A stretch of DNA of 64,000 nt from Candidatus Latescibacterota bacterium (lineage in GTDB: Bacteria > JAAXHH01): contig JAJEHX010000045.1 in assembly GCA_022823465.1 (NCBI GenBank), positions 1 to 64,000 of the forward strand, read 5' to 3'. A model generated the notes under the pieces. It saw only the letters and a list, made by a program, of their open reading frames with translations. It made no database searches and had not been told where the DNA came from. This document shows positions 1-64,000 of the stretch, piece by piece (the first letter of the stretch is position 1; every line of letters begins with the position of its first letter). The position numbers were made by a program, and so were the translations under genes.

Positions 1-121
1 TGGCGATTTCGGTCGTTCCCTCGGCCAGCGCGGCGAGCACCAGGTTCCGCAGCGTGATCGATTTGCTTCCTGGCAGTTCGATATTGAAATCAACGCTATT
101 ACTAATCGTATTAATCTTCAT
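1..121 (-). CDS. aroA: 3-phosphoshikimate 1-carboxyvinyltransferase (EPSP synthase), N-terminal fragment
   Basis: Only the first 40 codons lie in the window; the rest is beyond position 1. Read from the ATG at 121 on the minus strand, the peptide contains LPGSKSITLRN followed by LVLAALAEGTTEI, which matches the N-terminal strand of EPSP synthases, where PGSKS and the following Arg bind shikimate-3-phosphate and PEP. EPSP synthase makes the sixth step of the shikimate pathway in the cytoplasm. The start lies immediately downstream of an AT-rich palindrome with a TATAAT on the same strand, so the mRNA leader may be extremely short. The gene follows the minus-strand PhyH gene but has no evident functional tie to it. 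MurA shares the fold, but the PGSKSITLRN form favours AroA. Confidence 0.82.
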   Translation of the reverse strand, partial: MKINTISNSVDFNIELPGSKSITLRNLVLAALAEGTTEIA

Positions 122-126
122 AGTAT

Positions 127-146
127 TATTATAATTAGTTATAATA
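127..146. promoter_or_regulatory. AT-rich perfect inverted repeat with TATAAT in both directions, upstream of aroA
   Basis: Eight-base arms flank a four-base centre (positions 127-134 and 139-146, centre TTAG). Each arm carries a TATAAT. The minus-strand TATAAT at 133-128 ends only seven bases before the aroA ATG, so transcription from it would give an almost leaderless mRNA. The whole 115-160 stretch is strikingly AT-rich against a GC-rich background. It could equally be an operator. No matching -35 hexamer was seen at normal spacing. Confidence 0.4.
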
Positions 147-206
147 CGTCTAGTATTTCTTTCGATATCCTTTCATTCCTGCTCGACCTTACCTGATCAA
201 TTAAAA

Positions 207-971
207 CTATACACATCCTGCGTATGCCCGGCCGGATACCAGGTCATATTCGGGCTTATTGCCGCTTCCAATGTACTTCGACCGCGCGTCCATGTATGCA
301 ACGGTCAGACCGATGCGCCGGTCATCGCTCGTATTTGCGTCCGTCCGATGCAGCGCAAGGCTGTGGTGGAACGAACAGCTTCCCGCCTTGAGCGGGACGG
401 CCACTTCCCTTTCGTACCCGACATGCGCGTCCTCGACGCGGAAGTCCTCGAGATGTTTGTGCTCGATCACGCCGGCCTTGTGGGAACCTGAAATGAATCG
501 CATGCACCCGTTATCCTCGGTGGCGTCGTCCAGGGCGATCCAGCAGATGACGAGGTTGGGCGGATCGATGGTCGTCCAGTAAGCCGAATCCTGGTGGGGC
601 GGTTTCGCCGAACCCACCCTCGGCGGTTTGCAGAGGGTCTGATCAACGTAGATTTTGAGATCCGGGCCAATCAGGCTTCGAACCACGCCGAGTATTTTAG
701 GATGACGGGCCAGTTCCATGAAGACCGGATCATACTTCGTCAGATTCCAGATCTTGCGCACGTTATTGAATCGCACGGGATCGGCATCCGCTACACCTTG
801 CTCCACCCGCGGTTCGATCTGAACGTAGTCGGCCGGAAAATCGACCACCTCGTTACCGATGTCTTCCAGGCGCTGATGGAGCGATTTGACCTCCAGGGGC
901 GTAAGGAGATCCTCGTAGGGAAGAAAACCCTGCTCGTTGAACTGGTCGACCTGTTCCTGTGTCAACGACAC
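207..971 (-). CDS. Phytanoyl-CoA dioxygenase (PhyH) family protein, Fe(II)/2-oxoglutarate oxygenase
   Basis: The 254-aa protein has the PhyH layout: an N-terminal helix with FNEQGFLPYEDLL, the iron-binding HxD at His126-Gln-Asp128, a distal His in FHHSLALHRTDAN (His203 or His208) and Arg218/219 placed to bind 2-oxoglutarate. PhyH proteins hydroxylate small substrates using O2 and 2-oxoglutarate; in bacteria the substrates are rarely known, so the substrate here is open. Translation starts at a GTG at 971, fixed by a strong AAGGAGGT five bases upstream. The SGNH hydrolase lies 12 bases upstream on the same strand, so the two are probably co-transcribed. Two other PhyH genes occur at 10534 and 24155, with low similarity between the three outside the iron site. 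Confidence 0.85.
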   Translation of the reverse strand: MSLTQEQVDQFNEQGFLPYEDLLTPLEVKSLHQRLEDIGNEVVDFPADYVQIEPRVEQGVADADPVRFNNVRKIWNLTKYDPVFMELARHPKILGVVRSLIGPDLKIYVDQTLCKPPRVGSAKPPHQDSAYWTTIDPPNLVICWIALDDATEDNGCMRFISGSHKAGVIEHKHLEDFRVEDAHVGYEREVAVPLKAGSCSFHHSLALHRTDANTSDDRRIGLTVAYMDARSKYIGSGNKPEYDLVSGRAYAGCV

Positions 972-983
972 CGCTTACCTCCT

Positions 984-1580
984 TCAGGATGTATGGAACC
1001 ACCACTCGGGCCATGTGAGTACGAGCTTCGCCAGTGCGGCGTAACCGCCTTCGCCAGGGTGAACACGGTCGTTAAGGACCGCTTCGTTACGCCAGACACC
1101 GCCGGCGTGCAGATCATGGATCACCTCGAGATACGGGACGCCGACCCTTCCGGCGATCTCGCCGATAAGCGCCGAAATCTCCACCCTTCGGCCGTGTTCG
1201 TCTTCGTCTATTCCGGGCGGCGGACCGACCATCAACGTGGGAAACAGCGAACTCGCTCGAATCAGGATCTCTTCGGTATTGGCCTCCGTATCGGCTCGTT
1301 CCACCCGTTTCTTCCCATCTATGATCCAGCAGTCGTTCGCCCCGAAACCGAACACCACCCGGCCGTCATGAGGTATCAGGCGCCTGGCTTTCACTTCCGG
1401 ATCCCAGCGCCGGAGCACGTCGACGCTCGTATCGCCGCGAATGCCGAGATTGTAGCAGGTGATCGACACGTCTTCGCTTCTCGACGCGGCGCACGCGCGT
1501 CCCGGCCATCCGAGATAGGCGGGATCGCCGGTTCCGTTCACGTAGGAATCACCTATAAAGTATATACGGACGTCTTCCAT
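984..1580 (-). CDS. SGNH/GDSL-family hydrolase
   Basis: The 198-aa product begins MEDVRIYFIGDSYVNG and carries all four SGNH blocks: GDSY (block I, nucleophile Ser), NLGIRGDTS (block II Gly), GANDCW (block III Asn) and NDRVHPGEGGYA (block V, catalytic Asp and His). Such enzymes are esterases, lipases or deacetylases of small or carbohydrate esters; no signal peptide is seen, so it should act in the cytoplasm. The ATG at 1580 is preferred because it places the first strand at the normal distance from GDS; an in-frame TTG at 1613 would add 11 residues. It is followed after 12 bases by the PhyH gene, probably in one transcript. The substrate cannot be told from sequence. Confidence 0.82.
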   Translation of the reverse strand: MEDVRIYFIGDSYVNGTGDPAYLGWPGRACAASRSEDVSITCYNLGIRGDTSVDVLRRWDPEVKARRLIPHDGRVVFGFGANDCWIIDGKKRVERADTEANTEEILIRASSLFPTLMVGPPPGIDEDEHGRRVEISALIGEIAGRVGVPYLEVIHDLHAGGVWRNEAVLNDRVHPGEGGYAALAKLVLTWPEWWFHTS

Positions 1581-1631
1581 GAGCTTCTCGATCCTCTCCG
1601 CTGACCCATTCAACCATCCGGTCTGTCTGTT

Positions 1632-1683
1632 GTCTCCGGTCCGAGTGCATGTTCGATGTCTCCGGTCCGAGTGCGTGTTCGAT
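1632..1683. repeat. 26-bp tandem duplication in the intergenic region
   Basis: Two head-to-tail copies, 1632-1657 and 1658-1683, differ at one position (A/G). Each begins GTCTCCGGTCCGAGTG. The repeat lies between the 5' end of the SGNH gene and the oxidoreductase gene and is not obviously coding. It is one of a series of short intergenic duplications in this window. Confidence 0.9.
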
Positions 1684-1773
1684 TCCGCACCCGACCATGG
1701 CAGCCGGAAACGCCATAAGCATACGAATTCCCCATATATTTATCAATTGCCAATTGCATCGCGGCATGGAAAA

Positions 1774-1803
1774 TTGACATAGGATGGAATACCATGGTAT
1801 GCG
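1774..1803 (+). promoter_or_regulatory. Weak candidate sigma70-type promoter for the MDR oxidoreductase
   Basis: TTGACA at 1774-1779 is followed after 18 bases by TATGCG at 1798-1803. The -35 is a perfect match but the -10 is poor, so this call rests mainly on position about 70 bases before the gene start and on the 10-bp repeats just downstream. Confidence 0.3.
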
Positions 1804-1810
1804 TTAGGTA

Positions 1811-1836
1811 AACGTCGGTATACGTCGGTATACGTC
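1811..1836. repeat. 10-bp tandem repeat, 2.6 copies, upstream of the MDR oxidoreductase
   Basis: Units read (A/T)ACGTCGGTA at 1811-1820 and 1821-1830, with a partial third copy at 1831-1836. The array sits 35 bases before the chosen start of the downstream gene, so it could be a repeated operator site near the promoter or simply a slippage product. Confidence 0.75.
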
Positions 1837-1871
1837 AAATGGGCGATCAGTCTTTCGCAGGGAACGCAATC

Positions 1872-2879
1872 ATGCGTGCATACGTAATCGACAACAACAT
1901 GCTATGCCCGGCGGATCTGGCCGAACCGCGGGAGCCCGGACCCGGCGAGGCGCTTGTTAGGGTCAGGTCCGTCTCGTTGAACTACCGGGATCTCATGGTC
2001 GCCAGAGGCAAATACGGTAAACCCTTCGAAGGCACTTTCGTCGCCGGTTCCGATATGGCGGGCGATGTGTTGAAAACGGGGCCTGGCGTCGCGGATGTCC
2101 GCCCGGGCGGTCGGGTGGTAAACGCGCCTTTTCGCCGGTGGCCTGCCGGAAAACTCACGCCGGACCGGATGAAGACCCTCGGAGGCGCGGGCGGCGTGGA
2201 CGGCGTCTTATGCGAGCAGGTGCTCTATCCTGCCGACGCGCTGGTTCCCATGCCATCCCATTTTTCCTACGACGAAGGCGCGACGCTGTCCATTGCCGGG
2301 CTGACCGCGTGGGCTTCGGTCGTATCCCAGGGTTGTGTGCAGGCCGGCGAGTGGGTGCTGCTACACGGCACGGGCGGCGTTTCCGTGTTTGCAGCCCAAC
2401 TGGCGAGGATCGCGGGGGCGCGGACTTTGCTGACCACCGCGTCTGAAGAAAAAGCCATCAGAATGAAGGAGGAATTCGGCGTGGTGGAGACCTTCGATTA
2501 TCGCGACGCCGACTGGCCCGAGCAGGTTCGTTCCTTCACCGGGGGCACAGGGGTCGGCCTGGTCGTGGATGTGGCCGGCGGCCAGACCTTTGCGAAATCC
2601 CTCAAAGCCTGTGCGTTGCATGCCCGAATATCCCTTGTGGGCATTCTCGACGGCTTCGAAACGCGCCTGAATCCCTTCGATATCATCGGCCGGCAAATCC
2701 AGGTCCGTGGAATCTACACATCCTCCACCGACGATCTGCGCGACCTGGTAAGGGCCTGCGAAGCGTCGAAGCTCAAACCCTGTATAGACCGCGTGTTTTC
2801 ATTTGATGAAGTACCGGCGGCCTATGACTACCTCGAATCTCAGCGGCATATCGGCAAGATCGTGTGCGCGCTGCCCTGA
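1872..2879 (+). CDS. Zinc-independent medium-chain dehydrogenase/reductase (quinone oxidoreductase-like)
   Basis: The 335-aa protein shows the MDR two-domain plan: an N-terminal GroES-like domain (SLNYRDLMVARGKYG, GSDMAGDV) and a Rossmann domain with the nucleotide-binding HGTGGVS at about residues 165-171. The Cys/His ligands of zinc alcohol dehydrogenases are absent, pointing to a zinc-free NADPH-dependent enone or quinone reductase in the cytoplasm. Substrate is unknown. The start at 1872 is chosen because AGGGA stands eight bases upstream and MRAYVIDNN is a typical MDR beginning; an upstream ATG at 1839 would add 11 residues. The gene stands alone; the next gene is convergent. Confidence 0.85.
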   Translation: MRAYVIDNNMLCPADLAEPREPGPGEALVRVRSVSLNYRDLMVARGKYGKPFEGTFVAGSDMAGDVLKTGPGVADVRPGGRVVNAPFRRWPAGKLTPDRMKTLGGAGGVDGVLCEQVLYPADALVPMPSHFSYDEGATLSIAGLTAWASVVSQGCVQAGEWVLLHGTGGVSVFAAQLARIAGARTLLTTASEEKAIRMKEEFGVVETFDYRDADWPEQVRSFTGGTGVGLVVDVAGGQTFAKSLKACALHARISLVGILDGFETRLNPFDIIGRQIQVRGIYTSSTDDLRDLVRACEASKLKPCIDRVFSFDEVPAAYDYLESQRHIGKIVCALP

Positions 2880-2936
2880 TGTTCGCGCGCTACCCTCACG
2901 TCCCTGCCGTGCCCCGAAGCTCCCGCGCTACCCTGA
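2867..2936. repeat. Imperfect triplicate of a 13-bp unit starting at the stop codon of the MDR gene
   Basis: The last 13 bases of the gene, including its TGA (CGCGCTGCCCTGA at 2867-2879), recur with one or two changes at 2886-2898 and 2924-2936 (CGCGCTACCCT core). The copies lie in the gap between two convergent genes. No hairpin with a T-tract was seen, so this does not look like a terminator. Confidence 0.6.
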
Positions 2937-3001
2937 CGCTACTCAGCTGCCTTGTCGTTCCCGCGCTGTCATATTAGCTAAAGCAAGATCCACATAGCTG
3001 C

Positions 3002-5248
3002 TCAGCGTATTTTCAGGTGGCGCATCCTGTCGGTCACCCGTCCGATGCAGGCCGCCTGTTCGTACCCGGCGTCGCGGAGTTTCGAGAGGACTTCATCGAC
3101 TCTGGCAGAAGGCACGCCGGCCAGGAGACCGCCGGACGTCTGGGGATCGTACAGGATGGCGCCAGCCGCGTCCGAAGTGTCCGCCTCACCAGCGGCAGCC
3201 TCTATCTGCCACCTCTTCTGCAGATGTTCCCGGTTTGAGGGTGCCAGGGTGCTTTCAACGCCAGCGGCGATACACTCCTCGGTGCCTTCGTAGCGGAGCA
3301 CGCGGTCGATTTCGATCTCCGCGCCCGCGCCGCTGGCCTCGAGCATCTCGCCCAGGTGGCCCGCCAGACCGAAGCCGGTCACGTCGGTGACGGCCGATAT
3401 GCCGGTCTGCGCAAGGACCCGTGCGGCCTCCGTGTTGGACTGCAGCATGCCTTCGAAGACTTCGTCGACCCACCTGCCCCTCGCTTTAAGGTGCATGTCG
3501 GCCGCGAGGATGATTCCCGTACCGACGGGTTTGGCAAGGACGAGCCCGTCGCCGGGCTGCAATCCGCCTTTCCTGAACACGGAGTCGCTGCCGGTCAGGC
3601 CGTTCATTGTCACGCTGACGGCCGTCTCCGATCCTTCGCTGGTATGGCCTCCCAGCAGCGTGACGCGCAGGCGCCGGGCTTCTTCCGCGATGCCGCCCAT
3701 GAGCTGTCTCAGATCGTTCGCCACGAGGTGTTTTTTCGCGTAGGGGAGGGTGACCGTGACCAGCGCCGAATGAGGGTCGGCACCCATGGCATACAGGTCG
3801 GACGCGGCGTGGACCAAGGCGATGCGGCCGAAGAGATGCAGGTCGCCGGTGAAGGCGCGGAATCCGTCCACGGTCTGCACCAGCGACCGGCCTGGAGGTA
3901 CCTCCAGGAGCGCCGCGTCGTCGGCGTCGCGCAGGCCGATCCGCACGTCCTCCCGGTCGAATACTTCCAACTCGTCAAGCACCCCGGTCAACACGGTCGA
4001 CCCGACCTTGGCGCCGCAACCGGAGCAACGCATGGCTGCCTCGTCCGCGTCTCCGTCGGCTTCTTTCGCGGCGTGCGGCGAGTCGCCGGCGGGATCCATG
4101 GGCGGCAGCAGGGACGGTTCAAATTTCCGCATCCACCGCCGGTCGATCCAGTCCTTCAGACGCCATACCCACGCTCCGTGGAAAGCGAGGTGGCGCCGGC
4201 TCGCGACGGCGTTCCGCGTGCCGGTCATCAGCAGCGCGAGGGCCGAAGCCTGGGGCCTGTACGGAACCAGGGTACGTTTCTCCAGCCAGGCATGCAGGTT
4301 GCGGGCCAGGACCGGTCCCTCCCGGACCGCGTACACACCGGATTTGGGTAGGGGACGGGACTCGAATTCGATGCAGTCGCCCGCCGCGAAGACATTGTCG
4401 TAACCCGTTACCTGGAGCGTGTCCCGCACCCGGATGAATCCGGCCTCGCTGGTGTCCAGGTTCGTATTACGCAACAGATCGGGCGGCGCTCCTCCCGTGG
4501 CCCAGAGCAGAAAATCGCAGGGCAGAGACGGATGATCTTCGAAATGGACCTCCGTTTCGTCCACACCCGCGACGCGTCGGCCGGCCACGCAGGTGATCCC
4601 CTTCTCTTCGAGGTATCGCATGATAATCCTGGCGACGCGGGGATTATGGCCCGTCAGCAAAGTGGACTGCGACTCCACGAGCGTGATCTCGATAGGGGCG
4701 AAGCGTTCCCCCCACCTCGCGTGCATGGCGAAGGCCAGCTCCGCACCGGCCGCTCCGCCGCCTGCAATGACGATCCGCAGGGGTTGTCCGTCGGGGCGGT
4801 GGTTCTCCTCGAACTGGTGGACCCTCCGCAGTAGCTTGCCGAGCGGCCTGGTAGGCACGGCGTGTTCCCGGACGCCGGGGGTGTCTATGCCCCTGGGAAT
4901 CGAACCGATATTGATCGAGAGGGCATCGTAGGCGAGAGACGGTCTGCCATCCTCGAAGAAAACCTGCTGGAGGGCAGGGTCGAGGCCGGCGGCCCGCGCC
5001 CTGATGAACCGGATACCCGCCCAAGCGCACAGCGGCCTGAGTTCCATTTCCATTTCATCGGGGCGGTACAGCCCGGCCAGGCAACCCGGAAGCATGCCGG
5101 AATAACAGACGGTGGATTCGTCGGAGACAAGCGTGACGCGGATTCCGCGAAGGGCCTTTTTCATGGCCAGCATGCGGATTACCTGCACGTGGGAATGTCC
5201 GCCGCCGACCAGTACGAGGTCCTTTCTGAAAGGTGTTGTCTGGTTCAT
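3002..5248 (-). CDS. selD: Bifunctional FAD/NAD(P)H-dependent oxidoreductase - selenide, water dikinase fusion
   Basis: The 748-aa protein joins two enzymes. Residues about 8-370 form an NADH-dehydrogenase-like flavoprotein: LVLVGGGHSHVQVI binds the FAD ADP moiety, a second dinucleotide fold begins IVIAGGGAAGAEL, and FAAGDCIEF closes the FAD site. From about residue 405 comes a full SelD domain: CSGCGAKVG with catalytic-type Cys411 and Lys414, DDAALLE, HAASDLYAMGA and LLGGHT for Mg-ATP binding, and the PQTSGGLLA segment near the end. SelD makes selenophosphate from selenide and ATP for selenocysteine or 2-selenouridine. Such fusions are known in other bacteria; the flavin half may supply reduced selenium. 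The ATG at 5248 is chosen since the upstream 33 codons resemble no family member. No selA, selB or mnmH neighbour is present here. Confidence 0.9.
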   Translation of the reverse strand: MNQTTPFRKDLVLVGGGHSHVQVIRMLAMKKALRGIRVTLVSDESTVCYSGMLPGCLAGLYRPDEMEMELRPLCAWAGIRFIRARAAGLDPALQQVFFEDGRPSLAYDALSINIGSIPRGIDTPGVREHAVPTRPLGKLLRRVHQFEENHRPDGQPLRIVIAGGGAAGAELAFAMHARWGERFAPIEITLVESQSTLLTGHNPRVARIIMRYLEEKGITCVAGRRVAGVDETEVHFEDHPSLPCDFLLWATGGAPPDLLRNTNLDTSEAGFIRVRDTLQVTGYDNVFAAGDCIEFESRPLPKSGVYAVREGPVLARNLHAWLEKRTLVPYRPQASALALLMTGTRNAVASRRHLAFHGAWVWRLKDWIDRRWMRKFEPSLLPPMDPAGDSPHAAKEADGDADEAAMRCSGCGAKVGSTVLTGVLDELEVFDREDVRIGLRDADDAALLEVPPGRSLVQTVDGFRAFTGDLHLFGRIALVHAASDLYAMGADPHSALVTVTLPYAKKHLVANDLRQLMGGIAEEARRLRVTLLGGHTSEGSETAVSVTMNGLTGSDSVFRKGGLQPGDGLVLAKPVGTGIILAADMHLKARGRWVDEVFEGMLQSNTEAARVLAQTGISAVTDVTGFGLAGHLGEMLEASGAGAEIEIDRVLRYEGTEECIAAGVESTLAPSNREHLQKRWQIEAAAGEADTSDAAGAILYDPQTSGGLLAGVPSARVDEVLSKLRDAGYEQAACIGRVTDRMRHLKIR

Positions 5249-5691
5249 GATCGGTACGACTTTGTATCGACGTGTTCTCTTTGAATCGCCACGCGGAATC
5301 GCCACGCGCTTTCTCAGCTGTGATGCGAAGCCGTCCGAGCACCGCAACGATTCCGGGAACTTCTAATGCGTCGCATAGCGCTCCCGCCAGATCCGTGAGG
5401 TCCGGGAACCCCGACGACCGCGGGAATTGGAATATACAAGGCGAGACCTGTCAGACCAAAGACCATTATGGTCCCGGTAAATGAGCAAAAGTGCAAGCTA
5501 TGCTGTGTCGTCGCAGTACCGCGCCCGGCCTTGACACGCGCAGTAGATTAACCATTCGCGGATCTAGTCCAACGTAGTGATTCGTATGGCGTATCTTAAG
5601 GCTCACAACAAGACGCGATAAATGGCGTAAAACGAACGGCGGATCACCATTAGAATCTAACGGCGAATCACAACTAAATTGGGGAGATTCA
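5249..5691. other. Gene-free stretch between selD and the 177-aa unknown gene, with short duplications
   Basis: No convincing gene was seen in these 443 bases. Two direct repeats are present: a perfect 13-bp tandem GAATCGCCACGCG at 5283-5295 and 5296-5308, and AACGGCG(G/A)ATCAC at 5635-5647 and 5659-5671 (24-bp period). The right half is AT-richer than the genome average and should hold the promoter of the downstream gene. A perfect TTGACA at 5531 has no acceptable -10 at 16-18 bases. Confidence 0.6.
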
Positions 5692-6225
5692 ATGGCTTTC
5701 AACATTAAAAAACGCGGCAAGTTGACCTACTATTACCACGGAGACAGCCCGGTGCTCTCGGCCCTGGTGACCGAAGAACAGCCGGACGGCGATCTGAAGA
5801 TCTACTTCGCCGGTCTCACGGGCGGCTATTCGGCCAAGGGCGTTCTGGAGCGGGATGAACTGATATCGATGGAGCCGGACGAGGAAATCCCCCTCGTCTT
5901 TCAGAGCTGGGAAAAGTGGCTGATCGACGCCGGCCTGTGCACGTCCCTCAGGGAAGTCGATTTCATCGAGGTGCACGCCTTCGGCTGCCAGCCGAAATCG
6001 CCGAACCCTCTCGTGGATCCGATTGGGTACGCCGCCGAGCAGGACAGGTTGAAGGAAGCCTACGCCCGGGCGTACAGCAGCTTCTTCAGGGACTACCTTC
6101 CCGATAACGGCGTGCCATGCCGGTTTACGGTCCACCTGGTAGACGTCCCGGACAAGGCCGCGTCTTACGAGTTCTACTCCACGGCGCTCTGGCAAAGGTC
6201 GCTGCAGTCAGTGACCTCCGATTGA
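5692..6225 (+). CDS. Hypothetical protein, 177 aa
   Basis: I do not recognise this family. The product is soluble-looking and acidic, with a regular start (GGGGAG eight bases before the ATG) and codon use like its neighbours, so it is very likely real. The N-terminus KKRGKLTYYYHGDSP and LKIYFAGLTGGYSAKGVLERDEL suggests a small beta-rich domain, followed by a helical middle (EAYARAYSSFFRDYL) and a beta strand RFTVHLVDVP. There is no signal peptide or membrane segment. It stands between the divergent selD and the promoter of the sulfatase island and is about 75 bases short of that promoter, so it is probably its own transcript. Confidence 0.7.
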   Translation: MAFNIKKRGKLTYYYHGDSPVLSALVTEEQPDGDLKIYFAGLTGGYSAKGVLERDELISMEPDEEIPLVFQSWEKWLIDAGLCTSLREVDFIEVHAFGCQPKSPNPLVDPIGYAAEQDRLKEAYARAYSSFFRDYLPDNGVPCRFTVHLVDVPDKAASYEFYSTALWQRSLQSVTSD

Positions 6226-6300
6226 TCCATGGATTTTTGATGCTTCGAGACCCGTTTCAAGACCGTTGTATACCTGAAGCGGATCGGACCGATTACCAGC

Positions 6301-6329
6301 TTGACACCCGACCGGTTCCGGATCATATT
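6301..6329 (+). promoter_or_regulatory. Sigma70-type promoter of the sulfatase island
   Basis: TTGACA at 6301-6306, a 17-base spacer and CATATT at 6324-6329 (four of six matches to TATAAT). Transcription would start near 6336, giving a leader of about 67 bases before the RraA-like gene at 6403. All genes to 17278 are on this strand with small gaps, so this may drive a long operon. Confidence 0.65.
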
Positions 6330-6402
6330 CACCGGGTTCAATCCACCGTTCCACCAGTTTGATTCCCGATCTTTACCGTACGCACCCCGGAAGGAGCAAT
6401 GC

Positions 6403-7140
6403 ATGACCGCGCGGTCCTCGCAGGAGGCGCTGGAAGCGCTGAAACAGTTCGATACGCCCTCGATCACGAACGTAGTGGCGACCTACCCGACCCACCCTCT
6501 CTGCCTGGGCCTGTACAATCCATGGTCGGAGAACTGGTACACCGACCAGACCATCAAGTGCATCTATCCCGAACTCGGGCGCACCGTCGGCTATGCCGTG
6601 ACCTGCGTCTTCGGCCTGCCCGAACCCGGCTTTAAAAACCTCTCTTTCATAGATATCATTGACGCGCTGGATGAGTCTCCCCGACCGACGATACTCGTGA
6701 TTCAGCAGAAATACCCGCCCGAGATCGCCGGCAAGGTGGGGCTGGCCGGCGGCAACATGGCTTCGGCCAGCAAGGCCGTGGGATGCGTCGGAATGCTATC
6801 CAACGGCCCCTCCCGGGATGTCGACGAGATCCGGCCCATGGAATTCCAGTACTTGTTGAGCGGCGTGACCCCGGGCCACGGGGACATGGCGGTACATGCC
6901 GTAAACGTGCCTGTGTCCGTGGGCGGGATGGACGTTGCGCCGGGTGAGATCATCCACATGGACGAGAACGGCGCCTGCAAGTTCCCGGCGAGCAAGCTGG
7001 ATGCGGTCCTCGAAAACGCCACGGCCCTGGCGGCCGAGGAGGAAGAACGCATAACCGCGTTCCAGAATGCCCGGTCGGCCGACGAAGTCAAGGCCATCCT
7101 GGGCGGACACGGCTACGGCAAGAAAGACGAACAAGCATGA
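6403..7140 (+). CDS. RraA-like family protein (putative 4-hydroxy-4-methyl-2-oxoglutarate aldolase/decarboxylase-type)
   Basis: The 245-aa protein carries the RraA-type core: GNMASASKAVGCVGMLSNG followed by SRDVDEI, matching the conserved G-x(n)-A-x-G...N/DGxxRD pattern whose Arg-Asp coordinates metal and oxalacetate or pyruvate in HMG/CHA aldolases. True RraA (RNase E regulator) is about 160 aa; this longer form belongs to the catabolic branch common next to sulfatases and dioxygenases. The start at 6403 is set by AAGGAG at 6391-6396. Its stop overlaps the next start (ATGA), so it is translationally coupled to the sulfatase. The role in cleaving a 2-oxo acid from the substrate is inference. 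Confidence 0.8.
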   Translation: MTARSSQEALEALKQFDTPSITNVVATYPTHPLCLGLYNPWSENWYTDQTIKCIYPELGRTVGYAVTCVFGLPEPGFKNLSFIDIIDALDESPRPTILVIQQKYPPEIAGKVGLAGGNMASASKAVGCVGMLSNGPSRDVDEIRPMEFQYLLSGVTPGHGDMAVHAVNVPVSVGGMDVAPGEIIHMDENGACKFPASKLDAVLENATALAAEEEERITAFQNARSADEVKAILGGHGYGKKDEQA

Positions 7141-8618
7141 AATGCGTATTCATCGTACTGGATACCGTTCGACGGGACTACTTGTCGGCCTACGGCAACG
7201 ACTGGGTCCACACGCCCGCTCTCGACCGCCTGGCCGAGCGGGGCGTCGTGTTCGACAACCACTGGGCGGGATCGCTCCCCTGCATGCCCGCGCGCCGGGA
7301 GTTCATGACCGGCCGGTACAACTTCATCTACCGGGGCTGGGGCCCCATCGAGCCCTACGACGACACGCTGCCGGGCGAGCTGCGAAAGAACGAAGTCTTC
7401 ACCCATCTGCTCACCGACCATTACCACTATTTCGAGCTTGGCGGAGAAAACTACCACACGGCCTTCAATACGTGGGACTTCTTCCGCGGCCAGGAGAACG
7501 ACTGGTGGGCGTCCCACGTGGACCGCATGGCGCTGCCCGACCACCTGGGCCAGTTGACCCAGCAGAATTTCGGGAATCGCAAGCTGCAGCAGCGGGAGGA
7601 AGACTTCTCCGGACCCAAGACCGCGCAGGCGGCCATCGAATGGCTGAAGACGAACCAGGCAGCCGACGACTGGTTCCTCCAGGTAGAGATCTTCGATCCC
7701 CATGAACCCTTCTACTGCACCGAGAAGTACCGGGCCATGTACGGGAATGATTACGACGGCCCCTTCTTCGACTGGCCCAGCTACGACGAGGTCCATGAAT
7801 CGCCGGAAGCCATCGACCACGTCCGGAAATGCTACGCGGGCCTGCTTACGATGACGGACCACTGGGTCGGCAGGATCTTCGATACCCTCGACGAACTCGG
7901 TTTGTGGGACGACACCCTGATCGTGTTCACCACGGATCACGGCACCATGCTGGCCGAGCACGACTTCTGGATGAAGAACATCATGCCGCTTTACAACGAG
8001 ATCGTCCGCATCCCCCTGATCGCCAGTCTGCCCGGCAACGAACGGGCCGGAACGCGGACCGGCGCGCTCACGCAGACCATCGACCTGATGCCCACCTTTC
8101 TCGACTACTTCGATACGCCGCGGCCGCCCCACGTCCAGGGATCGTCGTTGCGAGGGATGTTGGACGGCGAAGGGATGCGATCGGACGGGATCTTCGGGTA
8201 CTTCGGCATGGCGATGAATATCACCGACGGGCGGCACGTGTACATGCGGAACCCGGTGAACGAGGATGCCGGACCCCTGTACGCCTATACGGCCATGCCT
8301 ACCGGCGGGCTCAACCGCTGGTATCCGCGGGAAGTGTACGACCGGGTGGAAACGGGCCGCTACTTCGGCCACACCTACAACCTGCCGCTGTACAAGATCC
8401 CCACGGAGGGCAAGGTACCGCGCCACCATCCCGACGAGGCGTCCTACGCGGGCCGGAACCAGTTGTTCGATGTAGTGGAAGACCCCTCGCAGCAGAATCC
8501 GATCACCGATCCGGCACTGGAGTCAAATTTCACCGAACGAATCGCCCGGCACCTGGAAACCTGCGAGGCCATGCCGGAGCAGTTCACCCGGCTCGGTATC
8601 GATCCGCCCGCAGCTTAG
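7137..8618 (+). CDS. Sulfatase, formylglycine-dependent, type I
   Basis: The 493-aa protein has the sulfatase fold: metal-site VLDTVRRD near the N-terminus (Asp9), the modification motif C49-M-P-A-R53 in which Cys49 would become formylglycine, and TTDHGTMLAEH (Asp267, His268) supplying the other metal ligands. It should hydrolyse a sulfate ester (or a related phosphonate ester). No signal peptide is seen, so it probably acts in the cytoplasm, in line with the anSME-type maturase encoded at 15926. It overlaps the RraA-like gene by four bases and is followed after 12 bases by the binding protein. The CMPAR form of the motif is slightly unusual beside the canonical CxPSR but keeps Pro and Arg. 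Confidence 0.9.
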   Translation: MKCVFIVLDTVRRDYLSAYGNDWVHTPALDRLAERGVVFDNHWAGSLPCMPARREFMTGRYNFIYRGWGPIEPYDDTLPGELRKNEVFTHLLTDHYHYFELGGENYHTAFNTWDFFRGQENDWWASHVDRMALPDHLGQLTQQNFGNRKLQQREEDFSGPKTAQAAIEWLKTNQAADDWFLQVEIFDPHEPFYCTEKYRAMYGNDYDGPFFDWPSYDEVHESPEAIDHVRKCYAGLLTMTDHWVGRIFDTLDELGLWDDTLIVFTTDHGTMLAEHDFWMKNIMPLYNEIVRIPLIASLPGNERAGTRTGALTQTIDLMPTFLDYFDTPRPPHVQGSSLRGMLDGEGMRSDGIFGYFGMAMNITDGRHVYMRNPVNEDAGPLYAYTAMPTGGLNRWYPREVYDRVETGRYFGHTYNLPLYKIPTEGKVPRHHPDEASYAGRNQLFDVVEDPSQQNPITDPALESNFTERIARHLETCEAMPEQFTRLGIDPPAA

Positions 8619-8630
8619 GATGGAAAGATC

Positions 8631-10427
8631 ATGATTAAGACCCGAATCCTGCGACGTTTCCCTGCGACGCTCCTGCCTGTCTTCGCGCTGTTGTTCGTGC
8701 ATTGTGGCGGTCAACCGGCGCCGGACGATCCCGAGGAAAGCGTTCCCGAGCTGTTCTTCGGCCAGACTGCGGAGATGAAGGAGGCGGCCCACGCCGCGCT
8801 GATGGAGCGGCTCCCCGATGACGCCGCGCCCCTGGAGTACCAGGTGTTCCGGTACATGGCCGCCGAACCCAAGAGCATGGACCAGGGCGTCTCGATCTAC
8901 GTGGCCGGCGGCAGCGAATTCCACTTCGAGCGGCTCGTCATGTTCGGGCTGAACGGGGAGCTCCTTCCCGGTGCGGCGCATTCGTGGGAAACCACCGAAG
9001 ATGGGAAGACGTGGACCTTTCACCTGCGCCGGAACGCGCGGTGGAGCGACGGCCGGCCCGTCACGGCCCATGATTTCGAATTCACCTTCAGGCGGTTTCT
9101 CCATCCCGACGCGGGCAATGTCTACGCCTTTCTCTATTATGACATCAAGGGCGCCCGGGCATACAACCAGCGGGAAACGGATGACGTGGACACCGTGGGC
9201 GTCCGGGCGCTGGACGACTACACCCTGGTCATCGAGACGGAGCAGTCCTGCGCCTTCCTGCCCCACATCACCGCCTACTTGACGTCCGCGCCCGTCCCGC
9301 CCTGGCAGGTGGAGAAGTACGGGGACCAGTGGGCCCTGGCCGGCACCTGCCTGACCAATGGACCCTTCCAGCTCGAGACGTGGAAAACGGGCCAGTACAT
9401 GACGTTCGGCCTGAATCCCCACTACGCGGGTCCCAATCCCGGCCATCTTCGCCAGATCGTCCGGATCTTCAACGCCATGGTCGGCTCGGCCAGCGCGGCG
9501 AACGACATGGGGCTGCTGCCCTACGAGAACGACGAGATCGACGTAATTGACATCAGCCCCATGGTCTACGGCGGCCTGCGCAACGATCCGGAGTGGAACG
9601 AACCGGCGTGGTCCTACGACCAGTTCACGACGATCTACCTGTTCTTCCGGACGCGCGAGCCCCCCTTCGACAACCTCAAGGTCCGCCAGGCCTTCGCCCA
9701 CGCCATCGACCAGGAGTCGCTGAACGAGACGATACTCCAGGATATGATGATTCCCGCCTACACCATGCTGCCGCTCCATTTCCCGGGCTACGTCGGCGAC
9801 AAGTACCAGGATCACCAGCGGTTCGACCTGGACCTCGCCCGTCAGCTGCTCACCGAGGCCGGCTATCCGGGTGGCAGGGGTTTCCCGCGGATGGATCTCT
9901 GGCTCGCCGACGCGACGCCCGCTTCCGCCATCAGCCAGGCGGCCCAGGCGATCCAGGAGATGCTGAAGGAGAACCTGAACGTCCAGATTAACATCCGGAA
10001 CACGGAAGGCGCGGCGTATCGTTCGGCCATGTACGACTGGGAGTTCCCCATGAGCATCATTGGGTTCAATTACGACTTCCCCGATCCCCACAGCATGCTG
10101 GGCATCATCTGGCGTTCCCAGCCCAGGGGCTACACGCGCCACGACTGGCTGAACCCGGCCTTCGACCGGCTGATCGACGCGGCCGCCGGAGAGCTGAACC
10201 CCGAAGCGCGCATGACCATGTACGACGAGGCCGAGGGGATTCTCGCCTCCGAGGCCGCGGCCGTCTTCCTGTGGCACGTCAATGCCTATCAGTTGCGCAA
10301 GCCCTGGCTGAAGGGGTTCCGGGAAGACCGGTGGGGCAACTTTCCCAATTACCGGAACGCAAACACGTACTACGACCTTTATATCGGCGAAGAAGCCGTG
10401 AACAGCGACCGCAGGATCGACTATTGA
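8631..10427 (+). CDS. Peptide/nickel-type ABC transporter substrate-binding lipoprotein (SBP family 5)
   Basis: The 598-aa protein begins with a Lys/Arg-rich n-region and a hydrophobic core ending LLFVHCGGQ; Cys25 is the likely lipidation site though the residue before it (His) is atypical. The mature part shows OppA/DppA family hallmarks: LRRNARWSDGRPVTAHDFEFTFRR would be the classic signature region (about residues 134-152), plus PPFDNLKVRQAFAHAID. These proteins capture peptides, sugars or opines outside the inner membrane. No permease or ATPase gene is nearby, so it is an orphan SBP in this cluster; its partners must lie elsewhere, or it is a sensor. It lies 12 bases after a sulfatase, suggesting that it binds the sulfated substrate or its product. 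Confidence 0.88.
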   Translation: MIKTRILRRFPATLLPVFALLFVHCGGQPAPDDPEESVPELFFGQTAEMKEAAHAALMERLPDDAAPLEYQVFRYMAAEPKSMDQGVSIYVAGGSEFHFERLVMFGLNGELLPGAAHSWETTEDGKTWTFHLRRNARWSDGRPVTAHDFEFTFRRFLHPDAGNVYAFLYYDIKGARAYNQRETDDVDTVGVRALDDYTLVIETEQSCAFLPHITAYLTSAPVPPWQVEKYGDQWALAGTCLTNGPFQLETWKTGQYMTFGLNPHYAGPNPGHLRQIVRIFNAMVGSASAANDMGLLPYENDEIDVIDISPMVYGGLRNDPEWNEPAWSYDQFTTIYLFFRTREPPFDNLKVRQAFAHAIDQESLNETILQDMMIPAYTMLPLHFPGYVGDKYQDHQRFDLDLARQLLTEAGYPGGRGFPRMDLWLADATPASAISQAAQAIQEMLKENLNVQINIRNTEGAAYRSAMYDWEFPMSIIGFNYDFPDPHSMLGIIWRSQPRGYTRHDWLNPAFDRLIDAAAGELNPEARMTMYDEAEGILASEAAAVFLWHVNAYQLRKPWLKGFREDRWGNFPNYRNANTYYDLYIGEEAVNSDRRIDY

Positions 10428-10533
10428 GGCGTCCGGGTTATTATTGAAAGCGCCAGGCGCCTTTTAACGGTACCGCCTAAACGGGACCTCGATCGACCAC
10501 CCTCAATTGAACGACCCAACAGACAGGCCGATT

Positions 10534-11358
10534 ATGGAAAACGGACACCAGTATACAGAGATGACCGAGGAACAGCGGGAGCACCTGGACCAGTTCGGCT
10601 ACCTGGTCATCGAGGACGCGCTGCCGCCCGCTGTCGTCGGGGAATTGAACGAGGCCATCGACGAAGTGTACGACCGGGCCCGGACCGGCGGCAAGTTGCC
10701 GGAAGACGGCCAGTTGAACATGCGGAACTGTATCGTGCACCACGACGCCTTTCTGCAATTACTGGATTGGCCTGCGACCATTCCTCTGGCCTGGGGCGCG
10801 CTCAGCTGGAACATCCAGATGATCACCTCTCATCTCATCGTGCTGCCTTCGGGACCGGAACCCTCCGAAGAAGCCAGGCGCGGCCACGGCATGCACCGGG
10901 ACGGCGGCCGTTCTTTCGTCGAAATGCAGGAACCCCATCCCCGTATTCTGCTGAAGATCGCCTACGTGCTCAGCGACCAGACGGATCCTTCCTCCGGTGC
11001 CACCTCGCTCGTACCCGGCAGCAACCGGATCACGGGGGAACCGCCCCGGAACCCGGCTACTGGCTGGCCCTACGGCGCCATCCAGATGAATCTGCCCGCC
11101 GGAAGCGCCTTCCTGTTCGAGCAGCGCACCTTCCACAGCATCGGGAAGAACTGGTGCGGTCACGATCGCCGGACCATCTTCATGGGATACGCCTACCGCT
11201 GGGTGAAGCCCATGGACTACATCCAGATGCCCAGGTCGCTCGTTGACCGGTGCACGCCCCTGCAGAAACAGCTGATCGGCGAAGTGGGCGACGCGCTGAG
11301 CTACTACCTGCCGGAAGAAGAGGATGTGCCGCTCAAGGCCTTTCTTGAAAAGAAATGA
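10534..11358 (+). CDS. Phytanoyl-CoA dioxygenase (PhyH) family protein
   Basis: The 274-aa product (from the ATG at 10534) has the HxD iron motif at His121-Arg-Asp123 (GMHRDGG), a distal His201 in RTFHSIGKN and Arg212/213 for the 2-oxoglutarate carboxylate. It is a Fe(II)/2-oxoglutarate hydroxylase of unknown substrate. A TTG at 10507 in frame would add nine residues; the ATG has a weak ACAGG six bases upstream. The next sulfatase starts nine bases after its stop, so the two are tightly coupled. In this island it could hydroxylate the carbon bearing the sulfate or ether group before cleavage, which is inference. Confidence 0.85.
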   Translation: MENGHQYTEMTEEQREHLDQFGYLVIEDALPPAVVGELNEAIDEVYDRARTGGKLPEDGQLNMRNCIVHHDAFLQLLDWPATIPLAWGALSWNIQMITSHLIVLPSGPEPSEEARRGHGMHRDGGRSFVEMQEPHPRILLKIAYVLSDQTDPSSGATSLVPGSNRITGEPPRNPATGWPYGAIQMNLPAGSAFLFEQRTFHSIGKNWCGHDRRTIFMGYAYRWVKPMDYIQMPRSLVDRCTPLQKQLIGEVGDALSYYLPEEEDVPLKAFLEKK

Positions 11359-11367
11359 GATCCATGC

Positions 11368-12729
11368 ATGCCCAACGTCCTCCTGCTCATCTCAGACGAG
11401 CACAATCCCTTCTACTCCTCGGTCTACGGCCATCCCTTCGTTCAGACCCCGGCCATGGACCGCCTGGCCGGGAACGGTGTCACGTACACGAACGCCTATT
11501 GCCCCTCGCCCCTGTGCACGCCCAGCAGGTCCGCCTTCATGTCGGGACGCCGGGTCCACGAAATCCAGGCATATAGCAACTGCCGGATCGGCGTCGATCC
11601 CGCTATTCCCACCTGCGGCCGTATCCTGTCGGAACAGGACGTTTATTCCGTACACGTGGGAAAGACGCACGTTTTCGCGCCAGGCGGCGAATTGGGTTTC
11701 AGTGAGACGCGGTGTGCAGGGGAAAACATGGGCGCGGGTGATCCGGAGATCGGCCGTCGCCCATTCCGGATCAGGCGGGCCGCCGAGGAAAGGGCCGCCC
11801 AGTTCGGTGTGAAGGAATCGCATCTCCGGGTCGACCTGGAGCGCGTCGACGCGGCCATCGACTGGATTTCGAACGTCGCGCCGTCGCTGGATACGCCGTG
11901 GACGCTGTCGGTAAACATCATTCATCCCCACTTCCCCCACTACACGTCGCAGGAACTCTGGGACCTCTATCCGCAGGGCGGCGATCTGCCGGAATACGGG
12001 GCCGATCAGGAGACCGCGAATCATCCCAGGGCCCGGGAAGTCCGGGAACATTTCCAGACCGGTGCGTTCACCGAGGAGCAGGTACGGGGACAGCGCCGGG
12101 GATACCTGGCCTGCGTGACCTTCGTGGACCGCCAACTGGAGCGGTTGGTCGAAGCGCTTAAGGCATTCGGACAATACGATGAAACGAACGTCGTTTACAC
12201 TTCTGATCACGGCGAAATGCTTGGCAAGTTCGGCATGTGGTGGAAGTGCTCGCTCTATGATGACGCGAGTCGGATCCCATGCATCGCGGCGGGTCCCGAC
12301 TTTCCGTCCGGCGTGCGGGTATCGACGCCGGTGGACCTCCATGACGTGCAGGCCAGCCTTTTCAAATCGACCGGTGCGGAACGGCCTTCGGACTGGGTGG
12401 GCCGTCCTCTTCAGAGCATTCCCGATCATGACGATCAGCGCGTGGTATTCTCGGAGTACCACGGCCACGGGGTCCGGCACAGCGCCTTCATGGTCCGAAA
12501 AGGCAAATGGAAGTACATTCATCATATAGACGCGCCTCACCAACTGTTCGACCTGGACCGGGATCCAGATGAACTACAGAACGTGTATGCCGCGCACCCG
12601 GCAGTAGCCGACAACCTGGAATCGGAACTCCGTTTGATCTGCGATCCCGAAGGGGAGAACGACCGAGCGGACTGGTTTATCGAAGCGCAACTGGCGTCCA
12701 TGTCGAACGGCGACGAAAGCCGACCGTAG
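11368..12729 (+). CDS. Sulfatase, formylglycine-dependent (canonical CTPSR)
   Basis: The 453-aa protein carries LLLISDEHNPF at the N-terminal metal site (Asp10), the canonical maturation motif C50-T-P-S-R54 followed by SAFMSGR, and SDHGEMLG (Asp280, His281). It also has the late KGKWKYIHH segment typical of type I sulfatases and choline-sulfatase-like enzymes. There is no signal peptide, so activity in the cytoplasm is expected. The gene follows the PhyH gene by nine bases. Choline-sulfatase relatives are the closest-looking group, but the substrate is not decided by these motifs. Stop-proximal duplication ACTGAATG(C/T)CGAC occurs just after it (12737 and 12762). Confidence 0.92.
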   Translation: MPNVLLLISDEHNPFYSSVYGHPFVQTPAMDRLAGNGVTYTNAYCPSPLCTPSRSAFMSGRRVHEIQAYSNCRIGVDPAIPTCGRILSEQDVYSVHVGKTHVFAPGGELGFSETRCAGENMGAGDPEIGRRPFRIRRAAEERAAQFGVKESHLRVDLERVDAAIDWISNVAPSLDTPWTLSVNIIHPHFPHYTSQELWDLYPQGGDLPEYGADQETANHPRAREVREHFQTGAFTEEQVRGQRRGYLACVTFVDRQLERLVEALKAFGQYDETNVVYTSDHGEMLGKFGMWWKCSLYDDASRIPCIAAGPDFPSGVRVSTPVDLHDVQASLFKSTGAERPSDWVGRPLQSIPDHDDQRVVFSEYHGHGVRHSAFMVRKGKWKYIHHIDAPHQLFDLDRDPDELQNVYAAHPAVADNLESELRLICDPEGENDRADWFIEAQLASMSNGDESRP

Positions 12730-12736
12730 AGCGGCG

Positions 12737-12774
12737 ACTGAATGCCGACTGCCGATCGACTACTGAATGTCGAC
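12737..12774. repeat. 13-bp direct repeat between sulfatase and unknown gene
   Basis: ACTGAATG(C/T)CGAC occurs at 12737-12749 and 12762-12774 with one mismatch, period 25. The second copy contains the ATG at 12767 that could serve as an upstream start of the next gene. Confidence 0.6.
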
Positions 12775-12793
12775 CGTCGCGGAATGGTTTAAA

Positions 12794-14194
12794 ATGAGCG
12801 AGAAACGATTACTGGGCATAACCGTCCTGGCAGACTTCATCCTCAACGAAGGGGTGGACGCCGTCCTGGACAATCTCGTCGAAAGGGCGGGCGCCACGGC
12901 CGTGGCCCTGAATCCCACGGTGACCGCGCCTTCAGAGGAGGGTGTCGGTTCCTTCCAGCCGCCCAGCGACGCCGGCAGCAGCCCCCGGCTCTTCGACCGC
13001 CCCTTGTGGGGCCGCCGCTCGTTGTGGGTCCGCAGCGCACCGAGCTATCATCCCCGAACTTCCTACTATACCGATACGCCTTACAAACCCCGGGCGCCCA
13101 ACGACCTGACGGAAAAGCACGGCGACTTGGTCGGCCGCTTCATCGACGCCGCGCTGGACAGGGGCCTGAAGGTCTACCTGCAACTGAGCGGCGCGACGCC
13201 GCCGGGACTATCGGACGAGGACCGGCCGAGGCGGCTGGACGGGCAGTTGCCGGACCGCATGGCCGACACGGGATGCCTGGCCAGCGAGTCGATCCGGAAC
13301 TACATCGCGGCGTACGTGCGCGACCTCTTGGAGCAGTATCCCCAGGTAACGGGCTTTCGGCCGGACTGGCCCGAGTACCCCTGTTACAAGCTGGACGAGG
13401 CCTTCCAGGATTTCAGTCCCCAGGTAGCGCGCTGGGCCGCGGCGCATCAGTTCGACTACGAGGCCATCCACGAAGAAGTCCGGGCGGCCTTCGACTACCT
13501 GCACGGGCGGCTCGAAAACCGGGACCTGCTCGACTTGAGTGGTCCGGGCCGGGGCGCGGCGACGCTGGCCACCATTTTCCGGTCCTTTCCCGGCATCTCG
13601 GAATGGCTGAGTTTGAAATCCGCCCTGTCCAACGACTTGCTGCGGCACTGGAGGAGGGTCATCACGACGTACGGAGGCCCCGAAAAGGAGTTGTCGGCCA
13701 ACGCCTTCATGTTCCCGCTCACCCTGTGGACCGGCTTCGACTTCCGCGGGGCGTCGGGGATCTGCGATGCGGTATCCCCCAAACTGTATACTATGCACTG
13801 GTCGGTCATGGTGGAATTCTGGGGCAGAACGCTGCTCGAGCACAATCCCGGACTGGACGAAGGGCTCCTGGTGCGGTCTCTCGCCCACCTCTTCGACCTC
13901 GGCGACGACATCACGGCTACCCGCATCGATCAATACGGGTATCCCGGTCCCGATGAACCCCATCCCATTCCCGACGACACCCAACGGCGCAGGATAGAGC
14001 AGGTCTGTGCCGAAGTGAACGGCCGGGCGCTGGTCACTCCGCTGATGCACGGTTACGGCCCCCACCACGATTTCGTCCGGCGTTTCCGGGTGGTGGCGGA
14101 GAGTCCGGCCGACGGCGTTTGGATCAACCGGTACGGCTACCTGAGCGACGGCAAGCTGGACGCGGTGGGCCGCATATGGCGGCAGGCCTGTTGA
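12794..14194 (+). CDS. Unknown protein, putative TIM-barrel (glycoside-hydrolase-like)
   Basis: The 466-aa product (from the ATG at 12794; another ATG at 12767 adds nine residues) is soluble. I do not recognise a named family. Features suggestive of an alpha/beta barrel sugar enzyme are a regular alternation of strands and helices, GLKVYLQLSGATPPG, the acidic strand end VTGFRPDWPEYPCYKLDEAF (about residues 187-206), FMFPLTLWTGFDF, and conserved-looking Trp, Tyr and Asp residues near the C-terminus (PADGVWINRYG). It lies between two sulfatases, so a role in sugar backbone processing is plausible but not shown. The end of the gene is copied downstream (14158/14215). Confidence 0.7.
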   Translation: MSEKRLLGITVLADFILNEGVDAVLDNLVERAGATAVALNPTVTAPSEEGVGSFQPPSDAGSSPRLFDRPLWGRRSLWVRSAPSYHPRTSYYTDTPYKPRAPNDLTEKHGDLVGRFIDAALDRGLKVYLQLSGATPPGLSDEDRPRRLDGQLPDRMADTGCLASESIRNYIAAYVRDLLEQYPQVTGFRPDWPEYPCYKLDEAFQDFSPQVARWAAAHQFDYEAIHEEVRAAFDYLHGRLENRDLLDLSGPGRGAATLATIFRSFPGISEWLSLKSALSNDLLRHWRRVITTYGGPEKELSANAFMFPLTLWTGFDFRGASGICDAVSPKLYTMHWSVMVEFWGRTLLEHNPGLDEGLLVRSLAHLFDLGDDITATRIDQYGYPGPDEPHPIPDDTQRRRIEQVCAEVNGRALVTPLMHGYGPHHDFVRRFRVVAESPADGVWINRYGYLSDGKLDAVGRIWRQAC

Positions 14195-14258
14195 GCATCC
14201 CCATGACGCGCACGGGACGCGGTGGGCCGCATATGGCGCAGCACGAGTAAACGAGTAA
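14158..14258. repeat. 24-bp direct duplication of the 3' end of the preceding gene, plus 8-bp tandem
   Basis: Bases 14158-14181, inside the last codons of the unknown gene, recur perfectly at 14215-14238 downstream of its stop (core ACGCGGTGGGCCGCATATGG). Right after it, ACGAGTAA is repeated in tandem at 14243-14250 and 14251-14258, ending just before the ribosome site of the third sulfatase. Confidence 0.9.
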
Positions 14259-14268
14259 AGGAAACCCG

Positions 14269-15794
14269 ATGACCCGGCCCAACATCCTCTTCGTCATGAC
14301 GGACCAGCAGCGCTTCGATACAATCGCCGCGCTGGGCAACGAGATCATATATACGCCCAACATGGACCGGCTGGTACGCCGAGGCATTTCCTTTACTCAA
14401 GGTTACTCGACCTGTCCAGTATGCGTCGCGGCGCGGACGACCATCCGCACGGGATGCGACCCGCCCACGACCCGCGTTTTCAGCAACGGCCGTTCCGTGC
14501 CCGTACCGGGTCAGGCCGATACGCTCGAGGGCCGCTGCGGGGACTATCTCGCCCGTACGCTCACGGCCTCGGGATATCGTACCTTCGGTGTGGGGAAGTT
14601 CCACACGTTTCCCTGGAACGAGGATGTGGGCTATGAATCGCAACTCCACAGCGAAGAGCTCTACGGCAGCCCGGAGCAGCGCCGGGAGGAAGCATACGCG
14701 GGATGGATCGCCCGGGAACACCCGGATTTCGACTATATCGAAGCGCTGATGGGGGAGCGGACGGAAATGTACTACATGCCCCAGGCCAGTCCGTTGCCCG
14801 CCCACCTGACCGTGGAGTCCTGGGCGGCGGACCGCGCGATCGAAGTGGTGGGCCAACCCGGCGAGCGGCCGTTTTTCGGCTTCGTGTCCTTCATCGGCCC
14901 CATCCACCCTTCGCGCCGCCCGTGCCCTTCAACCGCATCTACGATCCCGACCGCATGCCCGGTCCGGTACGCGGCGAGCCGGCGGTGGACCACATGGACG
15001 AGCAGATTCCCTTCATGAACCGGATCATCTGGGCGGACGAGATAAACGATGCGCTGACCCGGGCGCTCAAGGCCCGTTATTACGGAGAGGTCACCTACAT
15101 CGACGATTGCCTGGGACGCATCCTGGACGCCGTGGAGGCCCGCGAGGACGCCGATAATACCCTCATCTGCTTCTTCTCGGACCACGGCGACCACCTCGGC
15201 GACCATACGGCTTGGCAGAAGGAGAGTTTCTTCGACGTCTCGGCACGTGTGCCCTTCCTGGTGAGCTGGCCCGACCGCCTGCCGCGGGACGTCCGCCGGG
15301 ACGACCTGGTCTGCCTCACCGACCTCTTCGCCATCGCCACCCATGCCGCGGGCCAGACCGAGGTGCGCGACGGCGTCGACGTGCTCGGTGTGCTCGATGG
15401 CAGTGCCCCGCCCAGGGAAGCCCTGTTCGGGTACTATGGTGAACCGGGGACGGACCGGTTCAAAATCATGGTCCGAAGCGGCGATTGGAAGTATATTTAC
15501 CTGGCCAACGGCGGCAGGGAACAGTTGTTCAATACGGCCGAGGATCCGGCCGAAGTGGTAAACCGGGTCGCGTCCGACCGGGATGTGGTGGACGATCTGT
15601 ACAGGCGCGGCGTGGAAGCCTGTGGGCATCCGGGCGCATCCGACGCATTGACGGGCGATAACCTGCGATCCTTCCCCTACTCGAAGTGGAAGGCCTCGCG
15701 CATCTACCAGTTCGACCGGTCGCGGGGCGTGCGAGGGTTTCCCGGCCATCCACGCGACGTGCTGGATCCCTGGATCCGACGCGGTCGGGCATGA
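14269..15794 (+). pseudogene. Sulfatase gene with a one-base frameshift (formylglycine type, CVAAR)
   Basis: Two overlapping frames together encode one full sulfatase of about 508 aa. The first (from the ATG at 14269, AAAGGAAA upstream) has VMTDQQRFD, and C52-V-A-A-R56, an Ala variant of the CxPxR maturation motif. The second supplies FFSDHGDHLGDH and the C-terminal domain up to 15794. The reading frame must switch at the C-run 14898-14901: adding one C restores GPHPPFAPP, the normal sulfatase strand, in place of GPIHPSRRP. Either one C is missing through a sequencing or assembly error, or the gene is broken. Both halves are undegraded and codon use is normal, so the event is recent or artefactual. 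Confidence 0.85.
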
Positions 15795-15820
15795 GTGTCG
15801 TCGCCTAGGCCGGGCATGAG
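15786..15820. repeat. 10-bp repeat carrying the stop region of the third sulfatase
   Basis: CGGGCATGAG occurs at 15786-15795, overlapping the TGA stop, and again at 15811-15820. The gap to the next gene (15795-15925) shows nothing else that I can name. Confidence 0.5.
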
Positions 15821-15925
15821 CCGCCGCCGTAACGCCGGGTCAGGCAATTCAGCGAAGGGCGAGGGTGGGTTTCCTATCCCGTCAGACGGAATCGATTGGC
15901 GTTTGTATAGTGACGGAGCCAAACC

Positions 15926-17278
15926 GTGAATACCGTTGACGCATCCGCATCCACTGCAGTCCCGGCATCGGCCATGCCTTCCGCCGGAGGAGATCCGGTT
16001 CCCGTCCCGGCCTTTCACGTGATGATGAAACCCCGGGGGGCCATCTGCAATCTCGACTGCAAGTACTGTTACTTCCTCGCCAAGGAGGACCTGTACCCTG
16101 GCAGCGGGTTCCGCATGTCCGACGACCTGCTCGAAGAATACGTCAGACAGTATATCGAAGCCCAGCAGGTTCCGGAAGTCACCTTCGCCTGGCAGGGCGG
16201 CGAGCCCACCCTCATGGGGCTGGAGTTCTTCGAGAAGGCCGTCGGGTTCCAGAAGAAACACCAGAAACCCGGCACCCGGCTCTTCAACTCCCTGCAGACC
16301 AACGGCACGCTCCTCGACGCGGACTGGTGCCGCTTCTTCCAGGAAAATGATTTCCTGATCGGCCTGAGCCTGGACGGACCCCGGGCGCTGCATGACGCCT
16401 ACCGGGTCGACAAGGGCGGCAAGCCGACCTTCGACGCGGTGATGGGCGCGGCTGAGATGATGCAGACCCACGAGGTCGAGTTCAATATCCTGACCACGGT
16501 GCACGCGGCGAACGCGGAGCATCCCCTCGAGGTCTACCGTTTCATGCGGGACGTGGTGAAGACGCGTTTCCTGCAGTTTATACCTATCGTGGAGCGGGAC
16601 AACGAGACCGGTTACCAGGAAGGCGACGAGGTGACGGACCGGTCAGTGACGGGGAAGCAGTACGGCCGGTTCCTGATCCGGATTTTCGACGAGTGGGTGC
16701 GCCGGGACGTAGGGAAGATGTACGTGCAGATCTTCGACGTGTCCCTCGCCGCCTGGTCAGGCCAGAGCCCGGGACTGTGCATTTTCATGGAGACCTGCGG
16801 CGACGCCCTCGCCCTGGAGCATAATGGGGACCTCTACGCCTGTGACCACTATGTCGAGCCGGACTACAAACTGGGCAACATCACCGAGATCCCCATGATG
16901 GAGATGGTCCTGTCCGAGCAGCAGCGGGCCTTCGGGCAGGCCAAGCTGGACACGTTGCCGCAATACTGCCTGTCATGCGACGTGCGGTTCATCTGCAACG
17001 GGGGATGTCCGAAGAACCGCATTATCAAGACGCCCGATGGCGAACCTGGTCTGAACTACCTGTGCGAGGGATACAAGGCCTTCTTCCATCACATCGACGG
17101 CCCCATGCGGTTCATGGCTAATGAACTGGCACACAGGCGGGCGCCCGCCAACGTGATGTCCTTTATCCGCCGGCGTGAGGCCGACCGCACGCAACAAGAC
17201 CGCTTCCGAACGGCGGGGCGAAACGATCCGTGTCCGTGCGGAAGCGGTCTTAAGTTCAAGCGGTGCCACGGGAAGTAG
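15926..17278 (+). CDS. Anaerobic sulfatase-maturating enzyme (radical SAM/SPASM) with C-terminal SEC-C zinc motif
   Basis: The 450-aa protein has the radical-SAM cluster motif C41-NLD-C45-KY-C48, then WQGGEPTLMGL and LQTNGT as in anSMEs, and a Cys-rich SPASM region (CGDALALEHNGDLYAC; YCLSCDVRFICNGGCPKN) for two auxiliary [4Fe-4S] clusters. anSMEs oxidise the Cys or Ser of CxPxR/CxAxR in sulfatases to formylglycine without oxygen, so this enzyme should activate the three sulfatases upstream. The last 20 residues (NDPCPCGSGLKFKRCHG; Cys436, 438, 447, His448) form a SEC-C zinc motif, an unusual tail on an anSME that may help it dock to ribosomes or SecB-type partners. A 131-base gap separates it from the sulfatase; it may still be in the same transcript. 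Confidence 0.93.
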   Translation: MNTVDASASTAVPASAMPSAGGDPVPVPAFHVMMKPRGAICNLDCKYCYFLAKEDLYPGSGFRMSDDLLEEYVRQYIEAQQVPEVTFAWQGGEPTLMGLEFFEKAVGFQKKHQKPGTRLFNSLQTNGTLLDADWCRFFQENDFLIGLSLDGPRALHDAYRVDKGGKPTFDAVMGAAEMMQTHEVEFNILTTVHAANAEHPLEVYRFMRDVVKTRFLQFIPIVERDNETGYQEGDEVTDRSVTGKQYGRFLIRIFDEWVRRDVGKMYVQIFDVSLAAWSGQSPGLCIFMETCGDALALEHNGDLYACDHYVEPDYKLGNITEIPMMEMVLSEQQRAFGQAKLDTLPQYCLSCDVRFICNGGCPKNRIIKTPDGEPGLNYLCEGYKAFFHHIDGPMRFMANELAHRRAPANVMSFIRRREADRTQQDRFRTAGRNDPCPCGSGLKFKRCHGK

Positions 17279-17332
17279 GCGGTCGGCGTCCGCAGTTTAC
17301 AACGGCCTGGCCGGCCGAAGTCCTCTCAGGCC

Positions 17333-17375
17333 GAACCACCCTTTGAACCACCCTTATATGTAGCGTCTATATGTA
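17333..17375. repeat. Two short direct repeats around the stop of the GPP34-like gene
   Basis: GAACCACCCTT is repeated at 17333-17343 and 17345-17355, and TATATGTA at 17355-17362 and 17368-17375. The second copy of TATATGTA covers the last codons and stop of the minus-strand GPP34 gene, so its tail is duplicated just downstream of its stop. Confidence 0.7.
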
Positions 17376-18020
17376 ATAGCCCCGTTCCACGGCGAGGGTA
17401 AGCGACAGCTCTATATCCGAGATCGCCCTCGACATGGCCTGGCCGATGAGATCCAGCTTGCGCACCTGGTCGATGCGGTCGGCGGCCTGCGCGAGTTCCC
17501 GCGAGGAGAGAATCTCCTTGAAGAGGTTGCACGCGTGGGCGAGGTTGATGATCACGACGTCGCGGGGACTGGGTATTTTGTCGCTGAACAGCACCTCCAT
17601 GATGCGGAGTTTGACTTCGCGCTCGGCCGTTCCGTCGATGGTCGGATAGCGCCGCGACCGGAAAACCCACAGGAACTGGCCTTCTTCCCTGCTCAGGATG
17701 CCCCGTTCAACCAGCCTGTCTATCGCCGTCTCCCGGATGTCGTCGGCACGATCTACTGTGTGCTCGATCCAGTACCGCGCCCCATGTGTCTCGGATGACG
17801 CCGCAATATCCGCCAGCAAGGGGTCGAGGAGGTTGTCGCCCAGGGGATTCGAGTCCACGAGGATCAGTTTGTCGACATCGGTGTCGATACGGTTTTCGAG
17901 GGCCAGGTCCATCAACACGCCGCCGGCGAGACCATACCGTAAAAGGCGGTCGGGCACGCCTACGAACTTACCGTCGTCGTCGAGCATGAGCAACATGATC
18001 TCTTCCGCGAATCTTAACAT
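17367..18020 (-). CDS. GPP34 (Golgi phosphoprotein 3/VPS74-like) family protein
   Basis: The 217-aa protein begins LRFAEEIMLLMLDDDGKFV and continues LRYGLAGGVLMDLALENRID, which is the GPP34 domain opening (also found in eukaryotic GOLPH3/Vps74). Helical C-terminal half includes DVVIINLAHACNLFKEIL. Eukaryotic members bind PI4P and glycosyltransferases; bacterial members, widespread in actinobacteria and others, have no settled role. No signal peptide or membrane segment is present. GGGGAG lies close before the ATG at 18020. The gene is convergent with the sulfatase maturase and downstream of the TonB receptor gene on the same strand, from which it is separated by about 190 bases containing a possible own promoter (18146-18178). 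Confidence 0.8.
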   Translation of the reverse strand: MLRFAEEIMLLMLDDDGKFVGVPDRLLRYGLAGGVLMDLALENRIDTDVDKLILVDSNPLGDNLLDPLLADIAASSETHGARYWIEHTVDRADDIRETAIDRLVERGILSREEGQFLWVFRSRRYPTIDGTAEREVKLRIMEVLFSDKIPSPRDVVIINLAHACNLFKEILSSRELAQAADRIDQVRKLDLIGQAMSRAISDIELSLTLAVERGYYI

Positions 18021-18145
18021 CTCTTCTCCCCGTTTACAGGCTGGTGTTCATTTCTGGCGATTCCACTTTTTAAATACCTGTCCTTCTTTGATTGTCTGTC
18101 CGTCCCTGTCAACCGATCCTCGGTCCATGGAGAGTCCGGTTCATT

Positions 18146-18178
18146 AACATACGTGTCCGCAATTGCGGTCCGTGTCAA
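18146..18178 (-). promoter_or_regulatory. Possible regulated promoter with a palindrome in a long spacer, upstream of the GPP34-like gene
   Basis: On the minus strand TTGACA (18178-18173) and TATGTT (18151-18146) are separated by 21 bases, and this spacer holds a perfect 12-bp palindrome CCGCAATTGCGG (18157-18168). An over-long spacer with a dyad between -35 and -10 is the architecture used by MerR-family activators. No MerR gene is in the window, so the reading is speculative. Confidence 0.35.
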
Positions 18179-18211
18179 GTGTTTTAGCAGCTGGAAAGCA
18201 CGGACGCTGGT

Positions 18212-20683
18212 TCAGAAATGGCGCGCCAGTTCCACGCCCCAGTAGGGCGGCTCGTTGACGAAGCCGGTCAGGTTGTTGAAATCGATACCGCCCGTAAGCG
18301 ACAGGTCGTCGAAGATGTTCCTGCCGACCAGGGAGATCTCCGTTCCGGTGTCCCGCGCCAGATAGGAGAGACGCACGCCGCATTCCAGCAGCCGGTCGTC
18401 TCGAAATTCCACGGATTCGTAGAGAAAGAACCTGACCGCGCTGCGGTAGGCGAGGTCCGCCGTGGCCACCAGGTAGGACCCGCCCGGCAAGGCCACAGGA
18501 TAGCGCAGGGTGGCATCCGCGATCCATCTGGGCGCCTGGGGCAGTCCATTGCCATCGATCAGGACCGTACCGGATTCCGGCCCCGGGGGATCCAGCACAG
18601 TGCACGGCGCGCCGCAGGCCTGTACGGCGAGACGCTTGTCGTCGATTCGGGTATGATTGTAACTCAGTCCGGCCGTGATCCGTAGCCTGCTCAGCGGCGC
18701 GAGGGCCACCTCCGCCTCGAACCCCCGTCCCATTGTTCTGTCCGCGTTCACCAGACGGTTGAAGTTGGTTTCGCCACCTACCGCGGTGAGTTGCTGGTTT
18801 CGCAGCCGGTAGTGAAACGCGGACAGGTCGAGGTGGAGCCGCCCTTCCCACAGTCGCATTTTGGTTCCGCCTTCGATGGAGTGTATCGTTTCCGTCCCGG
18901 CGATGGATACGTCGTCGCCGAAGAGGAGGCGGCCCTGGATGCTCGGTGCGCGGAAGCCCCTTGCGGCGCGCAGATAGGTCTGGACGCGGGGCGACGCGGT
19001 ATACCGCATGCTCAGGTCGCCGCTCCAGGCGTTGTCGGTCGGTGCGCGATGTATGGGGCCGAGTTCGCCGGCCCGGGTGACCGCGGGCGCCTCATCCCGC
19101 CATGCCGTGTAGTCCTTCGCGTCTCGGGAAAACCGGAGTCCCCCGCCCACCTCGATGGCATCTCCCAGGTGCAACGTGGTTGCCATGAACGCCGCCCACG
19201 CCTCGGCCTCCTGGCGCTGTCGCGCGTATCCATCGGAGGTTCCGCCCGCCAGGGTATCGTAATTGAAGTCGTCTATTTCCACCTTTTCGTTCAGGTAGTA
19301 CAGGCCGACCTGGTAGTCCAGGGGCCGGTGTTCCTGGCTCACAAGGCGCACTTCCTGGCTGATCTGGCGAAGGAAGGGGATGCCTCCCGCCGTCTCGGAG
19401 GGGAAGGGGATTTCGCCCGGTCCGCTGGGTGGGCTGAATACCGCGCCGAAGCCGCCGTCGATATCGCCGCGGGAGAAGCTTTCAAGGCGTTCCATGCCGG
19501 TCAGGGAAACCAGTTCGTGGGCGCCCGTCCGGTAACGCACCTCTACGGACATGCCGTGCGCGTTCAGTTCCTGGCTGTTGCGTCCATCAATCGCGATGCG
19601 GTCCCGGGAGAATCCCTTCACCAGACCGCCCCGGTCGGGTTCAATGGCGTTGGCGCGGAACAGCCGCGCGGAGCCGTCCAGGTCGCGGCCGTGAATATTG
19701 ACCAGCGTTTCGAAATCTGACGAGGGCTTCCATTTCAACTGGAGGCGGCCGGCCAGTTCCCGGTATCCGGCGAGGGCTTCATTCGGACCGTCGTGTTCAT
19801 TTTCCACCCAGTCGCCCCGCCGCTGCACCAGCACCGAGAGACGCGCCGAGAGACCGGATGATCCGAGCGGTCCGGATACCGCGCCTTCGAAAACGGCACT
19901 GTTGAAGCGTCCGTAGCCAAGGCGGCCGAAACCTTCAGGCTCCTCGGTGGGCCGCGCCGATTCCAGCTTCACGATTCCGGCCGGCGTGTTGCGCCCGAAC
20001 AGCGTACCCTGGGGCCCGCGCAGCACCTCGATCCGGTCCAGGTCGAAGGCGGGATAGCCCTTCAGCAGGACGTTTTCCAGTACGATGCCGTCATAGACCA
20101 CGGAAACGGGCTGCGACGCGTTCAGGTCGAAGTCCGTGTTGCCGAGGCCCCGTATGTAGAAGCGCGGAAAAACGCGGCCGTAGGAGGACTCTATCTGCAG
20201 GCTGGGCGCCCGGTTCGAAAGGAATCGCAGATCTTCGCCGGAAGCGCGAAGAACGGTGGATTTTGCTTCCTGTATGGTGGACAGGGACAGCGGGACCTCG
20301 AAGGCGGGCTGCGCGCGTTTGCGCGCAGTGACCACGACCTCGTCCATCACGACGGCGGGCTCGTCAGGTGGGATCGCGCCTTCCTGGTCGCCCGGACCGC
20401 CCTGGTCGCCCGGACCGCCTGGACCACTTGGACCGCCCTGGCCTCCCTGGCTCGAGGATTCGGATTGTCCTGAAGATCCGGACTGATCCGGTCCTACTGT
20501 ATCGCCTGCATCAGGGGGCGTGTCCGGTTCACCGGCCGAGGGACGGTTCTCCTGAGCCATGGCCACTCCGGCTGCGAATACGAAGACCAGGCACAAGACA
20601 GTCCGCAGTCCGGCGGTGAGGACCGAGTCCGCTACGTGCGGACCGGTGGCTTTACGGTAAGATGACGATCTGTCGATATGCAT
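18212..20683 (-). CDS. TonB-dependent outer-membrane receptor
   Basis: The 823-aa product has a signal peptide (residues about 1-44, ending AAGVAMAQ), an acidic Gly/Pro/Gln-rich linker (about 79-102, collagen-like), a TonB-box-like DEVVVTARKR, a plug domain with PRFYIRGLGN and DRIEVLRGPQGTLFGRNT, and a long beta-barrel ending in Phe (ELARHF), the usual C-terminal signal for outer-membrane insertion. These receptors import iron complexes, cobalamin or sugars using the TonB-ExbBD energy system. The ligand is not evident. The ATG at 20683 is chosen because the signal peptide follows it at normal length. It is divergent from the outer-membrane barrel gene at 20894, with about 210 bases for both promoters. 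Confidence 0.92.
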   Translation of the reverse strand: MHIDRSSSYRKATGPHVADSVLTAGLRTVLCLVFVFAAGVAMAQENRPSAGEPDTPPDAGDTVGPDQSGSSGQSESSSQGGQGGPSGPGGPGDQGGPGDQEGAIPPDEPAVVMDEVVVTARKRAQPAFEVPLSLSTIQEAKSTVLRASGEDLRFLSNRAPSLQIESSYGRVFPRFYIRGLGNTDFDLNASQPVSVVYDGIVLENVLLKGYPAFDLDRIEVLRGPQGTLFGRNTPAGIVKLESARPTEEPEGFGRLGYGRFNSAVFEGAVSGPLGSSGLSARLSVLVQRRGDWVENEHDGPNEALAGYRELAGRLQLKWKPSSDFETLVNIHGRDLDGSARLFRANAIEPDRGGLVKGFSRDRIAIDGRNSQELNAHGMSVEVRYRTGAHELVSLTGMERLESFSRGDIDGGFGAVFSPPSGPGEIPFPSETAGGIPFLRQISQEVRLVSQEHRPLDYQVGLYYLNEKVEIDDFNYDTLAGGTSDGYARQRQEAEAWAAFMATTLHLGDAIEVGGGLRFSRDAKDYTAWRDEAPAVTRAGELGPIHRAPTDNAWSGDLSMRYTASPRVQTYLRAARGFRAPSIQGRLLFGDDVSIAGTETIHSIEGGTKMRLWEGRLHLDLSAFHYRLRNQQLTAVGGETNFNRLVNADRTMGRGFEAEVALAPLSRLRITAGLSYNHTRIDDKRLAVQACGAPCTVLDPPGPESGTVLIDGNGLPQAPRWIADATLRYPVALPGGSYLVATADLAYRSAVRFFLYESVEFRDDRLLECGVRLSYLARDTGTEISLVGRNIFDDLSLTGGIDFNNLTGFVNEPPYWGVELARHF
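20383..20450. repeat. Collagen-like Gly-Pro repeat inside the TonB receptor gene
   Basis: An 18-bp unit CCTGGTCGCCCGGACCGC is perfectly repeated at 20383-20400 and 20401-20418, followed by decayed units to 20450. On the coding minus strand it gives GGP-GDQ and GGP-SGP tracts between signal peptide and plug. Confidence 0.85.
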
Positions 20684-20728
20684 TGATTTCGCCTCGGGAG
20701 AACGGGTTGTATATCGAACCGGACTGGA

Positions 20729-20757
20729 AATCTGGATGGATCGATACGTCCTGTCAA
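20729..20757 (-). promoter_or_regulatory. Candidate promoter of the TonB receptor gene
   Basis: On the minus strand TTGACA (20757-20752), 17 bases, then CAGATT (20734-20729). The -10 is weak (three of six). A start near 20722 would give a leader of about 40 bases before the ATG at 20683. Confidence 0.35.
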
Positions 20758-20893
20758 GGCCAACGTCGCCGTACGGCTGATGGCCATACAATACATCCTG
20801 ATGTTCGGCGCCGCACTTCGAAATTGCTTGTTGCCGAAAGCCGGTACCGGTATTTTCCGGCACAACATACCCATCCTATGACCGGGAGAAGAG

Positions 20894-21844
20894 ATGACAA
20901 TCAAGACAACCAGCGCCATACCGATCTTGTGCATGGCGGCGTTCCTGTCTTTCCCATCGGAATCGGCCGCCCTGGATCAGGAAAACGGCAGGCGACCGGG
21001 CTTCTATTTCGGCATGCAGGCCGGGGCCTCCGTGCCCGGGGACTACGAGTCTACGCGAACGAACACCAGCAGTATTCCGACGAACTGCGACCAGTGGCTT
21101 CCCGGTGAGACGCTGAACGATGGAACCAGGGTGCCCCTCCCGCTTTCCGATTGCTCGACCCGCACGTTTCCTGCAAGCCCCAACCAGTTCGATCTGGGAT
21201 CGGGTGTTTTGGCCGGCGTCCAGGCCGGTTATGCCCTCAAGGCCCTGCGCATCGAGGTCGAGTTGTTTCGAAGGGGGCAGAGCGGAGCGCTCCTGCCGCT
21301 GATCATTCCGGGTGACGAGAAACAGGCGGAGTTCGTAGAACGCAGCGAGAAGATCAGCGATTTCCGGTCGGATCACCTTTTTGCCAATCTCTATTACGAC
21401 TTCAGCGGTATGCTCTCGCCTGGCGCGACGCCTTACCTGGGCGTGGGTATCGGCATGGCCAGGCAGCAGTTCTTCTATTCGGCCGTGTCAGTCCGGACGA
21501 ACGACCGGGAAAGAATGCGGCAACTGGGCCGCAACAGCCACGCGGCCGGCCTGGCATCCCTTGCCGATGAAGCACTGTCGGACAGGATATACGCCTACCA
21601 GTTTCTCGCCGGCGTGGACTACGCGATGGACAGTCGTCTGTCGGCCGGACTGAAACTGCGATACGGAAGGACCGGTGAGTTTCTCGACGGCGATAACCCG
21701 TGGAGGCTGTTGCGAGGGCATGAATCCACCGTAGGGCCGACGCCGGGAACGGGATACGATATGCCCGTTCACTACCAGATAACGGGAGATGCGTCCTATT
21801 TCTGGGGTATCTCTATGAACCTGCGTTGTTATTTCGGAAGGTAG
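20894..21844 (+). CDS. Outer-membrane beta-barrel protein
   Basis: The 316-aa protein has a signal peptide with cleavage probable after SESAA or SAALD (about residue 26), then repeating amphipathic strands such as PGFYFGMQAGASVPG, GVLAGVQAGYALKALRIEVEL, ANLYYDF, PYLGVGIGMARQQF and the terminal SYFWGISMNLRCYFGR, each with aromatic girdles and Gly-rich turns. Size and strand count suit an 8-stranded OmpA/opacity-type barrel with long loops. The protein ends in Arg rather than Phe, so the Bam signal is shifted by one or two residues. Function is unknown; it is divergent from the TonB receptor and may share control with it. The ATG is preceded by GGGAGAAG at close range. Confidence 0.82.
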   Translation: MTIKTTSAIPILCMAAFLSFPSESAALDQENGRRPGFYFGMQAGASVPGDYESTRTNTSSIPTNCDQWLPGETLNDGTRVPLPLSDCSTRTFPASPNQFDLGSGVLAGVQAGYALKALRIEVELFRRGQSGALLPLIIPGDEKQAEFVERSEKISDFRSDHLFANLYYDFSGMLSPGATPYLGVGIGMARQQFFYSAVSVRTNDRERMRQLGRNSHAAGLASLADEALSDRIYAYQFLAGVDYAMDSRLSAGLKLRYGRTGEFLDGDNPWRLLRGHESTVGPTPGTGYDMPVHYQITGDASYFWGISMNLRCYFGR

Positions 21845-21942
21845 ATTCCGGCCGGTGGTTATGAAGGAGACCGGAGCCCGTTACGCCGGTCCTCTGTTGT
21901 GCCAGGTCCCCGTTGCGCGGTACTCGACAAGTCGAGGACAAA

Positions 21943-21981
21943 CAAAAAACGGGCGCCGGAACAGATTGCTCCGGCGCCCGT
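21943..21981 (-). terminator. Rho-independent terminator of the cold-shock gene
   Basis: A perfect 12-bp stem (ACGGGCGCCGGA at 21949-21960 with TCCGGCGCCCGT at 21970-21981) and a 9-base loop are followed on the minus strand by six T residues (21948-21943). It lies about 30 bases after the cspA-type stop codon. On the plus strand there is no T-tract, so it is one-directional. Confidence 0.93.
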
Positions 21982-22010
21982 AACGTTTCGTCGGGGATTG
22001 ATACCGCTGT

Positions 22011-22211
22011 TTACTGCTTTACGACGTTTGCGGCCTGGAATCCCTTGGGCCCTTCCGTGATATCGAACTCGACCGCATCCCCTTCCGCGAGGGACTTGAA
22101 CCCCTCTCCCTGGATCGCGGAGTAGTGTACGAATACGTCATCGCCACCGTCGTGCTCGATAAAACCGTAGCCCTTGTGGTCGTTGAACCACTTTACTTTA
22201 CCGACTGCCAA
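22011..22211 (-). CDS. cspA: Cold-shock domain protein (CspA family)
   Basis: The 66-aa protein is a complete [23 protein letters not shown] holds the RNP1-type KGYGFIEHD, and DVFVHYSAI is RNP2; the terminal AANVVKQ is typical. It binds single-stranded RNA/DNA as an RNA chaperone. Translation starts at a TTG (22211), supported by AGGTGGTGAG six bases before it; there is no better ATG. A candidate promoter at 22402-22375 would give a leader of about 155 bases, the arrangement seen in cold-regulated csp genes, and a strong terminator follows. The exact paralogue (A, B, C, E...) cannot be told, so the symbol is generic. Confidence 0.95.
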
Positions 22212-22465
22212 TATTGCTCACCACCTTTCGGGCATGTATAGATACATCTACAACGAAGTCTCTGCTCGACTTCAACCCGCATATAGAAAAACGGCAGGAC
22301 CGTTAGTTCTGATCCGTGCCGCATCGTTTTTTGTATTACGATCATGCAGGAGACAGAGACAAATCCTGATACCCAATAAACCATAACTTCCGGGGAAGTC
22401 AACACTTTTTTCTTTTCGCAACAGATTCAGCACCCTTCGTTTCGTCAACTCTTTTCCGATTCCGC
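22212..22465 (-). promoter_or_regulatory. Promoter and long 5' leader of the cold-shock gene
   Basis: On the minus strand TTGACT (22402-22397) and TTTATT (22380-22375) with a 16-base spacer make a plausible promoter. The transcript would carry an untranslated leader of about 155 bases up to the TTG start at 22211. Long leaders of this size in csp genes can refold with temperature. The stretch 22403-22465 toward the convergent-side end of the M1 peptidase gene shows no gene; its T/A-richer part is unremarkable. Confidence 0.55.
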
Positions 22466-24070
22466 CTATCCATCTCCACGCCTTACCCGCGTCTCAATCA
22501 GCAGCCAGGCATCGGGATCGACCCGGACTTCCCCGGGTGCTCGGTCCAGTTTGAAGCGAAACACGTGGGATCGGTCCCGCAGCTCGATCTGCCGGCGTTG
22601 CTGCCGGTCTTCCGCCACGAAGGCGAGGGTGACGGGAAGCCGGAAGGGCGCCTGGCGCTGGGTCTGGCTCAGGCGCACGGTAGCCTCTCGTGTCCCCTCG
22701 TCCCAGGACCAGGTCGCTTCGACCACGGGATGGCCGGGACGGTAAATCCATTGGTCGAAAAACCAGTCCAGCCGTTCTCCTGCCTCGGATTCCATGACGG
22801 CCTGGAAGTCCCCGGTCAATACGGTCTGATCGCGGTGTTCGCGGTAGAAGCGCCTGATGCCCTCGAAGAAGGCGTCGTCGCCCATGAGCCCCCTCAGCAT
22901 GTGTAGTACCAGCCCGCCCTTGCTGTAGTTGTAGGCGTTCAACAGGTCGAACAGGTCGGTTATCGCCGGGTTGTATATGGGTGCGGGAGCGCGACGGTTC
23001 GCGGTAAAATACCGGGCCCTGCTCCGGGCCAGCATCTCCTGAAACCGCTCCTCGCCGTCGGCCTCTTCGAAAAACAGGGCGCCGAAGTAGGTGGCGAACC
23101 CTTCGCTGAGCCACAGGTGGTGCCAGTCGGACTCGGTCACCGAATCGCCGAACCACTGGTGGGCGATCTCGTGGGCGACCACGGCTTCGTTCCGTCTGGT
23201 GCCGGTTATGCCTTTTTCAGAAAAGAAGATGGCGCTGGCGTTCTCCATGCCGCCGAACCGGGTGGAAGACTGCACCAGTGCGAGTTTCGCGTAGGGATAG
23301 GGTCCGATCAGCTCGGTGTAGAAGGCCAGCATGTCCGTGGAACGGGAGAAATCCGTCGTTCCCGCGTCCCGGTCCTCGGGGAAGAGATAGTACGAAACGG
23401 GGATCCCCTGCCAGGACCCGGGCCGGACGATGGCAAAGCGCGCCGCGCCGACCACCATGCAGTAAGTGGGAATAGGCGCGTCGGTCTTCCAGTGCGTTCG
23501 TTTGCGTTCCGGCGAGACGGTGGCCGTCTCCAGCAACCGACCGTTGGCCACGACGTCGTAGGCTGCGGGCGCGGTGACGATGAATTCGACCGTCGCCTTG
23601 TCATAGGGGTGGTCCACCCCGGGAAACCAGTGCCGCGCCCGGTTCGGCCAGTTGTCCGCGAACACGGACCGGTCGCCGAACTTGTTATTCTGTATGAACA
23701 GCCCGTCCACGGGCTCGCCGTAATAGATGGCGGCCACCGTGACGGTGTCGCCCTCCGCATGACCGTCCCCCAGCGTAATACGCAGCCGGCCGTCGCGATG
23801 CTCAAAATCCGCGCGTGTGCCGTCGACCGTGACCTGCTCCACGGTGAGCGCGACGAGGTCGAGGGGCAGGACCTCCCGCCCGGAGGCCAGCATCTCCGCC
23901 AGGATCGTGGCTTCGCCCCGGATGGCCTTGCCGGTGTCGCCGATATCCAGTTGGATCCTGTAATGGAGAATATCCACGTCATCGAGCCGGGGATACCCGT
24001 CGCTGGCCAGGCCGGCCCGGGGCGCCAGGCCCAGGAGAACCAGCGCGGCCGTGACGATCCACTTCTTCAT
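22466..24070 (-). CDS. M1-family metallopeptidase (aminopeptidase N-like), exported short form
   Basis: The 534-aa protein opens with a signal peptide (MKKWIVTAALVLLGLAPRAG, cleavage near LAS). It has an N-terminal beta-saddle, the exopeptidase motif GGMEN (273-277, equivalent to GAMEN), and the zinc site H300-E-I-A-H304 with the third ligand E323 after 18 residues (HLWLSEGFATYF). It ends after the catalytic and one beta domain, without the large helical C-terminal domain of E. coli PepN (about 870 aa). The ATG at 24070 has AAGGAGG 9 bases upstream, so the longer open frame upstream is not used. It should trim peptides in the periplasm. It is divergent from the PhyH gene at 24155. Confidence 0.92.
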   Translation of the reverse strand: MKKWIVTAALVLLGLAPRAGLASDGYPRLDDVDILHYRIQLDIGDTGKAIRGEATILAEMLASGREVLPLDLVALTVEQVTVDGTRADFEHRDGRLRITLGDGHAEGDTVTVAAIYYGEPVDGLFIQNNKFGDRSVFADNWPNRARHWFPGVDHPYDKATVEFIVTAPAAYDVVANGRLLETATVSPERKRTHWKTDAPIPTYCMVVGAARFAIVRPGSWQGIPVSYYLFPEDRDAGTTDFSRSTDMLAFYTELIGPYPYAKLALVQSSTRFGGMENASAIFFSEKGITGTRRNEAVVAHEIAHQWFGDSVTESDWHHLWLSEGFATYFGALFFEEADGEERFQEMLARSRARYFTANRRAPAPIYNPAITDLFDLLNAYNYSKGGLVLHMLRGLMGDDAFFEGIRRFYREHRDQTVLTGDFQAVMESEAGERLDWFFDQWIYRPGHPVVEATWSWDEGTREATVRLSQTQRQAPFRLPVTLAFVAEDRQQRRQIELRDRSHVFRFKLDRAPGEVRVDPDAWLLIETRVRRGDG

Positions 24071-24083
24071 GCTGTGTTCCTCC

Positions 24084-24114
24084 TTGACACGATCTGAGGT
24101 CCGTCTCATATATT
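24084..24114 (+). promoter_or_regulatory. Candidate promoter of the third PhyH gene
   Basis: TTGACA at 24084-24089 and TATATT at 24109-24114, spacer 19 (17-18 if the overlapping ATATAT/CATATA is used). The -35 overlaps the ribosome site of the divergent peptidase. A start near 24121 gives a leader of about 34 bases. Confidence 0.5.
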
Positions 24115-24154
24115 CAGGCGATCTCTTCCAACCAGTACCGACGGGGTTGACACC

Positions 24155-24934
24155 ATGGTCCGTCTTACCGATGACGACATCCGTTTCTTCGTCCGCGAAG
24201 GCTATCTGATCAAGCGTAACGTGCTGGACCCCGATCTGATGGCCCGGGGCCGGGAACGCATGTGGCGGAACCTGCCGCCTCCCCTCGAACGCGGCAGACC
24301 GGAAACCTGGATCGGCCCCTTTGCCGAACCGGTTAATGACGGTTCCTCCCACCGCCACCAGTTCATGTGGAAGTACCGCCAACCGGGCGACGAGGACTGG
24401 ATGGTCCGCCTGCTCGCCAAAGACCCTTCCGTGATGGGCATGGCGGAACAGCTCCTCGGGGAAGGGACGCTGGTCGAACCCGATCGCATCCGCGGCATAT
24501 ATTGCGTCCTGCCCGAGGGCGAAGCGCCGCCCCGTCCCCTGGGTTGCCACGTGGACGCCCATCCCTTTCACCTCGGCGTCGTGGGATACATCGACGACGT
24601 GGGTCCGAAGGGCGGAGGATTCACCGTGTGGCCGGGCAGCCACCGGAAGTTCTATCCCGATTTCCCCACGCGGTACTGCTTTGAGCGGACCCCCTCATAC
24701 CAGGCCCACCAGGAAGAGGTGAACCGGATGCCTTACATGGACTGTCACGGCAGGGCCGGCGACATCGTGTTCTGGCACCACCGCATGGGTCACTCCGTCG
24801 GCCACAACCGGTCCAGCCGGATCCGCCAGGCGGTCCTCTACGACTACAAGCGGGCGGACCTGGACGAGGGCGCGCCACCCGGCGACGACATGTGGGCAGA
24901 CTGGCCCGGCGTCCGTGCCGTTCTGGCGCCTTGA
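24155..24934 (+). CDS. Phytanoyl-CoA dioxygenase (PhyH) family protein
   Basis: The 259-aa protein has the iron motif His132-Val-Asp134 within GCHVDAHPFHLG, a distal His213 in RMGHSVGHN and Arg222/224 for 2-oxoglutarate. The central GGGFTVWPGSHRKFYP is the double-stranded beta-helix strand commonly followed by the metal His. It is a Fe(II)/2-oxoglutarate oxygenase of unknown substrate, unlike the other two PhyH proteins outside the active site. It is divergent from the M1 peptidase gene and convergent with the nucleoside phosphorylase gene. Its last 29 bases before the stop region are duplicated after the stop (24887 and 24933). Confidence 0.85.
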   Translation: MVRLTDDDIRFFVREGYLIKRNVLDPDLMARGRERMWRNLPPPLERGRPETWIGPFAEPVNDGSSHRHQFMWKYRQPGDEDWMVRLLAKDPSVMGMAEQLLGEGTLVEPDRIRGIYCVLPEGEAPPRPLGCHVDAHPFHLGVVGYIDDVGPKGGGFTVWPGSHRKFYPDFPTRYCFERTPSYQAHQEEVNRMPYMDCHGRAGDIVFWHHRMGHSVGHNRSSRIRQAVLYDYKRADLDEGAPPGDDMWADWPGVRAVLAP

Positions 24935-24961
24935 CATGTGGGCAGACTGGCCCGGCGTCCG
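24887..24961. repeat. 29-bp direct duplication of the 3' end of the PhyH gene
   Basis: Bases 24887-24915, inside the coding end, recur without mismatch at 24933-24961, beginning within the TGA stop (core GACATGTGGGCAGACTGG). Period 46. The second copy fills most of the gap to the convergent phosphorylase gene. Confidence 0.95.
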
Positions 24962-25000
24962 CGCGTTGACCGCGTTTCCAAACACTTTACTCGATATTCA

Positions 25001-25864
25001 TTACTCGAAATAGCGGCCCACGATCGGCTTCAGCTTCTCCAGCGTGCCGGCGGGCACCGAATCCCGGTCGGAAACGATGGCGTTGGCCAGCGCGTTGTGA
25101 CAGCGGCACGTGCTTTCCAGCGGAATGGCCGGAACGACGTGGCGGACGACCTGGCGCGCCTGTTCCACGTTGGCGTGCAGGTTCTCGATGATCATGTCGA
25201 CCGTGACGGAGTCGTGTTCCTCGTGCCAGCAGTCGTAGTCGGTGGAACACGCTATGGCGGCGTAGCAGATCTCCGCCTCCCGGGCGAGCTTGGCTTCCGG
25301 CGCGGCCGTCATCCCAATGACCGAAAACCCCCAGTTCCGGTAGACGTTCGACTCCGCTTTTGTCGAAAACTGGGGTCCTTCCATGCAGAGATAGGTGCCG
25401 CCACGATGCACGGTCAACCCGGTGGATTCGGCGCCGCCGATAAGCAACTTCCGCAGCGGCCCGCAGAAAGGATCGCCGAGTCCCACGTGCGCCACGAGGC
25501 CGTCGCCGAAAAAGCTCGTCGTGCGATGCCGCGTATGGTCGTACAGTTGGTCGGGTATGACAAAGTCCCGCGGCCGGATGTCTTCCTGGAGGCTGCCCAC
25601 GGCGCTGACCGAAAGGATCCACCGGACGCCCAGCGTCTTCAGCGCGAAGATATTCGCCCGCACGTTAATCTCGGACGGCCCGACGCGGTGACCCCGGCCG
25701 TGACGGGCCAGGAAGGCCACGCGGCGGCCCTCGAGCGTGCCGGTCACGATGGTGTCACTGGGTTCGCCGAAAGGCGTGGCGGGCCGGACCTCCTCGATAT
25801 CCGTCAGGCCCTCCATCCCGTAGAACCCCGTGCCGCCGATGACGGCGATCTGTGCTTCCTGCAT
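25001..25864 (-). CDS. S-methyl-5'-thioadenosine phosphorylase / purine nucleoside phosphorylase (MTAP/PNP2 family)
   Basis: The 287-aa product begins MQEAQIAVIGGTGFYGM (phosphate-binding Gly-rich strand), followed by LARHGRGHRVGPSEINVRAN, the purine/phosphate segment of MTA phosphorylases, ICMEGPQFSTKAES-like CMEGPQFSTKAES (ribose site) and VIGMTAAPEAKLAREAEI. It cleaves MTA (or inosine/guanosine) with phosphate in purine and methionine salvage. STDYDCWHEEH near residue 219 favours MTAP specificity (Asp in place of Asn at the base site). The ATG at 25864 gives the usual start; an upstream frame adds 11 residues with no family support. It is divergent from the nuo operon. Confidence 0.9.
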   Translation of the reverse strand: MQEAQIAVIGGTGFYGMEGLTDIEEVRPATPFGEPSDTIVTGTLEGRRVAFLARHGRGHRVGPSEINVRANIFALKTLGVRWILSVSAVGSLQEDIRPRDFVIPDQLYDHTRHRTTSFFGDGLVAHVGLGDPFCGPLRKLLIGGAESTGLTVHRGGTYLCMEGPQFSTKAESNVYRNWGFSVIGMTAAPEAKLAREAEICYAAIACSTDYDCWHEEHDSVTVDMIIENLHANVEQARQVVRHVVPAIPLESTCRCHNALANAIVSDRDSVPAGTLEKLKPIVGRYFE

Positions 25865-25986
25865 TATGTAACTCTCCGAACGGGCGATACGGTGCAATTT
25901 ACATCGCTGAAATCACGTAAAACAGAGCTGAAGTAGACATATAACGAGCGTCTGTTTTTATATCAACAAATAAAAACGATTAGTCC

Positions 25987-26014
25987 TTGACAACGCCCCC
26001 CGGCGGTTTATCTT
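25987..26014 (+). promoter_or_regulatory. Sigma70-type promoter of the nuo operon
   Basis: TTGACA at 25987-25992 and TATCTT at 26009-26014, spacer 16. The spacer begins with ACG and then six C and two G (25996-26003), a tract shared with the promoters at 47790 and 61837. A start near 26021 leaves a leader of about 75 bases before nuoA. The stretch 25865-25980 otherwise holds only an AT-rich tract. Confidence 0.7.
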
Positions 26015-26095
26015 GATCGGCGAGTTGAAGGATAGATGTGCCCTGGAAGCCGCGTCCGTCGACCGATCTGATTGTAAATCCAGTAATTCGGTTCA

Positions 26096-26446
26096 ATGTC
26101 ATACCTTCCCCTTATCCTGCTCGTCGTCCTCGTCCTCCTCGTGGCGGCCGTAATCGTTACCCTTTCCTCTTTCATCGGCAGAAAAAAAACCAGCGCATCC
26201 AAGCTCGCGCCTTACGAATGCGGCGTTCCGATCCAGGATTCCGCGCGGAAGAACTTCTCGGTCAAGTTTTACCTGATCGCCATCCTTTTCATTCTTTTCG
26301 ACGTGGAGATCATTTACCTCTACCCATGGGCCGTGGTTTATAGCGATCTTCAGGTATACGGGGCCGTGGCCATGGGCATATTCTTCCTCCTGCTCGTCAT
26401 AGGATTCCTGTACGAGTGGAAACGGGGAGCCCTTGAATGGGATTAG
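26096..26446 (+). CDS. nuoA: NADH-quinone oxidoreductase subunit A
   Basis: The 116-aa protein has three membrane helices (residues about 4-26, 60-80, 88-108) and the family signature [34 protein letters not shown] in the loop between helices 1 and 2 and helix 2 (cited here by its parts: [18 protein letters not shown]). NuoA sits at the quinone cavity of respiratory complex I. It is the first gene of the operon and overlaps nuoB by ten bases, a coupling typical of nuo operons. Length is normal. Confidence 0.95.
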
Positions 26447-26907
26447 AAGACCAGTTACAGGAAAACGTCATGACCACCAAGGTCGACGCGATGGTCGGCT
26501 GGGCCCGAAAGAACTCGCTCTGGCCCATGCCCTTCGGCACCGCGTGCTGCGCCATCGAACTCATGGCGACCCTCGCTTCCCGTTTCGACCTCGCCCGCTT
26601 CGGGGCCGAAGCCATCCGGTTTTCCCCCCGGCAGTCCGACCTGCTGGTTGTGTCCGGGCGGGTATCCATCAAGATGATGCCCGTGCTGAAGAAAATCTAC
26701 GACCAGATGCCGGAGCCCAAGTGGGTCATATCCATGGGGGCCTGCGCCTCGTCGGGCGGCGTGTTCAATACCTATACGCTGGTTCAGGGTGTGGACCAGT
26801 ACATCCCGGTGGACGTGTATATACCTGGTTGTCCGCCCAGACCTGAGAACGTCATCCAGGCGTTGATGAAGATTCAGGAGAAAGTAGCCCAGGCTAAAGC
26901 GAACTAA
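26437..26907 (+). CDS. nuoB: NADH-quinone oxidoreductase subunit B
   Basis: The 156-aa protein holds the four ligands of the terminal [4Fe-4S] cluster N2: the tandem Cys37-Cys38 ([11 protein letters not shown]), Cys103 ([10 protein letters not shown]) and Cys132 ([11 protein letters not shown]). N2 passes electrons to quinone. Its stop (TAA) overlaps the ATG of pyrE by one base, so pyrE translation is coupled to nuoB. Confidence 0.96.
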
Positions 26908-27548
26908 TGAACCGAAAAGCTATCGCAGAGCTCTTGCTCGATATCAAAGCCGTCACTATCAACGTCGAAGCGCCCTATCATTACAGCTCCGGTATTATCT
27001 CGCCGATATACTGCGACAATCGATTGATCATTTCCTGCCTCGAAGAGCGCAAGGCGGTCATCGAGACCTTTCTCGAGATCATCGACAGTCTCGATACCGA
27101 CCCGGACGTCATCGCGGGAACCGCGACCGCCGCCATTCCGTTCGCGGCCTGGGTCTCGAGCCGGCTGGACCTGCCGATGGTCTACGCGCGATCGGGACAG
27201 AAGGGGTATGGCAAGGAACACCGGATCGAGGGTACCCTGGTTCCGGGCCAGAAGGTGCTGTTCACCGAAGACCTGGTCACGACGGGCGGGGGTGTGCTGA
27301 AGGCCGCCGAAGACGTGGTCAAGTTCGATGTGGAAGTGATCGGCGTGGCCACCATTTTCGAGTACGGACTGCCCGCGGCCACAGAGGGCTTTGAGCAGGC
27401 CGGGCTGCCGAAATGGAGCATGGCGGACTTCGTGACCATTCTGGACGTAATGAGCGAACGGGGCGAGCTTTCTGACGACAACCGGAGCATCGCCATGGAC
27501 TGGCAGTCGGATCCGAGGGGCTGGGGCAGCAAGATGGGATTCGAATAA
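26907..27548 (+). CDS. pyrE: Orotate phosphoribosyltransferase, located inside the nuo operon
   Basis: The 213-aa protein has the PRPP-binding VLFTEDLVTTGGGVLKA (about residues 114-130) and the substrate stretch YHYSSGIISPIYCDNR (24-39), both diagnostic of OPRT (the second is the SGxxSPxYxDxR pattern). It converts orotate and PRPP to OMP in pyrimidine synthesis. Its start overlaps the nuoB stop by one base and nuoC follows after 10 bases, so it is a true member of the nuo transcript. This placement is unusual: OPRT has no part in complex I, and nuoB and nuoC are nearly always adjacent. Confidence 0.93.
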   Translation: MNRKAIAELLLDIKAVTINVEAPYHYSSGIISPIYCDNRLIISCLEERKAVIETFLEIIDSLDTDPDVIAGTATAAIPFAAWVSSRLDLPMVYARSGQKGYGKEHRIEGTLVPGQKVLFTEDLVTTGGGVLKAAEDVVKFDVEVIGVATIFEYGLPAATEGFEQAGLPKWSMADFVTILDVMSERGELSDDNRSIAMDWQSDPRGWGSKMGFE

Positions 27549-27558
27549 GGGGTCGAAC

Positions 27559-28113
27559 GTGGAGAACCAGGAGGAACACCAGGCCGAAGGCGTTGGCCGG
27601 CCGGGCCGGCCCGGCCGGCCGGGATCGAACCCGGAAGCGGTCACGGCGCGCATCCGGGCCCGGTTCGGTGACGCGTCGGTTCGCGACGGCAACGCGGTGG
27701 GCTGCGAAAGCGTCATCGCGGAGCGGGATGCGCTCCTTCCGTTCATGACCTTCCTTAGAGACGATCCGGAACTGACCTTCGATTATCTCGCCGACGTGAC
27801 CGCCGTGGACCGGCTGAAACTGGACGAAGCCGTCCGGTTCGCCGTAGTCTACCAGCTCTATTCCTATAAACATAACCGCCGTTTCAGCGTCAGCATTCCC
27901 GTTCCGGAAGCGGATCCCCGGATCCAGTCGGTGGTGTCCGTATGGCCGGGCGCCAACTGGCTGGAGCGGGAAGTGTACGACATGTACGGGATTGTCTTCG
28001 AAGGCCATCCCGACCTGCGCCGAATCCTGATGCCCGATGATTTCGGTTCCTACCCCTTGAGGAAGGACTATCCCCTCCACGGCAAAGGGGAAAGGGACAA
28101 CTTCGTATTCTAG
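27559..28113 (+). CDS. nuoC: NADH-quinone oxidoreductase subunit C, with N-terminal collagen-like insert
   Basis: The 184-aa product is a separate NuoC (30-kDa subunit), not fused to NuoD. The 30-kDa signature is WLEREVYDMYGIVFEGHPDLRRI, and the end is LPDDFGSYPLRKDYPLHG-type (MPDDFGSYPLRKDYPLHG). It is part of the peripheral arm next to NuoD. Residues 13-22 are GRPGRPGRPG, a collagen-like stretch encoded by a 9-bp repeat and absent from ordinary NuoC. The start is a GTG (27559) with AAGGGG seven bases upstream; a later start would remove the insert but none with a better ribosome site was seen. Confidence 0.93.
   Translation: MENQEEHQAEGVGRPGRPGRPGSNPEAVTARIRARFGDASVRDGNAVGCESVIAERDALLPFMTFLRDDPELTFDYLADVTAVDRLKLDEAVRFAVVYQLYSYKHNRRFSVSIPVPEADPRIQSVVSVWPGANWLEREVYDMYGIVFEGHPDLRRILMPDDFGSYPLRKDYPLHGKGERDNFVF
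27595..27624. repeat. 9-bp repeat (GGC CGG CCN) x3 in nuoC
   Basis: Three units and a closing Gly codon encode GRPGRPGRPG at residues 13-22. The unit is GC-only and partly palindromic. It belongs to the family of Gly-Pro-X repeats seen at 20383, 44834, 46674 and, out of any gene, at 62157. Confidence 0.9.
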
Positions 28114-28161
28114 CCCATCCGCCTTTGACGGACCGGGCCCAGGCCATTGGAAGCACGCATT

Positions 28162-29424
28162 GTGAGTACCACACCGACCGACAAGCTCGCCGAGGCGGAC
28201 CTCGAAGAAATCCGTAATGAACGGGTGACCTTCGAGCGCACGCCCGATATGCCCACCGAGCACATGATCCTGAATTTCGGTCCCCAGCATCCGGCGACCC
28301 ACGGGACGCTGCACATGGTGCTGGAACTGGACGGAGAACGGGTCGCCGGCGCCACGCCGCACCTGGGCTACCTGCACACGGGCTTCGAGAAACTGGGCGA
28401 ATACCGGAGCTACAACCAGTTCGTGACGTTGACCGACCGGATGAATTACCTGTCCCCCCTCTGCAACAACATCGGCTATTCCCACGCGGTCGAAAAACTG
28501 ATGGATATCGAAATAACGCCGCGCTGCCGGGATATCCGGGTCGCCCTGGCCGAACTTTCCCGCCTCGCCGACCACCTGCTCTGCATCGGCACGGCCGCCC
28601 TCGATATCGGGGCATTCACCGCTTTCCTGTACGGATTCCGGGCGCGGGAAGTGCTGTACGATCTGTTCGAAGCGGTATGCGGCACGCGGCTTACGACCAG
28701 CTATACGCGCGTGGGCGGGCTGCTCCGCGACGTGCCGGACAATTTCGCGGAAATGGCCCGGGAATCCGTGGAGGAGACCCTGCGGGCCACCGCGGAAATC
28801 GACCGGCTCCTGACCCACAACCGCATCTGGCGCGACCGTACCGAGGGCGTGGGCGTCCTTTCCGCGGAAGACGCCGTGGCATGGGGCGCCACGGGTCCGG
28901 TGCTCAGGGCGTCCGGCGTCGAGTGGGACATCCGGAAGAACGAGCCCTACCTCGGGTACGAAACCTACGATTTCGATATCCCCATCGGCCGCAACGGGGA
29001 CGCCTACGACCGCTATCTCGTGCGGATGGAGGAGATCAGGCAGAGCGCGAAGATCGTTCGCCAGGCCGTGGAGGATCTGCCCTTGGGGCCCGTAAACGCC
29101 GAAGAGGAACACGCGGTGCTGCCCGAGAAATCGGAAGTGTACGAATCCATGGAATCGCTGATCTATCATTTCAAGATGACCATGGAGGGACATGGACCGA
29201 CGCCGCCGGTGGGCGAGGTGTACGCCGCCACCGAGGCGCCGAACGGAGAACTCGGATTCTTCATCGTCAGCGACGGCAGCCGGGAACCCTACCGGATCCG
29301 CGTGCGCCCGCCGTCTTTCGTGAACTTTTCGCTGTTCCCCATGCTGATCCGGGGACATATGCTATCGGACGTGGTGGCGGTACTGGGAAGCCTGAACGTC
29401 ATCGCCGGAGAATTGGACCGCTAG
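28162..29424 (+). CDS. nuoD: NADH-quinone oxidoreductase subunit D
   Basis: The 420-aa 49-kDa subunit has LNFGPQHPATHGTLHM (quinone-site His/Thr region) near the N-terminus, HLGYLHTGFEKLGE, and the C-terminal RVRPPSFVNFSLFPML. It forms the quinone-binding cavity with NuoB. A GTG at 28162 is preferred because GGAAG lies eight bases upstream; a TTG at 28147 would add five residues. Ends 1 base before nuoE. Confidence 0.95.
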   Translation: MSTTPTDKLAEADLEEIRNERVTFERTPDMPTEHMILNFGPQHPATHGTLHMVLELDGERVAGATPHLGYLHTGFEKLGEYRSYNQFVTLTDRMNYLSPLCNNIGYSHAVEKLMDIEITPRCRDIRVALAELSRLADHLLCIGTAALDIGAFTAFLYGFRAREVLYDLFEAVCGTRLTTSYTRVGGLLRDVPDNFAEMARESVEETLRATAEIDRLLTHNRIWRDRTEGVGVLSAEDAVAWGATGPVLRASGVEWDIRKNEPYLGYETYDFDIPIGRNGDAYDRYLVRMEEIRQSAKIVRQAVEDLPLGPVNAEEEHAVLPEKSEVYESMESLIYHFKMTMEGHGPTPPVGEVYAATEAPNGELGFFIVSDGSREPYRIRVRPPSFVNFSLFPMLIRGHMLSDVVAVLGSLNVIAGELDR

Positions 29425-29425
29425 A

Positions 29426-29917
29426 TTGACGGCACCGCTTGAATTTACAGACGCGGCGCGGGAGCGCGCGGTAGAAATCCTGAGCCGCTACCCGGCGGAA
29501 TACAAGAAATCGGCCGTCGTGCCGCTCCTGCATCTCGCGCAGGAAGAGTGGGGATATATCTCTCCCGAGGCCATGGCCTGCGTGGCCGGACTGATCGACT
29601 GCTCGCCCGTCAAAGTCGCGGAAATCGCGACCTTCTATCCCATGTTCAACAAGGAACCCGTGGGAGAAAACGTACTGGCGGTCTGCCATACGCTGCCCTG
29701 CGCGCTGACCGGCTGCGCGGGCATTTTCGATCACCTTTCGGAAAGATTGGGCATCGGACTCGGCGAAACCACCGAGGACGGCCGGTTCACCCTGCGTAAG
29801 TCGGAATGCCTCGCGGCCTGCGACCGGGGCCCCGTGCTCCTGGTCAATCGGCGCCTGCACACCCACCTTACTCCGGACAAAGTCGACGAAATAATCGACG
29901 GACTCGAAGAAGGATAG
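29426..29917 (+). CDS. nuoE: NADH-quinone oxidoreductase subunit E
   Basis: The 163-aa thioredoxin-like subunit carries the [2Fe-2S] N1a ligands Cys87, Cys92, Cys128 and Cys132 with the CxxxxC and CxxxC spacing usual for this subunit. It pairs with NuoF in the NADH-oxidising module. The start codon is TTG, one base after the nuoD stop (TAG); no better start exists before the conserved SAVVPLLHLAQEEWG. Ribosome site is weak, which fits coupling to nuoD. Confidence 0.93.
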   Translation: MTAPLEFTDAARERAVEILSRYPAEYKKSAVVPLLHLAQEEWGYISPEAMACVAGLIDCSPVKVAEIATFYPMFNKEPVGENVLAVCHTLPCALTGCAGIFDHLSERLGIGLGETTEDGRFTLRKSECLAACDRGPVLLVNRRLHTHLTPDKVDEIIDGLEEG

Positions 29918-29920
29918 CGA

Positions 29921-31297
29921 ATGGCCGCAGCGCTCGAAATCCTGACGGCGGATCCCACGGCGGGAGCCGATCCCGGCGATATCGACGCCTATATCGCCGG
30001 CGGCGGTTACGGCGCGGTACGGAAAGCGCTCAAATCCATGAGCCAGGCCGAACTGATCGAGGAGATCAATGCCTCGGGGATCAAGGGCCGCGGCGGGGCG
30101 GGATTCTCGACGGGCATGAAATGGAACCTGTGCGCCGACCGGTATCCCCGCTACCTGTGCGCCAACGCGGACGAGAGCGAACCCGGCAGCTTCAAGGACC
30201 GGCTTCTGCTGGAAACGAAACCTCACCAGATCGTCGAAGGCATGATCATCACGTGCTATGCCCTGGGGATCAACCTGGGATACATCTATATCCGGGGCGA
30301 GTTCTTCCAGATCATCGACCAGATGGAAGCCGCGCTCGAGGACGCCCGGAAGCACGGTTTTCTCGGCGCCGATATCCTGGATACGGGCTTCGACCTCGAG
30401 CTGTACGTCCATCCGGGGGCCGGGGCCTACATCTGCGGTGAAGAGACGGGCCTGATCGAATCCCTCGAGGGCAACCGTCCCTACCCCCGGCTGAAACCGC
30501 CGTATTTCCCGGCGGCCATCGGTCTCTGGGGCCAGCCCACGATCGTCAACAATGTGGAGACCATGGCCCAGATCGCCACGATCGTCGACATGGGCGCGGA
30601 AGCCTACAAGGAAATCGGTTCGGAGGAGGATACGACCGGACCGCGGCTCTTCGGCCTGTGCGGTCACGTCAAGAATCCCGGTATCTACGAGTACGATTCC
30701 GGCGTCACGCTACGGGAACTGATCTACGACGCGGCCGGCGGCATCCGGGACGACAACCGGCTCAAAGGCGTCATTCCGGGCGGCATCTCGGCGCCTATCC
30801 TGACGCCGGAGGAGATCGACACCCCCATGGGTTTCGGCGCCCTGGGCAAGCTGGGGTCCATGGGCGGAACCGGCGGGATCATCGTGATGGACGAGACCAC
30901 CAGCATGGTGGACGCCCTGCTCAACGCCTCTTCCTTCGCCGCTCACGAGTCCTGCGGCCAGTGTACGCCCTGCCGCGAAGGGGTGCCCTGGATGAACGAT
31001 ATCCTGCGGCGCATCCAGAACGGAAAAGGCCGAGAAGAGGACCTGGACCTGCTGCTGGATATCTGCAAGCAGATTCACGGCCACACCGTGTGCGTCTTCG
31101 GACAGGCGCCGGGCGTCTGGCCGGTGCGCACCATACTCGTCAAGTACTGGCCCGAATTCAGGGCCTGCATCGAACGGAAAGAGCTGGTCGTCCTGCCGGT
31201 AGATGAGTCGTACCTGCGTCCCGATCAGTATGAACACATTCCCCCCTTACCCGGCAATTTCCGGCTGAAGGCCGAAGAAGCCGACGCGGCTGGATGA
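29921..31297 (+). CDS. nuoF: NADH-quinone oxidoreductase subunit F (NADH- and FMN-binding)
   Basis: The 458-aa protein has the NADH motif GRGGAGFSTGMKW (about residues 56-68), the FMN segment YICGEETGLIESLEGNR, and the [4Fe-4S] N3 ligands in ESCGQCTPCREG (about 343-354) with the fourth Cys in HGHTVCVFG. It accepts the hydride from NADH. It starts three bases after nuoE and is followed by nuoG after seven. Length is normal. Confidence 0.96.
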   Translation: MAAALEILTADPTAGADPGDIDAYIAGGGYGAVRKALKSMSQAELIEEINASGIKGRGGAGFSTGMKWNLCADRYPRYLCANADESEPGSFKDRLLLETKPHQIVEGMIITCYALGINLGYIYIRGEFFQIIDQMEAALEDARKHGFLGADILDTGFDLELYVHPGAGAYICGEETGLIESLEGNRPYPRLKPPYFPAAIGLWGQPTIVNNVETMAQIATIVDMGAEAYKEIGSEEDTTGPRLFGLCGHVKNPGIYEYDSGVTLRELIYDAAGGIRDDNRLKGVIPGGISAPILTPEEIDTPMGFGALGKLGSMGGTGGIIVMDETTSMVDALLNASSFAAHESCGQCTPCREGVPWMNDILRRIQNGKGREEDLDLLLDICKQIHGHTVCVFGQAPGVWPVRTILVKYWPEFRACIERKELVVLPVDESYLRPDQYEHIPPLPGNFRLKAEEADAAG

Positions 31298-31304
31298 GAT
31301 CCCC

Positions 31305-32915
31305 ATGGCGACCATTACCATAGACGACCGGCAATACACCGTGGAAGAAGGCCGGAACCTGATCGACGCCGCCGCGGACCTGGGCATCGACATCCCCCAT
31401 TTCTGCTATCATCCGGGCCTGGCGCCGGACGGAAACTGCCGGATGTGCCTCACCGAAATGGAGATCCGGCCCGGCCAGTTCGGCATCGTCACCTCGTGCA
31501 CGATACGGATCAAGGACGGGATGAACTTCCGGTTCAATTCCCCGGCCGTGCTGGACAACCGCAAGGGGATCATGGAGTTCCTGCTCATTAACCACCCGCT
31601 GGACTGCCCCTGGTGCGACCAGGCCGGGGAGTGCAAGCTGCAGGACCATTCCTTCGACCACGGCCGCGGTCACAGCCGGTTCGTCGAGACCAAGCGCGTC
31701 CCGCCGAAAAAGGACCTCGGACCGCACATCACGCTCTACACGACGCGCTGCATTCTGTGCCAGCGCTGCACCCGCTTCTGCGACGAGATCACGGGCACGT
31801 CGGAACTCGGTGTCGTCCAGATGGGCAGCAAGTCCGAGATCGCGACCTTCGAAGGCGTTCCATTGGACAACAAGATGTCGGCGAACGTGGCGGACATCTG
31901 TCCCGTGGGCGCCCTGGTCACCAAGGATTTCCTCTACAAACCCCGCATCTGGCATTATGAGAAAGTGAACACCCTTTGTCCGGGATGCGCCACGGGGTGC
32001 AACACCACGCTGGAAGTCCTGCACCAGAAAATCTACCGTACCCGTCCCCGGCACAACGAAGCGGTAAACGGGCACTGGATGTGCGACGAGGGCCGGTTCT
32101 GCTACCACGACTGGCAGGACGCGGACCGGTTGCAGTCGCCCCTGAAGCGGGTAGACGGCGAACTCCGGCAGGTAACCTGGCCCGATGCCATGGACGCCGC
32201 CGTCAGCGGCATCCGGTCTGTCCTGGACGGCGAAGGGGATTCCGCCATGGGGGTGGTCGGGTCGTCCATGGCGACCAACGAAGAGAACTACCTGCTGAGT
32301 AAACTGGGCAAGGAAGCCTTCGGGTCGTCGACGACCGGCCTCAACCGGAAGCCCGACGGCGAAGCGTGGACGTCGAAGAGCGGATTCCGCATCGCGGCGG
32401 ACAAGGCGCCAAACAGCCGGGGCGCCGGCGATATGCTGGGGGCGGACTCGCTGGACGATATCCTGCGGGGTATTGGCGACGGGACCATACGGGGGCTTTA
32501 CGTGCTTGGCGGCGATATAGGCCAGACCCTGCCGCCGGAGGTGGCGGAGGCCTTCGGCAAGCTCGATTTCCTGGTGGTGCACGACGTGCGCCTTTCCGAC
32601 CTGGCCGATCTGGCCGACGTGGTATTCCCCGGCGCGATACCCTTCGAGAAGAACGGGACCATGACCAATGCGCAGGGCCGCGTGCAACGGCTGAATCCCG
32701 CCTTTCCGCAGGCTGGCGGCGCGCGCGAGGACGGCGCGATACTCGGGTACGTGGGACAGCGCATGGGGATCGAAATGGGTGGAACGGACCCCGCCGAAAT
32801 CCTGGAGGAAATCTCCGGACGCGTGGAAGGCTATGGGGGACTAACCTATGACCTGGTCGGCGATCAGGGCGTCATGAAGGGCGGCGAAGAGCCGTCCGAG
32901 GCCGCGGGAGGTTAG
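31305..32915 (+). CDS. nuoG: NADH-quinone oxidoreductase subunit G, short form with N7-type cluster motif
   Basis: The 536-aa protein has the [2Fe-2S] ligands Cys34, Cys45, Cys48 and Cys65, the His/Cys3 N5-type site (NHPLDCPWCDQAGECKL), the N4 site (CILCQRCTRFC with CPVG), and a further CPGCATGC with a Cys about 27 residues on, as in the N7-bearing NuoG. The molybdopterin-oxidoreductase-like part is cut down: only a strand-helix end such as LVVHDVRLSDLADLADVVFPG remains, so the subunit is far shorter than the 780-910 aa of Thermus or E. coli. It conducts electrons within the NADH module. Confidence 0.93.
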   Translation: MATITIDDRQYTVEEGRNLIDAAADLGIDIPHFCYHPGLAPDGNCRMCLTEMEIRPGQFGIVTSCTIRIKDGMNFRFNSPAVLDNRKGIMEFLLINHPLDCPWCDQAGECKLQDHSFDHGRGHSRFVETKRVPPKKDLGPHITLYTTRCILCQRCTRFCDEITGTSELGVVQMGSKSEIATFEGVPLDNKMSANVADICPVGALVTKDFLYKPRIWHYEKVNTLCPGCATGCNTTLEVLHQKIYRTRPRHNEAVNGHWMCDEGRFCYHDWQDADRLQSPLKRVDGELRQVTWPDAMDAAVSGIRSVLDGEGDSAMGVVGSSMATNEENYLLSKLGKEAFGSSTTGLNRKPDGEAWTSKSGFRIAADKAPNSRGAGDMLGADSLDDILRGIGDGTIRGLYVLGGDIGQTLPPEVAEAFGKLDFLVVHDVRLSDLADLADVVFPGAIPFEKNGTMTNAQGRVQRLNPAFPQAGGAREDGAILGYVGQRMGIEMGGTDPAEILEEISGRVEGYGGLTYDLVGDQGVMKGGEEPSEAAGG

Positions 32916-32919
32916 TGGA

Positions 32920-33978
32920 TTGGTCGTGGACCCCATGATCCTGGAAGGCGCCATCGCCCTGGTCAAAATCGGCATCCTGCTGGGCGTGGTATTCACCTCC
33001 GTCGCCTACCTCACCTTCATGGAACGCCGGGTGAGCGCCCTGATACAGGATCGGCTCGGCCCCAACCGCGTCGGCCCCATGGGCCTGCTGCAGCCGCTGG
33101 CCGACGGCATCAAATTCATGTGGAAGGAAGAGTTCATACCGGCGAACGCCGATCGTGTCCTCTTCGCCATAGCGCCGGTCATGATCCTCGTACCGGCACT
33201 GCTGATCTTCGCCGTGATTCCCGCGGGCGGCGAAGTGACCATCCCCGCTTTCACGCTCTTCGGACTGCAAATCCAGGAAACCACGACCACGCTGCAGATC
33301 ATCGATCTGAACGTCGGGATCCTGTATGTCCTCGGCATGACCTCCATCGCCGTGTACGGGATCGCCCTGGGCGGATGGAGCGCCAACAACAAGTTCACCC
33401 TGCTGGGCGGGATCCGCTCGTCGGCGCAGATGATCAGCTACGAACTCTCGCTGGGCCTGTCGATCGTCGGTATCCTCATGCTCACGGGATCGTTGCAGAT
33501 GAGTCAGATCGTCGCGGCGCAGGACGGGTTCCTCGACTGGTTCATCTTCCGCCAGCCGCTGGCCTTCCTGATTTTCGTCATCGCGGCCTTCGCCGAGAAC
33601 AACCGGCTGCCCTTCGACCTGGTCGAATGCGAGCAGGAACTCGTCGGCGGCTTCCATACGGAATACAGCAGCATGCGTTTCTCCATGTTCATGATCGCGG
33701 AGTACGCCAGCATGATCGCGGCATCCGCCCTGATGGCGACCCTCTTCTTCGGGGGATGGCACATGCCCTTCGAAGACCTGGTCGGTCCGGGCCTGGTGAC
33801 CCTCTACCAGGTGGCCGGGTTCCTGCTCAAGACGGCTTTCTTCCTTTTCGTCTATATCTGGGTGAGGTGGTCGCTGCCCCGGTTCCGGTACGACCAGTTG
33901 ATGGCGATCGGATGGAAGGTGCTGCTGCCGCTGGCCCTGTTGAACGTCGTAATCACCGGTATCTGGATGCTGGTCTGA
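32920..33978 (+). CDS. nuoH: NADH-quinone oxidoreductase subunit H
   Basis: The 352-aa membrane protein has eight hydrophobic helices and the family signatures RRVSALIQDRLGPNRVGPMG (cited part: ERRVSALIQDRLGPNRVG) and FAENNRLPFDLVECEQELVG, which line the quinone tunnel entry. A TTG at 32920 is chosen because GGGAGG stands eight bases upstream; an ATG at 32935 would drop five residues. Gap to nuoG is four bases. Confidence 0.95.
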   Translation: MVVDPMILEGAIALVKIGILLGVVFTSVAYLTFMERRVSALIQDRLGPNRVGPMGLLQPLADGIKFMWKEEFIPANADRVLFAIAPVMILVPALLIFAVIPAGGEVTIPAFTLFGLQIQETTTTLQIIDLNVGILYVLGMTSIAVYGIALGGWSANNKFTLLGGIRSSAQMISYELSLGLSIVGILMLTGSLQMSQIVAAQDGFLDWFIFRQPLAFLIFVIAAFAENNRLPFDLVECEQELVGGFHTEYSSMRFSMFMIAEYASMIAASALMATLFFGGWHMPFEDLVGPGLVTLYQVAGFLLKTAFFLFVYIWVRWSLPRFRYDQLMAIGWKVLLPLALLNVVITGIWMLV

Positions 33979-33994
33979 TACGGGAGTGTGATCC

Positions 33995-34573
33995 ATGGCA
34001 ATCGTCGTCGAAGCGCGCAAGATGACCCTGGCGGAAAGGCTCTACCTTCCGGCGGTAATCAAGGGCATGCTCCTGACCCTCGCGCACCTCTTCAAAAAGA
34101 AGGTTACGATGCAGTACCCGGAGGTGCAGAAGATCCTGCCGCCCGGTTACCGGGGCGCCCACCGGCTCAACAAGGACGAGCAGGACCGGATCAAGTGCGT
34201 GGCCTGCGAAATGTGCGCCGTGGCCTGTCCCGCCGACTGCATCACCATAGAAGGCATGGAAACCGAGTGGAGCGACCGGGAGAAGATCCCCCGCACCTTC
34301 CAGATCGACATGCTCCGGTGCATTTTCTGCGGCATGTGCGTCGAGGCCTGTCCCGAGGACGCCATTGACATGACGGACAATATCGAACTCGTAGCCACGA
34401 CGCGGGAAGAGATGATCTGGGACAGGGAACGCCTGTTGAAGAACTTCGACGAGACCAGGGACCAGCAGGGCACGCTGGGCCAGGTGCTAAGAAAGAGCCG
34501 TAAGCCTTTTACACGCCCCAGGGGAGATCAGCTTCCCGGTCCGCCCAGTCCGGGCGGATCAGGCGGTCATTGA
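33995..34573 (+). CDS. nuoI: NADH-quinone oxidoreductase subunit I
   Basis: The 192-aa subunit holds two 8-Fe ferredoxin motifs, CVACEMCAVACP and CIFCGMCVEACP, binding clusters N6a and N6b that link NuoG to NuoB. The C-terminus extends beyond the usual end into RPRGDQLPGPPSPGGSGGH, a Gly/Pro-rich tail resembling the Gly-Pro-X tracts elsewhere in this window. Starts at an ATG 16 bases after nuoH. Confidence 0.95.
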   Translation: MAIVVEARKMTLAERLYLPAVIKGMLLTLAHLFKKKVTMQYPEVQKILPPGYRGAHRLNKDEQDRIKCVACEMCAVACPADCITIEGMETEWSDREKIPRTFQIDMLRCIFCGMCVEACPEDAIDMTDNIELVATTREEMIWDRERLLKNFDETRDQQGTLGQVLRKSRKPFTRPRGDQLPGPPSPGGSGGH

Positions 34574-34601
34574 AAGGCCGCGGCAAAACCCGACGAGACC
34601 T

Positions 34602-35117
34602 ATGGAACTCTACTTCTTCCTGTTTTTTGCCGTTGTAGCCGTCGCGAGCAGCGTGGCGATGATCCTGCAGCGCAATCCGATCTACTGCGTGCTGCTGCTC
34701 ATCATGGTCATGATATCCATCGCCGGCCTGTACCTGATGCTGGACGCCCAGTTCGTCGCAATCATTCAGGTCGTCGTGTACGCCGGCGCCATCATGGTCC
34801 TGTTTCTCTTCGTCATCATGCTGCTGAACCTGAGTCGCGAGGAAGGCGGGGCGTTCCGGATCCAGAAACCGCTGGCCGTCCTTCTGACCGTTCTCCTGTT
34901 CCTGCCCGTGGCGGCCATGGTGATGTCCTACGCGGGCGGAGGAACGACGCCTTCGGCGGATGGCGGACAGACAGGGTTCGGCGAGGTGGAACAGATCGGA
35001 TCTTTACTTTTCACGAAGTACCTGCTGCCCGTTGAGATCGCGGCCGTACTCCTGTTGATCGCCATCGTGGGCGCCGTGGTGCTGACCCGCAAGGGCACGG
35101 TTTCCGTGGACGATTGA
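34602..35117 (+). CDS. nuoJ: NADH-quinone oxidoreductase subunit J
   Basis: The 171-aa membrane protein has five hydrophobic helices and the conserved third-helix FVAIIQVVVYAGAIMVLFLFVIMLLNL, cited by VVVYAGAIMVLFLFVI. Its helix 3 pi-bulge is part of the coupling machinery. The C-terminal loop before the last helix is Gly/Thr-rich and variable. Located between nuoI and nuoK as usual. Confidence 0.94.
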   Translation: MELYFFLFFAVVAVASSVAMILQRNPIYCVLLLIMVMISIAGLYLMLDAQFVAIIQVVVYAGAIMVLFLFVIMLLNLSREEGGAFRIQKPLAVLLTVLLFLPVAAMVMSYAGGGTTPSADGGQTGFGEVEQIGSLLFTKYLLPVEIAAVLLLIAIVGAVVLTRKGTVSVDD

Positions 35118-35147
35118 GAAACTGGTTTTGCTGGAATCGACCGACCC

Positions 35148-35450
35148 ATGATCCCTGTAACCTACTATCTGATTCTGAGCGCGGCGCTCTTCCTGGTGGG
35201 CGCGACCGGCGTGCTGGTCCGGCGAAACGCCATTATCGTGCTCATGAGCATAGAATTGATGCTCAACGGGGCCAATCTGTCCTTCGTGGCCTTCGCCCGG
35301 CAGTTCGGCATGGCCGACGGCCACATATACGTGTTCCTGGTGATTACCGTGGCGGCCGCGGAAGTGGCGATCGGCCTGGCCCTGGTGATCCTTCTGTTCC
35401 GCAACCGCGGGACAGTCAACATTGACGAGGTCCGTTCCCTGCGCTGGTAG
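35148..35450 (+). CDS. nuoK: NADH-quinone oxidoreductase subunit K
   Basis: The 100-aa subunit has three membrane helices and conserved acidic residues within them: the Glu in [17 protein letters not shown] and a second in [20 protein letters not shown]. It belongs to the antiporter-like proton path. Ends [10 protein letters not shown], a standard NuoK tail. Confidence 0.95.
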
Positions 35451-35474
35451 CCGGCCGGGCCCTTCGAGAGCAAC

Positions 35475-37400
35475 ATGACCGATACCTTCAGTTACGTCTG
35501 GCTGATCCCGCTCCTGCCCCTGCTGGGCGCCTTCATCAACGTATTCTGCAACCGGAACCCCAGGGTGTCCGGGATGATCGCCTGCGCCGCGGTGGCCGTT
35601 TCCTTCCTGCTCGTGCTGGCCGTCTTCTTCCAGCTCATCGGGCTGCCGGCCGGGGAACGCAGCGTCGACGTGGTCGTCTATTCGTGGATTACTGCGGGTA
35701 CCTTCGCGGTGGACGTGGCCTTCCTGATCGATCCGCTTTCGACGGTCATGATGCTGGTCGTGACGGGCGTCGGGTTGCTGATCCACGTCTATTCCATCGG
35801 ATACATGGGCAAGGATACCTGCTGCGTCCGGTATTTCTCCTACCTGAATCTGTTCATGTTCGCCATGCTCATCCTCGTGATGGGCAACAATTTCCTGCTG
35901 ATGTTCGTCGGCTGGGAAGGGGTCGGACTCTGTTCCTACCTGCTGATCGGATTCTGGTGCGAAAGGCAGTCCGCGGCAAACGCGGGCATGAAGGCCTTCG
36001 TGGTGAACCGTATCGGCGATTTCGCCTTCATCCTCGGCCTGCTCCTGATCTTCCTGTACGCCGGATCGCTCACTTACGCCGACGTGTTCGCGACGGACCC
36101 GGCCGTACTCGCGCCGGTCATCACGGCGATTACCCTGCTGCTCTTCATCGGAGCCATGGGCAAGTCCGCCCAGGTGCCCCTTCACGTCTGGCTGCCGGAC
36201 GCCATGGAAGGCCCCACGCCGGTCAGCGCGCTGATCCACGCGGCCACCATGGTGACTGCGGGCGTGTACATGGTGGCCCGTTGTCACGCGCTCTTCGTGC
36301 AGTCCGCCACGGCCATGACCGTCGTAGCCGTCATCGGCGCGGTCACGGCTATTTTCGCCGCGTACATCGCCCTGACCCAGTACGATATCAAGCGCGTCCT
36401 GGCCTATTCCACCGTGAGCCAGCTGGGGTACATGTTCCTGGCCTGCGGCGTCGGCTATTTCACCGCGGGCATCTTCCACCTGGTCACCCACGCCTTCTTC
36501 AAGGCCCTGCTGTTCATGGGCGCGGGCAGCGTCATCCATGCGCTGGAGCATGCCCTGGAAGACGGCAGGGACCCACAGGACCTGCGGAACATGGGCGGCC
36601 TCGGCGGCCTCATGCCCGTGACCTACAAATCCATGCTGCTGGCGACCCTTGCCATCGCGGGGATCGCGCCCTTTGCCGGCTTCTTCAGCAAGGACCTGAT
36701 TCTCCTGGGCGCCTTCGTCAACGCCCCCGTGCTATGGGTGGTCGGACTGGCCACCGCGGTGATGACCGCCTTCTACATGTTCCGGCTGCTGTTCATGACC
36801 TTCGGCGGCAAGACGAGGCTGAACGCACAGGAAAGGGAGAAGGTACACGAGTCGTCCCGGGTCATGGTTATTCCGCTGGTCCTGCTGGCCATTCTGTCTA
36901 CCGTGGGCGGATTCATTGGCATTCCCCACGTGTTAGCGGACGGCATGGACCGATTCGGCGGATTCCTGGCCCCCGTGTTTTCCGGATTGCCGGAAGCGCC
37001 GGTTCCTTCATCGAGCGTCGAACTGACCCTGATGGTCCTGACCCTGCTTCTGGCCGGGGCCGGCATCTGGGGCGCGTATGCCGTCTACATCCGCGGCAAC
37101 GCGGTTCTCGATCGCCTGGTTCCCAGTGCGCTGTACACGCTTTCGCTGAGGAAGTTCTATGTCGACGAGATTTACGAGGCGCTGATCGTCGGACCGCTCA
37201 GGAAGATCGCCTGGGGTTTCTGGCGTATCGTGGATACCGCGATCATCGACGGGGGACTGACCCTGGCCGCCCTCACGGTGCGCGGCCTCGGGAACGTGAT
37301 CCGGTACACGCAAACGGGCGTCGTACAGAATTACGCGCTGATCATGGTCATCGGCGCGCTGGCGGTATTCGCCTATCTCACCGGGTACCTGGGACCGTAG
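35475..37400 (+). CDS. nuoL: NADH-quinone oxidoreductase subunit L
   Basis: The 641-aa proton-pumping subunit contains the antiporter core: GWEGVGLCSYLLIGFW with the key Glu, HVWLPDAMEGPTPVSALIH, KRVLAYSTVSQLGYMF with the key Lys, and a long C-terminal helix region. It has about 16 membrane helices, the normal size. The 735-codon frame on the same strand that overlaps it is a shadow. Confidence 0.96.
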   Translation: MTDTFSYVWLIPLLPLLGAFINVFCNRNPRVSGMIACAAVAVSFLLVLAVFFQLIGLPAGERSVDVVVYSWITAGTFAVDVAFLIDPLSTVMMLVVTGVGLLIHVYSIGYMGKDTCCVRYFSYLNLFMFAMLILVMGNNFLLMFVGWEGVGLCSYLLIGFWCERQSAANAGMKAFVVNRIGDFAFILGLLLIFLYAGSLTYADVFATDPAVLAPVITAITLLLFIGAMGKSAQVPLHVWLPDAMEGPTPVSALIHAATMVTAGVYMVARCHALFVQSATAMTVVAVIGAVTAIFAAYIALTQYDIKRVLAYSTVSQLGYMFLACGVGYFTAGIFHLVTHAFFKALLFMGAGSVIHALEHALEDGRDPQDLRNMGGLGGLMPVTYKSMLLATLAIAGIAPFAGFFSKDLILLGAFVNAPVLWVVGLATAVMTAFYMFRLLFMTFGGKTRLNAQEREKVHESSRVMVIPLVLLAILSTVGGFIGIPHVLADGMDRFGGFLAPVFSGLPEAPVPSSSVELTLMVLTLLLAGAGIWGAYAVYIRGNAVLDRLVPSALYTLSLRKFYVDEIYEALIVGPLRKIAWGFWRIVDTAIIDGGLTLAALTVRGLGNVIRYTQTGVVQNYALIMVIGALAVFAYLTGYLGP

Positions 37401-37424
37401 CCGCAGGATTCGAAGGTGTTCAAC

Positions 37425-38978
37425 ATGACCGATCTGCCCCTGTTGTCCCTCATCATCTGGCTGCCTGTACTCGGCGCGGTGCTCCTCCTCTTCGTCAAGG
37501 GGGACGCGGCCGCCAGGTGGGTTGGGTTCGGCGTCTCCGCCCTGGTACTCGTCCTCTTCGCGGTCTGCTTCAGCGCGTTCAGGGCCCATGTCGGCGATCC
37601 GCAGTTCGTGGAGCGCATGCCCTGGATCGAATCACTGGGCGTGTCCTATCATATCGGGGCGGACGGCATCAGCATCCTCCTCGCGGGGATCACCGCGCTC
37701 ATGTGGCCCCTGGCGCTGCTCGGCACCTGGACCATCGTAAGCGAGCGGGTCCGGGCCTACCAGGTTTTCATGCTGCTGATGGAAACCACCCTGATGGGCG
37801 TGTTCTTCTCCCTCGACCTGTTCCTGTTCTTCCTCTTCTGGGAAGGCATGCTGATCCCCATGTACTTTCTGATTGGCATCTGGGGCTATGAAAACAGTGC
37901 CCGGGCGGCCCTGAAGTTCTTCCTCTTCGCCGTATTCGGCAGCCTGCTCATGCTGGCCGCCGTCATCACGCTGGCCTTTCTCTATCACGAGGCCCATGGC
38001 GTCCTCACTTTCGAAATGGCCGCGCTGTATCAGCTCGCCATACCGCCGGAAGTACAGTTCTGGCTCGCCCTCGCCTTCATCGCCGCCTTCGCGGTAAAGG
38101 TGCCCATGGTGCCCTTTCATACGTGGCTGCCCGACGCCATCGTCCTCGCCGTGGTGCTCGTCAAGATGGCGGCCTACGGGTTCATACGCCTGACGCTCCC
38201 GCTGTTTCCCGATGCCCTGGCCGAACTGGCGCCCCTCATGTGCGCGGTGGCGGCGGCCGGGATCGTCTACGGCGCCCTGGTCGCCCTGGCGCAGTCGGAT
38301 ATCCGGAGGCTGATCGCCTATTCGACGATCAGTCACGCGGGGTTCGTCGTGCTTGGCGTGTTCGCCCTGAACCAGCACGGCATACAGGGCGCGGTCGTCC
38401 ACATCGTCAGCCTTGCGCTGTCCACGGGCGGACTTTTTCTGGCTGCGATGATGCTCGCGCAGCGCCGGGATACCTGGGACATGGAAGCCTACGGCGGGCT
38501 GTGGCATGTGATTCCCGTATTCTCCGCGTTCCTGCTCATATTCACCCTGGCCTCCGTAGGCCTTCCGGGCCTGAGCAATTTCGTCGGGGAGTTTCTCGTC
38601 CTGGTCGGCGTGTTTCAGAAAAACGCGCTGATCGCGGTCATCGCCGCCACCGGGATCATTCTGGCGGCCGCCTACATGCTGCGGATGTACCGGAAGGTCG
38701 TCTTCGGTCCTTTGAGCAAGGAAGAAAACAGGGGCATCAAGGATCTGTCGTTTCGGGAGACGGCCGTCCTCGCTTGCATGACGTTCTTCATCATCTGGAT
38801 CGGGGTGTATCCCAATCCATTGCTTCGGACCCTGGAGGCTTCGGTACAGAAGCTTCTGGTCCAGACCCATCGCCTGGCCGAGACTGCGCCGGCGGGCATG
38901 ACCCAAACATCGACCGAATCGGCGCTGCTGCCGGCGGGCCTGGACGCGGCCCGTGAAGCCGCCCAGGATACGCGATGA
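37425..38978 (+). CDS. nuoM: NADH-quinone oxidoreductase subunit M
   Basis: The 517-aa proton-pumping subunit has FLFFLFWEGMLIPMYFLIG with the key Glu, MVPFHTWLPDA, and DIRRLIAYSTISHAGFVVLG with the key Lys. The ATG at 37425 is preferred, with AAGGTG six bases upstream; a GTG at 37416 would add three residues. Its stop is part of a 17-bp duplication that continues into the nuoN start. Confidence 0.95.
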   Translation: MTDLPLLSLIIWLPVLGAVLLLFVKGDAAARWVGFGVSALVLVLFAVCFSAFRAHVGDPQFVERMPWIESLGVSYHIGADGISILLAGITALMWPLALLGTWTIVSERVRAYQVFMLLMETTLMGVFFSLDLFLFFLFWEGMLIPMYFLIGIWGYENSARAALKFFLFAVFGSLLMLAAVITLAFLYHEAHGVLTFEMAALYQLAIPPEVQFWLALAFIAAFAVKVPMVPFHTWLPDAIVLAVVLVKMAAYGFIRLTLPLFPDALAELAPLMCAVAAAGIVYGALVALAQSDIRRLIAYSTISHAGFVVLGVFALNQHGIQGAVVHIVSLALSTGGLFLAAMMLAQRRDTWDMEAYGGLWHVIPVFSAFLLIFTLASVGLPGLSNFVGEFLVLVGVFQKNALIAVIAATGIILAAAYMLRMYRKVVFGPLSKEENRGIKDLSFRETAVLACMTFFIIWIGVYPNPLLRTLEASVQKLLVQTHRLAETAPAGMTQTSTESALLPAGLDAAREAAQDTR

Positions 38979-38997
38979 ATCAGGATACGCGATGAAT
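38964..38997. repeat. 17-bp perfect tandem duplication spanning the nuoM stop and nuoN start
   Basis: CAGGATACGCGATGAAT occurs at 38964-38980 and 38981-38997. The first copy holds the nuoM TGA (38976-38978) overlapping an ATG (38975); the second holds the nuoN ATG (38992). The upstream ATG opens a six-codon frame (M-N-Q-D-T-R) whose TGA at 38993-38995 overlaps the nuoN ATG, giving two ATGA overlaps in a row. Each copy also carries an AGGA ribosome site. Confidence 0.95.
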
Positions 38998-40458
38998 ATG
39001 GCACTGCCCGCGATAAACCTCTACGCCGTGATGCCGCAGATCTTCCTCGTGTCCGCCGCGACCGTGGTCCTGATCATCGGCCTGTTCGAACGGTTTCGCA
39101 AGGGCATCCCCTACCTGAGCCTGCTGCTCCTGGCGGTCTCCGGCGTGTTTGCCGTGAACCAGCTGGGACAGGGGCCTGTCGCCTTCTCCGATACATCGCC
39201 CATGATGGTGATGGACGATTTCGGCCTGGTGGCCACCCTCGTGTTTATCGCCGGCGCCATGCTGACCGTACTGATCTCCGTCTCCTATGCCGAAGCACGT
39301 TCGATCGACCGCGGGGAATACTACGCGCTGTTGATCTACGCCGTATCGGGCATGAGCATGATGGCGGCGAGTACCGATCTCTTCTCCTTCTTCCTGGGCC
39401 TGGAAGTGCTCTCCATTTCGCTCTATGTGCTGATCGGTTTCGAACAGCGGGAAGCCGGTTCGAACGAAGGCGCGCTCAAGTACTTCCTGCTGGGCGCCTT
39501 CGCCAGCGGGTTCATACTCTACGGCATGGCCCTGCTCTACGGCGCCAGCGGCAGCACGGAGTACGACGTTATAGCGCGTACCCTGGCCGGGGAGCGAAGC
39601 GACGCCGTGAATCTCCTGCTGCTCGGCGGACTGGGCCTGCTCCTGGTCGGCATCGGATTCAAGATCTCCATGGTGCCCTTTCACGCCTGGACGCCGGACG
39701 TGTACCAGGGCGCTCCGACCCCTGTCGCCGCCTTTCTGTCCACCGGTTCCAAGGCCGCCGCCTTCGTGGTGTTGATACGGCTGCTCGGCTCGGTCTTTCC
39801 CGGACTCCAGATGGAATGGGTCCCACTGATCTCGGTGCTGGCCATACTCACGATTGCCGTCGGCAACGTCGTGGCGCTGGTACAGACCAACCTGAAACGG
39901 CTGCTGGCCTATTCGAGCATCGCCCACGCCGGTTACATGCTCCTGCCGTTCATGTCGAACAGCCAGGATGGGAGCGCGAGCATCGTATTCTACCTGATTG
40001 TATACACGGCGATGAACCTGGGCGCCTTCGGTGTGCTGGCCGTACTTGCCGCCCGCGGGGCTTCCTGCGCGACCCTGGACGACCTGGCCGGCCTGGGCAG
40101 CCGTCAGCCCCTTCTCGCCGCGGTTATGGCCGTGGTGATGTTTTCCCTGGCCGGCATACCGCCCACGGCCGGGTTCATGGCCAAGTTCTACCTCTTCAGC
40201 GCGGTGGTGACCGGGGGATATATAGAGCTGGCCGTGATCGGCCTGCTGTTCAGCGGCGTATCGCTATACTATTATCTCCGCGTCGTGCTCTGGATGTACA
40301 TGCGGCCCGCGACCGAAGCGCCTGCCGGTGCGACCGGGCGTCTGTCCTTCAGCGGCATGACCGCGCTATGCCTCTCCGCCCTGGCGATCCTGGCCGTGGG
40401 CGTTTTCCCCTCTGAATTGCTTCAACTGGCCGAACGGGCGGTCATGACGCTGCCGTAA
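38992..40458 (+). CDS. nuoN: NADH-quinone oxidoreductase subunit N
   Basis: The 488-aa proton-pumping subunit has FFLGLEVLSISLYVLIGF with the key Glu, MVPFHAWTPDVYQGAPTP and NLKRLLAYSSIAHAGYML with the key Lys, and about 14 membrane helices. The ATG at 38992 is chosen since the longer frame from 38953 only reads back through the end of nuoM. It closes the operon; the next gene has its own candidate promoter. Confidence 0.95.
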   Translation: MNMALPAINLYAVMPQIFLVSAATVVLIIGLFERFRKGIPYLSLLLLAVSGVFAVNQLGQGPVAFSDTSPMMVMDDFGLVATLVFIAGAMLTVLISVSYAEARSIDRGEYYALLIYAVSGMSMMAASTDLFSFFLGLEVLSISLYVLIGFEQREAGSNEGALKYFLLGAFASGFILYGMALLYGASGSTEYDVIARTLAGERSDAVNLLLLGGLGLLLVGIGFKISMVPFHAWTPDVYQGAPTPVAAFLSTGSKAAAFVVLIRLLGSVFPGLQMEWVPLISVLAILTIAVGNVVALVQTNLKRLLAYSSIAHAGYMLLPFMSNSQDGSASIVFYLIVYTAMNLGAFGVLAVLAARGASCATLDDLAGLGSRQPLLAAVMAVVMFSLAGIPPTAGFMAKFYLFSAVVTGGYIELAVIGLLFSGVSLYYYLRVVLWMYMRPATEAPAGATGRLSFSGMTALCLSALAILAVGVFPSELLQLAERAVMTLP

Positions 40459-40508
40459 TCCGGCTCTTCCGCCATCCCCCACCCATACGCCCGAAACGGC
40501 GAATTGGG

Positions 40509-40539
40509 TTGACTTCCCGGCGATTTTGCGCCATATATT
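40509..40539 (+). promoter_or_regulatory. Candidate promoter for the polyprenyl synthase gene
   Basis: TTGACT at 40509-40514 and TATATT at 40534-40539, spacer 19 (18 with ATATAT). It lies 50 bases after the nuoN stop. If used, the ATG at 40541 would be nearly at the transcript start, so translation may begin at a later in-frame codon such as GTG 40553. Confidence 0.45.
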
Positions 40540-40540
40540 C

Positions 40541-41557
40541 ATGTATTTCAGCGTGCGGTACCGTACAGCCAACCGGGGGCCATTCATAGACTTCAGGACC
40601 ATCAGCGCGCCGGTACAGGGGCATCTCGACGAGTTTGAACGCAAGATCAGGGAGATATCCCGGTCCGACGTGGAAGTCATCAACCAGATCTGGTCCCACC
40701 TGGTCCGTACCAAGGGCAAGCGACTGAGACCCGCACTGGTATTCCTGTCCGCCTCGGCATACGGTTCGCCGTGCAGAGAGACCCTGCTGTCGGCATTCAT
40801 CATCGAACTCTGCCACACCGCCACGCTGATACACGATGACGTGGTGGACCGGGCTACGACCCGCCGGGGACTGCCTACGCTGAATTCCGTCTGGGACAAT
40901 CACGTCTCGGTGCTCATGGGCGACAACGTGATCGCCAGGGTGTTGACGCTGATCGCGAAACTGGACTGTTCGAGGATCACGTCGAAAATCGCGGAATGCG
41001 TCGAACGGCTTACAGAGGGTGAATTGCACCAGGCCATCCGCCGGTTCAACATCAAGACTTCCGAGACGGAGTACTATCGTATCATAAGCAACAAGACGTC
41101 TTCGCTCATCGCCTGCGGCTGCGACTCCGGGGCCTATCTTACCAGCCGTTCGGCCGAGACGGCCCGCCGGTTCGGCGCCTTCGGCGAGAAACTCGGCATG
41201 GCTTTCCAGATAACCGACGACATCCTGAATTTCACGGGAGACGAAGACGTCATCGGCAAACCGAGGGGTAACGATTTCCGGGAAGGCACGGTTACCCTTC
41301 CGCTGATCCATGCCCTTAGGAACGCTTCGACCGATGGACACGGTCGCGTGGAGCAAATGCTGAAAGAAGAATGGAGCGACCGCGTCTGCGATGAAATCGT
41401 CGATTTCGTACATGTCCATGACGGCATTCGTTACGCGAGGAGCAAGGCGCTGGAATACGCGGAAGAAGCCAAGGAGATCATCGCGGGCGAGCCGGAAAAC
41501 CCGGCGAAACATGCGTTGTTGAACATGGTGGATTATGCCATTGAACGGGATCGATGA
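40541..41557 (+). CDS. Polyprenyl (octaprenyl/nonaprenyl-type) diphosphate synthase
   Basis: The product, 338 aa from the ATG at 40541, has GKRLRPALVFLSA, the first Asp-rich motif DDVVDRATTRRG (Asp99-Asp103), and the second DDILNFTGD followed by GKPRGNDFREGTVTLPLIHAL. This is the trans-isoprenyl synthase family; the sequence resembles the long-chain quinone side-chain makers (IspB/HepT) more than short farnesyl synthases. It would condense IPP units to the tail of menaquinone or ubiquinone, matching the complex I operon upstream. The start is uncertain because of the promoter position. No nuoN terminator is seen, so read-through from nuo is possible. Confidence 0.85.
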   Translation: MYFSVRYRTANRGPFIDFRTISAPVQGHLDEFERKIREISRSDVEVINQIWSHLVRTKGKRLRPALVFLSASAYGSPCRETLLSAFIIELCHTATLIHDDVVDRATTRRGLPTLNSVWDNHVSVLMGDNVIARVLTLIAKLDCSRITSKIAECVERLTEGELHQAIRRFNIKTSETEYYRIISNKTSSLIACGCDSGAYLTSRSAETARRFGAFGEKLGMAFQITDDILNFTGDEDVIGKPRGNDFREGTVTLPLIHALRNASTDGHGRVEQMLKEEWSDRVCDEIVDFVHVHDGIRYARSKALEYAEEAKEIIAGEPENPAKHALLNMVDYAIERDR

Positions 41558-41581
41558 TGCATGAACGGGATCGATGATGCA
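41542..41581. repeat. 20-bp perfect tandem duplication at the polyprenyl synthase stop
   Basis: TGAACGGGATCGATGATGCA occurs at 41542-41561 and 41562-41581. The first copy contains the TGA stop (41555-41557), which overlaps an ATG at 41554 that opens a seven-codon frame ending in the second copy at 41575-41577. The second copy lies around the start of the next gene. Confidence 0.95.
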
Positions 41582-42460
41582 GGTATGGATTCCATCTCCG
41601 TAATCGTCATTACCTATAACGAAGAACCGCATATCGATACCTGTTTACGGAGTGTTTCCTGGGTCGACGAAATCGTGGTGGTGGATTGCGGAAGCACCGA
41701 TCGGACCGTGGAGATCTGCAATCGTCACGAAAAGGTCCGCCTGTTTCACGAAGACCGGCACGGCAGCGGGCAGCAGAAACAGCAGGCCCTGGACCGGGCG
41801 GTTTCCGAATGGGTGTTGAACCTGGACGCAGACGAGCGGCTCGGCGAATCCCTGCAGTCGGAAATCCAGCGTCTCCTCGAGTCGCCCGCGCCCTGCGACG
41901 GCTATCATGTTCCCAGGGAGAATTACTTCCTCTCCCGGCACATTCGGCACGCGGCGGGATGGGGGGACGATCGGCCGCTCAGGTTGTTCCGCCGGACGAA
42001 GACAAGCGTCACCCGGACCCAGGTACACGAGACTTTTGTCGTGGACGGACCGACCGGCAGTCTTGATTCACCGCTGATACACGACGCCTATACCAGTCTG
42101 TACCAGTATATCGAGAAGTTGAACGAGTATACGTCGATCGAGGTGAGAAACCGGCTTAGGGCGCAGCCGGACCGGAGCATATCCTGGATGCACATCGCCC
42201 TTGCGCCCCTGGGCGCGTTCTGGAAGACGTATGTGCTGAAACGGGGCTATCGCGATGGGATGCAAGGACTACTGCTCTGCCTGCTTTCCTCGGTGTCGGT
42301 CATGTCCGGATACGCGAAGACCTGGGAATACCGTATGTACAGGAAGCAGGGCGGCCGGATGTTTCCGCCCATACGAACCGAAGAGGTAAGCACCCGGCAG
42401 CCGGGCTACAACCGGCTTGTCGAAGGCGGTGACGAGGAATTCAACTGGAAGGATGGCTGA
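41561..42460 (+). CDS. Glycosyltransferase family 2, WaaE/KdtX-like
   Basis: The protein (299 aa from the ATG at 41561; 291 from the ATG at 41585, which gives the usual MDSISVIVITYNEE start) has the GT2 nucleotide-sugar site VVVDCGSTDRT and the metal motif LDADER. WaaE-like enzymes add glucose to LPS heptose or act on similar core sugars. The C-terminus AWKTYVLKRGYRDGM-like WKTYVLKRGYRDGMQG is shared with the two other WaaE-like proteins at 50588 and 51399, so these are paralogues. First gene of the glycan cluster. Confidence 0.85.
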   Translation: MNGIDDAGMDSISVIVITYNEEPHIDTCLRSVSWVDEIVVVDCGSTDRTVEICNRHEKVRLFHEDRHGSGQQKQQALDRAVSEWVLNLDADERLGESLQSEIQRLLESPAPCDGYHVPRENYFLSRHIRHAAGWGDDRPLRLFRRTKTSVTRTQVHETFVVDGPTGSLDSPLIHDAYTSLYQYIEKLNEYTSIEVRNRLRAQPDRSISWMHIALAPLGAFWKTYVLKRGYRDGMQGLLLCLLSSVSVMSGYAKTWEYRMYRKQGGRMFPPIRTEEVSTRQPGYNRLVEGGDEEFNWKDG

Positions 42461-42466
42461 GATCCG

Positions 42467-43453
42467 ATGAGCCTGAAAGACACCCTGTACAGAACGGCGT
42501 CGCGTTACGGACCGCTACAGCGGGTCCTTCGGGATGCCGTCGTCGCGCGGAAGCTGCGGTTCCCGGAAGTGATCAGTATCGAGTCGTCGAGTTTCTGCAA
42601 TGCCGACTGCATCATGTGCCCGAGAGAGTTGCTGAGCCGGAAGAAGGGCAACATGTCCATGGACCTGTACCGCAAGATCATCGACGAGTGCGCCGAAAAT
42701 GCCAGATACATCAGGCTCATACAGCCCTTCATGTTCGGGGAGTCCTTCATCAACAGGCAGCTCGTCGAGATGATCGCCTATACGAAAAGCCGGCTTCCCC
42801 GCGTTCCGGTCAGCGTAAGCACCAACGGTTCCCTGCTCAATCCTCAGAAGGCGCAGGAGCTCATCGACTGCAAGCTGGACAAGATCAACATCGATATCGA
42901 CGGGGCGACGGCGGAGACCTTCGAAGCGGTGCGCGTCGGACTCGATTACGAACAGGTGGTGGAGAACGCGCGGTACCTGATGGAACTGAAACGGTCCACG
43001 GGCAGCCGGACGCCCGAGATCACGGTGACCATCATAAATATGGAAGAGACCCATCACGAGGTAGCGGCCTTCAAAGACCTCTGGACGCCCGTCGCCGACA
43101 ACGTGGTGGTGCAGAGCTACACCACCTGGACGGGCAGCGTGGAAGACAAGAACGTGGGCGACCAGGCCTCGGCTTCGGCCACCGGCGGTTTCACCTTTCC
43201 CTGCAAGCATCCCTGGGAGGAATTCGTCATCGCCAATGACGGCCGCGTGTCCATCTGCTGCCTCGATTTCGACTTCAAGGTAGAGGTGGGCGACGTTTCG
43301 AAGCAATCGATCAAGGAAGTCTGGAACGGCGCTCCTATCCAGGAAATCCGGCAGAAGATGATCGAGAACCGGTACGCCGAACTCGAAATCTGCAGCCAGT
43401 GCAACAATTACATCTTTCAGACCGAATGCGCCTGGCACCAGGTGTGGAAGTGA
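42467..43453 (+). CDS. Radical SAM/SPASM protein
   Basis: The 328-aa protein has the radical-SAM motif C-NAD-C-IM-C (residues near 43-50, SSFCNADCIMCPRE), a SAM-binding region (STNGSLL), and a C-terminal Cys-rich SPASM domain (GRVSICCLDFD; ELEICSQCNNYIFQTECAW). Proteins of this kind modify peptides or sugars; some act in glycan or lipid-linked carbohydrate gene clusters. Six bases separate it from the GT2 gene and it precedes the GT4 gene, so a role in making a modified sugar or attached peptide is plausible. The substrate cannot be given. Confidence 0.85.
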   Translation: MSLKDTLYRTASRYGPLQRVLRDAVVARKLRFPEVISIESSSFCNADCIMCPRELLSRKKGNMSMDLYRKIIDECAENARYIRLIQPFMFGESFINRQLVEMIAYTKSRLPRVPVSVSTNGSLLNPQKAQELIDCKLDKINIDIDGATAETFEAVRVGLDYEQVVENARYLMELKRSTGSRTPEITVTIINMEETHHEVAAFKDLWTPVADNVVVQSYTTWTGSVEDKNVGDQASASATGGFTFPCKHPWEEFVIANDGRVSICCLDFDFKVEVGDVSKQSIKEVWNGAPIQEIRQKMIENRYAELEICSQCNNYIFQTECAWHQVWK

Positions 43454-43498
43454 CGCTGGCCGCCCCTGTCTGACCTTCCAAGCGTCAAAGGAATACCC

Positions 43499-44644
43499 AT
43501 GGCCGGCCCGGCGCCTACGCGCATTCTGCAGGTGTGTTCCTCTCTGGCCTGGGGCGGCACGGAAATGCACGTGCCGATCCTGTCCGGTAAGCTCAGGGAC
43601 CGCGGCCACGAGGTGCGTCTCGTACTCCACCCGAAGGGTTCGATCGTCCGGGAAGCGCGGGGTCGGGATATCCCGGTCGAGACCATCCGCACAGGCGGAT
43701 ATGTGAATCCCGCGTCGACCTGGGCGCTTCGACGATGCGTACGGCGCTTCCGGCCCGGAGTCATCCATCTCCACCTGTCCCGCGATCTCTGGCAGACCGT
43801 GCCCGCGGCGCTGCTGGCGGGATTCGACGGACCGATCCTCCTCACCAAGCACGTCGGTTCCTATGTGACGAAGAGAGATCCGCTGCACCGGTGGCTGTAT
43901 CGACGCGTTTCTCGCATCATCACGGTGTCGGAGACGCTGAACAGGAACGTGCGGGAGACCTGTCCCATCCCGCCGGACCGCGTGGTGACCGTGCATCCGG
44001 CCCTGGACATGGACCGGTTCGATCCGGGCCGCTACGACCGGGAGGACACGAGAAGATCGCTCGGCATTCCGGCCGGCGCCATCGTGGCGGGTACCGTTGG
44101 ACGCGTGTCTCCGGGCAAGGGTTACGAGGATTTCCTGCGGGCCGCCCGGATGCTTAGGGACCGCCATCCGGACAAACTCCTTCGGTTCGTGGTCGTGGGT
44201 TCGGCCAGCTATGGGGAGGAAGCGTATCACGACGGAATCGTTCAATACGCCCGGGAACTGGATCTCGCTGAAACCGTGTACTTCACGGGTTTCAGAAGAG
44301 ATATTCCCGCCTTGCTGAACGCCATGGACGTTTTTATATTTCCCTCCAGAGCGGAAGGATTCGGCGCGACCGTCATCGAGGCGATGGCCATGGGCGTGGC
44401 CTGTGTGTCGACCCGGTCCGATGGAACGCTGGACACGGTAGTGGAAGGTGAAACGGGCCTCGTCTTTCAGGGAGGCGACGCGGAAGGGCTTGCGAGGTCG
44501 GTCGAATCGCTGCTGACGGACGGAGGTCTGCGCGCGCGTATCGCGGAGAACGGTTACAGGCAGGCCAGGGAACGCTTCAATCTCGATGCCATGACCGACC
44601 GCGTGGAAGCGCTCTATGCCACTTCAATGGTCCATCCCTCCTGA
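43499..44644 (+). CDS. Glycosyltransferase family 4
   Basis: The 381-aa GT-B protein starts ILQVCSSLAWGGTEMHVPIL, with a typical acceptor-domain Gly-rich loop, and has the C-terminal donor motif FPSRAEGFGATVIEAMAMG with the conserved E-x7-E (about residues 283-301), the retaining GT4 signature. VGRVSPGKGYEDFLRAARML precedes it. It transfers a sugar from a nucleotide donor to the growing glycan. The ATG at 43499 fits the family start. Exact sugar unknown. Confidence 0.9.
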   Translation: MAGPAPTRILQVCSSLAWGGTEMHVPILSGKLRDRGHEVRLVLHPKGSIVREARGRDIPVETIRTGGYVNPASTWALRRCVRRFRPGVIHLHLSRDLWQTVPAALLAGFDGPILLTKHVGSYVTKRDPLHRWLYRRVSRIITVSETLNRNVRETCPIPPDRVVTVHPALDMDRFDPGRYDREDTRRSLGIPAGAIVAGTVGRVSPGKGYEDFLRAARMLRDRHPDKLLRFVVVGSASYGEEAYHDGIVQYARELDLAETVYFTGFRRDIPALLNAMDVFIFPSRAEGFGATVIEAMAMGVACVSTRSDGTLDTVVEGETGLVFQGGDAEGLARSVESLLTDGGLRARIAENGYRQARERFNLDAMTDRVEALYATSMVHPS

Positions 44645-44662
44645 TCCCGGCCCCGGCTCTTC

Positions 44663-46579
44663 ATGAACCTGTACCTCCGTATACTGTCCTATGTGAAGCC
44701 CTACTGGTACTTCATGGCCGGCGCCATGGTCTGCATGGCCTGCTTCGCGGTCACCAGCAGTGCCACGGTCTGGGTTGCGCTCCCCTTTCTGCAGACCCTC
44801 TTCGGCCAGGAAACCGTACAGACCGACGGGGCCGGGCCGACCGGGCCGACCGGGCCGACCGGGCAGGCTGGACAGTTCGACCTCGCCCAGGATTCGGCGA
44901 ACCGGCTGGAACAGCGGACGGGGATGACGGGCCTTCGGGAGTCCCTGAAGGAACGTACCAGCGACCTGATCAGGCGGCCGACCAGGCAGGCGACCCTCGA
45001 ACGCCTCTGCCTGATCATCCTGTTCATCCTCCTGCTGAAGAACATCAGCAGTTACCTGCAAGCCTACCTGATGGCCTTCGCCGAGAACGGCGTCATAAAA
45101 GACCTCAGGAACCACCTCTACATCCATCTGCACCGTCTTTCCCTGTCCTTTTTTCACCGGGAGCGCACGGGGGAACTCATCTCCCGTGTGTCCTACGACG
45201 TCATGAAGATCAACGGGACGATCTCAGCCGCCTTCGGCACGCTGATCAAGGAACCCATGCTGGTGGCGGTCTATCTCGCGATTCTCCTGATCCTGAGCTG
45301 GCAGCTGACACTGGTCTCCCTGGTACTGCTCCCCTTCAGCGTACTCGTCATCACCATGGTGGGCAGGCGGCTGCGCCGAAGCAGCACGGCCTCCCAGGAA
45401 GCCATGGCCGACCTGACCTCGACGCTCCAGGAAACGGTGTCCGGCGTGCGGGTGGTCAAGGCTTTCAACATGGAGGCTTTCGAAATAAGCAAGTTCAAGC
45501 GGCAGACGCATCACTACTTCCGTACGCTGCTCCGCCTGACCCACATGCACAACCTGGCGAGCCCCATTACGGAAATCCTGGGCAGCGTCGTAGGCCTGGC
45601 AATCCTCTGGTACGGGGGGCGTCAGGTCCTGGAAGGCGACCTGCTGGCGCCCGAGGACTTTCTGACCTTCTTCCTCGCCCTTTTTTCCATGATGAAACCG
45701 GTCAAGGAACTCGGACAGGTACACAACCGGATCCAGGAAGGGATCGCGGCCGCCGACCGCGTGTTTTCGATCCTGGACACGGCGCCCGAGATCACGGACG
45801 CGAGGGATGCGGCCCCGTTGCCCCGCCTCCGCCGGGAAATCCGCTTCAACCGTGTTACCTTCCGATATGACCAGGCCGCGGAATCCGCTCTGGAGGATAT
45901 CGATCTCGTGGTCCGTTCGGGAGAAACCGTGGCGCTGGTGGGGCCCAGTGGAGGAGGCAAGTCCACCCTGGTGGACCTCGTCGCGCGGTTCTACGACCCG
46001 ACCGGCGGGCGCATCGAAATCGACGGGAAGGATCTGCGGTCTGTCACCGTGGCGTCCCTGCGGGAGAAGATGGGCATCGTGACGCAGGACGTGATCCTGT
46101 TCAACGACACGGTCCGCAACAACATCGCCTACGGCGTGGAAGACATGCCCCGGGACCGGATTCGATCCGCCGCGGCCGCCGCCAACGCGGATGCCTTCAT
46201 CGAACAGTTGCCCGATGGATACGATACGTTTCTCGGGGAGCGGGGCGTGCGTCTCTCCGGGGGCCAGCGTCAGCGGATCGCCATCGCGCGGGCCATTCTG
46301 AAGGATCCCCAGATCCTCATCTTCGACGAGGCCACGTCCAGCCTGGACACCGAGTCCGAACTGCTGGTCCAGGAGGCCATCGATCGGTTGATGAAGGGCA
46401 GGACGGCCCTGGTCATCGCCCATCGCCTGTCGACGGTGCAGAAGGCGGACCGGGTGGTCGTCGTCGACCGCGGCCGGATCGTGCAGACCGGCGTCCACGG
46501 ATCGCTGATCCGGGAGGACGGGCTGTACCGGAAGCTCTACAACCTGCAGTTCCGGGACCAGGAACCGGTCGTGGAATAA
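44663..46579 (+). CDS. ABC exporter, MsbA-like (lipid A/glycolipid flippase type), with collagen-like insert
   Basis: The 638-aa half-transporter has six membrane helices then the ATPase: Walker A GPSGGGKST (427-435), signature LSGGQRQRIAIARAIL (about 531), and Walker B ILIFDEATSSLD. MsbA-type proteins flip lipid A or lipid-linked sugars across the inner membrane, which suits the surrounding glycan genes. Between helix 1 and helix 2, in what should be the periplasmic loop, residues about 56-71 read GAGPTGPTGPTGQAGQ, a collagen-like insert coded by a 9-bp repeat. Such an insert is not part of the family. It starts 18 bases after the GT4 gene. Confidence 0.92.
   Translation: MNLYLRILSYVKPYWYFMAGAMVCMACFAVTSSATVWVALPFLQTLFGQETVQTDGAGPTGPTGPTGQAGQFDLAQDSANRLEQRTGMTGLRESLKERTSDLIRRPTRQATLERLCLIILFILLLKNISSYLQAYLMAFAENGVIKDLRNHLYIHLHRLSLSFFHRERTGELISRVSYDVMKINGTISAAFGTLIKEPMLVAVYLAILLILSWQLTLVSLVLLPFSVLVITMVGRRLRRSSTASQEAMADLTSTLQETVSGVRVVKAFNMEAFEISKFKRQTHHYFRTLLRLTHMHNLASPITEILGSVVGLAILWYGGRQVLEGDLLAPEDFLTFFLALFSMMKPVKELGQVHNRIQEGIAAADRVFSILDTAPEITDARDAAPLPRLRREIRFNRVTFRYDQAAESALEDIDLVVRSGETVALVGPSGGGKSTLVDLVARFYDPTGGRIEIDGKDLRSVTVASLREKMGIVTQDVILFNDTVRNNIAYGVEDMPRDRIRSAAAAANADAFIEQLPDGYDTFLGERGVRLSGGQRQRIAIARAILKDPQILIFDEATSSLDTESELLVQEAIDRLMKGRTALVIAHRLSTVQKADRVVVVDRGRIVQTGVHGSLIREDGLYRKLYNLQFRDQEPVVE
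44828..44872. repeat. 9-bp repeat (GGG CCG ACC) x3 in the ABC exporter gene
   Basis: Three perfect units at 44834-44860 flanked by further Gly-coding triplets encode a Gly-Pro-Thr collagen-like run in the predicted first periplasmic loop. Confidence 0.95.
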
Positions 46580-46589
46580 CGGACGGCGG

Positions 46590-47762
46590 ATGATGTGGTA
46601 TCCTCTCGAGAAGCGGTTCAAGACCCGGGTGCTCAAATGGCTGGCCAGCCATCCCTTGGGGCAACGCCGCACGCCGCCCGGACCGCCCGGTCCGCCCGGC
46701 GCGGTCGACACAGACGATATCAGCCGGATCCTGATCATTCGTCAGCATGACCAGTTCGGCGACTTCCTGCTGACCACCCCTGCGATACGCGCGTTGCGCG
46801 CGCGGTTTCCGGACGCCCACCTGTCGCTGGTGGTCCGCTCATACCTGTACCCCGTGGCCCGGGGCAATCCGGACGTGGACGAAGTCCTGGTCTTCCACGA
46901 ATCCGGCTGGCGGTGGCGGCCCCGGGACATCGGGTCCTTCGTCGGCCTGATGCGTAACCCCGTCGACCTTGCCGTCGTGTTCAACACGGTCTCTCACTCC
47001 TTCTCCAGCGATCTCATCGCCTGGCTTTCTGGCGCCCCCGTGGTCATGGGACCCGCGGCACCCACTTTCGACCACCTCGATCACAACCCGTTCTACACAG
47101 TAAACGTGCCCGTGAATCCCGATCCCAGACACCAGATCCAGCGAAACCTGGACGTAGTGCGGTACATCGGCGCGGATACGGACGATCTTTCCTACGGGTA
47201 CGCCATGTCCGAGGATGAGCGGATCGGGGGACGCGAAGCGATCGAAGATCTGGCAGGAGGATCAGCAGGACGTGGACGGCCCGGAGGCCCAGTGATCGCC
47301 GTCCATTTCGGTACCGGGGACGCAAGGAAAAGATACCCAGTCGAGCAACTGGGCCGCGTATGCGATGAACTGGCCGGCCGGCTCTCCGCGCGGATCCTGG
47401 CCATACCGGCGCCGGGTGAAGATGAGCTGATGCGTGCTCTGCGCGAAGCGGCATCCACTTCCCTGATGAGTGTGCCCCCCATGCCGCTGCGAAGGGTCGC
47501 CGGCGTGATCCACGCCGCGGATCTGCTTGTATGCAACGATACCGGCGTGCTCCACCTGGCCGCCGCCGTGAAGACACCCACACTATCCTTCCACGCCACC
47601 AGCGATCCGGCCTGCTGGAAACCGCCCGGCGCCAGGCACCGCGCCTTTTATGCGGTCAATCAACGGATCGAAGAGATCCCGCCGGACCGCGTGTGCCGTG
47701 AAATCACCGCCATGCTCGATGGTTCTCTCGAAGGCGAAAAGGGCGAGATCATCCGGGTCTGA
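46590..47762 (+). CDS. Glycosyltransferase family 9 (heptosyltransferase-like), with N-terminal Pro-Pro-Gly repeat
   Basis: The 390-aa protein starts with a 28-residue lead, then PPGPPGPPG (residues 29-37, a 9-bp DNA repeat), then the GT9 domain ILIIRQHDQFGDFLLTTPAIRAL and the C-terminal VCNDTGVLHLAAAVKTPTLSF. GT9 enzymes add heptose (or similar) from ADP-heptose to lipid A-core. A second Gly-rich stretch GGSAGRGRPGGP occurs mid-protein before the C-terminal domain. The start ten bases after the exporter gene suggests one operon. The end is part of a 12-bp near-perfect duplication (47754). Confidence 0.85.
   Translation: MMWYPLEKRFKTRVLKWLASHPLGQRRTPPGPPGPPGAVDTDDISRILIIRQHDQFGDFLLTTPAIRALRARFPDAHLSLVVRSYLYPVARGNPDVDEVLVFHESGWRWRPRDIGSFVGLMRNPVDLAVVFNTVSHSFSSDLIAWLSGAPVVMGPAAPTFDHLDHNPFYTVNVPVNPDPRHQIQRNLDVVRYIGADTDDLSYGYAMSEDERIGGREAIEDLAGGSAGRGRPGGPVIAVHFGTGDARKRYPVEQLGRVCDELAGRLSARILAIPAPGEDELMRALREAASTSLMSVPPMPLRRVAGVIHAADLLVCNDTGVLHLAAAVKTPTLSFHATSDPACWKPPGARHRAFYAVNQRIEEIPPDRVCREITAMLDGSLEGEKGEIIRV
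46674..46700. repeat. 9-bp repeat (CCG CCC GGN) x3 in the GT9 gene
   Basis: Three units code PPGPPGPPG before the catalytic domain. Same repeat class as at 27595 and 44834, in a different phase. Confidence 0.95.
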
Positions 47763-47777
47763 TCCCGGGTCGGATCC
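47754..47777. repeat. 12-bp tandem repeat at the GT9 stop codon
   Basis: CGGGTC(T/G)GATCC occurs at 47754-47765 and 47766-47777 with one mismatch; the first copy contains the TGA stop (47760-47762). Confidence 0.75.
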
Positions 47778-47789
47778 CGCCTAATTCAC

Positions 47790-47818
47790 TTGACACGCCC
47801 CCGGCCCGCCCATACCAT
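47790..47818 (+). promoter_or_regulatory. Sigma70-type promoter for the methyltransferase and symporter genes
   Basis: TTGACA at 47790-47795, 17-base spacer, TACCAT at 47813-47818. The spacer starts CG then C5GG (47798-47804), as at 25987 and 61837. The leader to the methyltransferase start would be about 35-40 bases. Confidence 0.6.
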
Positions 47819-47859
47819 GTTGCCCGCTCAGGCGAACGCCAGGACTGGCAGGGGAACGG

Positions 47860-48366
47860 GTGAACATGGCGACCAAACTTGATCTGGGCTGCGGACCTTT
47901 CGGGAAACTGGAGGGCGCTATCGGCGTGGATATCAACGATGCGGCCCACGTGGACGTGGTTCACGACCTGGACGAATATCCCTATCCCTTCGACGACCGC
48001 CGGTTCGACCACATCGAGATGTCTCACATCCTGGAACACATCCGCCAGCCGGCCCGAGCCATGGACGAAGTGTACCGCATCGCGCGGCCGGGCGCGTCGA
48101 TCCGCATCGTCACGCCCCACTACTCTTCGCAGCTCTCCTATGGCGACCTGACCCACTATCATCATTTCGGCTACGTGACGATCACGCAGATGTGCCGGGA
48201 CGGACGGTTCCGGATGGACGGCTGCAGACTGATCTTCAGCGACATCTACCGGGTGCTGGGCGTCAGCCTGCTCGCCAACTGGTTTCCCCGCAGGTGGGAG
48301 AAATACCTCGCCTTTATTTTCCCCGGCATGTACGTCGAGGCGATGCTGACCGTCGTCAAGGCGTGA
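47860..48366 (+). CDS. SAM-dependent methyltransferase, class I
   Basis: The 168-aa protein has motif I KLDLGCGPFGK, the acidic loop IGVDINDAAH, and FDHIEMSHILEHI with the VYRIARPGASIRI strand, as in Methyltransferase_11/UbiE-like folds. It should methylate a small molecule or sugar. A GTG at 47860 (AGGGG five bases upstream) or ATG at 47866 can be the start. Its own promoter lies just before it, so it is not simply part of the preceding operon. Confidence 0.85.
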   Translation: MNMATKLDLGCGPFGKLEGAIGVDINDAAHVDVVHDLDEYPYPFDDRRFDHIEMSHILEHIRQPARAMDEVYRIARPGASIRIVTPHYSSQLSYGDLTHYHHFGYVTITQMCRDGRFRMDGCRLIFSDIYRVLGVSLLANWFPRRWEKYLAFIFPGMYVEAMLTVVKA

Positions 48367-48394
48367 ACGGACCGGGATGGTCCGGAGGGACGGC

Positions 48395-48706
48395 ATGGCC
48401 ACATCAACGCCTGTCCACGGGAGTAGAGCCGCCGTAGCTTTGCGCAGGTACTGGCGGGCCAATATTCGGATCATGGCCGTGCTGCTCGGGCTATGGGCCC
48501 TGGCCGGCCTCGGAGCGGGCATCCTGTTCGCGGACAAGCTGAACGCGTACTATATTTCCGGTACCGGCTTTCCCCTGGGTTTCTGGTTCGCACACCAGGG
48601 CAGCATCATCGTGTTCGTGCTGCTCATCCTGGCCTACTGCCTCTATATGAACCGCCTGGATAAACGGCATCGCCGCGAACTCGAAAACATGGATCAGGAA
48701 GGATAG
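48395..48706 (+). CDS. Sodium/solute symporter small subunit (DUF4212 family)
   Basis: The 103-aa protein has two membrane helices (about residues 28-50 and 60-84) and the family pattern YYISGTGFPLGFWFAHQGSI, which is the DUF4212 signature. Small subunits of this type are always encoded just before a large SSS-family symporter, as here nine bases downstream. The ATG at 48395 is set by GGAGGGA upstream. It probably assembles with the large subunit in the inner membrane. Confidence 0.88.
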   Translation: MATSTPVHGSRAAVALRRYWRANIRIMAVLLGLWALAGLGAGILFADKLNAYYISGTGFPLGFWFAHQGSIIVFVLLILAYCLYMNRLDKRHRRELENMDQEG

Positions 48707-48715
48707 ACTCAGCCT

Positions 48716-50569
48716 ATGTCGGTTCAGGCCTGGACCTATTTGTTCGTAGCCCTCTCCTTCGGCCTCTACCTGTTCATCGCGTGGCGAACCCGCGTCCGGG
48801 ACACCAGAGGGTTCTACGTCGCGGGCCAGGGCGTGCCCGCGGCGGCCAACGGCATGGCCACGGCCGCGGACTGGATGAGCGCGGCGTCCTTTATCTCGAT
48901 GGCCGGGCTCATTTCCACGATGGGGTACGCCGGCGGGATCTATCTCATGGGATGGACGGGCGGCTACGTGTTGCTGGCGCTGCTGCTCGCGCCCTACTTG
49001 AGGAAATTCGGCCACTATACGGTGCCGGACTTCGTTGGCGACCGGTACGCGTCGGACCTGGCGCGCATCGTGGCCGTATCTTGCGCGATTTTCATCAGTT
49101 TCACCTACGTGGCGGGACAGATGCGCGGGGTGGGCGTCGTCTTCAGCCGCTTCCTGGAAGTGGATATCCACGTCGGCGTGATCATCGGGATGGCCATCGT
49201 CTTCATCTATGCCACGCTGGGGGGCATGAAGGGCATCACGTGGACGCAGGTCGCCCAGTACTGGGTGCTCATCACCGCCTTTCTCATCCCTGCCATCGCC
49301 ATCAGCATCAAGCTCACGGGCAGCCCCCTGCCGCAGGCGGGACTCGGCAACACGATCGAGCCGTCCATCGCGGGCCAGTCGGGGGTGTACCTGCTGGAGA
49401 AACTGAACCAGATACAGACCGACCTGGGATTCAGCAGCTATACGGCCACCTTCGTGGGGGGGTGGGACAAGGTCAATGTCTTCTGCGTGGCCCTCGCGCT
49501 CATGGTGGGCACGGCGGGCCTGCCCCACGTCCTCGTGCGTTTCTATACCGTCAAGTCGGTCAAGGCGGCCCGATGGAGCGCCTTCTGGGCACTGCTGTTC
49601 ATTTCCCTGCTGTACCTGACGGCGCCGGCCACCGCGGCCTTCGCGCGGTACTACATGATCGACAGCCTGAACGGGAAGACCGCGCAGGAACTGCCTTCCT
49701 GGTTCGAGAACTGGGAGAAGACCGGCCTGATCCTGTGGATGGACAACGGAGACGGGGTCATGCGGTATTCAGCCGGCGAGGACAACGAAATCTTTCGCAG
49801 CGGCACCCTGTCAGCCGCCGAACTTTCCGACGTTCGGGTCGCCCACCAGGCATGGCTCGATACGGGCGGCGCCGGCGGCGCGGATGGACGGGAGGTGCTT
49901 CGGGCCCGTGGGTTTTCCGGGCCGGACCGGGACATCATCGTCCTCGCCACGCCTGAAATGGCCGAGCTGGCCAGCTGGATCATCGCGCTGGTGGCGGCGG
50001 GTGGACTGGCGGCGGCGCTTTCCACCGCGAGTGGACTGCTGCTCGTCATTTCATCCAGCGTCTCCCATGACCTGTACTACCGCGTACTGCGTCCCGAAGC
50101 CAGCGAGAAGCAACGCCTCGCGGTGGGCCGGGGAGTGATCGGGATGGCGGTGGTCGTGGCCGGGATATTCGGGATCTATCCACCAGGATTCGTCAGCCAG
50201 GTCGTCGCCTTCGCCTTCGGCCTCGCCGCGGCGAGCTTCTTCCCCGCCATCGTCCTGGGCATATTCAGCAAGCGTGTGGGCACCGTCCCCGCCGTATGCG
50301 GCATCATAGCGGGCATCGGTTTTACGGCCTTCTACATCATCGCGTGCGTGTTCTTCGGCATGGAAACCTGGACCTTCGGGCTGTTTGCCAACGGCATCAA
50401 TCCCCAGGGGATCGGGACGATCGGCATGCTGATCAACTTCGCCGTGACCCTGTCCCTTACGCCGCTTTTCCCCAGGCCCCGTCCGGAAATCGAGGCCATG
50501 ATCGACTCGGTCAGGGAACCGGAAGAGGCGGGTCCCGCGGTGATGATCGAGGCGGCCCCGGAACGCTGA
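48716..50569 (+). CDS. Sodium:solute symporter large subunit (SSS family, acetate/monocarboxylate type)
   Basis: The 617-aa protein has about 13 membrane helices; the start FIAWRTRVRDTRGFYVAGQ, ATAADWMSAASFISMAGL and GGLAAALSTASGLLLVISSSVSHDLYY match the SSS family branch (VC_2705-like) that pairs with DUF4212. These symporters take up acetate, pyruvate or similar acids with Na+. A soluble loop of about 100 residues in the middle (LNGKTAQELPSWFENWEKT on) is larger than in ActP-type symporters. The gene lies amid glycan genes, where it has no evident task. Confidence 0.9.
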   Translation: MSVQAWTYLFVALSFGLYLFIAWRTRVRDTRGFYVAGQGVPAAANGMATAADWMSAASFISMAGLISTMGYAGGIYLMGWTGGYVLLALLLAPYLRKFGHYTVPDFVGDRYASDLARIVAVSCAIFISFTYVAGQMRGVGVVFSRFLEVDIHVGVIIGMAIVFIYATLGGMKGITWTQVAQYWVLITAFLIPAIAISIKLTGSPLPQAGLGNTIEPSIAGQSGVYLLEKLNQIQTDLGFSSYTATFVGGWDKVNVFCVALALMVGTAGLPHVLVRFYTVKSVKAARWSAFWALLFISLLYLTAPATAAFARYYMIDSLNGKTAQELPSWFENWEKTGLILWMDNGDGVMRYSAGEDNEIFRSGTLSAAELSDVRVAHQAWLDTGGAGGADGREVLRARGFSGPDRDIIVLATPEMAELASWIIALVAAGGLAAALSTASGLLLVISSSVSHDLYYRVLRPEASEKQRLAVGRGVIGMAVVVAGIFGIYPPGFVSQVVAFAFGLAAASFFPAIVLGIFSKRVGTVPAVCGIIAGIGFTAFYIIACVFFGMETWTFGLFANGINPQGIGTIGMLINFAVTLSLTPLFPRPRPEIEAMIDSVREPEEAGPAVMIEAAPER

Positions 50570-50587
50570 TCCACGGGAGCCGGCGCC

Positions 50588-51373
50588 ATGTCCATTTCCG
50601 TCATCATCATAGCCCGGAACGAAGCCCGGCGGATCGAAACCTGCCTGCGAAGCGCACGGTTCGCCGACGAGATCGTGCTCGTGGACTCCGGGAGCACGGA
50701 CGATACCGTGGCCATCGCACGGAAGTACGCCGACCGCGTCATCGAATCGGAATGGCGGGGGTACGGTCCGACCAAACAGCTGGCCCTGGAGCACGCCACG
50801 GGGGACTGGGTACTCTGGCTGGACGCGGACGAGCGCGTTCCACCGGACCTGCGCGATGAGATCCAGGCTGTCGTGGGTTCAATGGATCATGCCGGCTACC
50901 ATATCGCCCGGAAGACGCTGTTCCTCGGGCACTGGATCCGGCATTGCGGCTGGTATCCCGACTACGTGTTGCGCCTCTTCCGGCGCGGAGCCGACCCCCG
51001 GTTCACGGACGACGAAGTCCACGAATCGTTGCACATCCGTGGCAAGACCGGCTATCTGAAGCACCCCATGATCCACGATACCGATCCCACCCTCCATCAC
51101 TACCTTGCCAAGTTCAACAGCTTTACCAGTCTCGGCGCCCGCCAGCTCTACCTGTCTGGCAGGCGTTTCCGTTTGACAGATCTGATGTTCCGTCCGATTT
51201 TTACCCTGTTCAAAATGTACTTCCTGAAGCGAGGTTTCCAGGACGGCCTGCCGGGTTTCATCCTGTGCGGCCTTTCCGCCTGTTACGTTTTCACCAAGTA
51301 CGCCAAGTTGTGGCACCTGCACCTCCGCGGCTCCGCCGACGTCGAATCGGGCGCGTCGGGGCCATCCTCCTGA
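50588..51373 (+). CDS. Glycosyltransferase family 2, WaaE-like
   Basis: The 261-aa protein has IIIARNEARRIETCLRS, LVDSGSTDDTV (nucleotide-sugar site) and LWLDADERVPPDL (metal), and ends with a hydrophobic segment FKMYFLKRGFQDGLPGFILC like the other two WaaE-type proteins. It likely adds a sugar to the LPS-type core. It starts 18 bases after the symporter and is followed by a further GT2. Confidence 0.88.
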   Translation: MSISVIIIARNEARRIETCLRSARFADEIVLVDSGSTDDTVAIARKYADRVIESEWRGYGPTKQLALEHATGDWVLWLDADERVPPDLRDEIQAVVGSMDHAGYHIARKTLFLGHWIRHCGWYPDYVLRLFRRGADPRFTDDEVHESLHIRGKTGYLKHPMIHDTDPTLHHYLAKFNSFTSLGARQLYLSGRRFRLTDLMFRPIFTLFKMYFLKRGFQDGLPGFILCGLSACYVFTKYAKLWHLHLRGSADVESGASGPSS

Positions 51374-51398
51374 AACCGCACATCCACCGGCGTCTCCC

Positions 51399-52187
51399 AT
51401 GCATTCGCTGTCCGTCGTCGTGATCACGTATAATGAGGAGCCGAAACTCCGGCGGTGCCTGGATCCGGTTTCCTGGGCCGACGACATTGTCGTGGTCGAC
51501 AGCTTCAGCGCCGACGCCACGGTGGAAATCGCGGAAGCCTATACCGGCCGCGTGTTTCAGCGGGCGTGGTCCGGCTTCGCCGACCAGCGTAACTTCGGCA
51601 TGGAACAGGCCCGCGGGGACTGGATCCTCTTTCTCGACGCCGACGAATATGTCACCGGCGGTCTCGCGGAGCGGATCCGCGAACTCCTGCGGGACGGCGG
51701 GGACCACGACGCGTACAAGATCCACCGGCTGGAACACTTCCTTCGGTTTCCCATGCGGCACGGGACCCTGAACCCCAGCTACCAGCCCCGGCTGCTGAGA
51801 AAGGGAAAGGGGTACTGGACGGGCGGGGCCCACGCCCACATCGAGGTAAACGATCACGGCGAGCTGGGACTGATCCACGAAGACCTCTACCACGATTCAC
51901 ACAACACGCTCTCCGATTTCATCGCCCGGATCAACCAGTACACCTCGGTGGACGCCGAAGAGCGCATAGCGGCGGGACAGCGCGTGGGACGACTGCGCCT
52001 GGTGTTCTCTCCTCTCGGTATGGCCTGGAAGTGCTACATCGTGAAGGGAGCGTACAGGGACGGTTTCCCCGGTTTCCTCTTCAGTCTGTGCATGGGGATC
52101 TACTCGTTCCTGAGGCTGGTCAAGGTATGGCGGCGCGAATCTCAGGCGGAGGGCGGCACGGGACGACGGGGGCAGCCGTCCGCGTGA
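51399..52187 (+). CDS. Glycosyltransferase family 2, WaaE-like
   Basis: The 262-aa protein shows VVVITYNEEPKLRRCL, VVDSFSADATVEI and LFLDADEYVTG, and ends WKCYIVKGAYRDGFPGFLFS, the family tail. A tandem paralogue of the gene just upstream. The C-terminal tail is basic with RRESQAEGG. Its stop overlaps a possible GTG start of the next gene (GTGA at 52184). Confidence 0.88.
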   Translation: MHSLSVVVITYNEEPKLRRCLDPVSWADDIVVVDSFSADATVEIAEAYTGRVFQRAWSGFADQRNFGMEQARGDWILFLDADEYVTGGLAERIRELLRDGGDHDAYKIHRLEHFLRFPMRHGTLNPSYQPRLLRKGKGYWTGGAHAHIEVNDHGELGLIHEDLYHDSHNTLSDFIARINQYTSVDAEERIAAGQRVGRLRLVFSPLGMAWKCYIVKGAYRDGFPGFLFSLCMGIYSFLRLVKVWRRESQAEGGTGRRGQPSA

Positions 52188-53197
52188 CGGCTGATTCGGA
52201 TGGGATCATGGCACAGGGCAAGCGATGCAGCATCGTGATTCCGACGTGGAACGCGGGACCCCTGATCGAACGGTGCCTGCGCGCACTGATCGAGCACGGG
52301 GAAGCGGACCGGACGGAGATCGTAGTCGTCGACGACGGCAGCACCGACGACACCGCCGAAAGGGTATCGGCCGCCTGTCCGGATTCGATCCTGGTACGTC
52401 ACGGGGAGAACAGGGGTTTCGCCGCGGCCTGCAATACGGGTGTGGCCCGGGCTGCGCACGATATCGTGGTCCTGCTCAACAACGACGTCGTCGCGACCGG
52501 ACCCTTCCTGGCCCCGCTGCTGTCCCATTTCCGCGACGAGCGGGTGTTCGCCGTCAATCCCCGTATCTATCAGGCCGGGGACGGCCATCCCGGAGGGGGC
52601 CTGGTACGGGGGATCATGCACTGCGGCCTGCTTCGGCTCAGGTGGGCCGAAAGGGAGTCCCTGAGAGAAGCCGGCGGGCTTACCCTGTTCGCCAACGGGG
52701 CCGCCATGGCGGTCTCCCGGGACAAGTACCTGGCACTGGGTGGATTCGACACGCTGTACGCTCCCTTTTACTCGGAAGACCTGGACCTGTCCTACCGCGC
52801 CTACCAGCGGGGCTGGACCGTGTATTATGAACCCGAAAGCCGGCTCGACCACGAACACGGCGCCACGATCGGCGCCCGGTTTGACCGGGCCCGCGTAGAC
52901 CGCGTCAGCATGAGAAACCGTATCCTCTTCGTGTGGCGCAACGTGCGGGACGGCCGGTACCTGGTCCGGCACGCCTTCTGGATGATCGCGCGGTCCCTGG
53001 GCGCGGTGTTGAAGGCCGATGTGACCTTTCTGGGCGCGCTGGCGGACGCGGCGCGCCTAAAGGATGCGGTGATGAAGCGGCGGCGGTCCGACCCGGCCCC
53101 CGTCGTATCCGACCGCGAGATCCTGCGGTCGACATCCCGTTGGGCGGAGCGCGAAAACGCCGGACCGGCGGACGGCGCGCCCGAAAGAAACGCCTGA
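52184..53197 (+). CDS. Glycosyltransferase family 2, GT2 with NDDV-type motif (rhamnosyltransferase-like)
   Basis: The protein (337 aa from the GTG at 52184, 329 from the ATG at 52208) has SIVIPTWNAGPLIERCL, VVVDDGSTDDTAERV and VVLLNNDVVATG, typical of rhamnosyl- or galactofuranosyltransferases of the GT2 family, and LALGGFDTLYAPFYSEDLDLSYR, the acceptor/catalytic ED motif. The GTG is favoured by its GTGA overlap with the preceding stop; the ATG would have a poor ribosome site. It probably extends the glycan. Confidence 0.88.
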   Translation: MTADSDGIMAQGKRCSIVIPTWNAGPLIERCLRALIEHGEADRTEIVVVDDGSTDDTAERVSAACPDSILVRHGENRGFAAACNTGVARAAHDIVVLLNNDVVATGPFLAPLLSHFRDERVFAVNPRIYQAGDGHPGGGLVRGIMHCGLLRLRWAERESLREAGGLTLFANGAAMAVSRDKYLALGGFDTLYAPFYSEDLDLSYRAYQRGWTVYYEPESRLDHEHGATIGARFDRARVDRVSMRNRILFVWRNVRDGRYLVRHAFWMIARSLGAVLKADVTFLGALADAARLKDAVMKRRRSDPAPVVSDREILRSTSRWAERENAGPADGAPERNA

Positions 53198-53203
53198 TAC
53201 CCG

Positions 53204-54247
53204 ATGGAAGCTCCCCCGGTAAAGCAGATACTCCTATCCCGGTTGCGGTTCATCGGCGACGTGGTGCTCACCACGCCGGTGATCAGGGCGCTGAAGCGGC
53301 AGTACCCCGAAGCGGCCGTGTACTACCTGGCGGAGGCGGGCCCCGCGGCGGTCCTCGCCCACAACCCCCACCTGGAAGAGGTGATCGTGCTGCCGGACGA
53401 ACTCCTTCCGGGCCGGGCCGTCCTGACCCGGTGCCGGGAACAGGTGCGGTTTCTCCGTTCCCTGAGGAAGCGGCGATTCGACCTGGCCATCGATCTCTTC
53501 GGCAATCCGCGCAGCGCGTTGCTGACCCTGGCCACGGGCGCCAGGTACCGGGTCGGCTACGACGTCCGGGGACGGGGCAGAGCGTACAACGTAAAAATCA
53601 GGCGGTCGGCTTCCATTCGAGTAGTGGATGCCTACCTGGACGCCGTCCGTACGCTCGGCATTCCCGTGGATGACGACCGCACCGAGATTCATTTCTCTGC
53701 CGAGGACGCGAAGTGGGCCGAGTCCTGGCTCGTGGAGCGGGGCGTCGACGGCACGCGCCCGATAGTCGCGCTAAACCCCGGCGCCAGCTGGCCGGCCAAG
53801 ACGTGGAGCGCGGAGCGCTTCGCCGAACTGGCGCGGGGATTGATCGAAGGACTGAAAGCTACGGTCCTGCTCGTCGCGGGACCGGGCCAGCGGGAGGCTG
53901 CGGCGGGCTTGAACGCATTGTCGGGTCATGCCTGTCCCGTCGTGGAAACCGATTCGCTTACCCGGCTGGCGGCGTTGATACACCGCTGCGATCTATACGT
54001 TTCGAACGACTGCGGGCCCATGCATATCGCCGTCGCCGCGGGTACGCCCACCATCGGCCTCTTCGGTCCGAGCCGACCGGAGATCTGGTTTCCCTACGCG
54101 AAGGCGGCCGGGCACGTGGCATTGCGGGCGGAAACGGACACCTGCTGCTGCCGCGATTACTGCACCCGGCCGACGCCCTGCATCGAATCGATATCACCAC
54201 GTAAAGTGCTCGAGATCGCGGAGTCCGCGCTCGGGCAGTCTTCCTGA
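53204..54247 (+). CDS. Glycosyltransferase family 9 (heptosyltransferase-like)
   Basis: The 347-aa GT-B protein has ILLSRLRFIGDVVLTTPVIRAL at its start (cited part: RFIGDVVLTTPVIRAL) and the C-terminal LYVSNDCGPMHIAVAAGTP with the donor site GLFGPSRPE. It shares the segment RKRRFDLAIDLFGNPRSA with the next gene, so they are tandem paralogues. A CCC-rich Cys segment DTCCCRDYC near the C-terminus resembles the metal/disulphide site of some heptosyltransferases. Probably transfers heptose-like sugars to lipid A. Confidence 0.9.
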   Translation: MEAPPVKQILLSRLRFIGDVVLTTPVIRALKRQYPEAAVYYLAEAGPAAVLAHNPHLEEVIVLPDELLPGRAVLTRCREQVRFLRSLRKRRFDLAIDLFGNPRSALLTLATGARYRVGYDVRGRGRAYNVKIRRSASIRVVDAYLDAVRTLGIPVDDDRTEIHFSAEDAKWAESWLVERGVDGTRPIVALNPGASWPAKTWSAERFAELARGLIEGLKATVLLVAGPGQREAAAGLNALSGHACPVVETDSLTRLAALIHRCDLYVSNDCGPMHIAVAAGTPTIGLFGPSRPEIWFPYAKAAGHVALRAETDTCCCRDYCTRPTPCIESISPRKVLEIAESALGQSS

Positions 54248-54270
54248 TCTTTCCTCGCGGGGGCCCGTCC

Positions 54271-55311
54271 ATGTCCGCCGATCCCGAACGCATCCTGGTC
54301 ATCAAATTGCGGGCCACCGGGGACGTCGTCCTCGCGACACCGGTCGTCGAGAACCTGAAGCGGCGATTCCCCCGGGCCCGCATCTCCTTCCTGACGGAAG
54401 AAGCCTCCGCGGATATGCTGCGATGGAATCCCTTCCTGGATGAACTCATCGTACTGCCGATCCGACGCTGGGGACGCATGGGTTTTCCGGGATCGTGGCG
54501 CGAGCAGGCGCGGTTCTACCGAAACCTGCGCAGGAGGCGCTTCGATCTCGCGATCGACCTGTTCGGCAATCCGCGCAGCGCCGTGCTGACCTGGCTCACC
54601 GGGGCGCCGAACCGGGTCGGCTACGCCTTCAGGGGACGCCGCCACGCCTACAACACCGTGGTTACGCCGTCGGCCCAGGCCAGGCACGAGGTCCTGTTCC
54701 ACCTGGAAGCCCTGGAGGCGATGTGCATCCCGGTTGCCACCGACCGGCCAGCCGTCGCCGTACCCGGGTCGGCAGAAAGAAAGGTGTCCCGGTGGCTGCG
54801 TGAAAACGTCCCGGGAGACCGCATCCTCATCGGGTTGAATCCGGGGGGAGGATGGGCCATAAAACGTTGGCCGCCGGAGTACTTCGGACGCCTGGCGGAC
54901 GCCCTGATCGATGAATCCGGCGTGGACGTCCTGGTTTTGTGGGGACCGGGCGAAGAAGAGCTCGTCCGGGAGGTCGCCGGCGCCATGAACAACCGCCCCC
55001 TCGTGCTTCCTGAGGTGCCGCTTTCGGAACTGGGCGCCTTCCTGAAGCGTTGCCGCCTGCTGGTCAGCAACGACAGCGGCCCGATGCACATGGCCGCGGC
55101 GCTGAACGTCCCGACGGTCGGTATTTTCGGACCGACCGACCCCCGGGCCCAGGGGCCCTGGGGCGATGGACACGGGGTGGTGCGGCAGGAAACCGTCGAC
55201 TGTCTCGGCTGCAACCGGATCGACTGTCCCATCGGCAACATATGCATGACGACCCTGGAACCCCAGGAGGTACTGGCGAAGGTACGTCTGTTCATGCCAG
55301 TCGAAACTTGA
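54271..55311 (+). CDS. Glycosyltransferase family 9 (heptosyltransferase-like)
   Basis: The 346-aa protein has ILVIKLRATGDVVLATPVVENL (cited part: RATGDVVLATPVVENL), RRRRFDLAIDLFGNPRSA-like RRRFDLAIDLFGNPRSA, and LLVSNDSGPMHMAAALNVPTVGIF, with a DCLGCNRIDCP Cys segment near the end. It pairs with the preceding GT9 paralogue. Its TGA stop (55309-55311) lies inside the -35 hexamer of the rng promoter. Confidence 0.9.
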   Translation: MSADPERILVIKLRATGDVVLATPVVENLKRRFPRARISFLTEEASADMLRWNPFLDELIVLPIRRWGRMGFPGSWREQARFYRNLRRRRFDLAIDLFGNPRSAVLTWLTGAPNRVGYAFRGRRHAYNTVVTPSAQARHEVLFHLEALEAMCIPVATDRPAVAVPGSAERKVSRWLRENVPGDRILIGLNPGGGWAIKRWPPEYFGRLADALIDESGVDVLVLWGPGEEELVREVAGAMNNRPLVLPEVPLSELGAFLKRCRLLVSNDSGPMHMAAALNVPTVGIFGPTDPRAQGPWGDGHGVVRQETVDCLGCNRIDCPIGNICMTTLEPQEVLAKVRLFMPVET

Positions 55312-55336
55312 CACCGCATGGTTCGCATGTTATATT
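55308..55336 (+). promoter_or_regulatory. Strong sigma70-type promoter of the rng-rplU-rpmA transcript
   Basis: TTGACA at 55308-55313, exactly 17 bases, TATATT at 55331-55336. The -35 hexamer overlaps the stop codon of the upstream GT9 gene. A start near 55343 gives a leader of about 55 bases before the TTG start. Confidence 0.85.
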
Positions 55337-55397
55337 TAACTGTTTTGGAACATTTACGTTAACCGGGCTCATAGAGGATCAGACAGAAGGTTGCTAT

Positions 55398-56930
55398 TTG
55401 CGGAAAGATATCGTAGTTGAAACGGCCACGCATGAAACGCGTATCGCGATGCTCGAGGACAACCATCTCGTCGAGCTTCTGGTCGAACGGCCGGAACACG
55501 AGCGCGTGGTCGGGAATATCTGCAAGGGCGTCGTAACGGCGGTCATTCCGAGTATACAGGCGGCTTTTGTGGATATCGGAATGGACAAGGCGGCCTTCCT
55601 GCAGGCATCGGATGTCACCTCGGGGGCCGACTGGATAGATTTTGACGACGACGAGAACCAGGATTCCGGATCCGGCCGGGGCAGGGACCGGGAATACCAG
55701 ATCCAGGAGATGGTCAAGGAAAGCCAGGAGATCGTCGTCCAGATCACGAAGGAGTCCATAGGCACCAAGGGGCCGCGGGTCACCTCCCAGATCTCTCTGC
55801 CGGGGCGGTTCCTCGTGCTGGTTCCCCATGCCAATTACGTCGGCGTTTCGCGGCGGATCGACGACTGGAGCGAAAAGCGCAGGCTGAGGGACCTGGCCAG
55901 GAAACTCAAATCGGACGACTGCGGGGTCATCGTGCGGACCGCCGCCCTCGGAAAATCGGATTCCGAGCTGAAGAACGACCTGAAGCAATTGACCAGGATA
56001 TGGCGGGACATAGAGAAGCAGGTTGGAAAAACTTCGGCCCCCGCCATGATCCACAAGGACGTCGAAATGACGTCGGGGATGATACGCGATCTGTTCACGC
56101 CCGACATCGACAGCGTGATCATCGATTCGAAGTCCGTGTACAAGGAGATCCTGTCGTACCTGAAGGGGGTTGCTCCCCAGCTTCGTTCGCGCGTTCACAT
56201 GTACGACGGGACGGCGCCCGTGTTCGACGCCTACGGTATCGAGAACGAGATCGGCAAGGCGCTGCACCGGAAGGTCTGGCTGAAAAACGGCGGCTATATA
56301 CTCATCGAGCCCACCGAAGCGCTGGTGACGATAGACGTGAATTCGGGGCGGTACGCAGGCTCCAAGGGGCACGAGGAAACCGTGTTCCAGACCAACCTGG
56401 AAGCCTGCGCGGAGGTCGCGCGGCAGCTTCGGTTAAGGGACATCGGAGGCATTATCGTCATCGACTTCATCGACATGGAAGACCGCAACAACCGGCGCCA
56501 GGTACACAAGGAGATGGAGAAGGCCATGTCCCACGACCGCGCGCGGACACGCATGTCCAAGGAGATCAGCGAATTCGGACTGATAGAAATGACCCGCCAG
56601 CGGATTCGTCCCAGCCTGCTGTTCACCTTCAGCGAAGCGTGCCCCGTATGCGACGGAACCGGACGAATCATGTCGCGCCTCACCATGGTGACCCAGATAG
56701 GCCGGTGGCTGAAGCGGGCCAAGCCGGGGTTGCGAGAACGCAAGCTCAGGCTCAAGGTACATCCCACCGTGGCGTTGAGTCTGAACGAAAACGGCCAGGA
56801 GAAACTGGTGAACCTGCAGGACGAATACAAGATACAGCTTCAGGTCGAGGAAGACCCCTTTCTGCACGTGGAAGAGTTCCGCGTGTTTTCGGGTAAACGG
56901 GATCTGGACGTGACCGACGAGTTCAAGTAA
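55398..56930 (+). CDS. rng: Ribonuclease G (RNase E/G family)
   Basis: The 510-aa protein is the catalytic half of the RNase E/G family: an S1 domain within residues about 36-130, the 5'-sensor/RNase H-like region, the catalytic Asp313 (ALVTIDVNSGR) and Asp356 (IIVIDFIDM), and the Zn-link CPVCDGTGR (Cys415, Cys418). It cuts single-stranded RNA and matures 16S rRNA. The start is a TTG (55398) with AGAAGG seven bases upstream, and it lies after the strong promoter; the longer in-frame region upstream belongs to the preceding gene. RNase G and E cannot be fully split by sequence, but the short length and lack of a scaffold tail point to G. Confidence 0.93.
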   Translation: MRKDIVVETATHETRIAMLEDNHLVELLVERPEHERVVGNICKGVVTAVIPSIQAAFVDIGMDKAAFLQASDVTSGADWIDFDDDENQDSGSGRGRDREYQIQEMVKESQEIVVQITKESIGTKGPRVTSQISLPGRFLVLVPHANYVGVSRRIDDWSEKRRLRDLARKLKSDDCGVIVRTAALGKSDSELKNDLKQLTRIWRDIEKQVGKTSAPAMIHKDVEMTSGMIRDLFTPDIDSVIIDSKSVYKEILSYLKGVAPQLRSRVHMYDGTAPVFDAYGIENEIGKALHRKVWLKNGGYILIEPTEALVTIDVNSGRYAGSKGHEETVFQTNLEACAEVARQLRLRDIGGIIVIDFIDMEDRNNRRQVHKEMEKAMSHDRARTRMSKEISEFGLIEMTRQRIRPSLLFTFSEACPVCDGTGRIMSRLTMVTQIGRWLKRAKPGLRERKLRLKVHPTVALSLNENGQEKLVNLQDEYKIQLQVEEDPFLHVEEFRVFSGKRDLDVTDEFK

Positions 56931-56965
56931 GCGGACCACCGGAACAAAGGAACAAGGAGCGATAG

Positions 56966-57292
56966 ATGTACGCTGTCATCAGATCGGGCGATCAGCAGTT
57001 CAGTGTCAACGAAGGCGACACGATCGAGGTCGAGAAGATCGCCGCCGAAGTCGGAGACGAGATCACCATCGACCAGGTGCTCCTCCTGGGCGGCGGAGAG
57101 ACGCTGGTCGGTACGCCGACAGTGGCCGGAGCCACCGTGACGGCCAGGGTAACCGAGCAGGGACGCCATCCCAAGATCGTGGTGTTCAAGATGAAACGCC
57201 GGAAGAACTATCGCCGGAAGAGAGGGCACAGGCAGCCTTACACCGCCCTCGAAATAACCGGCATCAACTACGATCCGAGCGCATCGAACTGA
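56966..57292 (+). CDS. rplU: 50S ribosomal protein L21
   Basis: The 108-aa protein starts MYAVIRSGDQQFSVNEGD and includes RRKNYRRKRGHRQPYTAL, the L21 signature. It binds 23S rRNA. AAGGAG lies eight bases before the ATG. It follows rng and precedes rpmA, the usual gene neighbourhood. Confidence 0.98.
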   Translation: MYAVIRSGDQQFSVNEGDTIEVEKIAAEVGDEITIDQVLLLGGGETLVGTPTVAGATVTARVTEQGRHPKIVVFKMKRRKNYRRKRGHRQPYTALEITGINYDPSASN

Positions 57293-57322
57293 TTATCGAA
57301 TCGATTGGAAAGGAGCCTGGAC

Positions 57323-57577
57323 ATGGCCCACAAGAAAGGTGTAGGAAGTTCCCGAAACGGCAGAGACAGCAACCCCAAGTTTCTCGGTGTGAAGACCGGA
57401 GACGGCATGCGCGTCCGGGCCGGCAACATCCTCGTCCGGCAGCGGGGAACGCGCATTCTGCCCGGCAACAACGTGGGACGCGGGAACGACGACACCCTCT
57501 TTGCCCTTACGGACGGCATCGTACAGTTCCGTCGATACGGGAAAAACCGTACGCAGGTCCATATCGCCGACGGGTGA
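57323..57577 (+). CDS. rpmA: 50S ribosomal protein L27
   Basis: The 84-aa protein begins [20 protein letters not shown], the L27 N-terminus that reaches the peptidyl transferase centre, and has [26 protein letters not shown] precedes the ATG at 57323; the longer frame from 57305 is not used. Confidence 0.98.
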
Positions 57578-57581
57578 TCCC

Positions 57582-59801
57582 ATGGCGATCGACGAAGGCG
57601 CGGTTGTCCGGAAGGCGGAAGCCGGGGTTCTCGCCTTCCTCGCCGAGCAGTTCCGCCGCGGCCTGATAGACGAAGGACTGTACAACCAGGCCCGCCTGAA
57701 CGTAATCCCCAATTTCCGTCACTGGCTGACCGACCCCCACATCAACCGGTTGTCCCCCCGGCTCAGAGACGGATTGAGAACCGCTGTCGAAGAGGCACGG
57801 TGGGCCGAACTGGTTGAAGCCTACGTGGACGAGATCAAGTTCGGCACGGCGGGCATACGCGGCAGAGCCGCGATGACGGACGAAGAACTGTTGACGCTCT
57901 CGCGCGACGGCATGGACGCCCCTATCCTCAAGGGGCCGAATACCCTCAACAACATTGTTCTCCTGCTGAAATCCACGGGTGTGGCGAAGTACGCCACCGA
58001 TCATGATCTCAGGTCCATCGTCATCGGTTATGACAGCCGGGTTGCGGGCCAGGATTTCGCCCGGTTGGTATCCCGGGTATTCCTCGCCGCGGGACTGAAA
58101 GTCTATTTGTTCGACGAAGCCTGCCCCTACCCCGAGATGACCTTTGCCATTCCGACGCTGGGCGCCGATATGGGCATCCTGATTTCAGCGAGTCATAACG
58201 ACCGCAGATACAATGGATACAAGCTCTCCGCCGGGACGGGATCGCAGTTTCCTCCCCGGGAACGTTCGGTCATCTACAACGACTACATCCGGAAAACGAC
58301 CCCGGCCCATATAGCGCTCGCGGACTTCGAGGAAGCCGGTGTCGACCCGAATCGCCCCGAAGACCCCCGCCTGGACGGTAATAAGCTCGTATTCCTGGGC
58401 GGCGCCGATCCGCTGCCCGGATTCGACTATCTGGACCGCCCCCTCGTCAATATGCACCAGATGTATCAGGATCAGATCAGGCGGTTCATATCCGACCCCG
58501 CCATGATGAAGTCGTGGGCGCCTTCCATCGGTATCGGGTACTGCGCTTTTCACGGAGCAGGACGAAAGGCCGTGCCCCGGTTGCTGGAAGACTTTGGTTT
58601 CACCAGGGTAAACAGGATAACCAGGCACCGGTTGAACGAGCTGAATGGCCTTTTCCCCGCCTTTCAGGAGCATCCGGAACAGCAACCGGACCCCGGAGAT
58701 CCCATGGCGTCCGAGATTGCCGTGAAGGCGTATGGCGAACAGTACGGCGCCGAATCCATGGAAGGCCTGGACCTGATGATCGGGACCGACCCGGATGCCG
58801 ACCGGGCGGGACTGGTGATCAGAATACCCTCGAAATCCCGCGCGTACCACGAGAACCGCTCTCATCTTCTGCTGTCGGCGGACGATGCCTGGTCCCTGCT
58901 GCTCTGGTACCGCCTGTCCCAGGGGGCCGTGGACGCGAGAGAAGGCCGCCCGCGGCCTGAAGAGGCCTTCATCGTGCTTTCCCACATTACGACCGACGCT
59001 CTGGTCCGAATCGCCCGCAAGCATGGGGTCGGCGTCATCAAGACCTGGGTTGGTTTCGGTCTGATAGCGAACGCGGTGGAACGCGTTTGGTCGGGAGACG
59101 ACCTGTCGGACCCCCTATTCAGGGACATCATCTATCAGACCGTGGATATGGAAGACAAGTCCAGAAGCCACAACGTGGCCTGCCTGGAGCAAAGTAACGG
59201 CTTCAGCATCCTGGGCGGCCCGCCGGCCGCGGCCAAAGCCATGGGAAGGAAAGGACACGTGCGCGACAAGGACGGGGTTTTCGCCGCGGTCCTGCTCGCC
59301 GAAGTGGCGGCCTATGCGGCGTCCCGCGGGACGACGATCTACGACCTGGTCGACGAGCAGATTTACCTGGATCCTGACGTGGGGTGTTTCGTGACCGACG
59401 TCGTGCCCGTTCCGCAGTGGGGAGAATTCAAGGGTCTGGAGGGGTTGACGCGGAAGATCGATATCCTGAAACGATGCGCGGAGATGGGAGAACGCGTCGA
59501 GGCCGGCGAATCCCTTTTACTGGACGGCCACCCCGTGCTATCGTCGGAAACCTTCGTGGCGGGCAAGTACGCGGATGTCCACCAGTGGCCCGGTTTTCCC
59601 GATGAAGGCATTCGATTCTACTTCGACGAGGAAAGACTCAATCACCTGACCGTGCGGCCTTCGGGCACTTCCCAGTGCTTCAGATTTCACATACAGTTGA
59701 AAGCGGAGCGCCTGTCACGGAGCCGCCTTGCGCAGCAAAAGCAGGAGACGCGGCAGCGCGCCCGGAGGGTGATCGGCGCGATGCGCAAACTGGTCATGTA
59801 G
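57582..59801 (+). CDS. Alpha-D-phosphohexomutase (phosphoglucomutase/phosphomannomutase family), long form
   Basis: The 739-aa protein has FGTAGIRG (residues 87-94), the phosphoserine loop ISASHN with Ser204, the metal loop GTDPDADRAG (Asp403, 405, 407), and RPSGTSQCFRFH near the C-terminus for phosphate. It interconverts hexose 1- and 6-phosphates, which feeds glycan and sugar nucleotide synthesis. It is longer than bacterial PGMs of about 550 aa, with an extra 60 N-terminal residues and an inserted stretch after the phosphoserine loop. It begins four bases after rpmA, so it may share the transcript. Confidence 0.9.
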   Translation: MAIDEGAVVRKAEAGVLAFLAEQFRRGLIDEGLYNQARLNVIPNFRHWLTDPHINRLSPRLRDGLRTAVEEARWAELVEAYVDEIKFGTAGIRGRAAMTDEELLTLSRDGMDAPILKGPNTLNNIVLLLKSTGVAKYATDHDLRSIVIGYDSRVAGQDFARLVSRVFLAAGLKVYLFDEACPYPEMTFAIPTLGADMGILISASHNDRRYNGYKLSAGTGSQFPPRERSVIYNDYIRKTTPAHIALADFEEAGVDPNRPEDPRLDGNKLVFLGGADPLPGFDYLDRPLVNMHQMYQDQIRRFISDPAMMKSWAPSIGIGYCAFHGAGRKAVPRLLEDFGFTRVNRITRHRLNELNGLFPAFQEHPEQQPDPGDPMASEIAVKAYGEQYGAESMEGLDLMIGTDPDADRAGLVIRIPSKSRAYHENRSHLLLSADDAWSLLLWYRLSQGAVDAREGRPRPEEAFIVLSHITTDALVRIARKHGVGVIKTWVGFGLIANAVERVWSGDDLSDPLFRDIIYQTVDMEDKSRSHNVACLEQSNGFSILGGPPAAAKAMGRKGHVRDKDGVFAAVLLAEVAAYAASRGTTIYDLVDEQIYLDPDVGCFVTDVVPVPQWGEFKGLEGLTRKIDILKRCAEMGERVEAGESLLLDGHPVLSSETFVAGKYADVHQWPGFPDEGIRFYFDEERLNHLTVRPSGTSQCFRFHIQLKAERLSRSRLAQQKQETRQRARRVIGAMRKLVM

Positions 59802-59871
59802 CGTGCTTCATCCGGTGACGGCCAGGCGTCCGATGGAGTCCGCGGATGGCCGATAGAATCGGAGGATGCCG

Positions 59872-61692
59872 TTAGATGGCGAAAAAGGATCTCAGGTTGT
59901 TCTCGATCTCCGCGTCTTCACGCAGCTTGGCCATCCATTCCTCGTATAACTGGTTCTGCTTCTGAAGCAGGAGCTGCCGTTTCAGGTTTTCCTTCATCAT
60001 TTCGTAGATCGATTCATCGATCGGTGTCCTGGTTTCCAGTTGAATCAGGTAGTAACCCCGTTCCCCTTCGACCAGTTCGCTCAGCGCTCCGGTATCGGTC
60101 AGTTGGAAGGCGCCTTTGATGAAAGCCAGGTCCTGGCCGATTCGAGGGATGAAAGCCTGTTGCCGGGTAATGGGATCCGTGGTGGCGACCCGGTCCGCCA
60201 GTTCGCCGGTCAACGCGTCCAGGTTTCCGCCGCCGAGGCTCGTCCTGACCTCTTCTCCCCGCAACCCGGCCTTTTCCATCTTCTGATTCCGCACGAGGAT
60301 CGATCGGATGCGCAGTGCCACTTCCTCGAGAGGCAGCACGCCCGCCGGTTCCTCTCCCGCGTTCGCAAGGACGTAGTAGCCGTTGGCGTTTTCCAGTACT
60401 TCGGCGACACCGCCGGGATCTGATCCGAAGGCGAAGGACGAAGCGCCGGCCAGGTACCCGATACCAGGGATGAACCCGTCAGGACGGTCGGCGAAATACC
60501 CGGTGGTCTCGACTTCCAGGGAATCCGGCCTGCTCCGTACGGCATCCTCCAGGCTGCTTTCGAGCGCGCGGGTTCGAAGCAGCCGCGCCTGTTCAAGCAG
60601 GTCGTTCAGGGTCTGCTGGCCGGTAATCGTCTTCAAAAGTATATGGCGGGCGCGGACCTGTTCTTCGCCCTCCCTGACCGCTGCCTCTTCCACCTGGATT
60701 ATGTGCCAGCCGAATTGCGTTTTGACGGGCTTTGCAATGGAACCGGGCGGCGTCGCGAAGGCGACCGCTTCGAATTCCGGGACCATCTCGTTTCTGCCGA
60801 AGAACCCCAGGTCCCCGCCATCGGCCGCGTTGGAAGGGTCTTCGGAGAAGTCCCTGGCCAGCGTTTCGAAATCTGCGCCATCAACAAGTTGGGCATAGAG
60901 CTCGTCGATCTGCCGTTCGACGCGCTGGGAATCGGCCACGCTCGGCTGCTTCGGAATCATGACGTAGGACAGGGAAACCCGGGCGTCCTCCATGAACGCT
61001 TCGGTATGCTCCGCATAGTACGCGGCGATGTCGTCGTCGGTAATCGATTCCGGTTCCACCTCCTGGTCTTCAGGATCGAAAAAGAGGTATTTCGCTGTTA
61101 ACTGCTCGTTCTGCCTCACGAAGGCCTGCCGGACTTCCAGGTCCGTGACGCGGGCGCCCGATATCACCCGATTGATGAGCTTTTGCCGGGGCAGCGACAG
61201 GCGGTACTGGTCTTCCAGAAACGCCCAGCCTTCGACGGCCGGATCGTTCAGCGCCTGCAGATACTTGGTCTGGTCGAATTCGCCGTCCGTCTGGAACATT
61301 TCCTGCTGCCTGACGTATTCGGGCGGACTGTTGCGAATCGCTTCGAGGATTTCAGCGTCTGTGACGACGATAGCCTGCTTTCCGATATTCTGTTCCAGCA
61401 GCGTGAGGTCTATCCGCCGGTCCCATACCTCGTTAATGATTTCCCGACTCCTGAATTCGTCCAGGCTGCCGCCCTGTTGCTGGCGATCGATCTCCTGCAG
61501 TCTTTCCACTTCAAACCGGATCTCTTCGTAAGACACCGACTCGCCGTTGATCGATCCCACGGCGTTCTGTCCGCCGGGGCCCCTGCCTGTCATGTCGGCG
61601 CCCCATTCCAGGCCGATCAGTCCCACGAAGGCGATCACGAGGATAATCATGACGACGTGGGTTCGCTCTCTCAGTAGTTTCATTAGGGCCAT
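59872..61692 (-). CDS. PpiD/SurA-like peptidyl-prolyl isomerase, membrane-anchored
   Basis: The 606-aa protein (from the ATG at 61692, with AAGGAG ten bases upstream) has an N-terminal membrane anchor (VVMIILVIAFVGLIGLEWG), a SurA_N-type chaperone region (SINGESVSYEEIRFEVERL), and a parvulin domain with VRARHILLKT and GWHIIQVEEAA at about residues 340-370, plus a second SurA-like part. Such proteins fold outer-membrane proteins from the periplasmic side of the inner membrane. Convergent with the phosphomutase gene; no terminator was seen between them. Confidence 0.88.
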   Translation of the reverse strand: MALMKLLRERTHVVMIILVIAFVGLIGLEWGADMTGRGPGGQNAVGSINGESVSYEEIRFEVERLQEIDRQQQGGSLDEFRSREIINEVWDRRIDLTLLEQNIGKQAIVVTDAEILEAIRNSPPEYVRQQEMFQTDGEFDQTKYLQALNDPAVEGWAFLEDQYRLSLPRQKLINRVISGARVTDLEVRQAFVRQNEQLTAKYLFFDPEDQEVEPESITDDDIAAYYAEHTEAFMEDARVSLSYVMIPKQPSVADSQRVERQIDELYAQLVDGADFETLARDFSEDPSNAADGGDLGFFGRNEMVPEFEAVAFATPPGSIAKPVKTQFGWHIIQVEEAAVREGEEQVRARHILLKTITGQQTLNDLLEQARLLRTRALESSLEDAVRSRPDSLEVETTGYFADRPDGFIPGIGYLAGASSFAFGSDPGGVAEVLENANGYYVLANAGEEPAGVLPLEEVALRIRSILVRNQKMEKAGLRGEEVRTSLGGGNLDALTGELADRVATTDPITRQQAFIPRIGQDLAFIKGAFQLTDTGALSELVEGERGYYLIQLETRTPIDESIYEMMKENLKRQLLLQKQNQLYEEWMAKLREDAEIENNLRSFFAI

Positions 61693-61836
61693 CTTGCCAC
61701 TGCTCCTTGCGGACATGCGCCATTCGCGCTTTCAGCGTAATTCGAGACGAATCGAAAAAGACACGTAAATATAACGGACCGGCCTCATGCCGGCAACTCA
61801 TTTGTCCCGTTGGGCCGGAACAAGGGTAAAAGATGC

Positions 61837-61865
61837 TTGACAGCCCCCGGTCCGTCGCCTATTTT
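61837..61865 (+). promoter_or_regulatory. Sigma70-type promoter of rpmE
   Basis: TTGACA at 61837-61842, 17-base spacer, TATTTT at 61860-61865. The spacer begins G and then C5GG (61844-61850), as in the promoters at 25987 and 47790. A start near 61872 leaves a leader of about 65 bases. Confidence 0.75.
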
Positions 61866-61936
61866 TGCCAGCGCGCTTTAACCAGCAGTCCCGGCAGTAT
61901 TGTTTCTCCCGGCCGAAGATCTCAAGGAGTCAGCTA

Positions 61937-62140
61937 ATGAAGAGCGGCATTCATCCGGAATACAAGGAAATCACGGTATCCTGCGCTTGCGGAAATACGT
62001 TCCAGACACGCTCCACGATCGACACGATCCATGTGGAGATTTGTTCGGCATGCCATCCATTTTATACAGGTAAGCAAAAAATGGTCGATAGCGCGGGCCG
62101 CGTGGAACGCTTCAACAGGAAGTACGGAATCGACGAATAA
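61937..62140 (+). CDS. rpmE: 50S ribosomal protein L31, zinc-binding type
   Basis: The 67-aa protein starts [19 protein letters not shown] and has four Cys ligands (Cys16, Cys18, Cys36, Cys39) of the zinc (C+) type L31. CAAGGAG stands nine to ten bases before the ATG at 61937; the longer frame upstream is not used. C+ L31 can act as zinc reserve. Confidence 0.97.
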
Positions 62141-62156
62141 ACCGCAGCCGAAATTG

Positions 62157-62265
62157 GTGGTCCGCCTAGACCGCCTGGCCGACTGGCCACCTGGCCCGTC
62201 TGGCCTGGCAGCCCCCGTTCGGGCCGCCCAGGCCGTCCAGGCTGTCCAGGCTGTCCGCGAACTTC
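62157..62265. repeat. Non-coding 9-bp-period repeat between rpmE and prfA
   Basis: The gap holds degenerate 9-bp units such as AGACCGCCT, GGCCGACTG and GGCTGTCCA (the last two-and-a-half times near 62230-62262). On the minus strand they would read Gly-Pro/Gln-X like the collagen tracts in coding regions, but no gene covers them. The remaining bases to 62302 show no feature. This is the only such array outside a gene in the window. Confidence 0.8.
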
Positions 62266-62302
62266 GGAGGCCGCCTCTCTCCCTTCCCTCGCCCATGCCT
62301 CC

Positions 62303-63385
62303 ATGCTACTCCATCAACTCGAAAATATCGTTCGACGCTTTGAATCCCTCGACCGCCAGCTGGCGGATCCGGCCGTAACCACAAACCCGAATAAACTACG
62401 TGAAATCGGGCGGGAGTACCGCGACCTGACGCCGGTGATCGATCGGTATCGCGTGTACCGAAAGGTTCTGGAAGACCTCGAGTCGGCCCGGTCAGTGCTG
62501 CAGGAATCCGACACCGATCCCGACATGGCCGAACTTGCCCGGGACGAAGTGGAAAGCCTGGACCGGGAAAGGACGGCCATCGAAGAAGAGCTCACGCGGT
62601 TGCTCGTTCCCAGGGATCCCGAGGACGAGCGAAACATCATCTGCGAGATTCGGGCCGGGACGGGAGGAGACGAAGCGGCAATCTTCGCCGGAGAACTGTA
62701 CCGCATGTACAGCAGGTACGCGGACAGCCGCGGTTGGAAGACGGAAATACTGAACTCCAACGGCGCCGAGCGGGGCGGCGTGAAGGAAGTCATTTTCCAG
62801 ATCGAGGGCAAGGGCGTCTACGGCAGGCTGAAGAACGAAAGCGGAGTCCATCGCGTGCAAAGGGTCCCCGTGACGGAAACGCAGGGGCGGGTGCACACCT
62901 CCGCCGCATCGGTGGTCATACTTCCCGAAGCGGAGGAAGTGGAAGTGGAACTCGACGAGAAGAAAGATCTTGTCTTCGACGTTTTCCGTTCCTCCGGTCC
63001 GGGCGGCCAGAGTGTCAACACGACGGATTCGGCAGTGCGCATAACCCATGTCCCGACGGGCCTGGTCGTATCATGCCAGGATGAGAAGTCTCAGCATAAG
63101 AACAAGGCCAGGGCCATGAAGGTGCTGCGGGCCCGCCTGCTGGACGTGGCCCGGCAGGAACAGGAAGCGGAGCTGGCGAGCAGCCGCAGGTCCCAGGTGA
63201 GAACAGGAGACCGCAGCGAGAAGATCCGGACCTATAATTTCCCGCAGGGAAGGGTCACCGATCACCGAATCGGTTTGACCCTGTACAAGATCGACCAGAT
63301 AATGGAAGGCGGAATAGAGGAGATTACGGAGTCTCTGGCGGAAGCGGAACGGGCGGAGAAGGTGGCACAGTTCACGTCGACATGA
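62303..63385 (+). CDS. prfA: Peptide chain release factor 1
   Basis: The 360-aa protein has the peptidyl-hydrolysis GGQ at residues 234-236 ([13 protein letters not shown]) and the codon-recognition P189-V-T191 (PxT) that marks RF1 (UAA/UAG) as opposed to the SPF of RF2. [13 protein letters not shown] is another family signature. It ends in an ATGA overlap with prmC, whose product methylates the GGQ Gln. No strong ribosome site was seen before the ATG, and the 9-bp repeat lies just upstream. Confidence 0.97.
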
Positions 63386-64000
63386 CAACACCCCGGATGG
63401 GCTCCATGAGCAGATTTGAATGCCCAGCCTCGTCGACCGTGCTCCAGGCGGTCGACTGGGCGGCCCGGAAACTGGACAGCCGGACGAATCCCGGCCCCGC
63501 CAGCCGGGTTGAATCAGAACTCTTGCTCGGCAAGGTGTGCGCGTCGAGCCGCCTCGAGCTGTACCTGAATCATGACAGGCGGCTCGATTTACCGCAATCT
63601 TCCCGGTTTTCGGCACTAGTAAACCGCAGAATCGGCGGGGAGCCCGTCCAGTACCTCACGGGAAGTACGGAGTTCTACGGACGCGAGTTCGCGGTTTCAC
63701 CCGCAGTATTGATCCCCCGGCCCGAGACCGAAGGGCTCGTCGACCACGTGCGGCCCTTCCTGGATGAGTGCCGGCACCGGAGGACCGGGGAGGCGGCTGT
63801 GGGCGCCCGCCCTCGAAAGGCCGTTGAAACGCGTTATGGCGGCCCTGTGAGATTCGCGGACATCGGCACGGGCGCAGGGGTCCTTGCGGTGACGCTCGCC
63901 CTGGAGTGCCCGTCCGTACAGGGGTACGCCACGGACGTTTCAGATGAGGCCCTGGGCATCGCGCGCAGGAATGCAGAAAGCCAGCTGGGGGACCGTTGCC
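63382..64000 (+). CDS. prmC: Release-factor glutamine methyltransferase (PrmC/HemK), N-terminal part
   Basis: The open frame starts with the ATG at 63382, which overlaps the prfA stop by four bases, and runs off the window end, so about 206 codons are visible. [31 protein letters not shown] and the SAM motif [18 protein letters not shown] match PrmC/HemK; the catalytic NPPY would lie after 64000. PrmC methylates the Gln of GGQ in RF1 and RF2. A stretch of Arg/Ala-rich residues ([18 protein letters not shown]) before the SAM motif is longer than usual. Confidence 0.93.

Follow-up and report, generated by a model that had tools for sequence, protein, structure and literature searches.

A private 17-nt tandem duplication places a six-codon frame between nuoM and nuoN in a Candidatus Latescibacterota genome

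How the translation of one operon gene is joined to that of the next can be decided within a few nucleotides, and the nuoM-nuoN junction of a Candidatus Latescibacterota bacterium raises this question in an unusual form. Here a 17-nt unit containing a ribosome site and an ATGA overlap occurs twice, and a six-codon frame has come to lie between the two genes. A preliminary description of this DNA proposed that the frame is a relay cistron, which keeps nuoM and nuoN coupled and may tune the NuoM:NuoN ratio. We asked whether the frame is such a device or a by-product of mutation, by analysing the window, a stretch of 64,000 nucleotides (contig JAJEHX010000045.1), together with related genomes.

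Direct reading and a repeat search both showed that the two copies of CAGGATACGCGATGAAT are perfect and tandem, and the 17-mer is without any further match in the genome. From the base composition, the number of exact 17-nt tandem pairs expected by chance in 64 kb is about 1e-5, and the pair is thus a true duplication. Copy 1 contains the final codons of nuoM (CAG GAT ACG CGA TGA), whose TGA at 38976-38978 is overlapped by an ATG at 38975, while the TGA of the resulting mini-ORF at 38993-38995 is overlapped by the nuoN ATG at 38992. A stop and a start thus share bases twice, via the mini-ORF, and the direct overlap of nuoM and nuoN is lost in this genome, with a 13-nt gap instead. The duplicated ribosome site with its ATGA, and the MNQDTR frame overlapping both genes, had been described exactly before. 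The end of NuoM (QDTR*) and the start of NuoN (MN) are the same as in relatives.

Table 1 Features at and near the nuoM-nuoN junction.
Feature	Position	Strand	Evidence
nuoM, 520 aa	37416..38978	+	ORF; NCBIfam TIGR01972 NDH_I_M, 527 bits
Copy 1 of the 17-nt unit CAGGATACGCGATGAAT (AGGA + 6 nt + ATGA)	38964..38980	+	Direct reading, repeat search
Putative six-codon mini-ORF MNQDTR*, 4-nt overlaps with nuoM and nuoN	38975..38995	+	Direct reading
Copy 2 of CAGGATACGCGATGAAT, with nuoN ribosome site and start as in relatives	38981..38997	+	Repeat search; alignment to the single copy of ten congeners
nuoN, 488 aa	38992..40458	+	ORF; NCBIfam TIGR01770 NDH_I_N, 444 bits
Second perfect tandem duplication, 20 nt x 2, TGAACGGGATCGATGATGCA	41542..41581	+	Repeat search; single copy in 10/10 congeners

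In both copies, AGGA stands six bases 5' of the ATG. The 3' end of the organism's own 16S rRNA reads ...GGATCACCTCCTTTC and includes CCTCC, so that an anti-Shine-Dalgarno match is present and AGGA is a plausible Shine-Dalgarno site. The predicted opening energy of the ribosome site in copy 2 is 3.6 kcal/mol, compared with 2.5-7.2 in congeners; the site in copy 1 is more structured, with a predicted 8.5 kcal/mol. Separately, the third codon of nuoN (38998-39000) is ATG here, where all ten congeners have ACG or TCG, and this ATG at 38998 is a second in-frame nuoN start, at +2 nt from the mini-ORF stop.

For comparison we used the ten same-genus genomes that contain the nuoM-nuoN junction; of these, six are on record as metagenome assemblies under the names Candidatus Latescibacterota or Gemmatimonadetes. 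Isolate names point to a sponge origin, and we take the present genome to be sponge-associated as well. Each of the ten carries a single copy with direct overlap of the nuoM TGA and the nuoN ATG, and the mini-ORF is absent from all of them; the duplication is hence a derived feature, private to this genome. A tree of nuoN and downstream DNA grouped the genome with the single-copy genomes G007 and G011 (support 1.0; DNA identity 91-92%), with G004 next, which places the origin of the duplication on this genome's own branch. The single ATGA overlap assumed earlier as the state before duplication is therefore borne out by the relatives, where the single-copy form is ancestral and a deep shared ancestry of the duplication is excluded. 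A search for a second nuo operon or further copy of the unit yielded none; the other NuoN matches in the genome are nuoM and nuoL of the same operon.

Across the genus, the CAGGATACGCGATGAAT stretch is nearly invariant, unlike the NuoM tail that precedes it. The 3' tail of nuoM is prone to indels and closes with QDTR, a largely conserved end in which the nuoN ribosome site is encoded. This suggests that the final NuoM codons may be kept because they carry this site. The C-terminal tail itself (38870-38963 here) is hypervariable in length (24 to 79 residues in different members of the genus) and is repeat-rich in some.

The six-codon frame follows from simple arithmetic. When a unit holding the whole ATGA is duplicated, the nuoM stop stays in copy 1 and the nuoN start stays in copy 2, whatever the length of the unit. 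If that length is 2 mod 3, as with 17 or 20 nt, the first ATG shares its frame with the second TGA, which produces a chain; a length of 0 mod 3 gives an N-terminal extension of nuoN instead. The relay frame is present here because the unit length is 2 mod 3, and a chained frame is a one-in-three outcome for which selection is not required. Because the duplication sits at a gene junction, a unit length not divisible by three is harmless here.

Short perfect tandem duplications are a common class of mutation in these genomes. Perfect tandem pairs with a unit of at least 11 nt numbered 12 in a 412-kb sample of this genome, and the figure for 400 kb of congener G005 was 41; inside genes, most pairs have units that are multiples of three. 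Such duplications are about threefold denser in G005 (L064-L083) than in this genome (G000; L084-L103 plus the window), and most of those in G005 exceed two copies, whereas several in this genome have exactly 2.0. Only 2.6 kb downstream of the 17-nt duplication lies a second one private to this genome, the 20-nt pair at the junction of a polyprenyl diphosphate synthase gene and a glycosyltransferase gene. It adds an in-frame ATG (41561), by which the glycosyltransferase would gain eight residues, and also yields a mini-ORF, MMHERDR*. A second private junction duplication so close by points to mutation and not design. A perfect 13-nt tandem duplication at 5283-5308, near the start of a minus-strand ORF, was considered as a third private case and set aside, its region being poorly conserved in congeners and its flanks too divergent in relatives for judgement.

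In each of the two private duplications the copy number is exactly 2.00 and the breakpoints lack matching bases. The latter feature suggested Ku-dependent end-joining fill-in as their origin, an idea that we rejected because a search for Ku in this genome and in three congeners gave no hit; formation by slippage or another route remains. Literature searches for short tandem duplications located at start codons, or for duplications lacking microhomology, yielded nothing directly relevant. Exact doubling without matching breakpoint bases is less usual for slippage, and it could also be taken as the mark of an assembly or strain-mixture artefact, the genome being a draft of 55 contigs, probably assembled from a metagenome as its congeners were. 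We consider such an artefact very improbable: both units are non-multiples of three that sit at gene junctions with frames intact, whereas random assembly errors would mostly break genes. The k-mers usual in assembly are longer than a 17-nt repeat, which further counts against it.

Could the mini-ORF work as a relay? Gene pairs with an ATGA (-4 nt) overlap are known to be translationally coupled by termination-reinitiation (Huber et al. 2019, PMC6728339; 2023, PMC10666635). The ancestral junction of the genus is exactly such a pair, with an internal AGGA and with both genes encoding subunits of one complex, and the Shine-Dalgarno site in the 3' end of the upstream gene, usual though not obligatory in these pairs, is present here. 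The junction now differs in having the overlap twice, with a six-codon frame between the genes. Short ORFs that pass ribosomes to an overlapping gene are also on record, namely mycobacterial interspersed repetitive units (MIRUs), proposed uORF delivery and bicistronic design (PMC12548453). As described in that review, MIRUs likewise place a repeat with a small ORF at a junction, with a 4-nt overlap to the gene, and little effect on expression is expected of them; we expect the same of the nuoM-nuoN duplication. They differ in that they appear mobile and dispersed, whereas the present unit is a local tandem copy found at one place in the genome. The leaders of bicistronic design in synthetic biology (cited in PMC12548453) likewise carry the next gene's ribosome site in a short ORF overlapping its start, but they are engineered and stand at the head of a transcript, while the nuoM-nuoN mini-ORF follows a long gene and was born by duplication.

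Comparable arrangements occur elsewhere in the genus. In about 750 kb of genus DNA outside the window, overlaps link the end of one gene, through a mini-ORF no longer than 30 codons, to the next gene in at least nine other places, an approximate count that depends on mechanical gene calls. In three clean ATG cases among them, the next ORF has the relay start as its own first start; one is in L083 near 6226, where MNDQPRRNQ* precedes ccacggaggaaccaATG. The strict survey, with greedy gene calling, misses real genes including nuoM and reports no chain in the window, and its counts are lower bounds; the looser survey takes in spurious antisense ORFs.

In a working relay, ribosomes would reinitiate at 38975 and, after translating six codons, once more at 38992. 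The two 4-nt overlaps, the spacing of six bases from AGGA to ATG in both copies and the anti-Shine-Dalgarno sequence of the 16S rRNA are all consistent with this, as are the small relay ORFs on record and the strict coupling of 13 of 14 tested overlap-coupled pairs (PMC6728339). Nevertheless, we regard it as unlikely that the mini-ORF is a relay cistron in this sense, since it is found in one genome only, without conservation, and its frame is automatic for a unit of 2 mod 3. The effects on stoichiometry that could accompany it, in which NuoN declines relative to NuoM through two imperfect reinitiations or increases through the embedded ribosome site, are doubtful to the same degree, given that nuoN retains its own site and there is no sign of selection on stoichiometry. 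Quite improbable, finally, is the full version, in which one 17-nt duplication gave a translated relay cistron with coupling kept and a new subunit ratio, the ATG at 38998 being part of the adjustment; if true, new short coupled ORFs could evolve by a minimal route, through duplication. The earlier proposal thus holds in part: the geometry would permit a ribosome relay, yet tuning of NuoM:NuoN by the duplication, though conceivable, has no support, in view of the restriction to one genome, the complete nuoN site predicted to be about as accessible as that of relatives, the frame arithmetic and the second private duplication.

The explanation that we find probable is a recent 17-nt tandem microduplication that survived at a gene junction, near-neutral for expression, with the relay as an optional by-product. 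On the terminal branch to this genome, the nuoN ribosome site and the ATGA overlap were copied in tandem, copy 1 retaining the nuoM stop and copy 2 the nuoN start with its Shine-Dalgarno site, so that both proteins stayed unchanged; the duplication then probably persisted by virtue of its junction position, where such a unit is harmless. Ribosomes could reach nuoN by three routes: through the relay; by crossing the 13 nt from the nuoM stop to 38992; or by new binding at copy 2, nuoN's own complete site. The relay and the 13-nt gap are each likely to be used to some extent, and we infer from the opening energy of the copy-2 site, which lies within the range of congeners, and from published coupling distances that nuoN output is probably little altered, a near-neutral effect. 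In E. coli and Haloferax, coupling declines sharply as the distance grows: it is strongest where genes overlap, varies from gene to gene at 11-20 nt and is almost abolished at around 20 nt (PMC10666635). Given this steep effect, the 13-nt gap alone might lower nuoN, and the relay could be more important than we assume.

As a biological feature, the nuoM-nuoN duplication is a recent mutation of an ordinary kind with an interesting possible consequence, and not a demonstrated control device. Ten single-copy relatives and one two-copy genome form a natural before/after pair, which shows a possible origin of short relay ORFs between coupled genes and could be used for measuring the cost or gain of a relay.
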